Assembly (NCBI GenBank): GCA_015852425.1
Contig: JAAAIG010000010.1
Location: 1-64,000 of the forward strand
Length of the DNA: 64,000 nucleotides
Source: Gryganskiella cystojenkinii
Taxonomy: Eukaryota; Mortierellomycota; Mortierellomycetes; Mortierellales; Mortierellaceae
Direction of reading: 5' to 3'
In this document: in pieces, positions 1 to 64,000 of the stretch
How the letters are laid out: every line of letters starts with the position of its first letter
Position numbering within the stretch: position 1 is the stretch's first letter
The notes under the pieces: generated by a model
Database searches by the model: none
Told to the model about the DNA's origin: nothing
The model's input: only the letters and a program-made list of their open reading frames with translations
Program-made: the position numbers and the translations under genes

Positions 1-57
1 AGATCAATTAAAAAATAATAATTTAAATGTTTGAAGTTTTTTGAAAATGTTGAAAGA

Positions 58-188
58 AGCGTATTTGGCCAGGAATTTTTTGGTTGCGTATTTGCAAATA
101 CACCAGCCCGGGAGCTGGTGTATTTCAACGGACATTTCACGCCGGAAAATACGCAACTATCTGGGCTCAAAAAAAATTAAAATACGCT
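58..188. repeat. Nested inverted repeat (fold-back element)
   Basis: Three pairs of inverted arms nest around one centre. The outer pair is 58-66 with 180-188 (9 bp, AGCGTATTT and its complement). The middle pair is 83-93 with 147-157 (11 bp, GTTGCGTATTT). The inner pair is 96-107 with 114-125 (12 bp, AAATACACCAGC) around the loop CCGGGA. All arms are perfect as read and share a GTATTT core. The structure could extrude as a cruciform or mark a MITE-like or transposon-end sequence. It lies about 1.1 kb before the Fanzor-like gene. I found no matching copy downstream of that gene, so its link to the gene is only a suggestion. Confidence 0.7.
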
Positions 189-1263
189 GAAAAATGTCCA
201 TATCTGACACAATGACATCACTTTTTTCTCCACACGTATTGTCGCTAAAAGGAGCGTTTGATTTTATTCGGCGAATCAATAATAGAGACATTCTTGTGCC
301 TGTGTCCGTCCCAGGAGGCGACGAGGAGTTTTTTCTTTGTTTTGACTCTGTTCTCGTCTTCATTGTGTACCTAGACTTGCCCTACTGAAATATTGTTGTT
401 TGTGGTTTTTGCACAAGGGAGGGAGGGGCGAAGACATTTGGCCCATCGTTCCGTGAACTATCAACCAGGAAACAGGAACCCCTGTCTTCAACGGTGAATT
501 TTCTTTGAGTCGCTTCCCGTCTCATTTAATAAAAGCGCGGCCCCAACTGTGCCTCTTCGGCTTTTTTTGTCGCAGCCTTTTTCATTCCCCATATATACAT
601 CCTCATTCCCCTGTGAACCTCAGACAAATATTTATCTTCAGATTCGTTTTCACTCTCATTACACCATCCGAACCTGTCGACTTGATTGACTTTCGTGTTG
701 AAGATCAATTGTCGTCAACCCTCTTTGAAGCACAAAAATACATCTTGAAGATTTTCGACTTTTGTTCACTGCAGTCGTCTTTTGAAGAACTAAAGTTCCT
801 CTCTCGTCTCTACAGTGGCCATACGACTTGATCATTTCGGTCTCTCTGTCCCTCGAGCACATTTGGCTCTTGTTATTCATCTTGTGAGGTACACTCAACA
901 ACTCGTTCTTCTGCGCCATGGACGCAACCCATTGCAATGACGACTATTAACAAAAGTCACACCATACCTTTTCATATTTCCTTTCCGCATCGACAGCTCC
1001 TGCGACCCCTTCCCCCCTGTGTTACTTACCATCAATAACCACCGAAATCTGTCACTCGCGTATCGCCAATAACAAACAGTACTCATCCTCAGCGCAGCCC
1101 AGTCACAGAAAACCCGCATTTCTGGATATCACCCCTCGTCTCCCCGCCTTTTCTCATCAACAGCGTCAGTCCCCGTAAGTAAAGGTCTCTTACATATCTT
1201 TTTTGTCTCTTTTTGGAGCGATTTTCAAGTGGACTTAGACCCTTTCTTTATCTTGCTCCGCAG
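189..1263. other. Upstream region without a supported gene
   Basis: About 1.1 kb between the fold-back repeat and the start of the Fanzor-like gene. It is pyrimidine-rich on the plus strand, as expected for a fungal promoter and 5' leader. Short open frames on both strands have no recognisable domain and no splice-compatible continuation. No clear TATA box or other site can be argued. Confidence 0.5.
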
Positions 1264-4200
1264 ATGGGTACAAAAGATGTCGCGAGGCTGGCCAAGGAGG
1301 CTCCTCAGCACGTTGAGAATCTAAAGGACCCGAGATACATGAAGCACATCGATTTCATGTCCTTGGAGTACACGGCCGCGAACGCTATAGCTTATAATGC
1401 TCTTGTCAAAGAGATGAGCTCCATCAAAACGTCTCTGGCCGCTCCTTCGGTTTCTGTTGGAAACGTCGTTACAGGGCAGTCGATCGATAATACCAACCCT
1501 GCTGCACCTGCCCAGGATCAAACCTCTCATACACAGCAGCCAATGACACGACCCTTCGACATGAGCCTTCTTGACCAGCTCAACAATCTCATTGAGCAGG
1601 AGAATCCTCGCAGGATATATGTCGACGATGGAGAGTTGACCACATCGAAACCCAAAGCCCAAAGTGTAAGAAGGATTTATCAACTCGTTGCTACAGTAAA
1701 GCCTGATTTATGGAGAAGAGTTGCTGATTTGCTTTATCTGTTCATATGTGCTGGCAATTTAGATGTGTGAATCAGTTGGTTATACGATCAGTCGTCGCCT
1801 CGCCAAGGCTCGAGGCCTGGACCAGACAAGAACTATGATTCACATCGACGGTCTACTCTCCAAGCAAAAGCACTCTGAACATGTCAAGAGGTCAAGTGCA
1901 CAGGACAAAGAAGTGACTGCTATCGAGCGACTTCATTATTCGACAACGCGCACCGACAAGGATGTCCTCGACAAATGCAAAAAGGTCTACCGTCTCGACC
2001 GAGACCTCCTGAGAGGAGAAATAGCCGATGTTCTCGAACGCCTAGGATGGACGGTCTGTCTCTGCGAGTTCCAGGCTGATACCTGCATTGCTCAAAGAAA
2101 CCGGGACATTCCAGTCACCGAGCGTGCAAATTTTCGTGTCATTACGAACGACAGCGACTTTTTCGTGTACGAGGATATCGAGTCTGTCACCATCCCTGTG
2201 AAAGGCGTCCTTACAACCATTTTCAAGAAGGAATTCCTCGAGTATCTCGGTTTGCAGTCGGCTCGACAGTTACTTTGGGCGGCGATGTTTACCACAAACG
2301 ACTATTTCAAGGGTGGATATGGATATGGCTTCTTGACAAATATCAAGTTCGTCAAGGACAATTCCAGTCTCCCTTGGCCAACCCTATCAATGTTTGTTAC
2401 CCGAGATCCCTTCAGTCAAGAGCCCATCGAACTCCACGACGCTTTCGACCTGAACAGAAACAAGCAGGAACTTGTCGAGAACCAGGTCGACATGATGCGT
2501 CTTTTCGTCAAGCTATACCTTGACAATATCATTCCCAAAATCAAAGAATCAGAGAAGAAGCGTAATAAGGAACGCCGCGAATCGCATCGACAACTGGTTC
2601 ACTTGCACACACCCGAACCCGAGGATTTTGACCATGCCATCTCAGCATTTATCCGCATTGAGGAAACGGTGGACGACAACCCCCCCAAGCCACCAAGGAC
2701 CCATGAGCGGATCAAAACAATCCTCGAGGACACCCTGAAACGGCAAGTTGATCTCAATCTTCCAGCTGAAAAAAAGGTCGAGCCCCTCCCTTCGAACAGA
2801 GGCATTTACGACGCCTGGACGAACGTCTCCTTACTTCGACTTGAAACGCGCCGGTTGGAGCAGCAGGTTGTTGATCTCCAACATAACGTCTACAATATCA
2901 CTGGTGTCGCAAGACAGGAAGCTCGAGCCAATGCGGTCCAGCTAACGTTAAGTCGCCAAAAGCAGTTGGAGGACTTCATGAAGGCGAGCGTTGATTACGC
3001 TCGATTGTTTCCGCGTCACCCACGATTTGACTTTCCTAAATACTGTGGCGTGCCAGGTGATTTCTTTTCAAGGTCCACGGTCATCGGTGATCAGAGTCTC
3101 ATCGCCCATGCCGTCGTCGGTCGTGCTCCTGTCACCGGTGACCTAGATGGTCAAGAACCCTCTCAGGATGAGAAAGTCGCGTTCATTGTCCACGAAATCA
3201 AACACACTAAAGAGTTCATGCAGGGATCCCTGTCTCCGGCTATCAGACATCGTGCTCAAATGGATTTGCGTACCTTGCTCGACCTTGAGGAACAGATCAA
3301 GAAAAACCACAATGTTGTCACCATCGCCATCCTCAACTCAAAGTTGACTCCTCGTCGCACAGCCAGCGCGGATGGAGACTCGTCTTCTCCAGCGCAAGGG
3401 ACCGATCCATCACAGTTACCGGCTTCCTCAACAGCTGGAGATGGACAGGTTCCTCCTACTGGACATATTGATCCAGTCAGTCTCGAGACAGACTTGAAAC
3501 GAAATCGACGACGCCTAAAGGATCTACAAGACGGCGCCGGTTTACTTGTTCACGAGTTATGGCAACGTCGCGATAATGAGCTCCAATTATTGATTACAGA
3601 CCAGGCTCGAATTCGGAAAGAACTCGGTCAGTTCTTTCCCCGAGGCCCTCCTTTGCAGCTTGCTCCATGCCGAGCATCATCTCCCGAGACTGCCGAACTT
3701 GAGGCCAATATCAAGCCTCTATTGTACCTCGACGACCAACCTCTTTTTTCGACTGCTGACGTTCCCTCCGATGCATCACAGGGTCCATCCAGCACAACTA
3801 AAGGCAAGACACCCGTGCGTGTGCCCGTCGGCAAGCCTCGACAGGGGACACCAGCCACAGCCAAAAAGCAGGATCAACAATTAGCGGGCAACGCTGAAGC
3901 ATCAACCTCGGGTCGAATCACCAACAACGCCACGCCAAATCCTTATGAGACGAGGACTGATATCGGAAACCTCCGAAATATATACAACAACCTTTACCAA
4001 CTTGCAACAAACCTTTGTCATGAAGGCGACAAACTTGTCGCAGAAGAATGGCATCTCCGTCATTCAAAGTTTCGTTTCCTGGCATGGCGCCTGGACCAGG
4101 TACTACAAAGGATCCAACAGCTCAACCCAACCTTTTCTCCTCTCGATCCTTTGGACGACTTTCCTATTCGACAACCGCTGCAGAGATCAGTCTCGACTAC

Positions 4201-7200
4201 GAGCCAACGCGCCTTGAAATACAAACGAATTCACAAGCGAATTAAAGAGGGCATCACCCAAAGGAGAAAAATCGAAAAGGAAAAAAAGTGGAGAAGCTCC
4301 AGGTACGTTTTTGTTTTTCAAAACCAATTCGTGTTGTAGTTCCATTTCATAACAAAGCAGACTATGAAATCTAACCGAGTTTTGAAATCTATTTTTGATT
4401 ATATAGGTACAGACCCCGATTCGATATTCCGCGCTACGTCGCGCGGACTGTTGTGCCAACTAAGAATCCCAATATTCCTGCTGATGATCCTGCTCTAGTT
4501 GCTCCCCCTCCGGAGTCTAGTCCTGAAGATTCCAAGGAACTTGCGATCGAAGGGTCCGTAACAACAACGAGTACAAGCAAGCAAGGCACAGAGGCCGGGA
4601 GCTCGTCGACGGCAAAGGGGACAAAAAAGCGCGAACCAAAATCCAAGAGCACAACGACCACGAAAACAAAAAAAGAGCAAGAGAAAAAACCAAAGCGGAG
4701 CGTTGGGCTCGGACGTGTCTTCGGCCAGGTCGCCAAGCCCGGTTCAAAGCCTCGTGGAGAACCATTCCAGCATAAAAAAGTCATTCAACAATCATTCGCC
4801 CTCGTCACCCAGAATGCCGGTTGCGCAAGATCCTGTCTGTCTCGGGCATTACTCTCACGAGTAGACGAGGGCACGTTTGCCAAAGAAGATATTGACCTTA
4901 TTGCTCTTCGGATGGAGGATGCTTGTGCTATCTGCAACGAAGCTCGGATGCGTGTTTTCCACGCCTTTCAGATGCAGATCGTTGTCTCCTGCGAGGAGTA
5001 CCCATGGGCCCCAGGATCCGATTACGATGGTAACCCCACTTTTTTGCTTGCTCCAAACGAGCAGTTTCTGAGGACACTTCTTGACCATACAAAAGGCGCC
5101 ATGTTGTTGAGACATAGCTACCAATGGGCCTTGAACGACAAGCCCATGCTGGGGGTAGATCGATCCGCAGAAAACGATTTTATCCGCAACATGTCCTCGG
5201 ACATGTACCGGCGACTCAAGAGTTGTTATCCACCTGGCCTTCAAAAGTCCAACCACGGAAACTTGAAACTTGCCCTTGCCATTCAAGACCTGGCGGAAAA
5301 TGCATGGCTGACCATTGCCATGCATTTCAAACAGCTGGTGGTGACCCTCAAGGACAAGGTAAAGAAATGCCATGCAACAATGTTTGTGTGATGGATGCCA
5401 CATGATAATGTATCAAGAAGAAGAGCTAATTTTTCCTATATTTTTCCCGTATTAAAATAGATCAAGAAGCTTGGCATCACGGGCTTGCCTGAACTGATTG
5501 ATCCCTACGAGAAAAAGGAAACAACTGGCGGTAGGATGGCTACTGGAGAAGCCGGACATGGCGCCACAAGTAGGGAGGAACAACCTCAGGGTCAATACCA
5601 AAGAGACGAGGAAGAAGTACAAGAAATCGACGAAGAAGAAGAGCTCAGGAAGACAAAATTTGGACCCGACTATATCCAAATGCTGTGGACATACCACCAG
5701 GCAATCCCGGAGCATCATCGTCCCGCATTCTTCCCCATGGTCGGATTCAAGGACACCTTTATTCGCTTTGAAGAAAGAGCTCTGGTCGACATTCTCTGGG
5801 GTTATCACCAAAGAGACAGCAGCCACTGCGCACCAGTCGAGGTGTCTGTCCGGAAGCTGTTTGAAACAGTGATGGATGCTCATGCTGCAGCAAAACAAGA
5901 CCCTGGATTTGTTCTCTTTGAGCTATTTTACGGCGACAGGGAGCTCATCGCCAAATCGGAAACATTTCGACTGACCAACTATGGGAAATCAACGTGTACG
6001 ATGAGCCACTTTGGGGAATACAGAAGATCCACCGAGGCCATGACTACGTTCGTCAACGGGGCCAAAATGTTTTGGAAAGAGTTGAACACGTGTATCGAGA
6101 GTGGTGCATCAGTGACATCCTCGATGCCACGTTTCCGCCCCAATCTGGATCGATGGACGCGCTATATCCTTAGCAACTACGTCCTGTTCAATGGACTCGA
6201 GGTCCATTTTCTCGCCTATGACAGTCGACGCCCGGTCAGGCGAAATATCTTCGTGCGAGACCTCACCCATATCAGTCCAACAGAGTCCAAGCAGTTTGTC
6301 AATAACTTTACAGGTGTGGATCCTGGCGAGCGGGTGACGGCCTCCTTCTGTCTTCTTAGTCCCAACCCTGACCCTGAAGTGCCCAAACAGGGCTGTGACT
6401 CCATCCACAAAGTTCAAGGCAAGCTCAAAGAGTCAAAGCCGCTTGCAGTCAAAGGTCAGAGCGGACGCGGGTCTTCTTCGCTAGTGTCTGCGAATACCCC
6501 AGAGTCTGGGGCAACAGGGGACACATCGCAAATACCAGATAAGACCGTCATAAACCTGTCCATAACCCGAAAGGCTCTCTTCCAGCAATCTTTCAAGTAC
6601 CGGCAGGAACTCGAGGTCTTGAAGCAGTATCGAGGACCCCTCCAGGCTGGTAATGTCTCGTTCAGCTTGTGGGTTCCAAAAGACTTTGAGTGGCGAAAGC
6701 ACCTCTTGCCTCTAGGGAACGATGGTGATGAGCAGGGGACCTTGACAGAATCGCCAGGTGTCCAAGAGCTCGAGTCCATGTTGTTGCCAAACTCGTATCA
6801 ATCCCGGACTGACATATACGCTATAGTCCAAACGCGTCAACATCTGTACCCTTCTCTGCATACCTTCTATGCGTCTATGAAGCTGAAGAAAATGGCCTGG
6901 GAGCTTAAAAAGGCCTTAAAGTCTGAAAGGGACAAGGCCGCATCTGCTGTACTTAAAAAATGTCCGCAGCCAACACTCTTTACATACGGCAAAGCCAAGT
7001 TTCGCAGCAAATTCAATCTGTCCTCGCCGCACGATACTTTTCGCATGGATTTTGCATCCAAGGTAACTATTGCTCGGACTACAGTATTTGTCTTAGGGAC
7101 TTGCTTCAGCAATACTAACCACGATTTTAAAATACAGGCCACATCGTTAGGTCATACAGTGGTACTGGTGAATGAGTACATGACTTCGAAAATGTGCCCT

Positions 7201-7401
7201 GTTTGCGTCTCTGCAGAGAACCAGAATCGATTGGTCCAACAAAAGTATAGGACTTTTGTCTGTCCATCGTGCCGTGTGCCAATAGACCGGGACCATGGCG
7301 GATCCCACAACATGGCTCTCCTTGGTTGGTACTGGGTCCATCATCGACGGAGACCGAAACCATTAGACTGGACCCCCGAACCAAACCCTTCCATTCCTTG
7401 A
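1264..7401 (+). CDS. FEN1/XPG-like nuclease fused to a Fanzor/TnpB-like RuvC nuclease
   Basis: Exons are 1264-1665, 1763-4302, 4407-5358, 5461-7062 and 7138-7401; they join in frame to 1,919 aa without a stop. The start MGTKDVARLA resembles the MGIxGL start of FEN1/XPG nucleases. FEN-like landmarks follow: HID at D30, YVDDG (D121, D122), FQADTC (Q238, D240), TNDSDF (D264, D266) and TNDY (D314) before a GYGYGF turn. Residues from about 420 to 1150 are helical or coiled-coil and low-complexity, then comes a Lys-rich stretch. The C-terminus has the Fanzor/TnpB order: GVDPGERV (RuvC-I, D1585), TYGKAKF (1806-1812), VNEYMTSK (E1845), zinc ribbon C1852/C1855/C1874/C1877, then DRD (D1884) and N1890. 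Known Fanzors are RNA-guided DNA endonucleases of eukaryotic transposons. That this protein is RNA-guided, or that both nuclease sites work, is inference. Removing the last intron (75 nt, in frame, no stop) restores a family-like spacing. No neighbour suggests a partner. Confidence 0.8.
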
Positions 7402-8832
7402 GTATCGTCCTTTGGAAGTGAGAAAGGGAGAAAAGAGAAGGAACAGGAGAAGAAGGAAAAAGAAAAACAAAAAGGCAAATCAAAAAAATAAAAAAATGTT
7501 CTTATTAAGACAGCGGTCTTGAGGTATGTGGGCAAAATCGGAAAAGAAAAGACATGGCATTAACAGCAAAGCTGTCACTAATTGGCTTGAGTGCCTTCTG
7601 GCGCTCGGTATGGTTCAAAAATAAATACAGCTCACAGGGCATTATATAGATCCTCAAAGAAACGTACATCTTGGATACTCGAGCATTACTGCCACCATCT
7701 TCATCATCATTTCGCTATGCCTTGCTCATCACGAAGAAGCAGGTGAACATTTTGCCTTCAGAAGTTCTCAACCAAAACTTCGAAATTTGTGCTAATGGAT
7801 TGTTCCAAAGAACATAAATCGCCATGGTTCTCATCATTTAGTCCAGGAACGACTGGTATTCCTTCGGTATATAGTCTTTGTTTTGGATTTGTCATCGCCC
7901 TTGCTGCAAAAGAAGGATGCAAATATGAAGATACACATGCCATGGAGACTGTTCTCACACCATCATCTGTCCTTTTTTTCCCGTCGTTGACAACACGGCT
8001 GCAGTCGCAGCAGAGTGTTGATGCTGTCCAAGGTGGCCAACTACCGGCCTCCGCCATTAACAATCATCCTTCCCCGGGCACTGACGAGAGGGATGCGCGA
8101 GTGGGATATAAAAGTACGATTTCAGACTCAGATCAAAAAATAATAATCTTGGGTGAAAACGCAGGTTTCAAAAAAAATTCGGCGAAAACGAAGGAAGGGA
8201 TAAGTTCCGAGCCCGCCACCATCAAATGTACTATCGCTCGTTTCAAACGGTTGCACTTTTCTTCATTTTCTAGCTCTTTCTTCAGAGTAGTTTTGGTTAT
8301 TTCGTGTGAAGTGGGATGATTGACTTAAGGGGCCAAGCGATTTCAAAAAAAGCTCTGGTTCCTGGGACACCAGGGACCATGACTGGCTTTCTCTTTTTTT
8401 TTTTTTTGTAGTCCTGAAATCGCAAGTTGGTTAATGAAGAAAAGTACAAGTAATGCGACAAGTAGCTCGTTGTATTTTCACGAGGGCAGAAGTGCCAGGG
8501 CTAACACCAGAAGCGCTCGTCGACTGCGTTTCTACACAGGGGATTTGTGCAGGGATCGAGAGGCCAAAATTGGAACAAATTAAGGGTGCGAAATCGCACG
8601 AGCCTGTTTCCGTTTCTGTTCCTCACTGACTGAACTGACACACAATTTCGCTGTATTCAATGTTCATTTCTTTTCATCTCTTTTTTTTCTTTTTTCTTTT
8701 CCTTCAATCACAACCTACCGCAGTACTCTTACCCTTCCCGCTGTTACTATTATCCCTCTTTTTTTGTTTTACCAAAACACACTCCTTCCTCCCCGCAACA
8801 ACGCTTCCGACCAAGACTACTAGACTGCCGCC
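7402..8832. other. Intergenic region; possible 3' non-coding part of the Fanzor-like gene, then XRN1 promoter
   Basis: The first 350 bases after the stop are purine-rich and contain a small hairpin (AAGAC, loop AGCG, GTCTT near 7507-7520). In TnpB and Fanzor elements the guide RNA usually comes from the 3' end of the nuclease gene and its flank, so this is where one would look; nothing here proves it. An open frame at 7789-8319 has no recognisable domain and looks like chance. A 14-bp palindrome, GTGCGA-AA-TCGCAC, lies at 8586-8599, about 235 bases before the XRN1 start, followed by CT-rich promoter-like sequence. Confidence 0.4.
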
Positions 8833-11800
8833 ATGGGAGTACCAAAGTTCTTTCGCTGGATGGGGTAATTTGATAGAATGACGACACAACACACGCGTCT
8901 TCCCCTCATTTCGATTCTCTTTTCATGCAACCGCGCGTTGCCCTTGAAGGACGGAACATGCTATTATGCCCTTCCTGCCATGACCCTAACTGCTGCTGCC
9001 CATTGCTTTTTGCTCCGAAATAAAAAAAATAATGATATAGAGAGAGATATCCCCTGTGTTCGCAGTTGATCACTGAGAATGCCATCCCCGAGTTTGGTAA
9101 TGATTCAATGGAAACCTGGAAGAAAACAAACAGGCACCTCCTATTTCTTTTGTTTTTGTGATCCTCTGTGGAGAAGACACAACGAGAAAGGCATGGATCA
9201 GATTCTGTTTGTGCACAAGAGTGTGGTTTTCTAACTTTTTTTTTACACTTATTTTTTTTTTTTTTTCAATGTGGGGGAAAATTATTAGACAACCTCTATC
9301 TGGATATGAACGGCATTATTCACAACTGCTCACTACCGAACGATACCGATGCACATTTCCGTCTCTCGGAAGACAAGATCTTTCTTGCCATCTTCAACTA
9401 CATTGATCATTTGTTCCTGAAGATCAGGCCGCAAAAGGTTTTCTTCATGGCCGTCGATGGTAAAGAAGTCTGTGCTCTAGAAAAAAAAACTCTAAGATTG
9501 CTGACGAAATTTGAAGGCGCAGCCCAGCTCCTTTTCACTCTGCGGCAAGTTTTGGACTGACTCACTCATTCTCTCAAACGCTCTGTCGGCTTCCTATCCC
9601 TCTAGGTGTTGCCCCTCGTGCCAAGATGAACCAACAACGCTCTCGTCGTTTCCGCACGGCCAAGGATGCCGAGGACGCAAAGAGAAAGGCCATCGCTAAA
9701 GGCGAAGAATTGCCAGAAGAGGAGCAATTTGATCGAAACTGTATCACCCCAGGTAACGACAAAAGAAGTTGCACTCGGCCTCATCTTTTCGCAAGATCAC
9801 AAGTCGTAACCGCTCGCTGTGTTTTAGGGTCATTGGACATTGAACATCATGTAACACATACATCTACTTTTTACCTTCTTCGAAATAACTAGGAACTCCA
9901 TTTATGAAGCGTCTGTCTGCACAATTGGAATACTTTATCTCCAAGAAGGTGACTGAGGACGCAAACTGGCACGGGGTCAAGGTCGTCCTCTCAGGACACG
10001 AGGTGCCCGGTGAAGGAGAGCATAAGATCATGGAATACATTCGTCTCTCAAAAGCACAGGACGATTACAACCCCAACACCCGGCATTGTCTCTACGGCCT
10101 TGATGCCGATCTGATCATGCTCGGTCTCCTCAGTCACGAACCTCACTTTGCACTCTTGCGCGAGGAAGTCACGTTTGGAAAATCCAACAAGAAGAAGGGG
10201 TAAGAGCAAGAATGCCTCTCTCATGGAAATCGACGGATATTCATGTGTTATTATTCAGGTACTAACAAATGAGTTCATATTTTTATGGTTTAATAGAAGC
10301 ATCGACACACAAAACTTTTTCCTGATGCACCTTTCACTCTTGAGAGAATACCTGGACCTGGAATTCAACACGTTGCAGGAGACGTTACCCTTTCCCTATG
10401 ATCTCGAACGAGTCATTGACGATTTCGTGCTAATGTGTCTGTTTATCGGAAACGATTTCTTGCCTCATTTGCCCAACTTGCATATTGCCGAAGGCGCACT
10501 GAGCTTATTGTTCAAGATTTACAAAAACCTTTTGCCAAAACTTGGAGGTTATTTCCAGGACTCAGGTGTTTTGGACCCCAACCGTGTCGAGGCCATGTTC
10601 CATGAGCTAGCTGAAGTAGTCGAGCATGAGGCCTTTGAGGCCGAATGTGATGATCTCAAGTACATTGGCGGTAAGATGGCCGAGTTGATCATCGTCCCTA
10701 GCTCTGGTGGTCACAACAAGAACGGTCGTCCACGCCAAGGAATGCGTATGGGTAAACCCATCGAGAACTCTAGCGAGCAAGGTAAGCGAGTCATAGGCTA
10801 CAGAAAGAGCTCTGGATTTGATATACATTAACGCAAATTTTCATCATAGCACTAATTCTTTTTCGTATTGTCGACCATCAATTGTTTCTAGTTATGACCA
10901 GGCGGCAAAAAGATTTGTATGACCAGATCAAGGAATTTGTCTTGGAGCGAAGAGATGTCCTCCACTTCCCCCCAACACTCAACTCTGCAGACAGGAACTT
11001 TGTTAAGAGGATTGTCTCTGCCATTGAAGTCCGTCATGGAACCGAGACCTCGCCCGAAGGCGTGAAGAACCTCTATATTGAGTTTGATGAGGAGGAGGAC
11101 GAGGAGGATGTCGAGTCCCAAGAAGCCCGTGCCCGTGTTCTGCGTAAATTTGATCAAGCAGAGGTGGTCGAGGATGTCATTGAGAATGAGAAGCTTCGCA
11201 ACGAAAAGGCCAAGAACGTTTACGAAGATAGATTGCAGCACTGGAAGGCTACCTACTACGCGGTAAGAGAGTTGGCCAGATAGATGTCATTGCATCTAGG
11301 ACGGGCCGCGCGATATTCGAACGTATTTCTAATAATGTTATCTCTTTTCCCCTTGTATGTCTCCTTTACCGTACATAGGAGAAGCTCGAGCTAACCACCC
11401 CCAACGAGATTCGCACGATGGTCTTTAAATACGTCGAGGGTTTGCAGTGGGTCCTTTATTATTATTACCGAGGAGTTGCCTCTTGGGGTTGGTTCTACCC
11501 ATACCATTATGCCCCCAAGATTTCGGGTAAAGTAGTTGTCGCAAACGAATAATTGTGTGCCCTTTCTGTGTGTGTGTGTGTGTGTTCTCCTTGTGGCTAA
11601 CGACAGGACTGACCTGTCGCTGTGAATCACAACAAATAGACTTGGAAAACTTAGCCGAATTCAAGATCCCTTTCGAACTGGGAACGCCATTCAAGCCTTA
11701 CGAGCAGTTGATGGGAGTATTGCCCGAGGCTAGTAAACAGCACATTCCCCGCGCATACTGGGTAAGAAAGATGAGCCTTTTGTGAAGTTGTCCTGGTATG

Positions 11801-14800
11801 ACTTGGAGATAATCTCGTTACTAAAACTTAGAAATCATTGTTTTTTTTTCTCTTGGCAGGATTTGATCACCAAGGAAACTTCGCCCATCAAGGACTTTTA
11901 CCCTCATGATTTCGAATTGGACATGAACGGCAAGAAGCAGGATTGGGAGGCAATTGTGAAGATTCCCTTCATCGATCAGGATCGACTCTTGAAGGCCATG
12001 AAGAGTATGTTGCCACAAAAGGTTGCTGCTATTTTGCGTTATCTCCTATATTGGTACTGATAGTCTTTCCTGGCTCTTCTTTGAATCATAGGTCAGGAGC
12101 ATTTGCTCACGCCCGAAGAAGTGGAGAGAAACGCGACTGGCGAGAGCGCCGCTTTCACTCGCGATGAGAGCCTCACAGAGACTTACGACTCGCCCTTGCC
12201 CGCCTTCTTCCCTGATATCAAGGACTGCAAGTGCAAGCGATCTGTCTTTCACTTGCCCATCATCGAAGGCGTTGCCTCGTTGCGAAAGGGACTCTGTGAG
12301 GGCGCTTTGAAGGGAGCCGATTCTCTTTTTGGATTTCCCTCGATGCACACCATCAAACATTCAGGAAACTTGGGATACCATGCCGTCCAGGTCTTCCAGG
12401 CCCCCTCCAGAAACGAGACCATGGTCGTCAACATTGTCAACAAGTATGAGGATGTGAAACCCGAGACCTTGGCTCTGTCCAAGATTGGCAAGCGCGTCTA
12501 TGTCGGTTGGCCCTTCCTGAAGGAAGGCGTGGTCTCTTCGATCTCGGACGATATGTTCAAGTACGAAATTCAGATGCAGGGGAAAAACAAGGTCGTGATC
12601 AAGACCCCTCACAGGACCAACAGCTTTGATACCTGGCGAAAGCGTGTGGACAAGATCGAGACGCTTTACAACAAGCGATTCGGTGTTGTCATCGGTGATG
12701 TTGAATTCACCGCCCAGGTGTTGTTGTTGAAGGGCTTGAGACGTGAGATGAACGGTGCCCTTGTCAAGGACTTTTGCAAACCAGGCGCGGAACAGGAGTT
12801 TGCTGTTCAGACGATTGTGGAGAGTGTCAAGCATCCCGATACCAGGACCAAGGAAGAGCCTCCTAGACCTTTGAATGAGGATTTCCCACTCGAGTCGCAG
12901 GTGTTCTTCTTGGGCCATGGTCACTATGGTTGCCCCGCTCAGGTCATCGCACACTCGGACAATGCCCTTGCCCTCCGTGTCGGAGTAAGTTGGAAAAGGA
13001 CATACACACCGGCAATATGTTGCTCTTTGAGCATAACAGTAATATTAACTCACAACTCTCTTTTTTTAAAAATAATCTCCCAATTCCAATCGTTTTTAGA
13101 TCCCAAATGACCAGAAAGGAGAGCCAACGTTTGGACACGATGTCGTGAAGCAAGCCCTCGCCAACTCTGTCTATGCACCCTCGTTTGTGGTCAGTAAGAG
13201 GGTCGGTATCTCGGCTCTGGTTTTGAGCAAATTGACGTCTTCGCTTCATGTCGTTTACCGTTCCACGGATCGCCGAGTGAACTTGGGTCTCAATCTTAAG
13301 TTTGAGGGCAAGAAGCAAAAAGTCCTTGGCTACACTCGCAAGACGGATAATGGCTGGGAGTTTAGTCAAAAGGCGATCGCGCTTCTTCAAGAATACAAGA
13401 ACCTCTTCCCAGATTTTATCGATGGACTCGAACGAAAGTCTCGTGCAGATTTGTACATTGCTGAAGAGATGTACCCCAATGGCGACAGTACCGAAAAGAT
13501 CAAGAGGATCGAGGAGTGGCTGAAGAAATCCAAGGTCAGGGACTTTGAGCGTGTCGATCTCGATGCCGAGCAGCTTGATAAGGTAAGACTCTGCTACAGC
13601 TCTATGTCGGAAAGGTACTTGATTATATTTGTGACCGCTAACACTCAACACTCCTGACTTTTTTGCAATTGTTCAATAGGATACCATCGCTCTTGTGGAA
13701 CAAGCTGCCGATCGTTATGTCGAAACTCGTCCAGGTTTGAAGCATGTCCTAGTCAAAAACCTCGGACGCCACACTATGTTAAAGCCCAGCCATGCCGCCA
13801 CGTTGTTGCCTGATCAGACCTTCAAGTTGGGTGATCGCGTCGTCTTTGTTCAGAATTCTGGAACTGTCCCCATTGGCGCCAAAGGAACAGTTGTTGGACT
13901 TGATCGTCTGGAGATCGAGGTTGTCTTTGATGACCGTTTCATGAGTGGTATGGACCTGAGCGGACGTTGCTCCATGCATCGTGGTATGACGGTTGGACCT
14001 CAGTCAATCTTGAATTTGTCCAACCCTCAATGTAATCTTCCTCCAGCCGCTGCTGCTGCGGCCGCCGTTGCTGCACCTCCTCGCCCCAAGCCTGTTGCAA
14101 TTCTTCCCAAGCCCTCTGCGACCAAGGCGCCTGAGGATAACAAGCCCCCAGGCTGGGAAATCTTGGGTGTTGCGCCTCCAGCAGATAAGCAAAAGAATGG
14201 AACAGGAGGTCGTCATGCCAAGGTGAACTCTGGTGGACCCTCTCGGGCCAGTGCCGGCCCCAGTCAACATCACCAGGCTCGTCCTGCGGAACAAAGCAAT
14301 GTGAACCAGAGTCTTGGATTCTTGCCTCGTCCACGACCCGTGCCTCAGCAGATCGCTGTTCGTCCTGGTTCCGAGAACAAGCCTGGCGCTGAGGATATTT
14401 CTGCGATCTTGTTGGGACTTTTGCACAAGAATATTCCTGGAGAGAACGCTGCTCCTTCCAGTGGTGGCGGTGTTGCCCCTGCTCATGGTCATCGACTTCC
14501 TGTGCCTGTTCTTGTGCCTGCGCCCCATTTACCCGCAGCTGGAACTCAAGCAGCGTCATTGTTGCAGCACCTGCGCCCCGCTGGTCAGCCTCGTCCTGTT
14601 CATCACCAGCAGCAGCAGCCTCGACCTCCTCAGGCTTGGCAAGGACCCAACCCAATCCAGCAGCAACACCAACAACAACAGCAGCAACATAACCAGCAGC
14701 AACAGAACCAGCACCATGGCGGCCACCCTAACCAACGTGGAGGAGGAGCACAGCGTCAGCCTCGCCCACCACACACCAGTGGACCCCATGCTCGTCCTCA

Positions 14801-15125
14801 GGGAGGTAATTCCGGTCGAGGTGGTCAAAGAGGAGGCCATGCAGGTCAACAACAGCCCAGACCTGCGCCTCCAGTAGACGCTTCGCCCAAGCCTAAGAGT
14901 GCCGCCATCGCTCAGGCCGAGTCACAGCCTGTTGCTGCTGGCTCTGATGCTGCGAATAACAACAGCAACAACGCAAGCAACGGAGGAAATAACCGTCGTG
15001 GACGTAACCGCAACAACCGCGGTGGATCCAAGCCCTCTGCTGATGGAGCTGGATCTGGATCCGGAGCTGGAGGCTCGTCGTCTGTGACCTCATCTGCGTC
15101 AGCTGAGCCTTCCTCTACTTTGTAA
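8833..15125 (+). CDS. XRN1: 5'-3' exoribonuclease 1
   Basis: This is the cytoplasmic 5'-3' exonuclease that degrades decapped mRNA. Thirteen exons (8833-8864, 9041-9096, 9289-9459, 9606-9752, 9893-10199, 10297-10781, 10892-11262, 11379-11526, 11640-11761, 11860-12004, 12092-12984, 13100-13582, 13680-15125) join to 1,601 aa, near the yeast (1,528) and human (about 1,700) sizes. The start is fixed by the family signature [10 protein letters not shown], which is split from ERYPL by a short first exon. Catalytic-region motifs are intact: [50 protein letters not shown] and [15 protein letters not shown]. The D1-D4 and SH3-like parts follow. The last 370 residues are Pro/Gln/His-rich and end in RGG-like and Asn/Ser-rich stretches, typical of decay-factor tails. 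The nuclear paralogue RAT1 is less likely, because the XRN1-specific C-terminal domains are present. Confidence 0.96.
11567..11584 (+). repeat. (TG)n microsatellite
   Basis: About nine TG units lie inside an XRN1 intron, between the exons ending at 11526 and starting at 11640. Confidence 0.9.
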
Positions 15126-15431
15126 TGACTTTAGTGCGATATTTTGTTTTTCTTGATGGAGCAGACCGCTGTCTTGTTTATATTCCCTTTTCATTACCAT
15201 GCTCTTTTTCTTCTTATTCACTGTAGAGTATTTTTATAGTTTATTGTTGTATTGTACCATTAGAGCATTTTGTCAATCGGTTTATTTCACATAAACAATA
15301 TAAACATATTCTCTCTCTCTTCTAGTAAATACATGACGTCTAACAATGATAAAGGGACCAGATAGCAAAAACTGGCGCAAAGGGTATCAAAAGTACAAGC
15401 GTTTTTTTTTTTGTTGTTTTCATCGAACATT
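15126..15431. other. Convergent 3' intergenic region
   Basis: About 306 bases separate the XRN1 stop from the stop of the SPX-EXS gene on the other strand. It is AT-rich with runs of T and A and must hold both polyadenylation regions. Nothing else is seen. Confidence 0.6.
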
Positions 15432-18400
15432 TTAGTCTTCATCATCGTCCTCCTCGTCGTCCGAGTCGTCGCGTAACCGACCAAAGAACCCGCTCTTGAT
15501 CCTCTCGCCTATCGTCTGATTTCTTTTCGGGACGGCAGACAACGGTGAAGCTGGACTAGAAGCCTCGCCAGTCAGATCTGGATACTCCATGCCTAAACCT
15601 GCAAGGCTTGATGAGTCTGGTCCGGTGGTGGGCGACCGCGATTTTGGCTTCATCCGTGTCACAATCTCGGGCACATCCATAATCTTGGAATCGAAATCAC
15701 GACGGTCATAAAACTTGTTGCTCGATAGATCAGCACCGACCAGATGCTCGCGTTGATGTTCCCCAAAACCTGCCTCCACCATGGCATCGTCGACAAATGT
15801 TCTGCTGTGCGGGAGCATTGGCGGCGTTGCGAATCCAGTAGAGCCTGGCCGGAGGTAGTAAGATGAGGATCGAGAACCTCGTCTCCGAAGGCCTGTATCT
15901 TCCCCAGGGGATTGGACGGAGGCGTAGCTGACACTGCCAGAGGCACTGCTCATGCGGCCGAGACCACTCTGTTGACGAGAAGTATGACGGCGCGAAGCCG
16001 AGGTAGACTCGGGTGCGGCTTTGTGGTCATCGCCTTCTTCTGCAGTCGCCGTTGTAGTTGTAGCTGGGTCCTTCATAGCACCTTGATCGACTCCAGCTTG
16101 TTCCTCTTCCTCAGACTCTTGCTCTTCGGAATCGCATTCGCCCTCGATACGGATGTGGTAGGGCAGCGGGATATCCTTGATTGCCCTGAACATACCCACG
16201 TTGTTCAAGTGTTCGTTCTCTAAACGAAAGAAATTCCACATCCAACGACTAATTTTTTGCCAGGTAAAATAATACAAGGAACTGATTAGGATAAAGAACT
16301 GCACATTAATGGAGTAAAATATCGGACGACAAAGATTTATGCTTACCGAAGTACTTCGACAAACCCGACCGTAAAGGACAAGATGGACGGATTCCAAGAT
16401 AGGTTAATGACTCGAACAATCCAAGCGAATCGACCCACAAAATCGAAAATAATCGCCAGGTAATAGACCCATTTCCGCTCGTAGACCAACTCGGCTCTCA
16501 GGAACGGATGTCCATAAGCGCCTCCGCCATGTTTTCCGAACCGTAAGAGACCCCAATCCATGTAGACATCCCAGGAGAACGTATAGGAACTTGTGAGGAG
16601 CGATATCAGGATGTAGGCGATCCTGAAGTGTTGGTATCCGTAGTGCCGGAACGAGAAGTAGATAATGAGTTGGACCAGTGTCATGAAATACTTGCCAGCG
16701 TTCAGCAAGTGAGGATACCATTCAAACGTGTCATGGTAACGACGCAGACATTGAACGAAACGGAACCAGGCAGGCAGGGCAGTGAAAAAAGGTGTGACCC
16801 ACAAATGACTGGTATTACATACATTGCCTACGATCCAGGAATGACAAAAAAAAATGCAAGGTGAACAAGAATCGACGAATCGTGACAAATAAAATGCATA
16901 CGATTTCATGTGTTATGCTGTTGACTTTTTTGTTTGACTTACCTAGGTCCGTCCAAGAGTGTGAATACGCACAGATCGCAAACTCGAATTGTTCCATCGA
17001 GTAAACCAACGAGTTCATTTCATCCCCGAGAAAGAAATCTCGAAACTCGACCCGTAAGAACCCACTAGCCATGATTCGACCAAAACTCTGGATGAACCAT
17101 TTTCGAGCGGCCCAGTTTGCGATCGGCAAAGGTAAGAACAAAATTACGAGAACGGCTCCCATAAAGATCAAAGGATAATATTCGCTGATAAAGTTGCGTG
17201 TTTGGATCGATCCGAAATCGAGGTACATGGCCAGGCACAGAAGTAGCATGAAGAATAAAGGGAGCTAAACATATACACGCAAACACATAAAACGATAGAT
17301 ATTTCATAGGAGCATTAGTTTTGCGCTGCCTCTGACTAATAATAATGTCCAAGTCCAGGCGAATACGACCATAATATTACCTCAATAAACTCGTGGTAAT
17401 CAAGATTGTCGCGGGGGTCAAATTCAAAGATGAACTTATAGTTGATCCTGTTCTTGGACCATGCGTACATGTTGATGCCAAAGAGGCAGGTAAATAACGT
17501 CGTCAAGAATAAACCTGCATAGATCAACAACAAACTGTTCCAGTACGGCAAGGCCTCTTGCGTATCTTTGGAGAAGGCTGATTGGACCGCCTGAATGAAC
17601 AGCACGATTGCTAATCCAAGATAGATCCCGGACCGGGCCACCGCGCTATGATGGCTTTGATTCTTCGAGTCCGGAATCCGGAGTTTCGCCATACCCCTGC
17701 GACGATGACCATTTTCGAACTGGTTGATGAACAAGTCCTCAGTCTCGGTGATCAGGTCACTGACGATCGAGGAACTCATGAAATACGAGGGTCGTAGTTT
17801 CGCGACTTCATAGGCTTTCGATGCCTTCCAACCCGCGGTCTTGTCGAATTTTTTCAAAATCTTTGTAAAGCCAGTGATGTTGAGGACCTAACATAGATAG
17901 CATTATTGAATTTTCAATTGTTTAGCGAAAAAAACTCCTTTTCTCTCCTTTCCCGTCCAGGACAGACGATGTTGTACCTTGTAGTTCTTGAGCATCTCTA
18001 AGCTGCGGTAAAACTCGTACAGTGCGGCCTTGATACGCGATCGAGCGACCTTATGGTTCAAATGTTGACGACGGATTTCTGCATCCTCCAAGATCATCTG
18101 CTCGTGATGTTCTTGCGGATTCAAGGACTGAGTGTTGCCCGATTTCGTGATTGCTTTCGTGGAGGTAGCAGGATGTCCTTCCGCCATGTCCTCTCCATCG
18201 ATTCTTCCAAGATGATCGCGTTTGCGAAGCCCATTCACTGCAGAATCACCTCCGAGACTGAGCGCCGAGACAGCCTGATTTCGGATAGGATCTCGAGACG
18301 AGGCATGACTGATCTGAGAAGAGGTCGATTCTGTTGCAGGTGCTGTATGGGATCGATGAACATGTCCCAGTGTCACATCCTCAGTTATTGCAGTGTCGGC

Positions 18401-19694
18401 CATAATGTTGCCCAGTCCACTTCGCATCTTTGACCACTCTGACTGATACCAATTCCGTCGAGCTTCAGTTTTTGCCTATTTCCGGGATTTTTTGACAATT
18501 CCGTTAGTTGTAGGCAGTTAGCGGTACGATCGAAAGATTACGGAGGTGTATACAAAAACAAAACAAAAAATTGTATGCAATACCATTTTTTCGTCGTGTC
18601 GACGTTTCCATTCATTGGCAACGTAGAGCTGTTGTTTGATGATCTTGAGTTTTGTAGCTGCTTCCAATTCCCTTTCCCGGTAGAAATTATTCACCATCTG
18701 CAGCTGCTCGTCCAAAAACTTGAAGAATACCTTCTCTTCGTCAAGCAGCTGATCCATGACACTGTCAATCGAGTTTCCTTCCACTAAAATCATATACAAA
18801 GCAGCACAGTGATAACAATCGCGAGTTAACAGGGTGTAAGGGGTATTTGCATGAGTCCATGATTGGAGGGTGGCCACCTTAGCACATACCGTGAATCACC
18901 CGAGGCTGAATAGAACTGTTCCTGGATGGACTGTGCGCCATGGTAAAGGTCCGGGTCAAAGTCTTCATCAAATGGCTTCCCTGTGATAGAGCCGAATGAC
19001 TAAACTGTTCGATGATTGACTGTCGTCTCCCTGGCGGTGCTGCCGACACTGGACTTGCTCTACTACCCTTTGAGCCTGATTTGGAAATTGGGCTCAAGGT
19101 CGGTCGCCGACTCGAGTCCCGGAATCGATCGTCATGCTGTTGTTGGAGGTCTTGGATGTGGATCGTCGACGCATGATCGGATCGGACATCATCTTCATCC
19201 TCGTCCTCCTCGTCCTCCTCGTCTTCTTCATCGGCCCCTGAGGTTCTTCTTCTAGACAGTGGAGGGATCTCGATCGCAGAATAGTTCGGACCGTGACCTC
19301 GTCCCGAGGAGATGATAGGCGTTGTTCCTGTGGGCGAATCTGGGGTATAAACTGGAGCTGGTCGTTCCGGAAAGGCAGTCGGCAGACTTTCAGGTTCTGT
19401 GGTCAGGAGCGATCCTGACGCAGACCCCAGACTGTTGGCTCGAGCCGGGTCAATGGTCAGTCGGACTGAGGGTCCAGCGTCCTGATCCTCGTCGGTCTGC
19501 TCCTCCTGGAGTTGCTCGACTCGTATTTGATGTCCGAGTTCCTCAGCGACGGCCTGTTGTCCAATGGATTTGGCTTCCAGTTCATCAATAGTAGTCTCGA
19601 TGGCCTTGAGAAGCTTCTTGCCATGTTTGTAATTGATGTACGCCTTGCGCCATTCGGGCACGACCTCGTCTTGGAGGTGTTTGGCGAACTTCAT
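15432..19694 (-). CDS. SYG1: SPX-EXS phosphate exporter, XPR1/Syg1 family
   Basis: A membrane protein of the XPR1/Syg1 family, which exports inorganic phosphate and senses inositol pyrophosphates through its SPX domain. Seven exons read on the minus strand (19694-18890, 18783-18584, 18475-17978, 17887-17381, 17264-16943, 16827-16347, 16281-15432) give 1,220 aa. The start [15 protein letters not shown] is the classic SPX N-terminus with the KYIxYK-like [12 protein letters not shown]. Two acidic/Ser-rich insertions separate it from the second SPX helix pair ([14 protein letters not shown]) and the third ([15 protein letters not shown]). Hydrophobic segments and the EXS domain follow, ending with the signature [11 protein letters not shown]. 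The acidic tail ends at DDEDDDED and is probably disordered. It is longer than yeast Syg1 (902 aa) because of these insertions. Confidence 0.93.
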
Positions 19695-20619
19695 CGATTT
19701 TGCTTGCGCAGATTTTTCTTGTTATCTATCCTTTCTTATTTCCAGGTTGGTAGGGAGATCCAGAGGTTTTTTTTATCCAAAAAAAAGAGAGAGGGATGGG
19801 TCTAGCAGAATGCGGAAGAGTCGCGAGGGCAGACAAGAAAAATTGGTCGTGTGAGTGATGGATTTGGTTTGTTTTGTTTCGAATGCACGGACGGGCTAGG
19901 GATGAAATCGAAGTATGGTTGTGGCAATAGGGAGGAAGGAGAAAAATAGACAGAAGAGGAACGACGGTTGGTCCGGGACTGAGGGTTTTTGTAATGAAGT
20001 GATGAAAAGAAAGAGTGAACGGACAACAAAAAAAAATGAGCACAAGAAAAAAAATAAACAGGTCTTGGACAAACAGGTCCTAAACAGGAAGTGTCGTGTG
20101 GTGCAAAAACCCTGCATGATTATTGCAAATAAGATTGCTCTTCAGCCTCTTCCTCGACGGGAGGTAGGGTACAGCAGTCTGGGCTTTTTCTTTATATCCT
20201 GCTGCGAAGGGCGCCAGGAGGAGAGGAATGCAACCATAAAAAGAAATCGCGGGAGCAAAAACAAGAAAAAAAGCAAGGGCTAGGGGAGGGAAAAACGTCG
20301 AAAGAAAGGAGAGAAAAGTAGTTGGCGGTATATTTACAGGATGCTTTTTTAAACTTGCAGCAGAACAGCTTGCAACCTGAGGGCGATGGGCTAAGTGAAG
20401 AAATGGCGATGATTTATGCAAATGCTAAAGAATGATAATGTTCGATGTCGAAATGGGGCAACACCATTCGACATTTTCTTTCTCAACAACGCGCATTCGC
20501 GACGTTTTGAGTGGTTGCCGCGGTTCCAAACAGGTCACGAGGGGTTTTCTCGGCTAGGTCCTTTTTTTATTATCACCGGCAGATCGATCAACGACATGAT
20601 CTACGGGTGATCTTTATTG
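19695..20619. other. Promoter region of the SPX-EXS gene
   Basis: About 925 bases between the SPX-EXS start and the stop of the reductase, both on the minus strand. It is purine-rich on the plus strand (CT-rich on the transcribed side), as in other promoters in this window. No gene or convincing site is seen; overlapping small frames have no recognisable domain. Confidence 0.5.
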
Positions 20620-22393
20620 TTACAAGGTCAAGCCGCCATCTACTACGAGGACCTGTAGACCATCATTAAAGTACGATTCATCGAAAAACAAGAATTAGAA
20701 TTAGTTAGCTCGTTGATCCTTAAGCATTTTTCATGAAGTCAAGATGTTGTCAGACCCCACTGTTCGAGATGTCATTACCTGGCCAGTGATAAACTTTGCT
20801 TGGGCAAGGAATAATGCTGCCTGTGCGACATCTTCGGGTGTTCCAAGACGTCCAAGGGATGTCTTCGCAATAATGGTCTTCTTGCGATCCTCACCGATAG
20901 CTGTTCAAAACGAAAAGTTTCAGGAAAAAAAAATATGAGACCAAGAAAATTGGTGGCGCAAAAATACAAGGTCTCAAACTCATTCCACTTTGATGATGGT
21001 GTTATTCTTTTTTTTTTTTTTTTTTTTTTGGCTTACTCGAGGTCATGTCGGTGTCAATGTATCCAGGTGCGATCACGTTGACTGTTACTCCACGCGATCC
21101 CAATTCCTTCGACAGTGATTTCGAGAAGCCTGTCATGTTGCACAACAAAAAAAAGGGCGTCAAAAAAGATTGGAAAAAGTCCTAATTAGCCTTCGTTGAA
21201 TCTACTTTTTCACTCATAGAGTGAAGGACATATTTCCCACTCTTCCTTTGTTTTATTACCAATGATGGCAGACTTGGAAGCACTGTAGACGGATTGACCA
21301 ATATTTCCTTGAATCCCCACGACACTAGAGATGTTGATGATAGCCCCTGGATCCCACAACAAAACAAAATCAAACAACCCCTCCGTCACAGGTTAGTAGG
21401 TGGATCAAGTAAGGAGGCGCAAGAAAGAGATCACGCCCTGGCAACGAAAACGAAAAAGTCAGGAACAGAAAAAAAATTGGACTTGCCTTTCTTTCGTCTC
21501 ATCATGCCCTTGGCTACCGCCTTGTTGACCCACATGGTGCCCATAAGATTGGTCATAACAACGTTCTCCATATCCTCATTGCTGTGTGCGATGAGCAGCG
21601 AATCTCTCGCGATCCCGGCCGACTGGACCAAGAAATCGACAGGAGAGATCTTGGTCACTTCCTAGAAGCATGAAAGAGCAGTAAAATGATGTTGGAGATC
21701 GTTTTGACGAAAGGAAAGAAAAAAAAGTATGGAGTGAAAGGAGAAGAGTGCGGATCGAAATTTAATAAGCATTTTGTCGATCTTGTCCCAGATGAATCTT
21801 CTTTGTTGGTCCGCTCAACGGCTCAGGCGAAATGAGAAATTCAAAATCCTGAGGACGTAATCTGGAGACACCGGTTTTCCATCTCCTCTCTCTTTCAAGA
21901 CCTTTTTAGGTTCAGGAGCCAAACACAAGGACCCCGGATAATGATAGAGAACAACAACAAAGCACAATGATAGGAGAAAGAAAGGAAAAGAAGTGAAAAA
22001 CGAGGACGGATAATATGAAGAAGGAAAGTAAATTACCTTGATTGTTTGTTCGACCTCTTCTCGCTTGGAGACATCGCATTGGAAACCGAGATGCTGACCT
22101 TCATTTGAAGGAATGGGTGCAAGTTCGTGCTTTAAGACATGCTGGATCCTGTCTTGATCGCGACCCAGGAGGACGATGCGCGATCCTTGACCAGCAAAGA
22201 GTTTTGCAGTCGCCAATCCAATCCCACGGGTACCTCCTGGGATCAACGTCAGGGTGTTTGCTAGAGGCCTCCTCTCGTCCTGCAAGGGACGAAAGCATAT
22301 CAGAGGGAAGAGGGAATTAAGAAAGAGAAAAATGTGAGACAGGTGAATACCAAACAACGAAACCAAATGCCAATTGGCTCTGCTTGCAGACAC
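20620..22393 (-). CDS. Short-chain dehydrogenase, FabG/OAR1-like 3-oxoacyl-ACP reductase
   Basis: An SDR-family NADPH reductase, probably the mitochondrial type II fatty-acid 3-oxoacyl-ACP reductase (yeast OAR1, human CBR4); the substrate is inferred. Read on the minus strand, the exons give the cofactor loop [25 protein letters not shown] (variant NNAG), the catalytic region INISSVVG and [32 protein letters not shown] and the family ending [10 protein letters not shown]. One intron (about 21347-21486) has a GC donor instead of GT. Joining across it gives [14 protein letters not shown], which matches the family. The stop is at 20620-20622. The start is unsure: the frame is open to an ATG at 22393, giving a hydrophobic leader before DERRPLANT. 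An acceptor-like CAG precedes GACGAG near 22280, so the true first exon may lie further upstream. Confidence 0.85.
21008..21029 (+). repeat. Poly-T tract in reductase intron
   Basis: About 22 consecutive T on the plus strand lie inside an intron of the SDR gene. The exact length may be unreliable because of sequencing slippage. Confidence 0.8.
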
Positions 22394-23618
22394 CCACAGT
22401 GAAAGTTTTCAGGAGCCAACGACAGAAAAAACGACCTGCACAAATAAATTTTGTTCTTCCTGTTTTTGGTTCAATTAAACGGGGTCAGGAACATTAAAAT
22501 AAGAGGTCTGAATGAGAGACCGAGAAAGGGAAACAAGGGCTCAGGTGTTGGGATGAGACCGACAGAAGAGCGAAACGAGCCAAGAGTGAGGGAGCGGGAG
22601 AGGAGGAGGTCTGGACTGGATGCTTGGAGTTGCAGTACAATGGAATGCAGCTCAACTCCAAAGGAACGCAGCACAGACACGCAAGGGCAAGAAGGGAGAT
22701 CGATAGATAGAGGAAAGAGAATAGTAAAGTGAAAACAGAGTCTGAAAAAAATCAAGGGTGTATTGGGGTTGCATATTGTACAGTGCGTTCAAAACCACTT
22801 GGGTACCTTCGTTATCTGCTCCTCTGGTTTTGTTGAGAAACTGCGACAAAGTTGAACAGACTGAAGCCCATATTGTTGGACAGCAGACCATGCCCGGATG
22901 GGACGCGTGCACGGTGGGGTGGTCAGGCGGAGCATTCGAAATGGATAGTTCTCGATGGAATTCGAAATTGAGTTCTCTTCCTAAATTGATTACGGACTTC
23001 CCGAGGACGAGGATAAAGGGACCTGAAGGAGTCGTTTTCTGAGCACACGCAGCAAAAAAAAAGAGGTTCAGAAGAGAGAGAAGACGGACTGGGACAGTTC
23101 CAGAGAAGTGAATGGGATCAATGGGATCAATGGGATCAGGATGGAAATGACGCGGTGGAGATTGACTGAGATCAAAGCAACACTCTTGCGGCTGAATATC
23201 GCGGCCCAATAGGATTTTCTTTGGCGCGCGCAGTAGACGCGTCGAAGGGAGCAGACTCTGCACTCTGTCTACCAAAAAGGCCCATGACAAATTGAATAGA
23301 GTGGAGCGGACCCGACTAACAGAACGGCTCCTACTTTTCATATAAGGCCTTACTTTGCCTGCTGCTGTTGGTATCTCTCCCATTCGTTTCATTCGCCCAT
23401 TCTTTTTTCACTCATTTCCTTTCGTCCATTCATTCGCTCATTCTCATTGGGGGAAAACACTTCTCGTTCTTGCTGCCGCTTCTCTCTCCATTTTTTTCCC
23501 TAAGCTTCGCCTATTCACTGTTTCTGTCTTCTCTTTTCCCTTTCCCCTTTCTCGTCTCAAATTTAAGAAGACAGCCGTTTTTATTTATTTTTTGGTGTCC
23601 AACATATAACCCTTCGCC
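22394..23618. other. Divergent promoter region between reductase and TUG-like gene
   Basis: About 1.2 kb separates two divergent genes. A long minus-strand frame covers 22652-23392 but has no recognisable domain and no clear splice link to the reductase. Three tandem copies of AATGGGATC lie at 23111-23137. CT-rich sequence typical of fungal 5' leaders precedes the ATG at 23619. A missing first exon of the reductase could lie here. Confidence 0.45.
23111..23137 (+). repeat. Tandem 9-mer, three copies
   Basis: AATGGGATC occurs three times in direct tandem, in the divergent promoter region between the reductase and the TUG-like gene. Confidence 0.9.
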
Positions 23619-25901
23619 ATGTCTACAAGTACCAGTGTTACAATTCGAATCGAAGGGGGAAAGACTCAGCTTGTCAAGGCAAAATCATCCGCAACTCTTC
23701 TTCAGATCCTGAAGACGGTTTGTGAAAAACACAAGATCCCTAATCCAAAATTACACGGCTTTAAGTGCGTTCCCGTTTTCTTTTTTGCGTATTTTTTTGG
23801 TTGTGCTTGAGTTCATCTCTCAACGGACTTTTTGCTTCTGTTAACCTTGAGTGCATCAATATCTATTTTTTTTTTTTTTTTTTTTTTGTGTGCTTCTATT
23901 TTTTTTTTTTTTTTTTTTTTTTTTGATTGCCCAATTTTCGTATTCCCGTCTTGTCTTTCCTTCCGAAAAAAACAGAAGCGAAAACTTCTTTCTGGATCTG
24001 TCCCTGTCTCTGCACCAGGCCAACCTTGTATCAGGTGCCAAGCTGGACCTTGTCAGATTACCCGAGAGTGCAGTAGAATCATCAGGTAAAACTGCTTGGG
24101 CAATTCATCTTCTTTTGTTTGGAAATCGGGAACCCCCGTGTCCCGATTTCGAAGGCAACAACCACTGATGTACACATGCACCTGCATACTCACCCTCTCT
24201 TTGTTTCTCTCTCCCCTCATTGTCTCTTGCTTAATCTTTCTCGCGTCTTGGCATCCATCTTGTTGTCCCTTTTGCATATCTTAGGTCACATTACAGTCAC
24301 ACTCCAGGTCGAGGACGGTACTGCAGTACCTTATACTCAATCCTTTGTCTCGTCCACCTCTCTCTGGCAGATCCTCTTGACCTTTGAAGAAGTCTCGTCT
24401 GGGTAAGTGGGTCTGCTCAAAGTCAATAAAATTGGATGCCTCAGTTCTTCTGTTTAACCATACGTATTCCTAATTGCAGTACTTTTCTTCCCCTACCTTC
24501 TCAGATCACTTAATCTTACGAAACGAACCGGTTCTCCACACGCGACCGTCGGTACAATCCTCCGACGACTACCCAAGCGCAATCATGTCCCAGCTAGAGT
24601 CTATGTGCAGCCCGTCATGATTCTGCTGCAACGAGAGGTAACGACCTTCTTTTTGAAACGCTATCTATACCATGCTATCGCTCAATGTGTGCCTGAATTA
24701 CTCAGTCGACCAGTCGCTGAACCTTTTTTTCCCGCGTTAGTTTACAACCATGCCAGTTCTTCAGTCGACATCTCTAAAAGATGTGGGTATCAACTCTGGC
24801 AACGTCAACGTCCGAGTGTCCATGCGCCACACCGATATCAAAGTCGAAGGTCCCAGCGATTCCCCTGCACGAAGAAAGAGTTCCAGGAAATTGCTCCATA
24901 AAAACAACAACTTGACAGGTCTGGATACTCCGCCAGCCATGGGGGACACAGCATCATCAACAGCAGCACTAGCGGAAAAGTCAACAACTACAACCTTTCT
25001 TATCCCAGAAATTACTGGCCGTGCCGGCGCCGTGGATTCCAAATCCCGTGAAGGGCACCTTGTAGGGCCCGGTAACGGAGGTGGGTCTAACAATGGAGGC
25101 TCAGACGGTGATGGTCAAAGACAGACTCCCTCTCAGGATATCAACTCTGCTATGGTCGAGGCTAACCAGGAGATTCGACAACTACGTGAACAACAAACCC
25201 AAGAAGCCCTGACAGACAGAGTGAAACGTCTCTCCAAATCTTCAGATGGCACCTCAGACAAGGATCGGTTTGTTCGAGGTATGACCTTATCTTTTATACC
25301 CGAACCGGTTGACGAAGAAGGTGCTGCGATGACCGAGGTCGATCCAGCACCGCTGATAACCGGATCGCCAACAACGATGATAATGCCCTTAATGCCCACC
25401 ACCGCGTCGACCACGCCAATACCCACAACTGCAACTAGTTCACCAGCAACGACAACTATTATGTCGTCTTCCACACAACCACCATCACCACCACCGCAAC
25501 CGGTACAAAGCCACAGTGATCTTGTCCGGCAGATCGCTCACAGAGTCAGTCAACAACTACGCGAGGCTCAACAGCGAGGCGAGCCAACACTGAATTACCA
25601 TTCCTTGATCGCCAAGGAGATTGTACGGGGTCAGAGAGAGGGTGTTTTGCCTGTTTCACCCGTGGACAGTCGCAAGAACTCTGTTCACGCTAACGACAGC
25701 GAGGCTGGCCAGCCTCTGACCACTGGTCAGGAACTCAAGAGCCCTCCTGATTCCAGTCCTTCATCCGATGGAAAGATGTCTTTCCTTGAGCGTGCTCGAA
25801 GTGGGAAAGCTCTTCCAAAGTGGATGCGATCTCTTTCGAGAAAAGGATCCTCGTCCCCTTCGTCCAAAAAAGAAGTTATGTCGGCTTCTCCTCTTGAATA
25901 G
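23619..25901 (+). CDS. TUG/UBX4-like ubiquitin-fold protein lacking a UBX domain
   Basis: Exons 23619-23764, 23976-24085, 24285-24402, 24505-24637 and 24741-25901 join in frame to 555 aa. The first 110 residues match the N-terminal ubiquitin-like domain of human TUG/ASPSCR1 (IEGGKTQLVKAKSSATLLQ, KLHGFK, LDLSLSLHQANLVSGAKLDL). Residues about 80-200 match the next conserved part (VTLQVEDGTAVPYTQSF, LWQILLTFEE, VYVQPVMILLQRE, STSLKDVGINSG). TUG and yeast UBX4 bind the AAA ATPase Cdc48/p97 and act in membrane-protein trafficking. The remaining 300 residues are Ser/Thr/Pro-rich with helical stretches (LREQQTQEAL, IAHRVSQQLREAQQRGE) and a basic end. No UBX domain is visible, which is odd because UBX is the p97-binding module of the family. 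It may be a true short form, or a last exon may have been missed, although the stop is in frame. Confidence 0.8.
23866..23924 (+). repeat. Two poly-T tracts in intron 1
   Basis: Runs of about 22 T (23866-23887) and 26 T (23899-23924) lie in the first intron of the TUG-like gene. They extend its polypyrimidine region and are likely length-variable. Confidence 0.85.
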
Positions 25902-26150
25902 ATACATCTAAATAAACAACTTTAATTTTTTTAGCGTATTTTTATTCCAACGATTTAACACTCCACGTGATCAAGTGACTGCTGTTCGTTGTTTTCATTT
26001 CTTTTTTCTTTTTTTTATGAGTGCTCCTTTGCTGAAGGTCACTCTACGTTTGGTCGTTTGCATTGCATTTGCATTGACAGTTGAGCTTTATTTCCATTTC
26101 ATTTCCTTCCTTCATACCCCCTCATTCCACTCGACCAACGAAACACAAAC

Positions 26151-27694
26151 ATGAAGTCCGAGCCTTTGTTCGACAAGGCTGATGCCGGAACACCAGGCGC
26201 GGCCGAGAAAAAACCAAAAGTCAAGAAACCGAAAGTACCTAAACCACCTGTCGATCCCAACGGTATGGCGCTCTCCCTTCACTCACTCTCTCTCTCTCTC
26301 TCTCTCCTTTAATCCCCTGTCATGAGCCATCAACTCTGAGCCCTGTCGATCCCACAGAAACAATTACTAACATTCTTAGTTGCAATTTTTTACCGTAGAA
26401 CACATCACGCAAAGAGCATTTATCGGAGGACTCGCTCAGGATGTAACCCCAACAGACGTGGAAGGACGCTTTAAATCTTTCGGCAAACTGAAGGACGTGT
26501 ATTTGGCGAAGGACGTGGATGGAAGCTGTCGAGGCTTTGGATATGTTACCCTGGATACCACTAGAAAGGACTGGTCCAAATGTGTTGCCCTATTCAACGG
26601 CGCCAAATGGAAGGGACATGTCCTCAAGATCGAGGAAGCGAACAAAGATTGGCAGACAAAGTATGTGACGCATTTCCTGTCCTTTTTTTCTTTGATTTTA
26701 CTATACTACCGTACCACCTACAGACAACAGTGGATCAGCATGATTTATGACTTTGTCAACTAAAACATTGTTCCTTCATTGTTTCCTTTTGTGTAGACGC
26801 CAGGAGGATCTGGAGAAGCAAGCCAAGCTGGAAAAGAAGGAAAAGGACGCGCGGTTGAAAAAATTCAAACGACTACCTGCAAAACATGCCGAGGACATGT
26901 CGTTGATCACGGACAAGAACATGGAGGGCAAGCGTGGCTGGAAACGAGGTCGTTTCGGTCGCCCCGTGATCTCGATGAAACTCGACAAGATGAGCTTTGA
27001 CCCATCCCATTACAAGAACAATGTCGAGAAACTTTTCAACCTCCAGGCCAAACCTTTACCACTGAATCAGCTGATCTATCAGATTGACGAGAACGAGCCC
27101 GTTCCCAAGGGGAAACATCTTTCGAGCGAGGTTGCCCTTGCACCGTTTTTGGCCAAGGCCGCTGCCAAATTTACTCCTGCCACAGCAACATCACTACCAT
27201 TATCAGATACCAAGAAACAGAAACCAGAGTCCAAGGAACCAATCAAGTCAACAACAAAGTCAAAGGAGTCTTCATCATCATCACTGGAGGAAGGTGTCGT
27301 CACGGATGATCGGGCTATGATGGCGTCCGTCTTGGCTGGTTTAGACATGAGCCCCCGAGCCATGTCCCTCGACGGTTCCGATTTCGAGAATGACGACGAC
27401 GACAACGACTTTGGTGGCTATGGCGAAGATTTCGGAGCCGGTGCACCCTTGAAAGATACCACAGCTGATGATATGTTTGGCGATCTCGATTTGGCGCCTG
27501 TACCGAAGTCCAAGCGAGATTCTCGACCCGAAGATCTGTTTGGTGATGATGATGAGGAGGACGAGAATCCATCCAATCGACCGTCGCTTGATTTCCTCGA
27601 GGATGAGGACGATGACGACGAAGAGGACGAGGAAGAGGAAGAGGAAGAGGAAGAGGAGGAGGAAGAAGAGTATGAAGAGGATCAAGACGAGCAC

Positions 27695-27726
<32 letters not shown>

Positions 27727-29687
27727 GGATGATGATGAGGATATGGACGAAGAGACGATACACGCCATCGCTCAACTCCAAGGATCCAAATCAACGAGCG
27801 GCGGAGGCTTATTTGATTCTGAAGACGATGAGACTCCAGCACCGCCCAAGGATGCGGCTACCAAGTACGCCGAGGAATCAAATGCCGCACGACTCAAAGC
27901 TCAAGAGGCCCGTGAAGCTGAACTGGAGTCTCAGCGCGAAAAACAACAACAACTAATTGCTTCCAGGTTAGCCAACTTGGATTCTCGGGACAAGAAGGAA
28001 GGACATGTCGTGTTTGAGGATTCGGATGATTACGATTCAGAAGACTATGAAAAGATGGAGGCCGATCACCATAAAAAGTTGGCCAAGATGAACAAGCCTG
28101 CCAAGAGTATATTCGATTCCGATTCTGGCTCCGATGAAGAAGAGGAGCAGGAATCCAAGACGAAGACCAAAAAAGGTGCCAAGGAAATGTTTGCCTCGGA
28201 TGATGAAGAAAGCGAGGAGAACCTCGGCAAGTTTGGCGATTCAAGTAAGCAATGGCTCTGTACTTTGTACTTCGTAAATGCTATACGGCCTTTTGCTCCA
28301 TCTGAATATTGATGCTCAACGTCATTTTCTCCCGCATAATAGATCTCATCAAGGAACAATTCGAAGGTCCCGGTGGTAAAGCTCTTTTCCAAATGCAAAC
28401 CCGCATCGGTACCAGTGATTCACGTTTCCAACTCACAAAGGACTTTTTGGACGATCGGATCCGAGCCGAGGATGATCAGGACTTTGTCGCACATCAAGAT
28501 CGTCTCCGCGACGACGAGTTGGCAGCAGGGGGAGAGGGTGCCTCAGACATTGTCCTTGACGAGGATCGTCAAGCGGAATCGAACGTCTCTGCGGAAAAGA
28601 TGCAAGCCATGAGTGTCCTCCGGGCTATGTTTGGCGAGTCTGCGGTCAGGAGCAAAAAGAAGGAAGAAGACACGGCTCGCAAGGCCATGGGTGGTCTTGG
28701 GTTCACGACTGGATTAACAGTTCGGTACGACCCAGATGCCGCACCTCCCCCACCAGCACCTTCAACGACAAAGACCTCAGAAAAGACCTCTGCCTTCGAC
28801 TCGGATTCAGAATCCGAGACAGAGTTAAAACCATCAAGCAAGTCCAAAGTCATAGAAGACAGTGAATCCGAGGCAGAGACGAAGGATGACGAGGATCAAG
28901 AGATGGAAGACGTCGAGATGACTGGATCTCGATCTGGGGAACCCGCTAAGCTTGCAAAGAAGTCTGTTGGATTCTCGTTCGCTTTCGATGCCGAGGCCCT
29001 GGACAAAGACAATGACGACAGCGCTGCATCGAAATCTGATGCAGTCGTCAAGGACTTGGACACCTCGACGAAATTCCAGGTTGCGACGGACCTCAAGTCT
29101 CTTTTTGCCCCTTCCGCTGCTGGATCCTTCAAGATGTTTGGTGGTGACGATGATGAAGATCTCGAGGATGATGAGAACAAAGACGACAGGGCTGTTGAAG
29201 ATGACGATGAAGATCGTGAGGATCGTTCACAAGAACAAGAAGAGTCCATTTTGACCTCTTACAGTGAAGGATCCAGGACCATCTTTGGAAGCACCGCTGA
29301 ACGTCAACCACTCTCCCATTCTGGATCCATGTTCTTTTTCCATTTCAAGAACCCCTCGCTCCTCAAGCGGTCGAATTTCAAAACGACCAACAAGGTCTTT
29401 ATGAGGACAGACACTATGTAAGTGACGATTTGACTCCCTTTAACCCTTTTAGAATTTGCTTGACTTGACGTGTCAAAGCAATCGGTGTTCTAACCCAGTC
29501 CTCAATCAAATCTTTTGCGAATCAATCCTTTCTTAGGGACGAGGTCACTGCCCATTGGGAAAAGACCAGACATACCATGACCCAAGAATTCAAGCGCAAG
29601 CACAAGTCCGCGTCTAGGAACAAGGCCAGGGCCACCAAGCGGTTCAAATCCAATCAGCAGGGAGGCGATGGTGGCCATGGAGGTTAA
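26151..29687 (+). CDS. NOP8: Nop8/NOL8-like RRM protein, 60S ribosome biogenesis
   Basis: Five exons (26151-26262, 26399-26660, 26797-28244, 28343-29417, 29537-29687) join to 1,015 aa. After a Lys/Pro-rich N-terminus, an RRM spans residues about 40-125, with RNP-2 FIGGLAQDV and RNP-1 CRGFGYVTL, followed by WKGHVLKIEEANKDW. This last motif is characteristic of NOL8/Nop8, a nucleolar protein needed for early 60S subunit assembly. A conserved basic block follows (FKRLPAKHAEDM, GWKRGRFGRPV). The middle holds very acidic tracts (long Glu/Asp runs encoded around 27590-27750), consistent with a nucleolar protein. The C-terminal block with NLIKEQFEGPGGKALFQMQ and a basic tail RKHKSASRNKARATKRFK also fit NOL8. 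A generic acidic RRM protein is the only alternative I considered. Confidence 0.85.
26287..26306 (+). repeat. (CT)n microsatellite
   Basis: About ten CT units lie in the first intron of the NOL8-like gene. Confidence 0.9.
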
Positions 29688-29842
29688 ATCGCTGGTCGCT
29701 ACCTCCAAAATACTGAATAATAATAAAAAAAACTCCACTCAATGCAATACTTTCATTAGCTGCACGGTTTCCTTATTATTGTGTTAATGGTGCAATGGTG
29801 TCTCTTGACGGACAAGTTTTTTTTGGGACGGAATGCTCCTAT

Positions 29843-32673
29843 CTACTGCCGGTAATACGCCGCATCACCATCACCATCAATGTCTAGTAGTACGCGTAGT
29901 ATTAAGAAAGGTCGGCAATGGAAAATGAGTTGTCAGCGAACAGCAATGAATAGAAGCTCGAAAATCAAACACAAAAGACATGTAATCTCAGCTTACCGAT
30001 AAAGTCAGTGTCCAGAGAATCAGAACCATGGCCTGAGTACGCAGACGATTTCTTGTGTCTATGAGCAACCGAGTGTAGGGGTTGAGATGATGATGTTGAC
30101 GATGACATTGATGACGATGATGAAGAGTGGGTCAAACCACCACTGCTGCCACCACCACCCAGAACAGAGCCACGTCGTTCGCGATCACCATCGACACTGC
30201 CCCCCTCTTCTTCGTATTCATCACTACTGGCGCCATCTCGACTTCCAATAGCCTTCAAGCTGTCATAAAACGATAAGACTTGCCCATTTTTGCTTGATGA
30301 TCCAGATCCTGGTGGACGCTTAGAGGAACTGATGCCTCCCGAAGCAGCAGCAGCAGCGGCGGCCGCAGCGGCCCTCTTGGGGTTGGAACTGGACAGCTTT
30401 AGAGGTGCATTGTTTCCACCGCCACCGCTTCCGTTCTGGAGACTTCGACCATTGGCCAGCAGCAAGTTGTCGTCCAAGTATCCTAATGAGATTTCACCAA
30501 CAGGGGTTGATCCTGAAGAAGGTGTGTGAAGTCCAAGTCCTTTAAGCTTTATAGAACTGCTTCCTTTGGAGGCTATAACAGGAGTACAATGTCAGCATAA
30601 ACACCTTTTTTTTTTCTCGGAATATCTGATTGTTTCAATTGGGAACAGAGGAGGGCGAAAAATACCTTTTGCAAGCAAAGATGACTGAAGAGTTTCGTCC
30701 GAATATAAACATGATGTTTCATGTTAGTAAAAGAGTTCAACACCATTGTCGTCCATCAGATTTGCAGGGCTCGGTCTAACCTTTTGGTTTTTCGTTCCAT
30801 AGTCAGCTTGTTCGCCTAACGAGAAATCAAAAAATCGGGTTAGATTCATTAACGAAGGCGGTAGGCATAGTCGATAGAACTTTCGTTTCCAATTCGTACC
30901 TTTCTGCTTTTTCACCTTGGTGGAGCCCGAAGTAGATGACTACTCAAGCAATGTTTCGCGTTGATTAGTAAAGCACGCTAAGATCCACGACGACGAACCA
31001 AAGCCTTTTTTTTAGTCCAAAACATTTTTACCTTCGTTGAGGGCGGAGTGCTGTAGTCGGCTCCTCCATTTGATCCGCTTGCTCCATTGCCGTTTGAGAA
31101 AGATCCATTAGTCCCGGAATTCTTTTTTCCTGTTGATGAGATGTGTGATAAAAAAAAAGGAGAGTTGGTTTGCAGTTCGACAGAGGTCAAGCACGAGCTT
31201 ATTTTTTTGGTGGCGCCTTACTCTTCTTCTCGATGAGGTCTTTATCAGAGTCGCTAGCCTCACGATCGTCAGAGTAGCTCACAGGAGTGAACGGGGAACC
31301 AGATCCAGCCCTTTCACCGGCACCCATCCTAGATTATAGAAGTGTAAGAGCGTCACTCTGAGTCAGTACGTGAAAGCCATAGAAAGAACGACCTGCACTA
31401 AATTTGGTGGCAAAATGATCAAATAAACAGGGAAAAAAATGCTGACCTTCGACTAGCGTTGCGACTAGAGGTCCTTCCTGACAAGCCCAAACACTTCTCC
31501 AGGTGGGGGGCATATCTCTGCGCTGGGAACGATCGTTGACAATGCACACAGTCGTATGTCTGCGAGTTATTGGTCTGTGGGTTCTGCCCGAAAATGTCCA
31601 GACCAGCTCGTACAACTATGTCGTCCATGAGAGAAATAAAGTTATGAGAGTTCAAGCTAGTAGAAAAAACACACGCACCTACGGAGGAATCGTTCCTCTA
31701 GACACATCATTGTCGACAGGTTTTAGGGATATGAGTCCGTGGCTTACTATAGTTTCGACACCTAAACATGTAGAAAAGCAGTGTCAGCAACAAGCTCTGC
31801 TGGTTTGACGCTCGCCTTTCCGTATGATATCCGATTATTCCACTTGCGAGCGCTATGATGCGCGTAGATAAGATTCTCTCCGATATCCGGATATTTTCTT
31901 TGTCTCGTAATTGCCTACCTCGTTTTGCAGATTGGGCATATTGAGCGCATGTTCTTGACGTCCCTGTGTGCCTCTGTGACCACGTCCAAGATCAGGTCGT
32001 CCATAAGCTCTCCAAGAATTTCAAAAGACTATTTTTCGCATAATCCACAACATCAAAACAAGCAGAGTTAATTTCAGATCATTTTTTGCCATTGCCGGGA
32101 GACAGATATGTTGTGTAAGAAAAGAGGCACTGAATAACGGGAACGCTTTAAATAAACCATTTACCAAACTGGCCAAGGATGGGGAACCAATATCGGATGC
32201 ATCTCTGACATTGATTGACTTGTCCATGGCGCGTTTTGTGTGCTTGAGGACTTCCAGCTGTGAGGCTTGCTCCTTGTGGATCTTTGCAAACAGTCTATGT
32301 GTTTTGTTGTTGTTGTTGTTGACGTTCCGCGTCATCAAGGATATTTGAAAATAGACAGATGTTATTTTGAAGATCTAAGAATTGACAATCAAGAGCAGAG
32401 CTTCGATCTGCCATCGAATTGGATATCGAATTGGATATTGAGCATACAGGTGTCCTCTAAAGGATCAAAAGGCCCGAAAAAACAAAAGAAAGAGAGTTTC
32501 TTTGCAGCATGGGCCACCCAATCCATCCAAAAGCAAAAAACCGAACACACAGCCACGGAACACAAAAAAAAAGGAGAGGACCAAAAAGGGGGAAAACAAA
32601 TAGAAAAAAAAACTTACGCTTCCATGTCTGTGCTAGACATTGTGCTTCCTGTTCTTGATAGGGGAGAAGACAT
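29843..32673 (-). CDS. SGF11: SAGA deubiquitination-module subunit Sgf11, expanded
   Basis: Read on the minus strand, about eleven short exons give a protein of roughly 500 aa. A helical segment ELMDDLILDVVTEAHRDVK matches the Sgf11 N-terminal helix that contacts Ubp8/Sus1. The zinc finger YDCVHCQRSFPAQRYAPHLEKC (31530-31600 region, CxxC...HxxxC), followed by LGLSGRTSSRNASRR, matches Sgf11/ATXN7L3, where it binds the nucleosome acidic patch. The rest is Ser/Gly-rich, with a 10-Ala run, and ends DTDFIDIDGDGDAAYYRQ at a stop at 29843-29845. In yeast Sgf11 is only 99 aa, so this form carries a long disordered tail. A CPIC pair (in RSICPICKTR) before the finger is extra. The start is either the ATG at 32673 or the one at 32640. 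Some small exon borders in the tail are less certain. Confidence 0.82.
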
Positions 32674-33331
32674 GATGGGTCGCCAGGGAATGAGAGTGTC
32701 GGAAGAGAGGTAAGAAGGAGCTGAAATTGCAGTTTGAAAGAAGATTGCGAGAGTAGGGTAGCGATGAACCAAAGACAGGGAGTGTCGTGTGGGTCCGTTG
32801 TGTGAGTGTGGAGAGGGAAAGAGGGAATGTTGCAGAGCAAAAGAAAGGAATGCCAAAATGGTCGAAATGCTGTTTTGTCGAGGAGTGGCCAGGCCTTTGT
32901 TTGTGTCTAAGGAGGGTAAATAAATAATTTTATTTTACATAGGGCGTACTTAAGTCTCTTGCAAGCTAAATTTTTTTGGCACACTCTTCATTCATAGCCG
33001 TTGGACTAGTAACCGTCATCAGGGTTGACAACGTTACTCATGTCGGGAGACTGTACTTTCAAGGAATGAATCAGATTGATGGTCCAGTCTTTTTCAATGT
33101 CTAGTTGTTAATAATGGTACAAACCACATTGGTGGCAAACGAGTAAGTGGTGGGTCACAAAGGAGCGGCACAGCGCCAAGTTTATTAGGGACGGCTCTCG
33201 CTCTCGCTCTCTTTCCTCACCATTGCCAGCACAGCTGAAAAGGTCACGAGTCAGAGAGTTACGAAAACGCCAATAAGTCCAAGAGTATGATGCATGTGCA
33301 CAGAACGCTTCCTCTTTCCATGGTCATTGAC
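32674..33331. other. Promoter region of Sgf11 and 3' end of the next gene
   Basis: About 660 bases between the Sgf11 start and the stop of the minus-strand binding-protein-like gene. It contains a short CGCTCT repeat near 33197-33213 and AT-rich 3' sequence. Nothing else is supported. Confidence 0.5.
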
Positions 33332-35546
33332 TTAAAGAGTGAAGGCAATGGCCAAGAGACCGAGAACGGCGGTGACGGCACCAGCCATGGTCTTGGTCGC
33401 ACCGCTGTTGGGACCGACCTTCATGGTCTTGCAGTTCAAGGCAAGGTCAGGAACGGGCTTGCTCGAGTCAGTCGCGGTACAGTTGGCACTGGTCAACAAT
33501 CTCGAGGTCTCACTCTTGGCAATGTTACGGATCCAATTGTAAGTAGTACCGGCAGGCAAAACTTCGGGGTGAACAGCACGGATGATATCCTGAAGGACAG
33601 CATCGTCCATGGCAACCGCAGCAGCGAACCAGTCACGACCGTTGTTGGGGTTCACGAGACCATCCTCACGGAAGATAGCCTTGTTCTGAACAAATTTCAA
33701 GGTCGAGTTGGCAGCGAGTCCATAGTTGGTGAAGAAAGCAGCAAGGTTGTCACCAGTGAATGTCTCGTCGATAAGGATATCGACATCCTTGATCGCATCC
33801 AAGAGAGCAGCCGAAGTGTTGAATTTGTTGACGCCGGTTCCGTTAAAGAACGTGGCACCGGCATCGGTCGTTAAGGCCTGCTTGTAAGGAGCAGTGACAG
33901 TAGTGGAGAACTGCCAATAGGCTGTGTTGTTGCCGTAGGGGGCAACGTACGAGGTCCAGGCAACGAGGGGCTTGGTGCTCTGAGCGGTCGCAGCAGTCTT
34001 GAAGCAGTTGTAGTTGTTGTTGATCGAGGCGGTCAAGTTCTGGGCGAACTCCTCCAAGTTGAAGAAGGTCGAATAGAACTCGAGCCACTCAGCACGCTGT
34101 GTGGTTTTTGAGATGTAGAGAGGAAGGGGTTAGCGCTTTTGTTGTTTTTGTTCGTTTTGTAGTCTCCTTGTCCGTTGCGCCATGGACACCATCTTTTTTT
34201 TAACGGTCTGTTTGCATGTTCGTTTCCATCTTGCAAAGGAAAGTCAGTATGCTCTCGAGTTTTGCCTTCCTTTTTTTCTGTTTACACTTGCTGTTGCACC
34301 TTGGGGGATTTGGTTTGAATGCATGCCGACTGGCTAGGCTCTCGGTCTGCTCATAAGAGGTTACGTCTCCAGCGTTTGTATGTCTCACCCGCCCACACTC
34401 CAAAAAGTGTCCAAAAGGACATCACATATCCTTCTCGAACAAGTTCTCGCGCATCTCGTCAGCAACGTCCAGAGCAAAAACAGTAGTGAAAAAACCAACA
34501 AAAAACGTACGTTCAATGGGCCAGGGTCGTTAACCTCAGAGGTGATCACGGTCTTGTTAGCGGTCGCCGGGTCAGACGAAAAGCTGGAAAAGATCAGATC
34601 CACAGACTGCAATTGAGTCGCACGAAGTGTCAGGTTCGTGTCCTCGAGGCCAATAATCTCACCCCCCTCCAAACCGTGTTGGACGCAGGGAGAGCTCACC
34701 AACCCCTCAGTGTCGACAGCCTTGATCGCCTTGCGCTCTCCGAGCATCTCGAGGTAAGAAACAGCGGTCGTCGCCAACGAAGCCACGTTCTTGACGGGGA
34801 CATTGAAAAAGACGGTCGTGTTGCTGAACAAAGAGGCTGCGGGTGGAGTGGTACCGCACTGGGTGAGAACAAAGGTATTGTTCGTGAAGCTGTTAGTAAC
34901 AACCTTGTAGTTGTTCTTGTAGGTGACACTGAAAAGGGTAGCATTGTCGACTAATCAGTTAGTGAAAAAGGAGGGGTAATACGATAGACAGTATAGAGTC
35001 AGTTCATCAAAATCGAATCCTTTAANNNNNNNNNNNNNNNNNNNNNNNNNNNNNNNNNNNNNNNNNNNNNNNNNNNNNNNNNNNNNNNNNNNNNNNNNNN
35101 NNNNNNNNNNNNNNNNNNNNNNNCAAAAAAAAAAAAGGCCAACTAGGTCTAGATTCATCAACTGTGGCGAATAAAGTAGATTCAATGGCCAAAATAAACA
35201 ACCATACACCTCTAGAGTAGACCCTGAACTCTTTCATTTTTCAATATCTCCTTTCGCCTCTTGGACCGAAGCAGCAACAGAGCTTACCATGGGTCTGGCT
35301 GGCGCTGGGGAAGTAGTTGTATGTGGGGTCGAACTTGATCGCGCAGCCATTCGCATCGAGGGGACCTTGGCCGGCCTGCGCGGCGACGGGCATCACCAAG
35401 AAGGGGACGAGGAGCAAGAAGGCGCAGATCGAGTGAGCGTAGTACTTGCTGAAGACGCTCTGCCCGTAGAAGGACACGGGTTGTGTCCAACGAGGGACCT
35501 TTCCACCCTGGTTAGAAGGAGGAATGGGGATGCTTTGAACGGCCAT
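33332..35546 (-). CDS. Periplasmic-binding-protein-like surface protein, probably GPI-anchored
   Basis: Exons on the minus strand, 35546-35288, 34950-34511 and 34096-33332, join in frame to 487 aa. A hydrophobic segment at residues about 40-60 (AFLLLVPFLVMPVAAQA) is a likely signal or anchor. The mature part carries features of the TroA/BtuF helical-backbone binding proteins of bacterial metal or cobalamin ABC transporters: LFSVTYKNNYKVVT, FVLTQCGTTPP, then RAEWLEFYSTFFNLEEFA and a DILIDETF stretch. Many N-glycosylation sites (NTS, NGT, NNT) and a C-terminal small-residue site plus hydrophobic tail (SGATKTMAGAVTAVLGLL) indicate a GPI-anchored cell-surface protein. The ligand is unknown; metal or corrinoid binding is inference from the fold family. 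An assembly gap lies in intron 1, so an extra exon there cannot be ruled out. Confidence 0.72.
35026..35123. other. Assembly gap (98 N)
   Basis: A run of 98 N lies in intron 1 of the binding-protein-like gene, next to a poly-A tract. The flanking exons join in phase without it. Confidence 0.98.
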
Positions 35547-36605
35547 GATTAAGGGTCCGGAGAGGAAGGGGAGAGGAGGGAAAGAGGGGGGAAAGGTAGT
35601 AGGGTTTGTAGTGGGGAGGGGAAAGATCAAAGAGGAAAAAGAAAAAAGAAGAAAAGAAAAATTAGGGCCGAGCCTGCACCTTTAAATGAATTTTTCCTGG
35701 GGAGGCACGAGTCCGAGTGGAAGGAAGTTCATTTCTCTCAACCCAGTCAAGAGTGGTCCCTTCGGGTGGAGCACAAAAAAAAAAGAACGAGTGTCTGTTG
35801 GAATTTGAACTTTGTTTTCAAGGACCTGTAAACAAAGCAAAAAACGTGGCTCACAACAAACGCCCATCTCATCTCGTTCTACTGCAAGGTCTCGATCCAA
35901 CCCCTTTGTTCTCGGCAGTTGCCCGAGCGAGAGACACTGAATAAAAATTGTGCCCGCAACCGTAAGCAAAGAGCATGGTGCGGTGAGCCGAGATCCTCGG
36001 ATGAAGTGAAGGAAAGAGTGGAAAGTTAAGCTCTGTGGATAATGAACAGTCCGTCTCCGGTTTGTAGACAGCTGCAAGGGCGTCTTCTTTGAACAGTCAA
36101 ATGGAATGGTGATCGTTGTACCTCTTCTATGTGGAGCGTTGGAAAAGGGTCTGTTGGACGGCAACCCCACACTCGAGGGGGTTTCTCAAATCCCCTAAGG
36201 ACCATTCATGCAGTTGATCGAAAGACGATGGCGCCTTTGCGATTGAGAGTCTTTGGCCAGTGAGGGCGAGGCATTATTTGGAGAAATGGAACTCCGTTTT
36301 TTGATTCTTTGGTGACTTTATCTTTTTTCTACAAAGAAACGCACTGTCGAGACCTGAGCTTTTTTTTTAGCCCGCCAACCCTAGGATAGTAAGGATTTCC
36401 CACGGTCATCAAGTTCAAATCGACACGCGAGTTTTTTTTCTTTTTCTTTTTTCTGATGCTCTTTTTATTTAATTTCTTTTTTTGTTGCTAGGTGTCTGCC
36501 AAAAGGGACAGAAGAGAGACGGGGATATGAGGAAATGAGTGGGGACGAGAAAAAATGTGATGACAGGGATGGAAAGATGAATATACAAACTCGAAGAAAA
36601 TTAGC
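35547..36605. other. Promoter region of the binding-protein-like gene
   Basis: About 1.06 kb between the start of the minus-strand surface-protein gene and the stop of adenylosuccinate lyase. The part just upstream of the start is purine-rich on the plus strand, as expected. No domain-bearing frame or RNA gene is seen. Confidence 0.5.
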
Positions 36606-38160
36606 TTAAACGCTCAACTCAGCCTTGCTCTCCTTGGCCAAGACATCGGCAAAGGGCTTCAAGGCAGGCTGGACATAGTTCTGCAAGAAACGGTCAACCT
36701 GCTGAGGGGCACGACCAACGAAGGTTGAGGGATCCATCAGGGACTTGAGATCAGCCCAGATAGGCTCAAAGTAAGGATCCTTCTGGATACGCTGGATCAA
36801 ATCGTTCTCGCCACCATGCTGCTTCACGACCGCACCGGCCTCGTGAGAGAGAACACGGATGTGCTCGTGGCACTCCTGACGATCACCACCCCTCTTGACC
36901 ATGGCCATGATGATGTTCTCGGTAGCCATGAAAGGAAGCTCCTGGTTGATGCGACGCTCAATGACCTTGGGGTAGACGACCAAGCCCTCAGAGATGTTCT
37001 GCAACAAAGTCAACAAGATGTCCATGGTCAAGAAGGCCTCGGGCAAGCAGATACGACGGTTGGCACTGTCATCCAAAGTACGCTCCAACCATTGGACACT
37101 GGCGGTTCCAAGAGCATCCTGGCACAAGATCTGAAGGTGACGCGCCAAGGAGCAGGCACGCTCGCAACGCATGGGGTTACGCTTGTAGGCCATGGCAGAG
37201 CTTCCAATCTGATCCTTCTCAAAAGGCTCTTCGATCTCCTTCAAGTTGGCCAAGAGACGGATATCGGTCGCGATCTTGTGGACAGTGGCACCGAACGAGG
37301 CCATGGGCATGAGGATGTCGACATCGATCTTGCGCGAGTAGGTCTGGCCAGTGACAGGGTAGTACTCCTTGAATCCAGAGAGCTCAGTGACACGCTGATC
37401 CAAGTCCTCGACCTTCTGGTGATCACCCTCAAAGAGAGCCAAGAAAGAACCCTGAGTACCAGTGGTTCCCTTGACACCACGGAAACCAAGGTCCTCGCGA
37501 GCGCGGGTCATGTTGCGCAAGTCCCAGAGAAGCTCCTGGATCCAGAGAGTAGCACGCTTACCGACGGTGGTCAATTGAGCAGGCTGGAAGTGAGTGAAGC
37601 CGAGGGTGGGCAAGTCCTTGTACTGGTCAGCAAATGCGCTCAAGCGCTGGATGACACGGGCCAACTTGGGCAAGAGAATGTCCATACCGTCGCGGAGGAT
37701 GATCAGGTCTCCGTTGTCGGTAACGTAGCAGGAGGTGGCGCCCAAGTGGATGATACCGGCGGCCTTGGGGGCGGCAACACCAAAGGTGTGGACGTGAGCC
37801 ATGACATCGTGGCGACGCTTCTTTTCCTCAGCGTTGGCCAACTCATAGTCGATGTCGTACTAAGGACGAGTTTGAAGTTGTAAGGTATGGCCTTGTTAGT
37901 GTCATATCCGAGGGATAGAGAGATGTCGATAGACGGTTCTATGCGAATTGAGAAGTGGCAGTTTCAATTACAATGTGCTCCTTCATTTCCTCGATGGCAC
38001 CCTCGGGAATGTCGAGACCCAACTCCTTCTCGGCAATAGCGAGGTTGAGCCAGAGCTTGCGCCAGGTGCTGAAGCGCTTGTTGTCCGAGAAGTTGGCCGC
38101 CATCTCGGGCGAAGCATAGCGCGAAGTCAAGGGCGACTGGTAGCGGGCGTGGGGGTCCAT
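36606..38160 (-). CDS. ADE13: Adenylosuccinate lyase
   Basis: This enzyme cleaves SAICAR to AICAR and adenylosuccinate to AMP, both with release of fumarate, in purine synthesis. Two exons on the minus strand (38160-37972 and 37859-36606) join to 480 aa, essentially the length of yeast (482) and human (484) enzymes. The N-terminus reads [15 protein letters not shown]. Diagnostic motifs are [29 protein letters not shown] with the catalytic His, and the fumarase/ASL signature [14 protein letters not shown] with its mobile-loop serines. Strong codon bias in the exon creates a long antisense open frame, a hint of high expression. It is divergent from BRF1 across 585 bases. Confidence 0.97.
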
Positions 38161-38745
38161 TATGATAGAGGTCGGAATGAGGAATGAGGATAAGAAGAAG
38201 AAAAAAGAAAAAATAAACATAAAAAAAAGTTGTCATCTTCCCCGCACACCGCTTTTGGGTCTCCGAACAAGCAGCGACGCCAATTGCACTCTCTGACTCT
38301 TTTTTTTTTTTTTTATTATTTTTTAGTTTTGCTGGAGGATCAGAGGAAGGCAATAAAAACGCGGCGACAGAAAATGCAGTCACAAATGGATGCATTGTTG
38401 ACACCGCTTAACCCTTAATACATCATGAGTGACTGCGAAGCGAGGCCTTTGGAGGCGCAAAAAAAAGTGAGAATGGGGACATAGAAACTTGACCTCGACT
38501 GCTCCAATCCCACCTTTGCCTTCACTCTTCCAATACTACTCTCTAGTTTTTCCTCCCTACTCTCTACCCTTTTACCACAACGTCTTTTTTTCATTTACAT
38601 TCAACATTTTCATCAACCTCAACAAAGCTTTGTTCTATTCCATAATTGCACGACCCCACTCTCCTCATTCACATCTTAATACTTCAGGACCATTGCAGAC
38701 TTTCCATTACTCCTCCTTACTCCTCCACTTACTTAATTCATCGCC
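38161..38745. other. Divergent promoter ADE13/BRF1
   Basis: 585 bases between two divergent start codons. Both sides show CT-rich leaders next to the ATG, and poly-T/poly-A tracts lie between. No specific site is argued. Confidence 0.55.
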
Positions 38746-41700
38746 ATGGCCTGCTCCAACTGTGGCGGAAATAGTATCGAATATGACTCTGGTCAAGGAA
38801 ATGCCACTTGTACCAACTGTGGTACCGTAAGTATCGATCGCCATCAACCATCCCTCCTTTTTTTTTAATGAATTCAACTTTTTCTTATGTGCCACACTGT
38901 CAGATAGAGGTTTAACAGTTCTCTACCCTTTTTTTTTTGTTTTGTTTAAACTTCGATACTGATCCTTCCATCATATCTTTTGCTGATAGGTCCTGGAAGA
39001 AAACACCATTATTGCCGAGATCACCTTCAACGAAAGTGGTGGTGGTGCTGCCTCTGTCGTAGGAACATTTGTCGGCGAAGGCAAAGGTATTTTGGGTGGA
39101 TTTTAGTTTTGTTTTAATGGAATTTGCCAAAATGGAGGCGGTTTTTTTCCTATGTAAGCCGTTATTTACAACCGTTTTGAATATCTTTGAATTTTTTCTA
39201 AAAAAAATAGCCGGAGCCCGAAGCACAGGACCAGGACGGAGACAGACAAGTCAGGAATCCAGAGAAAAGACCTTGGAGGCGGCTAGGAGACGTATCCAGA
39301 ACATTGCCTACCATCTCAAACTCAACGACCATCACGTCGAGGTTGCCCAACGCTACTTTAACCTCGCCATCACCAATAACTTTATTCAGGGTCGCAGGAG
39401 TGAACACGTTGTCGCCTGCTGTCTCTACATCGTCTGTAGAATGGAAAAGACGACTCACATGCTTATCGACTTTTCAGAAGCTCTTCAGGTAAGACATGAT
39501 CGAAGGACAGTTTGAACATAATGGCACATTGGTCGTGGGGAGAAAAAAAATAGGTCTTTTCAACCAGCTGTCGTGTCTGACCCCTCCTTTTTTTTAACTT
39601 TTTAACAAATTCATAGCTGAACGTGTTCAAGCTCGGCGTCACATTCCTGCATCTTACACGACAACTCAACCTTACGCTGCCTCTTGTGGACCCGTCCCTG
39701 TATATTTCTCGATTTGCGACTATGCTGGATTTCGGTGAGGACACTCAAAGAGTCGCTAACGACGCGCTGCGGCTGGTCTCGCGTATGGATCGCGATTGGA
39801 TCAGGACAGGTCGTCGACCTGCTGGAATCTGTGGTGCCTGTCTCCTCATTGCCGCCAGAATGCACCATTATAGACGGTCTCAGCGCGAGATCATTCAGGT
39901 CGTCAAGATTGGAGAGTCCACATTGAGGAAACGGTATGTCTTGGTGATCGATTTTTTTCTATCGATAAATGTCGTTTGTGTGATACTATTTTGTCAACAA
40001 TTTGATTTTTCGCACAAATTTACTGACTTTTCACTTTTTCTTTAGATTGGACGAATTCGCAGCAACGCCGTCAGGACAACTGACAGTGGCAGATTTCCGG
40101 GAGCTCTGGCTGGAAGACGCGGCAGACCCACCTTCCTTCGCAAAATCAAAAAAACGGCCGCACTGGGAGCTCGGTGAAGATGAAGAGGAGGATGATGATG
40201 TGGTTACTGAAGAACTCATGCGACGTGGAGAACAGAAACACAAGATATCATTGTTGGGTGTTCGAGAAGGAGACGAGGAAGACGAAGAAGGCCATGTCGA
40301 GACGGAAACTACGACTGGTCTCCGATTTACTCCAAATATCGCCAAATCAAACCGCTCACAAAGAGCCACTACCACCAATGGTGAGGAACAGGAAGAAACA
40401 GCAGGAGACAAGGAGAGGGTAGAAGACGGCGAAGAAGAAGAAGAAGCCGAAGTCGAAGAAGAGGTCGAAGAGGATGAGGAAGAAGCAGGCGACGAAGACG
40501 CGCTGGAGGAAGAAATGGAGGGTGAACTGGAAGCCGCCATGGAAGATCCTCTTATTCAAGAAGAACAAGCTCGTCTCGATGGTAGGTTATTGTTGAACGG
40601 CCTATTTTTAATTAACAGTGTGATGTAAACTGGCTATTGTTTGTTTCTAACCGGATGCTTCTTTTATGTTTTGGTGTTACTCGAACAATAAGCTGAAGAA
40701 GAGGCTCGCCGACTTATTCCTTACGAACCTCTTGATGATGTGGATGACGACGAGATTGAGAGTGTCATTCTGAATGAAGAAGAGGTCAAAATCAAGACGC
40801 AGGTTTGGATGGAACTAAACAAGGAGTTCCTGATGGAGCAAGAAGGTAATTTCCGTGACCAACCATCCATTTGTTGACCAGCAATGGAACCTAGAAGATA
40901 CTGATGTCTGATATTTGTTTTCTTCATTATTCACCTTTTAGAAAAGCGCGCTCGTATCGAAATGGAGCAGAAGATGGGCATTTTCCACTCGAAAAAGGGC
41001 GTAAGTTAATATTGCTTTTTTTCATTGATTTAACTAAAACCTGTCTTTTTGTTTTCATTAACACTTCTGGTTCCTCTTGTTATCCCTTTCAGCGCAAGAA
41101 AACCAAGCGTCAACCCCCATCCACGTCGGCCGCAGAGGCAGGCAAGAACATTCTCCAACCAAAACTGCCTCGCCAGAAATCAAAAAAGATCAATTACAAT
41201 GCACTGGACTCAATGGAGGACCTCTTTGACACCAAACCTGCGGTCTACGACCATGCCACGCCAATTAAGTCTGTATTTGAGGAAACCCCGGTGACAAGAA
41301 CTCCCGCAGGCTCCAGACAATCCTCTGTGCCCCCAGGACGAGAGGGTTCTGCAAAACCGAACCGTCTTGCTTCCGTGTCCCGGATGATCAAGAGTAACAC
41401 TGGGAGCCAAGTCAAGTTTTCGAGTAGCCGAACTGTTTCTCGGGAGCAGTCGATGCAGGCACGGAGTTCGAGTGTCCGTGCCAGTCCAATGCCGGACTTT
41501 GACGACGACGAGGACGAGATAATCGCGCCTCCAAAATCACGATCGCGCGCTTCACGTGAGGCTCAAGCTCAAGTCGTTGCCTCTGTCCCCAAGACCGCTG
41601 CTCCCACTCAGCAAGAAGAAGAGGTCGAAGAGCTGGAGGCTGGTGAGGAGGAGGAACCAGAAGTTCAATCATGGCAATCACAGTTTGGCTATGGCAACCC

Positions 41701-41752
41701 AGAGGATGAATATGGTGCCGAATATGACGCTTACAACGACTACGAAGACTAG
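38746..41752 (+). CDS. BRF1: Transcription factor IIIB subunit BRF1
   Basis: The TFIIB-related factor of RNA polymerase III, which recruits the polymerase to tRNA and 5S genes. Eight exons (38746-38826, 38990-39086, 39211-39488, 39617-39933, 40046-40581, 40693-40845, 40942-41000, 41093-41752) join to 726 aa. The N-terminal zinc ribbon is visible (C3, C6, C22, C25). Two cyclin-like repeats follow, with [15 protein letters not shown] and [16 protein letters not shown] in the first and [18 protein letters not shown] in the second. The C-terminal half holds acidic tracts. The conserved Brf1 block [16 protein letters not shown] and the earlier helix [13 protein letters not shown] support BRF1 over TFIIB, which lacks this extension. 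Confidence 0.95.
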
Positions 41753-41943
41753 CAAACTATTTGCCAATAAAAGCACTCCTTCCATCCAAATCTCTGCTTC
41801 TGGTTGCACGACTCTCTTCTTTTGATATTTCTGAGTGGCGTGCCTGACAGTCCTCCAGTAAAGAGGTACGCAATCAAGAAAAGAGCATTAAAATGAAACC
41901 GACTTTTTTATTCGTGTGATGTTTTCTGTAGTTCTTAATAATG

Positions 41944-44900
41944 TTATGCCGAATCTTCATCATCGGATTCCTCACGGGCTTTGCCTTTCTTGGAAGTGGC
42001 TATTTGAAAATAAAAATAAAAATAAAAAAAAATAAAAAATTAGTAACATTTTCTTAGGACAGACACCAAACAACTGCGATGTAGATTACGAGAATGACCA
42101 ACGTTCATACCTTTTCCAGCAGGAGCCTTGCGCTTGGCAGCGGCCTTGGCAGGGACTTCAGCTGAAGTGGAGGATGCCGCGGGTGAGGCACCTTCTCCCA
42201 CAGTTTTCGTCCTGTTCTTTTCCTTTGCGCGCATACAACTCTGACAGAACCAATCCACATCAGGAACAACCTAAAGAAGGGTAAAAATAATAAATCGTCA
42301 GTGATGCTAGTGTCGACCATGATGTGAAGCTTTTGCTACAACCATGCGGACCAAATTCTTCGACAGGCAAAGTCATGTTTTACCTGAAGTCGAGGGACTG
42401 TGCAGTGAAGATGGGTACCAGAGTCACACTTATCACAGAGCAACATGCTCTCCTCGTCCTCAGCACTGAGACACTCGATACAGTGTTCTTCCACATCCAG
42501 GACAGGCCACTTGGGCAAATCCTGAATCTTGTCTTGACCGGGCTTGCACAACAACAGGGTCTGGCCCAATCCACAAGAGACACTCAACATGCTCAATCCT
42601 TCCATGGGGCGGACCTTATCAGGTTTGGTCGAGGATTTGGTTTCACCCTCGCCATAACCCAACTCGCAATGGAGCGCACCCTGACCCCAGGCAATCGTGC
42701 TGGGTTCGTGCGTGGGAATTGCAAACAAGGTCACGTTACCGGCTGCGATATCCTTGAAGGCCCAACCGTTTAGGTCATAAAGGGTGCGGGGGTACATCCA
42801 AGGCGTGCCTCCGCCACCGTCACCGGTAGTCTTCCACTTGCCCCACAGCCAAAGCTGGGACTGACCATCTAATGCCATACTGAACGAGCTTCCGGCAGCA
42901 ATCTTGGTCGCCTTGGAGATCTTGTTCGATCCTGCAAACTGATCAATGGGCTGAGGAGTCCAGAGATCCTCTTGCTTAGAGTGTCCCAGACGACCGTAAC
43001 CGCCGAAACCCCAAGAGAAGACCATACCGTCTTTGTCACGGGCAAGGGTGTGGTTGGCACCGCAAGCCACCTCAACCACAAAGCTATCCTTCAAAGCGCC
43101 ACCAACGAGGACTACATAGGAAGAAGAAAACAGGTCAGGGTTAAAACTGCGTATAAGAAGACAGCCGGATGATACGCAACCAGAAAGATAAAAAATGTAC
43201 TCACTTGGGCTGGTTTGGGGAACATGAACGAGACGAGTGGACGTCTGGAAGTACTGGCCGTTGGTTTTATTACCGAGCTGTCCAAACTCGGGCGATCCAA
43301 ATGCGTAAAGCTGACCCTTCTCCGTCAGCACCATGGTGAAATCGGAACCACAGGCAGCGCTGACCACCTTTTCCTTGCCCATACCGGCGATGGGCACGAA
43401 CGAGGGATGGTCCTTATGGTTCGCGTTTCCAAGCTGGTTTCAAACAGTAAAAACATGGGATCGTTTAGTTTTGGTTATTCACATTGGATTTCAACACTGA
43501 TTTCGATCAAAAAAAAACCATAACGAGGCAATAAAATACCTGTCCAGCCTTGTTATCGCCAGCACCATAGATGGCTCCATTCTCAGCAACCAATATGGTA
43601 TGGTGTCTACCGACCTACAATATTTTCGCCATAAAGAAGTTTAAAAAAAATAGTCATTCTCGCTCATGAAAAGACGTCGTCTACAAACTTCATGTGAGAT
43701 CAGTCAGCAAAAAAAAAAAAAAAAAGGCTTACGGCAGCGTCAACAAACTTCAGGTTTGTGGTTTTCTTGCCAACGGTCGTATAGATAGTAGGAACCTTCA
43801 TAGGCAAGGGGTGAGGGTCGGTGTCTCCAACACCCAACTGTCCCTTTTCATTTCTATTGAGGAGTCAACCATGAATGACAAAGAATGCAATTTGTATAAA
43901 TAAAGTGAATTTGTGCGCAGACAACGTATAGTCAAGGTTGTTAAAACATTACCTTCCAAGCACCCAAGCATCACCGTCATCTAACAAGAGTATATGAACA
44001 GCAGCGAGCGGTGAGTTAACTTTGCATATAGAAATTGTTGATGGTTACGGAATCAAGATACTTACCAGTGATGCAGACACAGTGAGCGGCAGTGGGACCG
44101 GTGATGGCCTTTACCACTCTAAAGATTAACAAAAAAATGGAGATCAGGTCAGTCGAGCGCTCATTACTTTTTTGATATCGAGTCTCCTGCTTAAAAAAAG
44201 AATAGATTTTGAGACGTCGTATGTTACTTCAAGTCGGCAAGTTCACGAATAACGTGGAAAGTTTCAAGGTGAGGCCTAAAAGTGGTTGATAATCCAACAG
44301 AAGTTGTGAGGTCAGTTTGTGAATTTGAGGTGTTAGGTCCCAGCTTTCGCAACTTCCGGAGGCACTTCTTTTTATTTTCTTTGCCGAGTGTCTTTTGCAA
44401 ACATACAAAACCTCGCGAGTATCGCCAGCCTTGGGCTTGCGGCCAATCATGTCCCAGTCTGTGAATTTGGTTGGAGGAATCAGAAGAACATATTGTTTAG
44501 AGCGTTGTTAGGCCTACAAGTGGATAGCTGTTAAAAAATATAAATAAATTGCTTACCGACGGCTCCTGCGAGAAGGACCTTGCCTGGAGAGTCAAAGAAT
44601 GAAAAGTAATAAAAAAAAATAGATAATTTTTAGAAACATGGGTCGTACACTGCGATGGGTGGTTTGCAAGAAAGAAAAAAGAGGCTAAACAAGTGACAAA
44701 GCTAGGCGACGTGTCCGTGTCCCTGAAAAAATAGGACTCGCGAATCCAGGAACAAAAGAAAATGGTGATGGGCTTGGCCACCAAAATAATAATAATAAAA
44801 AAAAGGCACTAGAAAGCCTCAGTGGGGTCTTTGGCGCCATATGTCCTGTGAAGGCAAAAAATAGACCACGGTGCAGAGACAAAGAAGCCCAAGAAGTGAA

Positions 44901-45217
44901 ATCAAATAGGAACGATGACCCGAGCAGATATGTTTGGACGACAGAGAGAAATATAGGTGGAACGCGAGAGTGCCACCAAAAAGTTGGCGGCGTTTGACTG
45001 AACTTTTTTTTAAAGAGTTTGCATGGGGTTTCGTTGATGAGCTTGCATGTGCCTCGTGTCTTTCTTGCGTTAAATTTACTAACAAGATTGAAATTGTCTC
45101 GCAAGCAGCGATACAGGTGTGGAGAAATGAGAATAATAAAGCAGAGTAAAGAATGGAGGTCCAAGTCTGGAAGAAACACTTACCCCATGTGGGCGAGTCT
45201 GTGGTCGTCGTGGCCAT
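41944..45217 (-). CDS. RCC2-like seven-bladed propeller protein with a C-terminal PHD finger
   Basis: About a dozen exons on the minus strand, from ATG 45217 to the stop at 41944-41946, give roughly 525 aa. The order follows human RCC2/TD-60: KVLLAGAV then DWDMIGRK, NEKGQLGVGDT, VVSAACGSDFTMVL, VVEVACGANHTLARD and the strongly diagnostic VFSWGFGGYGRLGHSKQED, then STIAWGQGALHCELGYG. RCC2 binds Rac1/Arf6 GTPases and chromosomal passenger complexes in animals. After the propeller comes a PHD finger, CIEC...CDKC-DSGTHLHC...WFCQSC, with C4HC3 spacing, then a Lys/Ala-rich tail ending ESDDEDSA. Animal RCC2 has no PHD finger. PHD fingers usually read histone tails, so a chromatin role is plausible but inferred. 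Confidence 0.85.
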
Positions 45218-46557
45218 GGTCGTTTTATTTTTCTTTTTTGAGAGTGAGTTCGTTTTTGTGAAGAGACAAAGAGGGAGGGAACTCGAAAAACACTTCACCA
45301 GACGCGTGGGCTGTCGGCCCTTTAAGAAAGGCGATTAAAATTATTTCCTGGCGTGACTTTTTTAATCCTTTTTTTTTTTTTTTTGGCTGTGGACCAGACG
45401 TGAGAGAGCAAGAGAGAACCTGAGGTTTGGATCTTCTCGGTTTAAACAGAAAGCTATCCCAGCTTTGCAGCACGAGAGACTTAAAAACGAAACACGTCTC
45501 CTACGATGTATCATCCGTAGAGCTATTTCGAATAATGTGACCTCTTGGCTTCTCTTGTGGAGTCCACTTTGATTCACTTTTGCAGGTTTTTGTTCCGAAA
45601 TCTTCCTTCTTTTGCAAACTAACTTTTGCAGCAAGTGGAGAGCGCGCCTTCCAGCATAGTTTTTATTATTTAGCTCGAGGGACCTTACCCCGACGCTAAA
45701 GATCAAAGTAGTCAACAGCGTCTGTAAGCCTGCATGGTAACAGTTTGACCAAGAGTGTGTGAAATACTCCTTGTTTCTTCCCACGGTAGACCCGGCGTCG
45801 ATTCCAAAGATCACCCTTTTGACTCAAAATGAGTTTTGTTTGTGGAAAGAAAAATACTGAACAGTCAAAAAAAAAAAACACATTGGTTTTGCTGCGCTAA
45901 AGAGATCTGGATAAAATCTTTGAAGATTGAAATTGTTCCTTCATTGACTTGTCCTTTCCTTCCCCTACTGACGGGTCAGGGGAGATGAATCAACAGGGTC
46001 ATGTCTTCGAGACATCTTTTTTGCGTGACCTGACGGAACAGGACCCGGTAAAGGAGGAGGGGTATCATGACAAAGAGATCAGCCAGATCAATGGAAGGAT
46101 TCAAGATCCAATACTCAAACCAGAATAGATCCACCGAGTCGGTTGCAAAAAAAATTAAGAAAAATCATTTCCATGAACGGCAAACTCACATAAGGAAAGT
46201 TCCGGGCTGGCCTAAGAAAAAAAAAAGCATTTTTTTTCAACACGCCGTGGGACAAATGGAGTCTTGTGGACTGAGTCAACGAAACTTGCTTTTACTTTCC
46301 TTATTGTCCCTTCCCCTCACTTTTTTTTTTTTGCCAGCTGGGGTTCAATTGCCGAGTCGACTCGTGTGTGTCTGGCCTTTCCCTCCCCCACGCTGATTCG
46401 AATGAATTAGAACAAATAAAGTTTGGGACTCATCGCTTTTTTGTTGCCCTCTTTTTAAAAGGGATCTCTTTTCTTTGTTCTCTTCCTTCCTTTTCGTTTT
46501 TTTTTCCCCTTCTCTTCACACTTCACCCTTACCACAAACAAGACAAGATACTTCAAG
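45218..46557. other. Divergent promoter region RCC2-like/PDX1
   Basis: About 1.3 kb between two divergent start codons. Poly-T tracts near 45368-45384 and 46321-46332 and a CT-rich leader before PDX1 are visible. Small frames (for example 45362-45814 minus and 46067-46396 plus) have no recognisable domain. No RNA gene is seen. Confidence 0.5.
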
Positions 46558-47937
46558 ATGACCTTTGCAACCCCCACCAACTTGGTCTCTGATCAGAAGC
46601 CCGCTCTCTCTAACGCCTCCGAGGTCCCCGACGTTGCCACCTTCAACGTCAAGGCCGGTCTCGCCCAGATGCTCAAGGTGCGCAAACAATAATTCAGACG
46701 CAAATGTTCCCTAGTTTTTTTTTCGATTCTCTCCCTCCTTTTACTATGAAAACAAAGAGCCGCTGTGAACTGGAAGAACTACGCAGCGACGAAAACATGA
46801 ATCTGATTCCTTCCTCCATTTGCATTCAAACTCATTAGGGTGGTGTCATCATGGATGTCATTAACGTCGAGCAGGCCCTCATTGCCGAGGCCGCTGGTGC
46901 TTGCGCCGTCATGGCCTTGGAGCGTGTCCCCGCTGATATCCGCAAGAACGGTATGCCCAGCTTTTTACACTCCTCTTATAAGGAACCGTTATCGATCTGG
47001 ATTCTATTCTTGTCCTAATTATGTGATTACTTGCTTTTCCTTTTTAAGGTGGTGTGGCTCGTATGTCCGATCCTCGCATGATCCGCGAGATCATCGCCGC
47101 CGTCTCCATCCCCGTCATGGCCAAGGTCCGCATCGGACATATGGTTGAGGCTCAGGTAAAGAAACTAAAGCACGCAATTGAGAAAAGTCATTCAAGGGGG
47201 GAAAAATCGTTTTGATCTGGTCCTGATGGTGCCTGAGAAAAATAGAAAATGAACATGCACCAGATCTTCTAAACGACTCACCCATTTCCCCTCCCTTTTT
47301 TTCCTCTCTCACTTTCTTCCGCCAGATCATCGAGTCTCTCGGAGTTGATTACATTGACGAGTCTGAGGTCTTGACCCCCGCTGATGATACCAACCACATC
47401 AACAAGCACGATTACAAGGTTCCCTTTGTCTGCGGCTGCAAGAACCTCGGTGAGGCTCTTCGTCGTATCAACGAGGGTGCGGCTATGATCCGCACCAAGG
47501 GTGAGGCCGGTACCGGTAACGTTGTTGAGGCTGTCCGTCACTGCCGCACTGTCAAGTCCGAGATCCGTAAGGCTCAGTTGATGGACGACAACGAGTTGTT
47601 CACCTATGCCAAGGAGATCCAGGCTCCTTACCACTTGTTGAAGGAGACTGCCAAGTTGGGACGTCTTCCCGTCGTCAACTTTGCTGCCGGTGGTGTTGCT
47701 ACCCCTGCTGATGCTGCTTTGATGATGCAGCTCGGATGTGATGGCGTCTTTGTCGGTTCCGGCATCTTCAAGTCTGGTGACCCAGCCAAGCGTGCCCGTG
47801 CCATTGTCCAGGCTGTCACTCACTACAAGGACCCCAAGGTCCTTGCTGAGGTCTCTGAGGATCTCGGAGAGGCCATGGTCGGTATCAACATCTCGGATAT
47901 CCCCCAGAACCAGCTCTACGCTTCCCGTGGTTGGTAA
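46558..47937 (+). CDS. PDX1: Pyridoxal 5'-phosphate synthase, PdxS/Pdx1 subunit
   Basis: The synthase subunit of DXP-independent vitamin B6 synthesis. With ammonia from the glutaminase Pdx2 it makes PLP from ribose 5-phosphate and glyceraldehyde 3-phosphate. Four exons (46558-46677, 46839-46950, 47049-47155, 47326-47937) join to 316 aa, the normal length. The catalytic landmarks are present: MDVINVEQA (Asp), [10 protein letters not shown] (Schiff-base Lys), [10 protein letters not shown] (second Lys) and [28 protein letters not shown] for phosphate binding. No Pdx2 gene lies in the window. Codon use is strongly biased to C-ending codons, suggesting high expression. Confidence 0.97.
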
Positions 47938-48395
47938 ATTATGTTTTGTTCTTTCCAAAGACAAAACTTTTTCTCTCCAACCCCACATGAATATCGTCCT
48001 CTTTTCTCCTTGTATATCAATCCGCTCATAGAAATCGACACTTTTCCTTTCACTCCCCCCCATCTTTGTCTTTCTGTAATAATAACTATAATTCTTTTCA
48101 ACAAGAAAAAAAGCTGAAGTGGCAATGGAATACTGTTCATGTGCTTTTGTTTTGCTGTTCTCGTTTTGTGTTCCCCACATGCAAATCGGTCAAAACTTTT
48201 TTTCATTTTTTTCTTTTGCGTCGAGTCAAAAATCTGTGCACTCAAGAGGTGTTACCCCGTGGGAAATTAAAAATGCTTAAGGGTGTTAACCGACCATTCC
48301 AAAAGTCACATGATTTCCCGTCCCGTCCTCTACCGAATACGGGCAGCGCGCGATTTCAGAGCACATTTGCCTTCTCTTCTTTTACAGCTATTGCC
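47938..48395. other. Intergenic region PDX1/TMEM256-like
   Basis: 458 bases between two genes on the same strand. The first half is CT-rich, then AT-rich with ATAATAACTA-type 3' sequence; the second half must hold the promoter of the small membrane-protein gene. Nothing else is seen. Confidence 0.55.
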
Positions 48396-49109
48396 ATGTC
48401 GTCTACTTTCTATCTTCGAGCTGCCTCTCTTGTTGGTAATTGAAATCAGTGTCTATTGTCGGAGCCAACGGCTTTCAACGAAAAACCTTGTACTTTTTAA
48501 CCTGGCTTGCTGACACCCTGTTGTTTGTTGAACAACTCAACACAATTTAGGCGGTATTGGTGTGATGAGCGCCGGTTATGGAGCTCACGGTCTCTCCAAG
48601 CGAGTCAATGGTGACGAAGGAAAGATCAAGGTAAAATGGGACAACATAGTCTCCTCCATTCAGAGACTCAACACAAGACGATGGTTGATGGAACCTCGTC
48701 CCCCCCTCCCCTGGTCCTTGTCTGTGAGCGTTAGTTGTTGCACAGCAATTGGGGCTCCCTCTCGATGACCTGGTTGATCTGCAGGTTATTGCCTCGCCCA
48801 CTAATCTCAACTCTCCCTATTCAACCTTTACCCATACGGCCCAATTAGTCCTGGAACACTGCTGCCAACATCCAATTGATTCACGCTGTCACCCTCTTGG
48901 CCATCTCTCAATCCCCTGCCTTGTTGGCCCGCACGGGCGGCCGCTTTGGTGCACCCCTGATCCTCCTCGGCACGACCTTGTTCTCGGGTTCGATTTACGG
49001 TTTGATCTTGGACCAGGAGAAGACCTATGCTCGGGCCTTGAAACTTGGGCCTCTCACTCCCCTCGGTGGAGTAACCTTGATCTGCGGATGGTTGGCTTTG
49101 GCTCTTTAA
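48396..49109 (+). CDS. TMEM256/DUF423-family small membrane protein
   Basis: Exons 48396-48435, 48551-48630 and 48849-49109 join to 126 aa. The N-terminus YLRAASLVGGIGVMSAGYGAHGLSKR has the DUF423 GA.GAHGL motif. It is followed by WNTAANIQLIHAVTLL, then ILLGTTLFSGSIYGLIL and LGPLTPLGGVTLICGWLALAL, giving about four membrane segments. The family (UPF0382 in bacteria, TMEM256 in animals) has no established function; several eukaryotic members are mitochondrial. The small size and splicing make this gene easy to miss. Confidence 0.9.
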
Positions 49110-49238
49110 AATTAAACGTCTCGACAAATACCTTTCACCTCTCTCAATCATCTTCATAAAAAATTGGCAAAAGAATCCTTGTTCTTTTCCCCTATTCTGT
49201 ATGTGCGTTTATTGCAAAAGGATGTTTTTTATTGTTAT

Positions 49239-52200
49239 TTACACGGATAAGGGTGAGACTCCTTTCGTTGAATTTCCTTGTTCCACTCCGCCACTACTAC
49301 TGCTCCCACCGCTGGGAGAGTGCAAGACGGAAGGCCGCTCTGGTATCCGGAGAAGACCCAAGGCTGAGGATGATGAAGGATTCGAAGTTGAGAGCCCCTG
49401 AGGACCGCCGCTGCCTCCATAGTAGGACCGATGTTGTTGCTGTTGATCCCTTGTTTGTTCAATTAGGACAGGAACAGAGTGTTCTCTTGAAGCGCCGTTC
49501 GAATGAAAGCCGGGTGTGCCCATAGCAGGGGTGCCCGAGTGGAGAACTCCAGCTGCTCCTCCTTCTTCAAACATTCCTTGGTCATGAATGCCTGGTACTG
49601 TTCCATCCATAACATTCAACTTTGGCGGTGACCCACTCGTTCCCGCCGTACTCTGTTCCGGTGCATCCTGGTCTTGGTAAAGATCTCCCAACGAATGCGA
49701 CTTCTTGACCTTGGTCCTGACCAAGTTTTCACAACGCTTCAGAATATCCTTTGAGGAGAGATCTGTTGATGACTCGACCAAGTCCTGGTCATTCAAAATC
49801 GTCGATAAATCCGCAGGAACCTATATAAAAAAGCAAAGACAAAAATAATTAAAACACAAAATCGATCAAAAAGCTCTGAACGCATTAGAAGCGGGAAGGA
49901 GATGAACGATTTTGCGGACAAAATCACTTACTACACAAAAATCGTCCTGGAACTCTAGAAGTCCCATGACGGCTTCGATGGCCAAGAAGCTCTCGTCTTT
50001 GATCGGATCCTTGGATTTGGAATAAAGAACGTTGGGTGTGATGACCGTGGCGAGATTATGAAGATCCATCTTGCTGCCTGTTTCCTCATCCACGTGTGAG
50101 AACGACGCGACCCAGCGCAAGAAAAGACAGATCGCTTCCATACTGTCTCGATTGGGCTTGGGCAAGAGACAACACGTCAAATGCAAGATCATCTTTCGGA
50201 GGTTCTCATCTTCCACTTCTATCATTCGATGGACATCATTTCAATACACGATATTGTTAATAAAACTTGCCTAGATAGGCTGGAAACAATCACAGCGACA
50301 GTCAATTTTAACACCTACTTTGAGAGACAACAAAGAGTCGATGCAGCTTGAACGTCAAAAGAGGATCAGGAAGGTCCCGCAGGAACTTCTTCAGTAAGGC
50401 CGCCACTTGCACGGGGTTATCCTCTGTCAAGTTCACGGATGATGGATCCTTGTCGATAGCCTCGCTCAGGTCTTTGAGTCTACGGATGTTACCGTTCTTC
50501 CTGAATACACCCTCAATCGACATATCTATAAAGTTGTTGAGAAGTGGACAAAAAAATACACGTGTAAGTGTATGTACACAAGAGCCAAATCGTGCCATAC
50601 TTTGGTGGTGCAAAACAATACCCATGTTCCGCATAGCCGAGATGCTGTCATCGACAAAGCTGGGAATACGAATCCGGCCGGGTCCAGCTCCCAGTGCCGA
50701 GTCCACTCCGTTGCGCTCCACCAAGACCTCCAAAGGCACACCAAATGTGCCTTCGACTAATAAAAATATATCAAAAAATTATGATAAAGGGTGAGAATAG
50801 CATCCCAGATAAAAATCAAATCACGTTGATCGTCGTCAGTAGGGTTCTTACCTTTGGTCTTTTTCTTGTCCGTCTTGAGACCCTTCACGAATCTACCCCA
50901 AAGTGTTTGCTTGCGTTGTCCTATCAAGTCCAAAAGTTCCTCGAGCGTAAAGTATTCTGAGACGACGGGTGCCAGCGTCAAAACCGCCAGATGCTTCACG
51001 ATAAAAAGTTCCAACGCCGACAGCTCGCTGAGGTATTGTCTCCTTGGATGACCAGCAGCGTTCACATTAGCAGATGAAGCCAAATGTTGGGATCCATGCA
51101 AGGACGAGTGTCCTGATCGAATACGAAGAGACGGTGTTGGGGATCGACCACTGGTACTACCGTTGATTCGAAGACGCTCCGTCAAATCTGACAGAGTTGC
51201 CGGTGCATCGCCTTCGGCAGGGCCCGAGTCATCCTCGTCATCGAATGCTTCAGACTCGTCGATAATCTCAAACTCAAGCATCGAAAGTTCTGCATCCCTG
51301 TCATTTTCGGTGTCTTCTTGAACACTAGTGTCCAGTCGTGGGGGTCGCCTCCGCTGATGCTCGATAACAGTCTGTCGTCTCGGAAATCGCGCAGAGTTGG
51401 AAAGCTTGCGATCCAAATGAGTCGATTTCACGCGCTTGATGTCTCCAAGATGAATAGCCTCATACTGTCGATGATCGTCGGAAGAATAAGACTTTGAACG
51501 AGAATCCTTGCGGATAAGTCCCTGTGGTACGAGGGGGTCTGCCGATCCTGCAGAAGATGGATGTCGCCCTCGTTGGCCCTCAGATTCCTGCATAGCATCA
51601 TCACCTATTAAAAATAAAACCAGAGAATTACAAGAGTTGTTAGTGACGGGCACTCTTTTTTTTTTATGTTGTCCATAAATCTTCAATCTTGTTACAGGAT
51701 TGGACTGATACCTTTGAGATGGAGCAGGTTCTCAAGACGAATCAAGGCGACTCGAAGGAGAAAGGTATATTGCTCCAGTTTGGTGACATGAGAAAACCCA
51801 GCCTTGGCGTCTGGCGTCTTGCATTGCTGGCATAGAACTGCCCCTCGATCCGAATCGAATAAGGCATCATAATAGACAGCTGCGAGTGGCTTTGCACAGG
51901 ATGAACAAATCAAACACTTTGGATGCCATCGGTGATGATGATCAAAGGTAAAGCACTCGTCCTCGATGGTGACCCTGCACGACAGACAGAGATCCGATGT
52001 CACCTCCGCATCCATGGAGGTCTTGCCATGCAAATCCTGTAAACACTTGTCCTTGTTCGCCAGATCCATGAGCTTGTTCAAGAAACGTGCAATAACGGTC
52101 TTGGAGTTATACACACGCTCAAGCTTGAGTGCGCAGGTAAGAGCGATTCGGATCAAGATTTTGAGATAGTGGGCGAGTCCAGTGACCAACGAAAGCAACT

Positions 52201-54237
52201 CCTGCGTCATGCCTAGCCTCCGGACGCCACTCTCCTGAGTATGCGAGAGTAGCGAGAAAAAATTGACAATCTTTTTGCAGAGCATCTTTGCTTCCCGTCC
52301 ATGAGCAAGATCTATGACAGGTAAGGTTGTGAAAATAAATGATCAGTATAAGCGGTGTCGTGTCCACCGTATTAAAAACTACAGGTTACAGTATTGATGA
52401 GAACGATTGAAAAATATGATAGTACCGTTCTGATCGCCGACTTCTCGCATCTGAGCTTCCAGATCATCGATCGCGGTAAAGAGGATCTCTACATGCAGGA
52501 TAAATTTTTCGGCCATTTGCACGCCATCATAGTAGGCTCCATTCGAGACATGCAGCAACATCTCGGAGATACACCCTGCAGAAGACTCCTCGAAAGCTGA
52601 CAGGACTGTCCAGATTTGGTATACTTTTTCCTCCATTTGTTGCTGAGCCTGTTTGAGCTCCTCTGGTGTCTTCTGTTCGATACTCGCACGAGTAGCGATT
52701 TCGGTTGGTGATAGCGCCACGTCGTCGTCTGTCACAGTATCCTGTTCAAGACGAGACTGGTCCTCCTCTGTTGGCGGTGCAAATGACAGTTTGACGTTCC
52801 AAAACTAGTATCGATGGATGGCGATGACGACATGGGGAGGGGTGAAGTTATTGTTAGGTTTTTAAGATGTCATTAGCGCACAGGAGAGAAGAGTTGGGCA
52901 CGAACAACGATGTCATTCTACGGATTATTTTTTTTTGGAAAATGCAAGGTTTTGGGCAACACAAAATAATAGACAGGGCGAAGTAAAAAGAGGACTAGGG
53001 GGTGAATGGCTGTGCAACATTGCAATATCGTAGAATTTTTATCCTGGTCAACTGCGATGTCGCCGCTTTTTTTTTGCAAGCAGTGGTTTGTCCGTGGGCG
53101 CGCAATAAAAAAAACAAAAAAAGAAACGACCAAGCACATCAAGGGCGACAAAGACGAGGAGGCAATTCAGGGCTGAAGCAAAGAGCCGATGTCCAACATG
53201 GTGAAAGCGGGGCAGTGTAAGAAAGAGACGTGAAGAGTAAACAGAAACCTACGACCTTTGGGAACGAGTATACATACCTTATGGATCATATAACACTCTG
53301 GATGCCAGTGTTCATCCTGACTATTCCGGTTAATCTCGACAAACTGTTTCAAGATCGCGGTTCTACAACCAGCGCACTTGACCGCATAACAGAGTGAGTA
53401 ATGGTAATGGCAGTAGACTTTGCCGTCGTGCTCATAGTATGAGTCCTGAGGCCCAAAGACGGTCGTGCAGACAGAACAGGTAAAGTGTTCGATATGGTAC
53501 TTGTTGTCGAGTGCGGTGATGTAGCTCCCTCGCAAGGCTTCTCCACAAGAGTAACAGACCAGGTTCAGCCGTCGAAAGTAATCGCGTTCACAGAGTGGAT
53601 GCTGTTTGCCGTCGGTCTCTTTGATGGGAAAGAACTTGGAAGCGACGATTTGACCACAATCCTAAAAGAGGGATGGCATGAGAATTCGGGGTCAGTCATT
53701 GGTCCGTTCGCATTCATGCTTGGCCTGCATAAACTGTGCTTTTTTTTTTCATCAAGTTGAGAACATAAGAACGCTGTCGAATGTAAACATTCTCCACAAA
53801 ATACAGCACGTGCTGCTGCATCGCTAGTGACCATGGGAGAAATTCATTACCAAACATTTGAAGCAGTCGAGATGGTAAGTGGCGCCCAGTGCGCGGACAA
53901 AGGACCCTTGCATCTGCAGCTCACATTTGCCGCACTTTTGGACTGCAGGGGCTAGTTCGGGCGGTGGTGGCGAGGACGAGGTCTGGATAGGATGACTCTG
54001 CAGTCTTGGCTGATTGGTCTGCTGAGGAAAGGACTCCATGGTGAGGTCCCGTGATGACCTCTGTCGTTGCTGCTGTTGCAAGTGCTGATGTTGTTGATGT
54101 TCTGCCGCTCGTTCGTCCTGTTGAATAGGAATTGGTTGTGAGAGTGAGAGAGCGGTAGGCTGAGGTTGCCGTACTGCAGGTGGTGGCGGCGGTGGTGGTG
54201 TTGGTGTAGGTGAGGAGGAGGAAGTGTCGTTAGCCAT
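49239..54237 (-). CDS. LRG1: LIM-domain RhoGAP, LRG1-like
   Basis: Roughly 1,270 aa in about nine exons on the minus strand, starting at ATG 54237 and stopping at 49239. A Pro/Gln-rich N-terminus precedes LIM domains: CGKCELQMQGSF...CFKC, CYSCGEALRGSY...CSVC, and CAGCRTAILKQFVEI with HWHPECYMIHK. A helical region follows, then another LIM, CLSCRVTIEDECF...CLICSSC...CQQC, and a Ser/Asp-rich linker. The C-terminal RhoGAP domain shows GVFRKNGNIRRL (Arg finger), VAALLKKFLRDLPDPLLTF and MDLHNLATVITPNVL. This order matches yeast Lrg1, which turns off Rho1 and controls beta-glucan synthesis and cell fusion; Rga1/2 have fewer LIMs. The role in this organism is inferred. The tail is Gln/Gly/Ser-rich. 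Confidence 0.9.
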
Positions 54238-55319
54238 GATGGAGAGGGGGGGGAACCGTGGAAGTAGAGGTGTGTCCAGGCACGGTGGATGGACGTTCTG
54301 TACAGTTGATTAAAAGTGTGGAGCAAGACTGCAGTAAGAAAAACCAGTGGCGAGACAATGGAGGAACGAAAGGTTGCAGAGAGGGTCGAACAGAATGAAA
54401 AGAGAGGTCTGCAAGCAATAAAAAAGGGGCTAGAGAAGACAAGGACAGCACGATGAAAGGAAAAGGGAGATGGGGGGATTGGATGGAAGTTGAATAGAAA
54501 TGAACAAGGAGGAAGGCTTCGTCTTCATTTTCATTTTTCCCTNNNNNNNNNNTTTTTTTTGCGTGTGCGTGCCTTGGTAAGAAGCGGAATAAACTAGTCA
54601 AGGTCAAAGTCTAAATTCAACAACGAATAAAATTAGTCGCAATTTCTGTTGCATCACGTGCACCATTTATTTTTAGAAGATGTGCCACCAAATACATACT
54701 GACATTTTGATCTTTTTAAAAAAACTTGTCGTTCAGCCCTTTCGATTCAAAAACCCTCGTCCGACAAAAGTCTCAAATGGCATAGAGACATGGGCCTGCT
54801 AAGGAGAATATGCTATACTTAAAGCGCCACCATCGCAAATAGAAAGACTGGCCAACAAGAGACAACAAGAGAAGGAGAAAAACATTTTTTTTTTTTTGCT
54901 CGCGTGTCTCTCCTCGCGCGTTCCGTGTCACTTTTTTTATATTTTTTTGTATTGACTTTCTGCACTCTTTATCCCCGCATTCTCAAGTGTCTCGTTTGTT
55001 CTTCTTTCGTTTCTCAAGTTCTTTCCCCACATCGTATACTTTTTCTATTTCTCCACTCGTATGTTCCTTTCTTCGCCTTCTTTCCTTCGTCCTCCCGTCA
55101 TACACACAGAGCTAATATTTCACTTGCTTTTTTTTATCAAGTTTTGCCTTTGGCTGCGCCTATCCCTCCTCGTAGTATACGATAGCCGTTCCCCTCTGGT
55201 AAAGACACTACTATATGGCTCTTCACAGATGATTCTTTTGGTCGCTAATGCGTTTTACTAACTTGGACCCTCTCTCGTGCCTCTGACAGAAAAAAAGCCC
55301 GAGAACGTTTGTCTCAGCA
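54238..55319. other. Divergent promoter region LRG1/FAM72-like
   Basis: About 1.08 kb between two divergent starts. It contains the small gap at 54543-54552, poly-T runs (54886-54898) and a long CT-rich leader before the ATG at 55320. No gene is supported. Confidence 0.5.
54543..54552. other. Assembly gap (10 N)
   Basis: Ten N next to a poly-T tract in the divergent promoter region. It probably marks an unresolved homopolymer. Confidence 0.98.
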
Positions 55320-58232
55320 ATGCCAGGAAGCCACCCGTTAAATTCGCCAATCAGTGGATCAAACAGCGCCAATGGTTCCGCAGTCAATGACTCTGTCCAC
55401 CACCACCACAGGCGTCACCACCACCACCTGGCATTCGACCGACAGCCACAGCATCAACACCATGACCAAAGGCATCCCGGTCATACCTCTGATCCTGAAG
55501 ACCACCCTCACCAGCACAACCACAACCAGCGCCAACAAGACCGCTTTAGGGTACACAACACGAATGGCGACAACCGAACAATGAGTACCGAGAGAGATCG
55601 GTATTTTGTCTCTCAAGGCACTAGTTCAGCTTCAGAATCGGTCGTCAACCGCGGGGATATCGATCATTCCCATCAAGGACCTTCGAATTATCCGGACTTT
55701 TCTGATCAATTCTCCGAGTTTGTGCGATCCAACCATCTCGAGCGTAGAGTCAATGAACAGCCGCACACAATCGAAACATATATCGATCTGGAAGATAGCT
55801 ACCAGTCTATACTAACAGCGGTGTCCAACATCCACATGAGTCAATCTCGGCCGAGTGAGGACGATCTTACATCTAACCACCATATGGATTCTTCCGGCCG
55901 TGTCTTGTCCCACAGCCCATACTCAATGCATGTGGAAGAGCTTAATGGTGGCGATGAACTAGAAGAGATAATCATTGTTGAAGAAGGTCAAGGCGACGAA
56001 GAAACGCCCATGGCCCATGGCCTTGATCACGGCAATACTGGTCTAGAAGAAGAAACGCGAGGTGATTTCGATAGGAGTAGAAGCGTTGACTCTGAGAGCG
56101 GTCTGGGAGACCTGTATGACATGCAACATATTTTGGTTCACAATCAGCGAATACGCGAGAGCCAGTTGCACCAGTCCCTCGTCGAGTACAGTCAACAGTC
56201 CAGTCGCTACCGAGGGTCTTATCCACGATCGGATAACGAGCGGATCCTGGACACAATAGGCGTTCCTTCGTCTTTCGAATCGTTCCATACAAACTCATCG
56301 CCCTTCAGTTCGGACGAGGCTAACCCTGCCGCGGCTCTGGATCGATACTCTCCTACTCACAGCCTCAGTGGATTCCTTCAGCAACCGAGCATGTCCATTT
56401 CCTCGTCCTATTTCACTCCTACCTCAGAATCGACTATCGTCCTATCCTCTCCACCTCCAGGCCGAACATCGGGTACTTTTCCTTACAACTCCCACTCCAG
56501 TGTGCTCCCACAGTCAACACAGCCCGTCCTTGGCGATGGAAATGCTCTAATGACCAACAACAATACAGCAACTCTCCGTCATGGTGGAGGACCGTACAGG
56601 CCTTTTGTCACTGGCAGAGAGCTCGCCGCTCAACAACAGCAGATGTACCAGAATCTTCAGTCGGTCTCGGAGCAACCTCCGCTCGATCTTCGTTCGACCT
56701 GGCCAGGAGCGGTCAACCCTTGGGAGACAGAGGCATCAGACTATTCTGAAGATGAGTTTGATGAGGAAGGGGGACAAGTCGAATTCGGAGATTCAGATAC
56801 TGGTCACTGGTCTGCCTATGGATCACTCACCGGAAGTCGCTCATTTGAGGAGCATAGGCACCAACACTACCACCGACAGCGGCAATTTCAGCATCGCTAT
56901 CGCCAATCTGAGCAGCTGCTTCATCAATATCAGCACCCTGCTCACGAGGGCAACCCTGGTGGAGTCGCTGCAACTGCCTCTGCTCGGCCTGCCGCTGCTG
57001 TCTTGGGTCTTGGAGCAAGTCCACTGTTGTCTCGAATGCATCACGAATCTCCCCGTCGGGGGCCTCACTCCATGTCGTCCTCGTTCCCAGGCAGTGGCAT
57101 GACCAACATTCCAATCCCTTCTCGATATATTAACCCTCAGCCGTTCAATCACGCTCAGTACACGTCCTCAACCGGCTCTCATCTATTCCGTCCTCACGAC
57201 ATATCGACAGGGTATAATCACCAAAACGGATACCGCCGGCCCAACCCCTCCTATGAAGTGACTGCGACTGCTACAGCACGTCGTCGTTACGTGAATGGTC
57301 AACCGCTGCCATACTCGGAAACAATTGAAAGAGCCGAAGCCGGTGGCTGGACCGCCCCCAACTTGTCATCAACTTCAGGATCGACCTCATCTAGTCACTG
57401 GAATGATGAGACCCATCCCGGACGCAGCAATATTGGCATGAAAGAGGTCATTCGTATGGCCTGTCGGTTTTGTGACACTGTTATCTGCGAGCGAGGCATG
57501 AAGGTAAGAGAAGGGGGGCGTACAGGGAATACGGGAAGACAAGCGGCGAGTTAAACTAGCTGGAGAGCTGACGTTCCAACCTGAATAGGCACAACTCCTG
57601 GCCGATCATACAATTGGGCTTATGTCGACAGACGATGAGCCACACTCGTAAGACACATTTTCCTCTCTTGAATCAATGATTAAGCTACCCATACCCTTCT
57701 AATTTCTAATTTTTTTTACATGTTTTGATTGATTCGATGGCTACAGAGTACAGCTCGTCGGGGAAGAATACAGACCTACGAACTGCTCTTGCAGGATCAT
57801 GGACACTGCCTGTCTCGTTTGGTATGAACCTCATTCTCAATAACCTTGAACGTCTTTGCGCGAACGCCACCAACTTTCATGTCACTTACGTACTTATTCT
57901 TTTTTTTCATTTTGAAACGCGACAACACTTGTCTCAACAAAAAAAAAAAAAAAAATAGCGGCAATGCTATCGGGTATCATATCACTCAACCTTGTGTGAG
58001 ATGCCTCAGCGCTGAGAACAATGGCCACCTTTGGCTCTTCCACCCAGAGTACATTGCAAGCCGTATCCGGCGGGATCCTCGGTGTGAGAAGCCTCTGTTG
58101 TGGGCAGAGCTCCCTCCACCGGAGCACGATTTTGAGACCTTGAGCCTGGTCAAGGTTCACATTGGATCGCGAGAGGGACGGTTACTGATCGGGGGTATGG
58201 TCCGGCGAGAGTACGATGCGGTCTGCCGCTAG
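55320..58232 (+). CDS. FAM72-domain protein with a long disordered N-terminus
   Basis: Exons 55320-57503, 57589-57647, 57747-57821 and 57959-58232 join in frame to 863 aa. The first 710 residues are His/Gln/Ser-rich and probably disordered. The last 145 match the whole of animal FAM72: MACRFCDTVICERGMKAQLLADHTIGLMST (two parts), CSCRIMDTACLVCGNAIGYHI, PCVRCLSAENNGHLWLFHPEY and LLWAELPPPE. The paired CxxC sites suggest zinc binding. Human FAM72A binds the uracil glycosylase UNG2 and lowers its level. Whether the fungal domain does so is unknown. Only 205 bases separate it from MUS81 on the same strand, which may be coincidence. Confidence 0.85.
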
Positions 58233-58437
58233 TCTGTCTAACCTAGAACAGTTTTGCATCCACTACCTCCACTACAACTACTTCTTGTACCACAAAGCTA
58301 GTTTTGCAGATAGTGTCTGCGTGACTTAAGGGTATAAATTAGGCTTCTCTCTGGATGTTTTTTTGCCTCGGGCGCGATTCTTTGCTCTTGCACCTGAAAA
58401 TCAATCATCCCGCGACAACCTGCGAAGCTAACCAACC

Positions 58438-61180
58438 ATGGATTGCGCGAATCCTTTGTACCTCAGCTGGATCGAGGATGAAATGAATTTTGCGCATCAG
58501 AGGAACCAAAGGACCTTTTATATGTACAAAAGGGTACTGTCAAGTCATCCAGTTCCCGCCATTTACTTTTGTCCACCCAAATGTCAGCAGAAAACAAGCT
58601 GACACGTTCTCAAAAAAAACCCCCCCCTCTTCAAATATGTACTTAGGCATATGAATCCATGGCAAAATACCCAACAGCCTTTCAGCACCCTTCCGATGCC
58701 GACGTTTTGGTCGGGGTTGGTCCCGGGATTGTTTCAATGCTTGAAGGGAAACTGGCAAAATATTGCAAGGAAAACGACATCCCCATGCCCAGTAAGTCCC
58801 AAAATGCACATAGTCGGTGTTCCCAGTAGTTGATAAGCTTACAGATCTAACAATGTCGAAACACTCTCTTTTTGCTTCTTTTTTTCATCTATACCACAGC
58901 CGCGAAAGGTAGCAGGAAGAGGAAAATCGAAGCAAAGGCTATTGTGGATGCGATGCAAGAAGCAGAAGAAGCTCAAAAGCCAGCAAAGAAATCGAAACCC
59001 AGAGCGCCAAAACAATACGTCCCCCAGATTCGATCCGGCTCTTATGCCATCCTGCTGGCCCTACTGGATGCCACAGATACCGGGGAGAAGGGTCTGACAA
59101 GGCACGAAATCTGTGCCCGAGGACAAGTTTATTGCGACACGTCTCTCACGAATGCCGAACACGGGAAATTTTACAGCTCTTGGGCGTCTGTTAAGACGTT
59201 GACAGGCAAGAACCTCGTGTATCAGAACGGTACAAAGTATTATTTGACTCCGGAGGGGATCGAGATCGCCAAGAGTATCAAGACTGCTGCCAAAGGAACA
59301 GATCGAGCTATTCGCGGAGATCCCAATGCTGATGATGATCGAGATGAGGAAGAGGAAGAAGAAGAGGAGGTAGAAGACTGGGAGCAGACATTCAGCTCTT
59401 CAAGGAACAAGAGCGCTATACTACCTGAGTACTCAAGGACTAAGCAAACCTCGGGATCTCAAAAGTCGACTTCAACAGCAGCGGTCTCTCGCAAAACTCC
59501 CTCTTCGTCGTCTTCTGCCAAATCTTTTACTGGTAGTCAAGCATTAAACGATTGGGATTTTAACATCGACATCGCCGGCCCGGACACTTTCGAGACTAAG
59601 TCATCGAACTCTCAAACCACGTCTTGGAAATCCTCCACTGGCTCACGCCCTGGCGTCGGCGACTTGCATCAGCATGTGAACCTCATCAGCGACTCTGAAG
59701 ATGAAACCCACACGTCCAGTTCCAGGACCAGCGCTCGCCCTGAACCGACGATGGCAACGACCAACACTACAGCTTCCACTGAAAGAACTAATGGACTGCA
59801 ACGGACACGGACAGTCGTGCTGCCCAAAATTGATACCCTACAGCGACAACAGCCCGATCGGTCACAGCGGACAGAGTCGTCCAGTTCTCTCACAGCCTCA
59901 TCCAGTCAGTCGGCCCCCAAAAAACCAATCTCCACCCACAATCCATTCCCTCGTTTGAGATCCTCGTCGTCGAGCGCGCTCTGGGGCGGAGAGAACTCGC
60001 CCACTGCGGCCGAAATTGCTCGGCTCGCCAGATTCCAGCCCATTGTGTATCCACCGGGGACGTTTGACATCTGCCTTGTTTTGGATGTTCGAGAGGTCCG
60101 CACGCAAAAAGACAGGGATTATATTGAAGATGAAATTGGAAAGGCGGGTATCAAAGTTCTCAGAAAGCCATTGGATATCGGCGACGTGATCTGGATGGCA
60201 TGCCCTAATGACCCACAGTTTGATGGTCCTACGGAGATTGTGCTGGACTACGTCCTTGAACGCAAGCGCATGGATGATCTGGTATCGAGTATCAAGGATG
60301 GACGATACACTGAGCAAAAGGTAAGTGGTGCTTCGCTCATGATTATTGGTCATCTTGTAAAGTTCACTGAAGATAATCGTTGGAAGACTGACAGTCATGT
60401 TTGCTTTTTTCTTCTTTTTGACGACGACAATAGTTCCGACTGCGGCGGTCCGGACTGGGTCATGTTATATACCTCGTAGAGACCTACAAACAAAACGAAG
60501 AATATGATGTTGGAGCAGAGGCACTCAGGACAGCCATGGCCTCTTCTCAAGTTCACGAAGGATTTTTTTTGAAGCGAACGAACAATACGGACCAAACAAT
60601 CAATTATCTGATCAGTGTCACTAATATGCTAAAGAAAATCCACTCTGTAAGTACCAGTCGATCACTACAATCGGCCCTGAAAGCCTCTGATGCAGAATAT
60701 ATCCTCGTCTGCACAACAGCATGTAAATCCCTCCTATCACTAATTACTTTTTTTTTAATTTAGAAAAATACGCTGTATGCGATCCCCAAGTCGGCGGTGA
60801 ATCGAAACAACTATCTGGATCTTCAAGATTATCTTCATGAGCAACACCCTAGTCGCAACTATCTCACAACGTACGAAGGGTTTTGTGTCCTGAATGGAAA
60901 ATCAGACTCGCAAGTGGTGAGCGATGTCTTTATCAAGATGCTGATGACGATTCGAGGTATCAGTGAAGAAAAGGCGGTCGAGATTGCCAAGACGTACGGG
61001 ACCCCGAGAGCATTGTTCTCGGAGCTCGATGATAGCACAGAGGCCACGGATCAGGCGGGTCGGAGGAAGCTGGTGGCAAGAGCTTGTCCAGGCGTGAACC
61101 GAAAGAAAATTGGTCCGTCTCTCAGCACCAAGATTGCGGATATCTGGTACTTGGACGAGTATCCTCCTTCGCAAACATGA
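58438..61180 (+). CDS. MUS81: Crossover-junction endonuclease MUS81
   Basis: The catalytic subunit of the Mus81-Eme1 structure-specific nuclease, which cuts stalled forks and recombination joints. Exons 58438-58533, 58647-58791, 58900-60320, 60434-60646 and 60764-61180 join to 763 aa. An N-terminal HhH-like part (NPLYLSWIEDEM, YPTAFQHPSDADVLVGVGPGI) is followed by a winged helix (YVPQIRSGSYAILLALLDA). A Ser/Thr-rich acidic linker of about 250 residues comes next. The XPF-type nuclease follows, with LVLDVREVR (metal-site Asp), IGDVIWMA and YVLERKRMDDLVSSIKDGRY (ERKxxxDL). It closes with the C-terminal HhH region (IRGISEEKAVEIAKTYGTPRALF). All catalytic motifs are intact. The start uses the first ATG whose frame matches the Mus81 N-terminus. 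Confidence 0.95.
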
Positions 61181-61553
61181 AATATAAAAAGAGTGACTGT
61201 TGATTTTAAGCGAGTTCGTTCGCGTTGCGTTGTGTCAGTGCGCACTGATGTGGTGGGTGGTCCCTTGTTCTCGCTGCCCCCTCTTTTGAGTGCAGTTTGG
61301 TGGCCCATGCAGACGGGATCGCGGGGTCCCTCTGCGAGTGTGTTTTCACAGCCCGTGTCTCTTTTTTCCCTTTTTTTTTCGAGCTTCTTTTTAAAGATGC
61401 AATTCTCTCCTTTTTTAAAAAGCATTTTGTTTGTCGAGTTGCAGCCTTTTTTCTCGTTTCATTCATCCACTCAAACTCTCAACTCACCCCGAGGCAGATC
61501 ATCATAAACCTTCCTGTCCCCCTCTCCATTCGACAGATCCCTATCCTCACCTC
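61181..61553. other. Intergenic region MUS81/unknown gene
   Basis: 373 bases. GT-rich sequence follows the MUS81 stop, then a CT-rich leader leads into the ATG at 61554. No gene is seen. Confidence 0.55.
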
Positions 61554-64000
61554 ATGCCGAAACTAGTCTTGACCGTGGAGAACCTCGCCCTCCACACCGA
61601 ACACTACAAAAAGCTTGACCAGAAGCGGGACTTTGTTGCAGAGTTCATCCATGGTCTCGTGCCCACGGCTCCACCAAGGGTGAACCCTATCCGCTCGACG
61701 CGTCTCTCCGACGACGAAAGTACCCTACGAAAAATCCAGCCCAAGACTGACGGAGCCAATCCAGACGACCGCCAACGAGCCCAGCCTATAACAACGACGA
61801 AAGCCACCGTCACCGCCACCACCACCATCACACCGCCAAAGGTTCTAGTCGAAGGACGCGCTTCTCGCCCTCAGGAGGTCGATATGACCGAGTCTACTGC
61901 GGTCGGCAAGAAGAAGCGGACCCGCAAAGAGGCAGTGTCAACAACACCACGGACGAAAGAAAGTCCACGTCTGGCTGGTGGTGCCTTTGCTCCATACAGC
62001 AAGCACAAGGACAACCACAGGAACAACAGCAAGAGCAAAAACATCATCAGTGGCAGTATAAACCACAACTCACACCCACATCAAGAACAAGCGTCCAAGA
62101 ATAAGGCCAAGCGGAAGTCTGTTGCTGTTGTCACCACTCACGAGACCTCGGATTTGGACGTCGAGAATTTGGTCATCAACGACGCTGATAAGGCAATGTC
62201 GACGAGTCCCGTTGGCGGTCAAGCAGGTATGTATTCTAGAATCACTTTTTTACGTTTTTTTTTTATATGTTCAAAACGTGGAAAAATGAGAAATGGCTTT
62301 CATAGAATACTTTGTTAAAAAAAATAACCACAAAACACCCCCAAATCAAATCTTCCCTTCACTGACATGTTAAAAGCCGTTCGTGACCACAGCCAAGACC
62401 ATCAGCAGCAACAGCAGCAACAGTTTCGTCCGAGACGATCCGAAAGACTCTCAGCTGCGATCCGCAAAGGAAAATCATGAGGTTGTGCGCCACCGTAAGC
62501 CTCTCGAGCGTGTCGACAAGGAAGACAACATTCAAAATGATTCAAATCGCGGCCACCATTATCGTCATCAACGTCATCATCATCATGAGCAGCAATACCC
62601 AAAACAACAACCAAAAGAGCACCACCATCGTCTTCATCATCCACACCGACTTGAACGTCCTCACAGTCATCATGATAATCGCAGCAAAGAACGACTCTCG
62701 GACGAAGAAAAGGTCGTAAAGTCAAATAGAAATAAACCACGCAAGATCTTAACCCAGGGCTCCTTAGTCATGAACGTAAGACCACTCTCATCTCGTGCGA
62801 AAGCCTTCCCTGCTGCACAGCTCTGTCCCGATTGTACCTGCTCGGAAAACAACACTGACTCGCGACTGTTGTTCGTTTTCTTCTCGCCTTCTGTCTTATA
62901 TCTTTTTGGCCTTTCCATCGTATGTCAACAGCAATTCAAGTCTTCGAAAATCGCGAAGGATAAGAGGATCACGGTATGGTCAAACTCAAGATAGACTTTA
63001 CCGATGGACCATGCCACACTTGACATGCAGCGAGACTTACTCCTTGGTTGATTTTGCAAATAACTTTTAACCTTTTAGATCCCCGAAAGTACTGGTCGAC
63101 TGGGCATCTTCAAGAAAGGAAAAGCGTCCAGAAAAGTGGCGGTTAACAGAGGTACGTCATCGAGTCAAAGTTTGTTTACATGGTAGCAAGGCATAATGTG
63201 AATACCATAGAACCCCATATTGACTGTCTTCTATGCCATTACTCTTTTTATACCAGGTTTCTCAGAGAGCTCATTCCTTGACCGACATGAAGAATCTGAA
63301 TATAAGGGCGCCAATCCACAGAACACGGATATTGTTACCTCCAACTACTTTGCACCTCAGAAAAAGACACGGGATAAGGAAGACAAGGCGTTCATGAGCA
63401 GCGATCTGCAACAAAAGACCGACAGTAACAGTACTGGCAGTGAACACTCTCTCCACAGTCTCCAGCAGCAAAGGAAGCGAAAAGCTACTTCAAAATCCAA
63501 ACAACATTCACGTCATGCTTCGTACAAAAAACGAGGTCGTCGTTACGTCAGTCCTGTTCAGTCCAACTCGTCAGAAGAAGACCAAGATCACAAAACTACA
63601 CGGAGGGTCACTCAAGAATCCTCATCAGCCTCTGGGAGATCTTCAGACAACGTTCTTAGCAGTCTTCTTGAAGAAAGCCAGCACGGTGGCAGGTAAACAC
63701 AGCTAAGACGACGGGCTACGTATTGATGAGATGCAGGATGTTGGCGATATAATGACTCTTGATGTTGTGGTTCCTTTACTTAGTATGAACTCGTATCACC
63801 CTGAGAGCTCAATGGATCATGAAAAACTTGGCCCTGGTCCCGGCTTGTTTGACGAGCCGAGCGCTTGCCCTGTCCAGGAACTAACAGTCGAGCCTCCGGT
63901 GTATTATACCGAAGGCCCACAGGGCTACATGGAATACGAGTACAACCCGGCGCTGTACTCATATCCCATCCCGTTCGAATACCACTCGACGCTACTGCCT
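61554..64000 (+). CDS. Unrecognised basic, low-complexity protein (runs off the window)
   Basis: The start MPKLVLTVENLALHTEHYKK lies at 61554. Exon 1 runs to about 62226. Further exons near 62394-62775, 62932-62970, 63079-63151 and 63257-63694, and from about 63783 to the window edge, keep an open frame by phase-matched GT-AG joins. The exon at 62394 is read in the frame giving AKTISSNSSNSFVRDD, because the alternative frame stops early. The protein is rich in Lys, Arg, Ser and His, with a His-rich stretch near 62560-62680 and several nuclear-localisation-like basic clusters. A compact motif, STGRLGIFKKGKASRKV, stands out as conserved-looking. No family is recognised; a nuclear or chromosomal protein is the most I would say. 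The 3' end is missing. Confidence 0.6.

Follow-up and report, generated by a model that had tools for sequence, protein, structure and literature searches.

Whether a single protein can join a Fanzor nuclease to a flap nuclease of the FEN1/XPG type is the question raised by a locus of Gryganskiella cystojenkinii (Mortierellaceae), a soil mould. To our knowledge, the ends that Fanzors produce on cutting DNA are left to the host. The window, that is, the whole stretch of 64,000 nucleotides analysed here, is contig C2 of a 35 Mb genome in 1,050 contigs, and the C-numbers used below designate contigs of the same genome. All window features described are on the forward strand.

A five-exon gene and its paralogue

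The gene occupies positions 1264-7401 of the window, and its five exons join in phase to encode 1,919 aa followed by a stop codon, with GT...AG at all four introns. Exon 1 (1264..1665, aa 1-134) carries a FEN-like N-terminus, MGTKDVARLA, together with a low-complexity insertion, and is separated by intron 1 (1666..1762) from exon 2 (1763..4302, aa 135-980 plus two bases), in which the FEN core and a long linker to aa 980 are read in a single open frame of 858 codons. Intron 2 (4303..4406) is followed by exon 3 (4407..5358, to aa 1298), which, judging from its position, would be the expected site of the Fanzor WED/REC, and intron 3 (5359..5460) by exon 4 (5461..7062, aa 1299-1832), which contains RuvC with GVDPG (D1585, 6319-6321). 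Exon 5 (7138..7401, aa 1833-1919) provides E1845, the TNB zinc finger (C1852/C1855/C1874/C1877) and the RuvC-III residue D1884. A five-exon, in-phase protein of 1,919 aa had been claimed in an earlier, sequence-only reading of this DNA, and was confirmed, all borders being GT-AG and the only stop lying at the end.

Intron 4 (7063..7137, GT-AG, 75 nt) is in frame and contains no stop, so that the TNB would be read whether the intron is spliced or retained. In C37 and C340 the frame of the TNB exon differs from that of the RuvC exon, and the intron is therefore required there; the TNB frame begins at the place of intron 4 in several other Fanzors of the same genome too. We found by protein search that NCBI holds the same gene as BGZ83_000057, the model of which also unites FEN and RuvC. 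Its protein (P0001, 1,858 aa) is identical to the window product over residues 1-1,832 and then continues in another frame, the last intron being placed differently in the NCBI model, with the result that the zinc finger is spliced out. The record carries no precomputed Pfam domain, so a survey based on annotation would probably overlook the gene, and the FEN-Fanzor lineage may have escaped notice partly through automatic annotation that splices out the zinc finger. When parts of the full-length product served as queries in two protein searches, only its own record was returned.

A second, diverged copy was found at C37:4573-11082, colinear with the window product from aa 1 to 1917. The tblastn blocks between the two comprised aa 128-981, 981-1304, 1356-1500, 1500-1848 and 1833-1917, and C37 showed a frame change or a gap at each of the four intron places of the window. 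Two extra frame changes are present in C37, one past aa ~60, in exon 1, and one near aa 1500, with candidate introns at both; as they are not explained by shared introns, C37 may be broken, which weakens it as an intact copy and leaves the coding conservation unaffected. From the N-terminal side, identity between the two copies fell from 54% in the FEN core to 43% in the segment behind it, 37% at aa 461-720 and 29% at aa 721-980, and was then 37% in exon 3, 49% before RuvC, 41% in RuvC and 72% in the TNB. In seven of the eight segments compared, including the linker of unknown fold (2741..4302, aa 461-980), codon position 2 was the least changed and position 3 the most, the exception being the RuvC segment, with codon-position changes of 0.39/0.40/0.64.

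The identity of the linker and its codon pattern indicate that it evolved as protein under selection, and the open frame of 858 codons has an equivalent of 941 codons in C37. This conservation of the linker as protein argues for a single long protein rather than two frames accidentally read through, and it upholds the earlier statement that the fusion is not an artefact of one broken frame. The residues D163, K170, R177, D240, D264, D266, D314, D1585, the four zinc ligands and D1884 are identical in C37, and the glutamate of NEY is retained in its last exon as NEF; C37 thus keeps both predicted active sites. We regard the window gene as almost certainly a genuine FEN-Fanzor fusion.

The two nuclease halves

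The TNB profile PF07282 matched aa 1823-1890 with an E-value of 8.8e-12 (45.5 bits, as compared with a cut-off of 26.3). The Fanzor/TnpB signature given in a passage of Bao and Jurka (PMC3627910), D-X(125,275)-[TS][TS]-X-X-C4-X(5,50)-RD, is present in the product as D1585, 262 residues, TS at 1848-1849, the four cysteines of the zinc finger, X5, and RD at 1883-1884. The RuvC triad is complete in the window (D1585, E1845 and D1884), and the landmarks GVDPG (D1585), NEYMTSK (E1845), CPVC/CPSC and DRD (D1884) were all found as the sequence-only reading had described them. When a profile of 17 Fanzor pieces from the same genome, the window included, was compared with the PDB, it matched a TnpB-like L79 (8.1e-7), the TnpB 9nzp (1.4e-4) and Guillardia Fanzor1 (0.0024); the NCBIfam model guided_TnpB gave 1.7e-6 and 27.6 bits, which is under its cut-off of 100. 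On these motifs and profile matches, we assign the C-terminal part to Fanzor, with predicted RuvC and TNB domains within aa ~1100-1919. Its RuvC and TNB signature resembles that of known Fanzors (Fz1/Fz2; SpuFz1 of Spizellomyces punctatus, GtFz1), from which the protein differs in its length of 1,919 aa, its FEN-like domain and a stretch of ~640 aa ahead of the Fanzor. The TNB zinc finger and RuvC-III are likewise shared with the TnpB of IS200/IS605 and IS607 and with Cas12f. TnpB is a prokaryotic protein of about 400 aa, and we know of no FEN domain in it.

The N-terminus of the window product, searched alone, matched nothing in Pfam and nothing of significance in the PDB, and its assignment to FEN runs through relatives. 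A profile made from pieces of the window, C37, C335 and C204 found 33 proteins at an E-value of 1 or lower, of which 27 scored 1e-12 or lower; they came from metagenomes and ten named taxa, G. cystojenkinii among these, and include proteins of Mortierella claussenii and Entomortierella chlamydospora. In a 24-row alignment (A3; 22 of the 33 relatives, the window and the C37 piece), XPG_I was matched by 17 rows and Pox_G5 by 10 at an E-value of 0.01, the window row matching neither. The profile of this alignment, which thus includes the window and C37, matched FEN-1 1a76 (8.5e-10) and human FEN1 (~1e-7) in the PDB, as well as RAD2, XPG and EXO1. A model from which the window was excluded, drawn from 14 of the 33 relatives, recognised aa 217-333 at 37.0 bits, as compared with a maximum of 7.8 in 2000 shuffles, and genome searches with single relatives also recovered the window (P0004, 1.9e-4; P0022, 8.1e-6; P0002, 0.03). 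The placement of both halves in the families named by the sequence-only reading is supported by these matches to FEN1/RAD2/XPG/EXO1 and by those to TnpB/Fanzor structures.

The core of the FEN/XPG-like nuclease lies at 1823..2395 (aa 155-345) and includes D163, K170, R177, Q238, D240, D264, D266 and D314. The acidic active-site residues of human FEN1 are D34, D86, E158, E160, D179, D181 and D233, and K93 and R100 belong to its helical arch. In a family alignment that set the motif register (15 of the 33 relatives with the window, C37 and C335), six of the seven acidic positions are kept, as D30, D163, D240, D264, D266 and D314, where D30, in exon 1, is aligned with the VDVLS aspartate of the relatives. 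The seventh position, that of FEN1 E158, is Q238 in the window and glutamate in P0004-type relatives. D163/K170/R177 are spaced like FEN1 D86/K93/R100, the arch residues following D163 by 7 and 14 positions in both the window and C37. Most of the FEN landmarks proposed from the sequence persist in this alignment, namely HID (D30), NDSDF (D264, D266), TTNDY (D314) and QAD, which is genuine and has Q238 preceding its alanine. YVDDG (aa 119-123), which had been read as the FEN VFDG motif, was rejected, since it is IHIDG (aa 160-164) that occupies the place of this motif in the alignment.

The spacing of D163-K170-R177 and the DSD and NDY motifs are those of FEN1/XPG/EXO1/GEN1 and also of poxvirus G5, whereas the fusion to a Fanzor, Q238 in place of E158 and an insertion of ~80 residues near the N-terminus set the protein apart from this superfamily. 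The P0004-type FEN-like proteins of Mortierellaceae belong to the same FEN family, their records being mostly short or partial. The alignments and profiles thus place the N-terminal part, aa ~1-460, in the FEN/XPG superfamily as a predicted 5' nuclease domain. Q238, together with the absence of Pfam or PDB matches to the window row itself, means that the domain may have little or no activity, and we consider the chances that it is catalytically active to be evenly balanced. In view of the Pox_G5 matches, descent of the FEN domain from a virus was also considered; a scan of viral contigs for FEN relatives found none.

No FEN-Fanzor fusion was reported among the titles and abstract beginnings listed for the open-licence Fanzor/TnpB literature, and passages of PMC3627910, PMC10432273, PMC10711439 and PMC11423790 make no mention of one. 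The earlier assertion that no described Fanzor carries a flap-nuclease module is thus not contradicted among the open-licence matches listed.

Related loci and the 3' repeat

PF07282 had 19 matches in the genome at an E-value of 0.001, and by mutual similarity most of these loci were of the window type, the C201 type or the C625 type, C972 and C259 being ambiguous. Further window-type loci beyond the PF07282 matches were found on C646, C521 and C989. Searches with P0004 and P0002 (E-value 0.01 or better) detected FEN-like sequence, mostly broken, on 24 contigs, and several contigs terminate inside or beside FEN or Fanzor genes. Among the 20 of these contigs with flank examined, usually to at most 1.5 kb downstream (all except C242, C826, C903 and C951), eight had Fanzor sequence. 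It follows the FEN on the same strand on C2, C37, C405, C560, C1019, C124 and C56, and is present as scrambled pieces on C518. On C126 a Fanzor scrap lies on the strand opposite to the FEN, and the flank examined of 11 other FEN contigs contained no Fanzor, that of C204 being only 7 bases long. Four of these loci, C405, C560, C1019 and C56, are either broken or degenerate: C560 combines a C335-type FEN with a C625-type Fanzor and is broken, and in C405 a FEN N-terminus that lacks the XPG_I part is followed by GIDPG and a TNB, with the RuvC-II E replaced by K and the R of RD by C, so that this locus looks degenerate.

In all three Fanzor lineages distinguished, same-strand pairs with FEN ahead of Fanzor occur, and FEN-less Fanzors exist as well, as represented by that of C434, which had no FEN in 2.9 kb upstream. 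As judged from these sequence comparisons, the gene is a member of a multi-copy, mostly broken FEN-Fanzor family in G. cystojenkinii, and it very likely belongs to a mobile element.

Downstream of the gene lies a 3' repeat region (7533..8202), with 36 matches elsewhere, on 30 other contigs, and parts common to C37. Among these 30 contigs C37 is the only PF07282 contig, and C646 carries Fanzor pieces. The end of the region, 8121..8202, which terminates in GGGATA, is a candidate omega-RNA scaffold and element right end. Comparison of the flanks revealed a short conserved piece downstream of the window gene, C37, C646 and C340. The 84-nt right-end piece of the window had 13 matches in the genome, itself included, with C340 additional, and 11 of the 14 aligned rows end in GGGATA and then diverge, the exceptions being C629, C196 and C1003. 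A covariance model built from eight of the 14 copies (R2; another model, R1, was built from three) recognised loci outside the model on C37 (1.6e-21), C646 (5.3e-9) and C340 (1.6e-5), in each case on the coding strand and downstream of the gene; C989 was marginal (0.055), and on C521 the element was not found. The element is therefore present downstream at four of the six window-type TNB loci, with a fifth marginal. The remaining matches of the model at an E-value of 1 or lower, among 55 sources, were all previously known copies.

In the passages of Saito et al. (PMC10432273) on SpuFz1, a 75-nt scaffold is followed by a variable guide of 14-15 nt, and ghost loci lacking the gene measure about 550 nt. 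The present locus is similar to the Fanzors of that account in its conserved right-end element, ~75-84 nt, followed by variable sequence, and the gene-less repeats here resemble ghost loci. By analogy with SpuFz1, the first unique bases past the conserved end (8203..8218) are a putative guide.

The right-end copy of the window lacks the hairpin of the other copies, and its fold was no better than that of shuffles (z -0.48), nor was that of a right-end piece from C37 (z +1.00); the RNAalifold fold of the right-end copies excluded C629, C196 and C340. A search of Rfam gave nothing near the gathering score of any family. A different downstream element of ~110 nt occurs in the C201 lineage and folds better (z -2.94, -1.49 and -3.97 for three sequences), with 42 consensus pairs, five of which have two-sided changes. 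The model of this element matched C814 at 1.6e-4 and C533 at 0.15, the latter being no better than a wrong-strand match at 0.18. The 5' flank of the window gene is almost unique, and the search for a left end or inverted repeats in positions 1-9000 gave a best match to the inverted right end of 14 of 22 bases, the contig starting at base 1; unlike known Fanzors, the locus thus showed no inverted repeats in this range, and its guide RNA is a putative one. The C37 gene lies between two copies of a 27-bp direct repeat.

A proposed working of the fused protein and its alternatives

The presence of a Fanzor half with its RuvC site, and of the right-end element, argues for an RNA-guided cut, and by analogy with known Fanzors this half is probably RNA-guided. 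We propose that an omega-RNA transcribed from the right end would be bound by the Fanzor half, with the unique flank past GGGATA as the guide, and that matching DNA would be cut at the RuvC site. Members of the FEN family have 5' flaps and 5' ends as their substrates, and the tethered FEN domain would act on the broken ends, most probably by 5' flap removal or 5' strand resection in the manner of FEN1/EXO1. As resection favours homologous repair, the processed ends would favour homologous copying of the element into the cut site. A FEN-Fanzor protein of a mobile element, making a guided cut followed by processing of the ends, is the explanation that we favour with some reserve; the action of FEN on the guided cut, taken as a separate part, is a tentative suggestion.

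Recurrence of the pairing in further copies, most of them broken, is a hint of a natural RNA-guided machine with two nucleases. It is conceivable, although we would not expect it on balance, that a lineage couples a guided RuvC cut to a 5' nuclease of the FEN/EXO1 type as a cut-and-resect machine that biases repair towards its own element, in several Fanzor lineages of this fungus and perhaps family-wide. Should a flap or resection nuclease indeed be built in, the protein would illustrate the way in which mobile elements direct the repair of a guided cut, and would serve as a natural model for editing tools biased towards homology-directed repair. The recurrent pairing makes the role of a Fanzor for its element testable, by comparison of FEN-bearing and FEN-less forms in one genome.

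An alternative, which we consider rather unlikely, is that FEN serves the movement or upkeep of the element, by trimming transposition or replication intermediates or by omega-RNA maturation, and not the guided cut, with the fusion merely keeping both parts together. A passage of PMC3627910 describes Fanzor1 proteins captured by DNA transposons of several superfamilies, and FEN-like copies without a visible Fanzor are present in the genome, both of which are in accordance with this idea; against it, the position of FEN ahead of Fanzor in each of the three lineages fits a tight functional link, of whichever kind. Less likely still is a FEN part that has lost catalysis and serves to bind structured nucleic acid, either flaps or the omega-RNA. 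Q238 is common to the window and C37, and C335 and P0002 are likewise without the glutamate (GQFD), which P0004-type rows keep; however, the other acidic positions and the lysine and arginine of the arch are kept in a core of 54% identity, which is above that of the linker.

As compared with the favoured reading of a mobile-element protein, a domesticated host gene that is no longer mobile and has ordinary repeats nearby appears improbable. The nearly unique 5' flank would suit such a gene, and the 3' repeat was 79-90% similar between C2 and C37, as compared with 68-73% for the coding exons in blastn stretches of at least 90 bp, so that the repeat could be a later insertion. However, the relatives of the gene are multi-copy and partly broken, and at C37, C646 and C340 the gene is again followed by the right-end element. 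We consider it very improbable that the fusion consists of two neighbouring genes joined by the gene model: FEN-only and Fanzor-only loci are present in the genome, but the single open frame leads from the FEN core to aa 980 in the window, with its longer equivalent in C37, and the linker evolves as coding sequence, at 29-37% identity between the two copies.

A second candidate omega-RNA family

An element of approximately 110 nt, which is distinct from the right-end element of the window gene and better folded than it, was located at L036:908-1015 (-), L030:2625-2733 (+) and L099:38-150 (+), on pieces read from contigs of the same genome. It is sited downstream of the Fanzor genes of C201 and C434, is present also at C216, and contains compensatory changes. 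This element may represent a second family of candidate omega-RNA. Its core of approximately 42 nt was found at ten more sites, beyond C201, C434, C216 and C533.

A possibly FEN-less Fanzor and a FEN-like frame near a contig end

A Fanzor of the C625-type lies at G000:C441:147256-148556, at least 5.7 kb from a contig end, and FEN-like sequence was not matched on contig C441 in three genome searches. This gene could serve as a natural FEN-less comparison. Contig C335 has a FEN-like open frame of the GQFD type, 524 codons long (L010:490-2064); a contig end is approximately 0.7 kb away.

Annotation and surroundings of the window gene

In the NCBI model of the window gene, P0001 (BGZ83_000057), the TNB zinc finger is spliced out; such splicing in automatic annotation may hide Fanzor homologues. 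The repeat 3' of the gene (window 7533-8202) has matches on 30 other contigs, among which only C37, bearing the diverged paralogue, belongs to the contigs with a TNB profile match. The copies elsewhere are possibly ghost or non-autonomous ones. The C37 gene is flanked on both sides by a 27-bp direct repeat, 93% identical (L056:131-157 and 7625-7651). Approximately 630 bp past the right end of the window element, the next gene has its apparent start at window 8833, and its apparent protein start has a motif that presumably resembles one of the 5'-3' exoribonuclease XRN2/RAT1.
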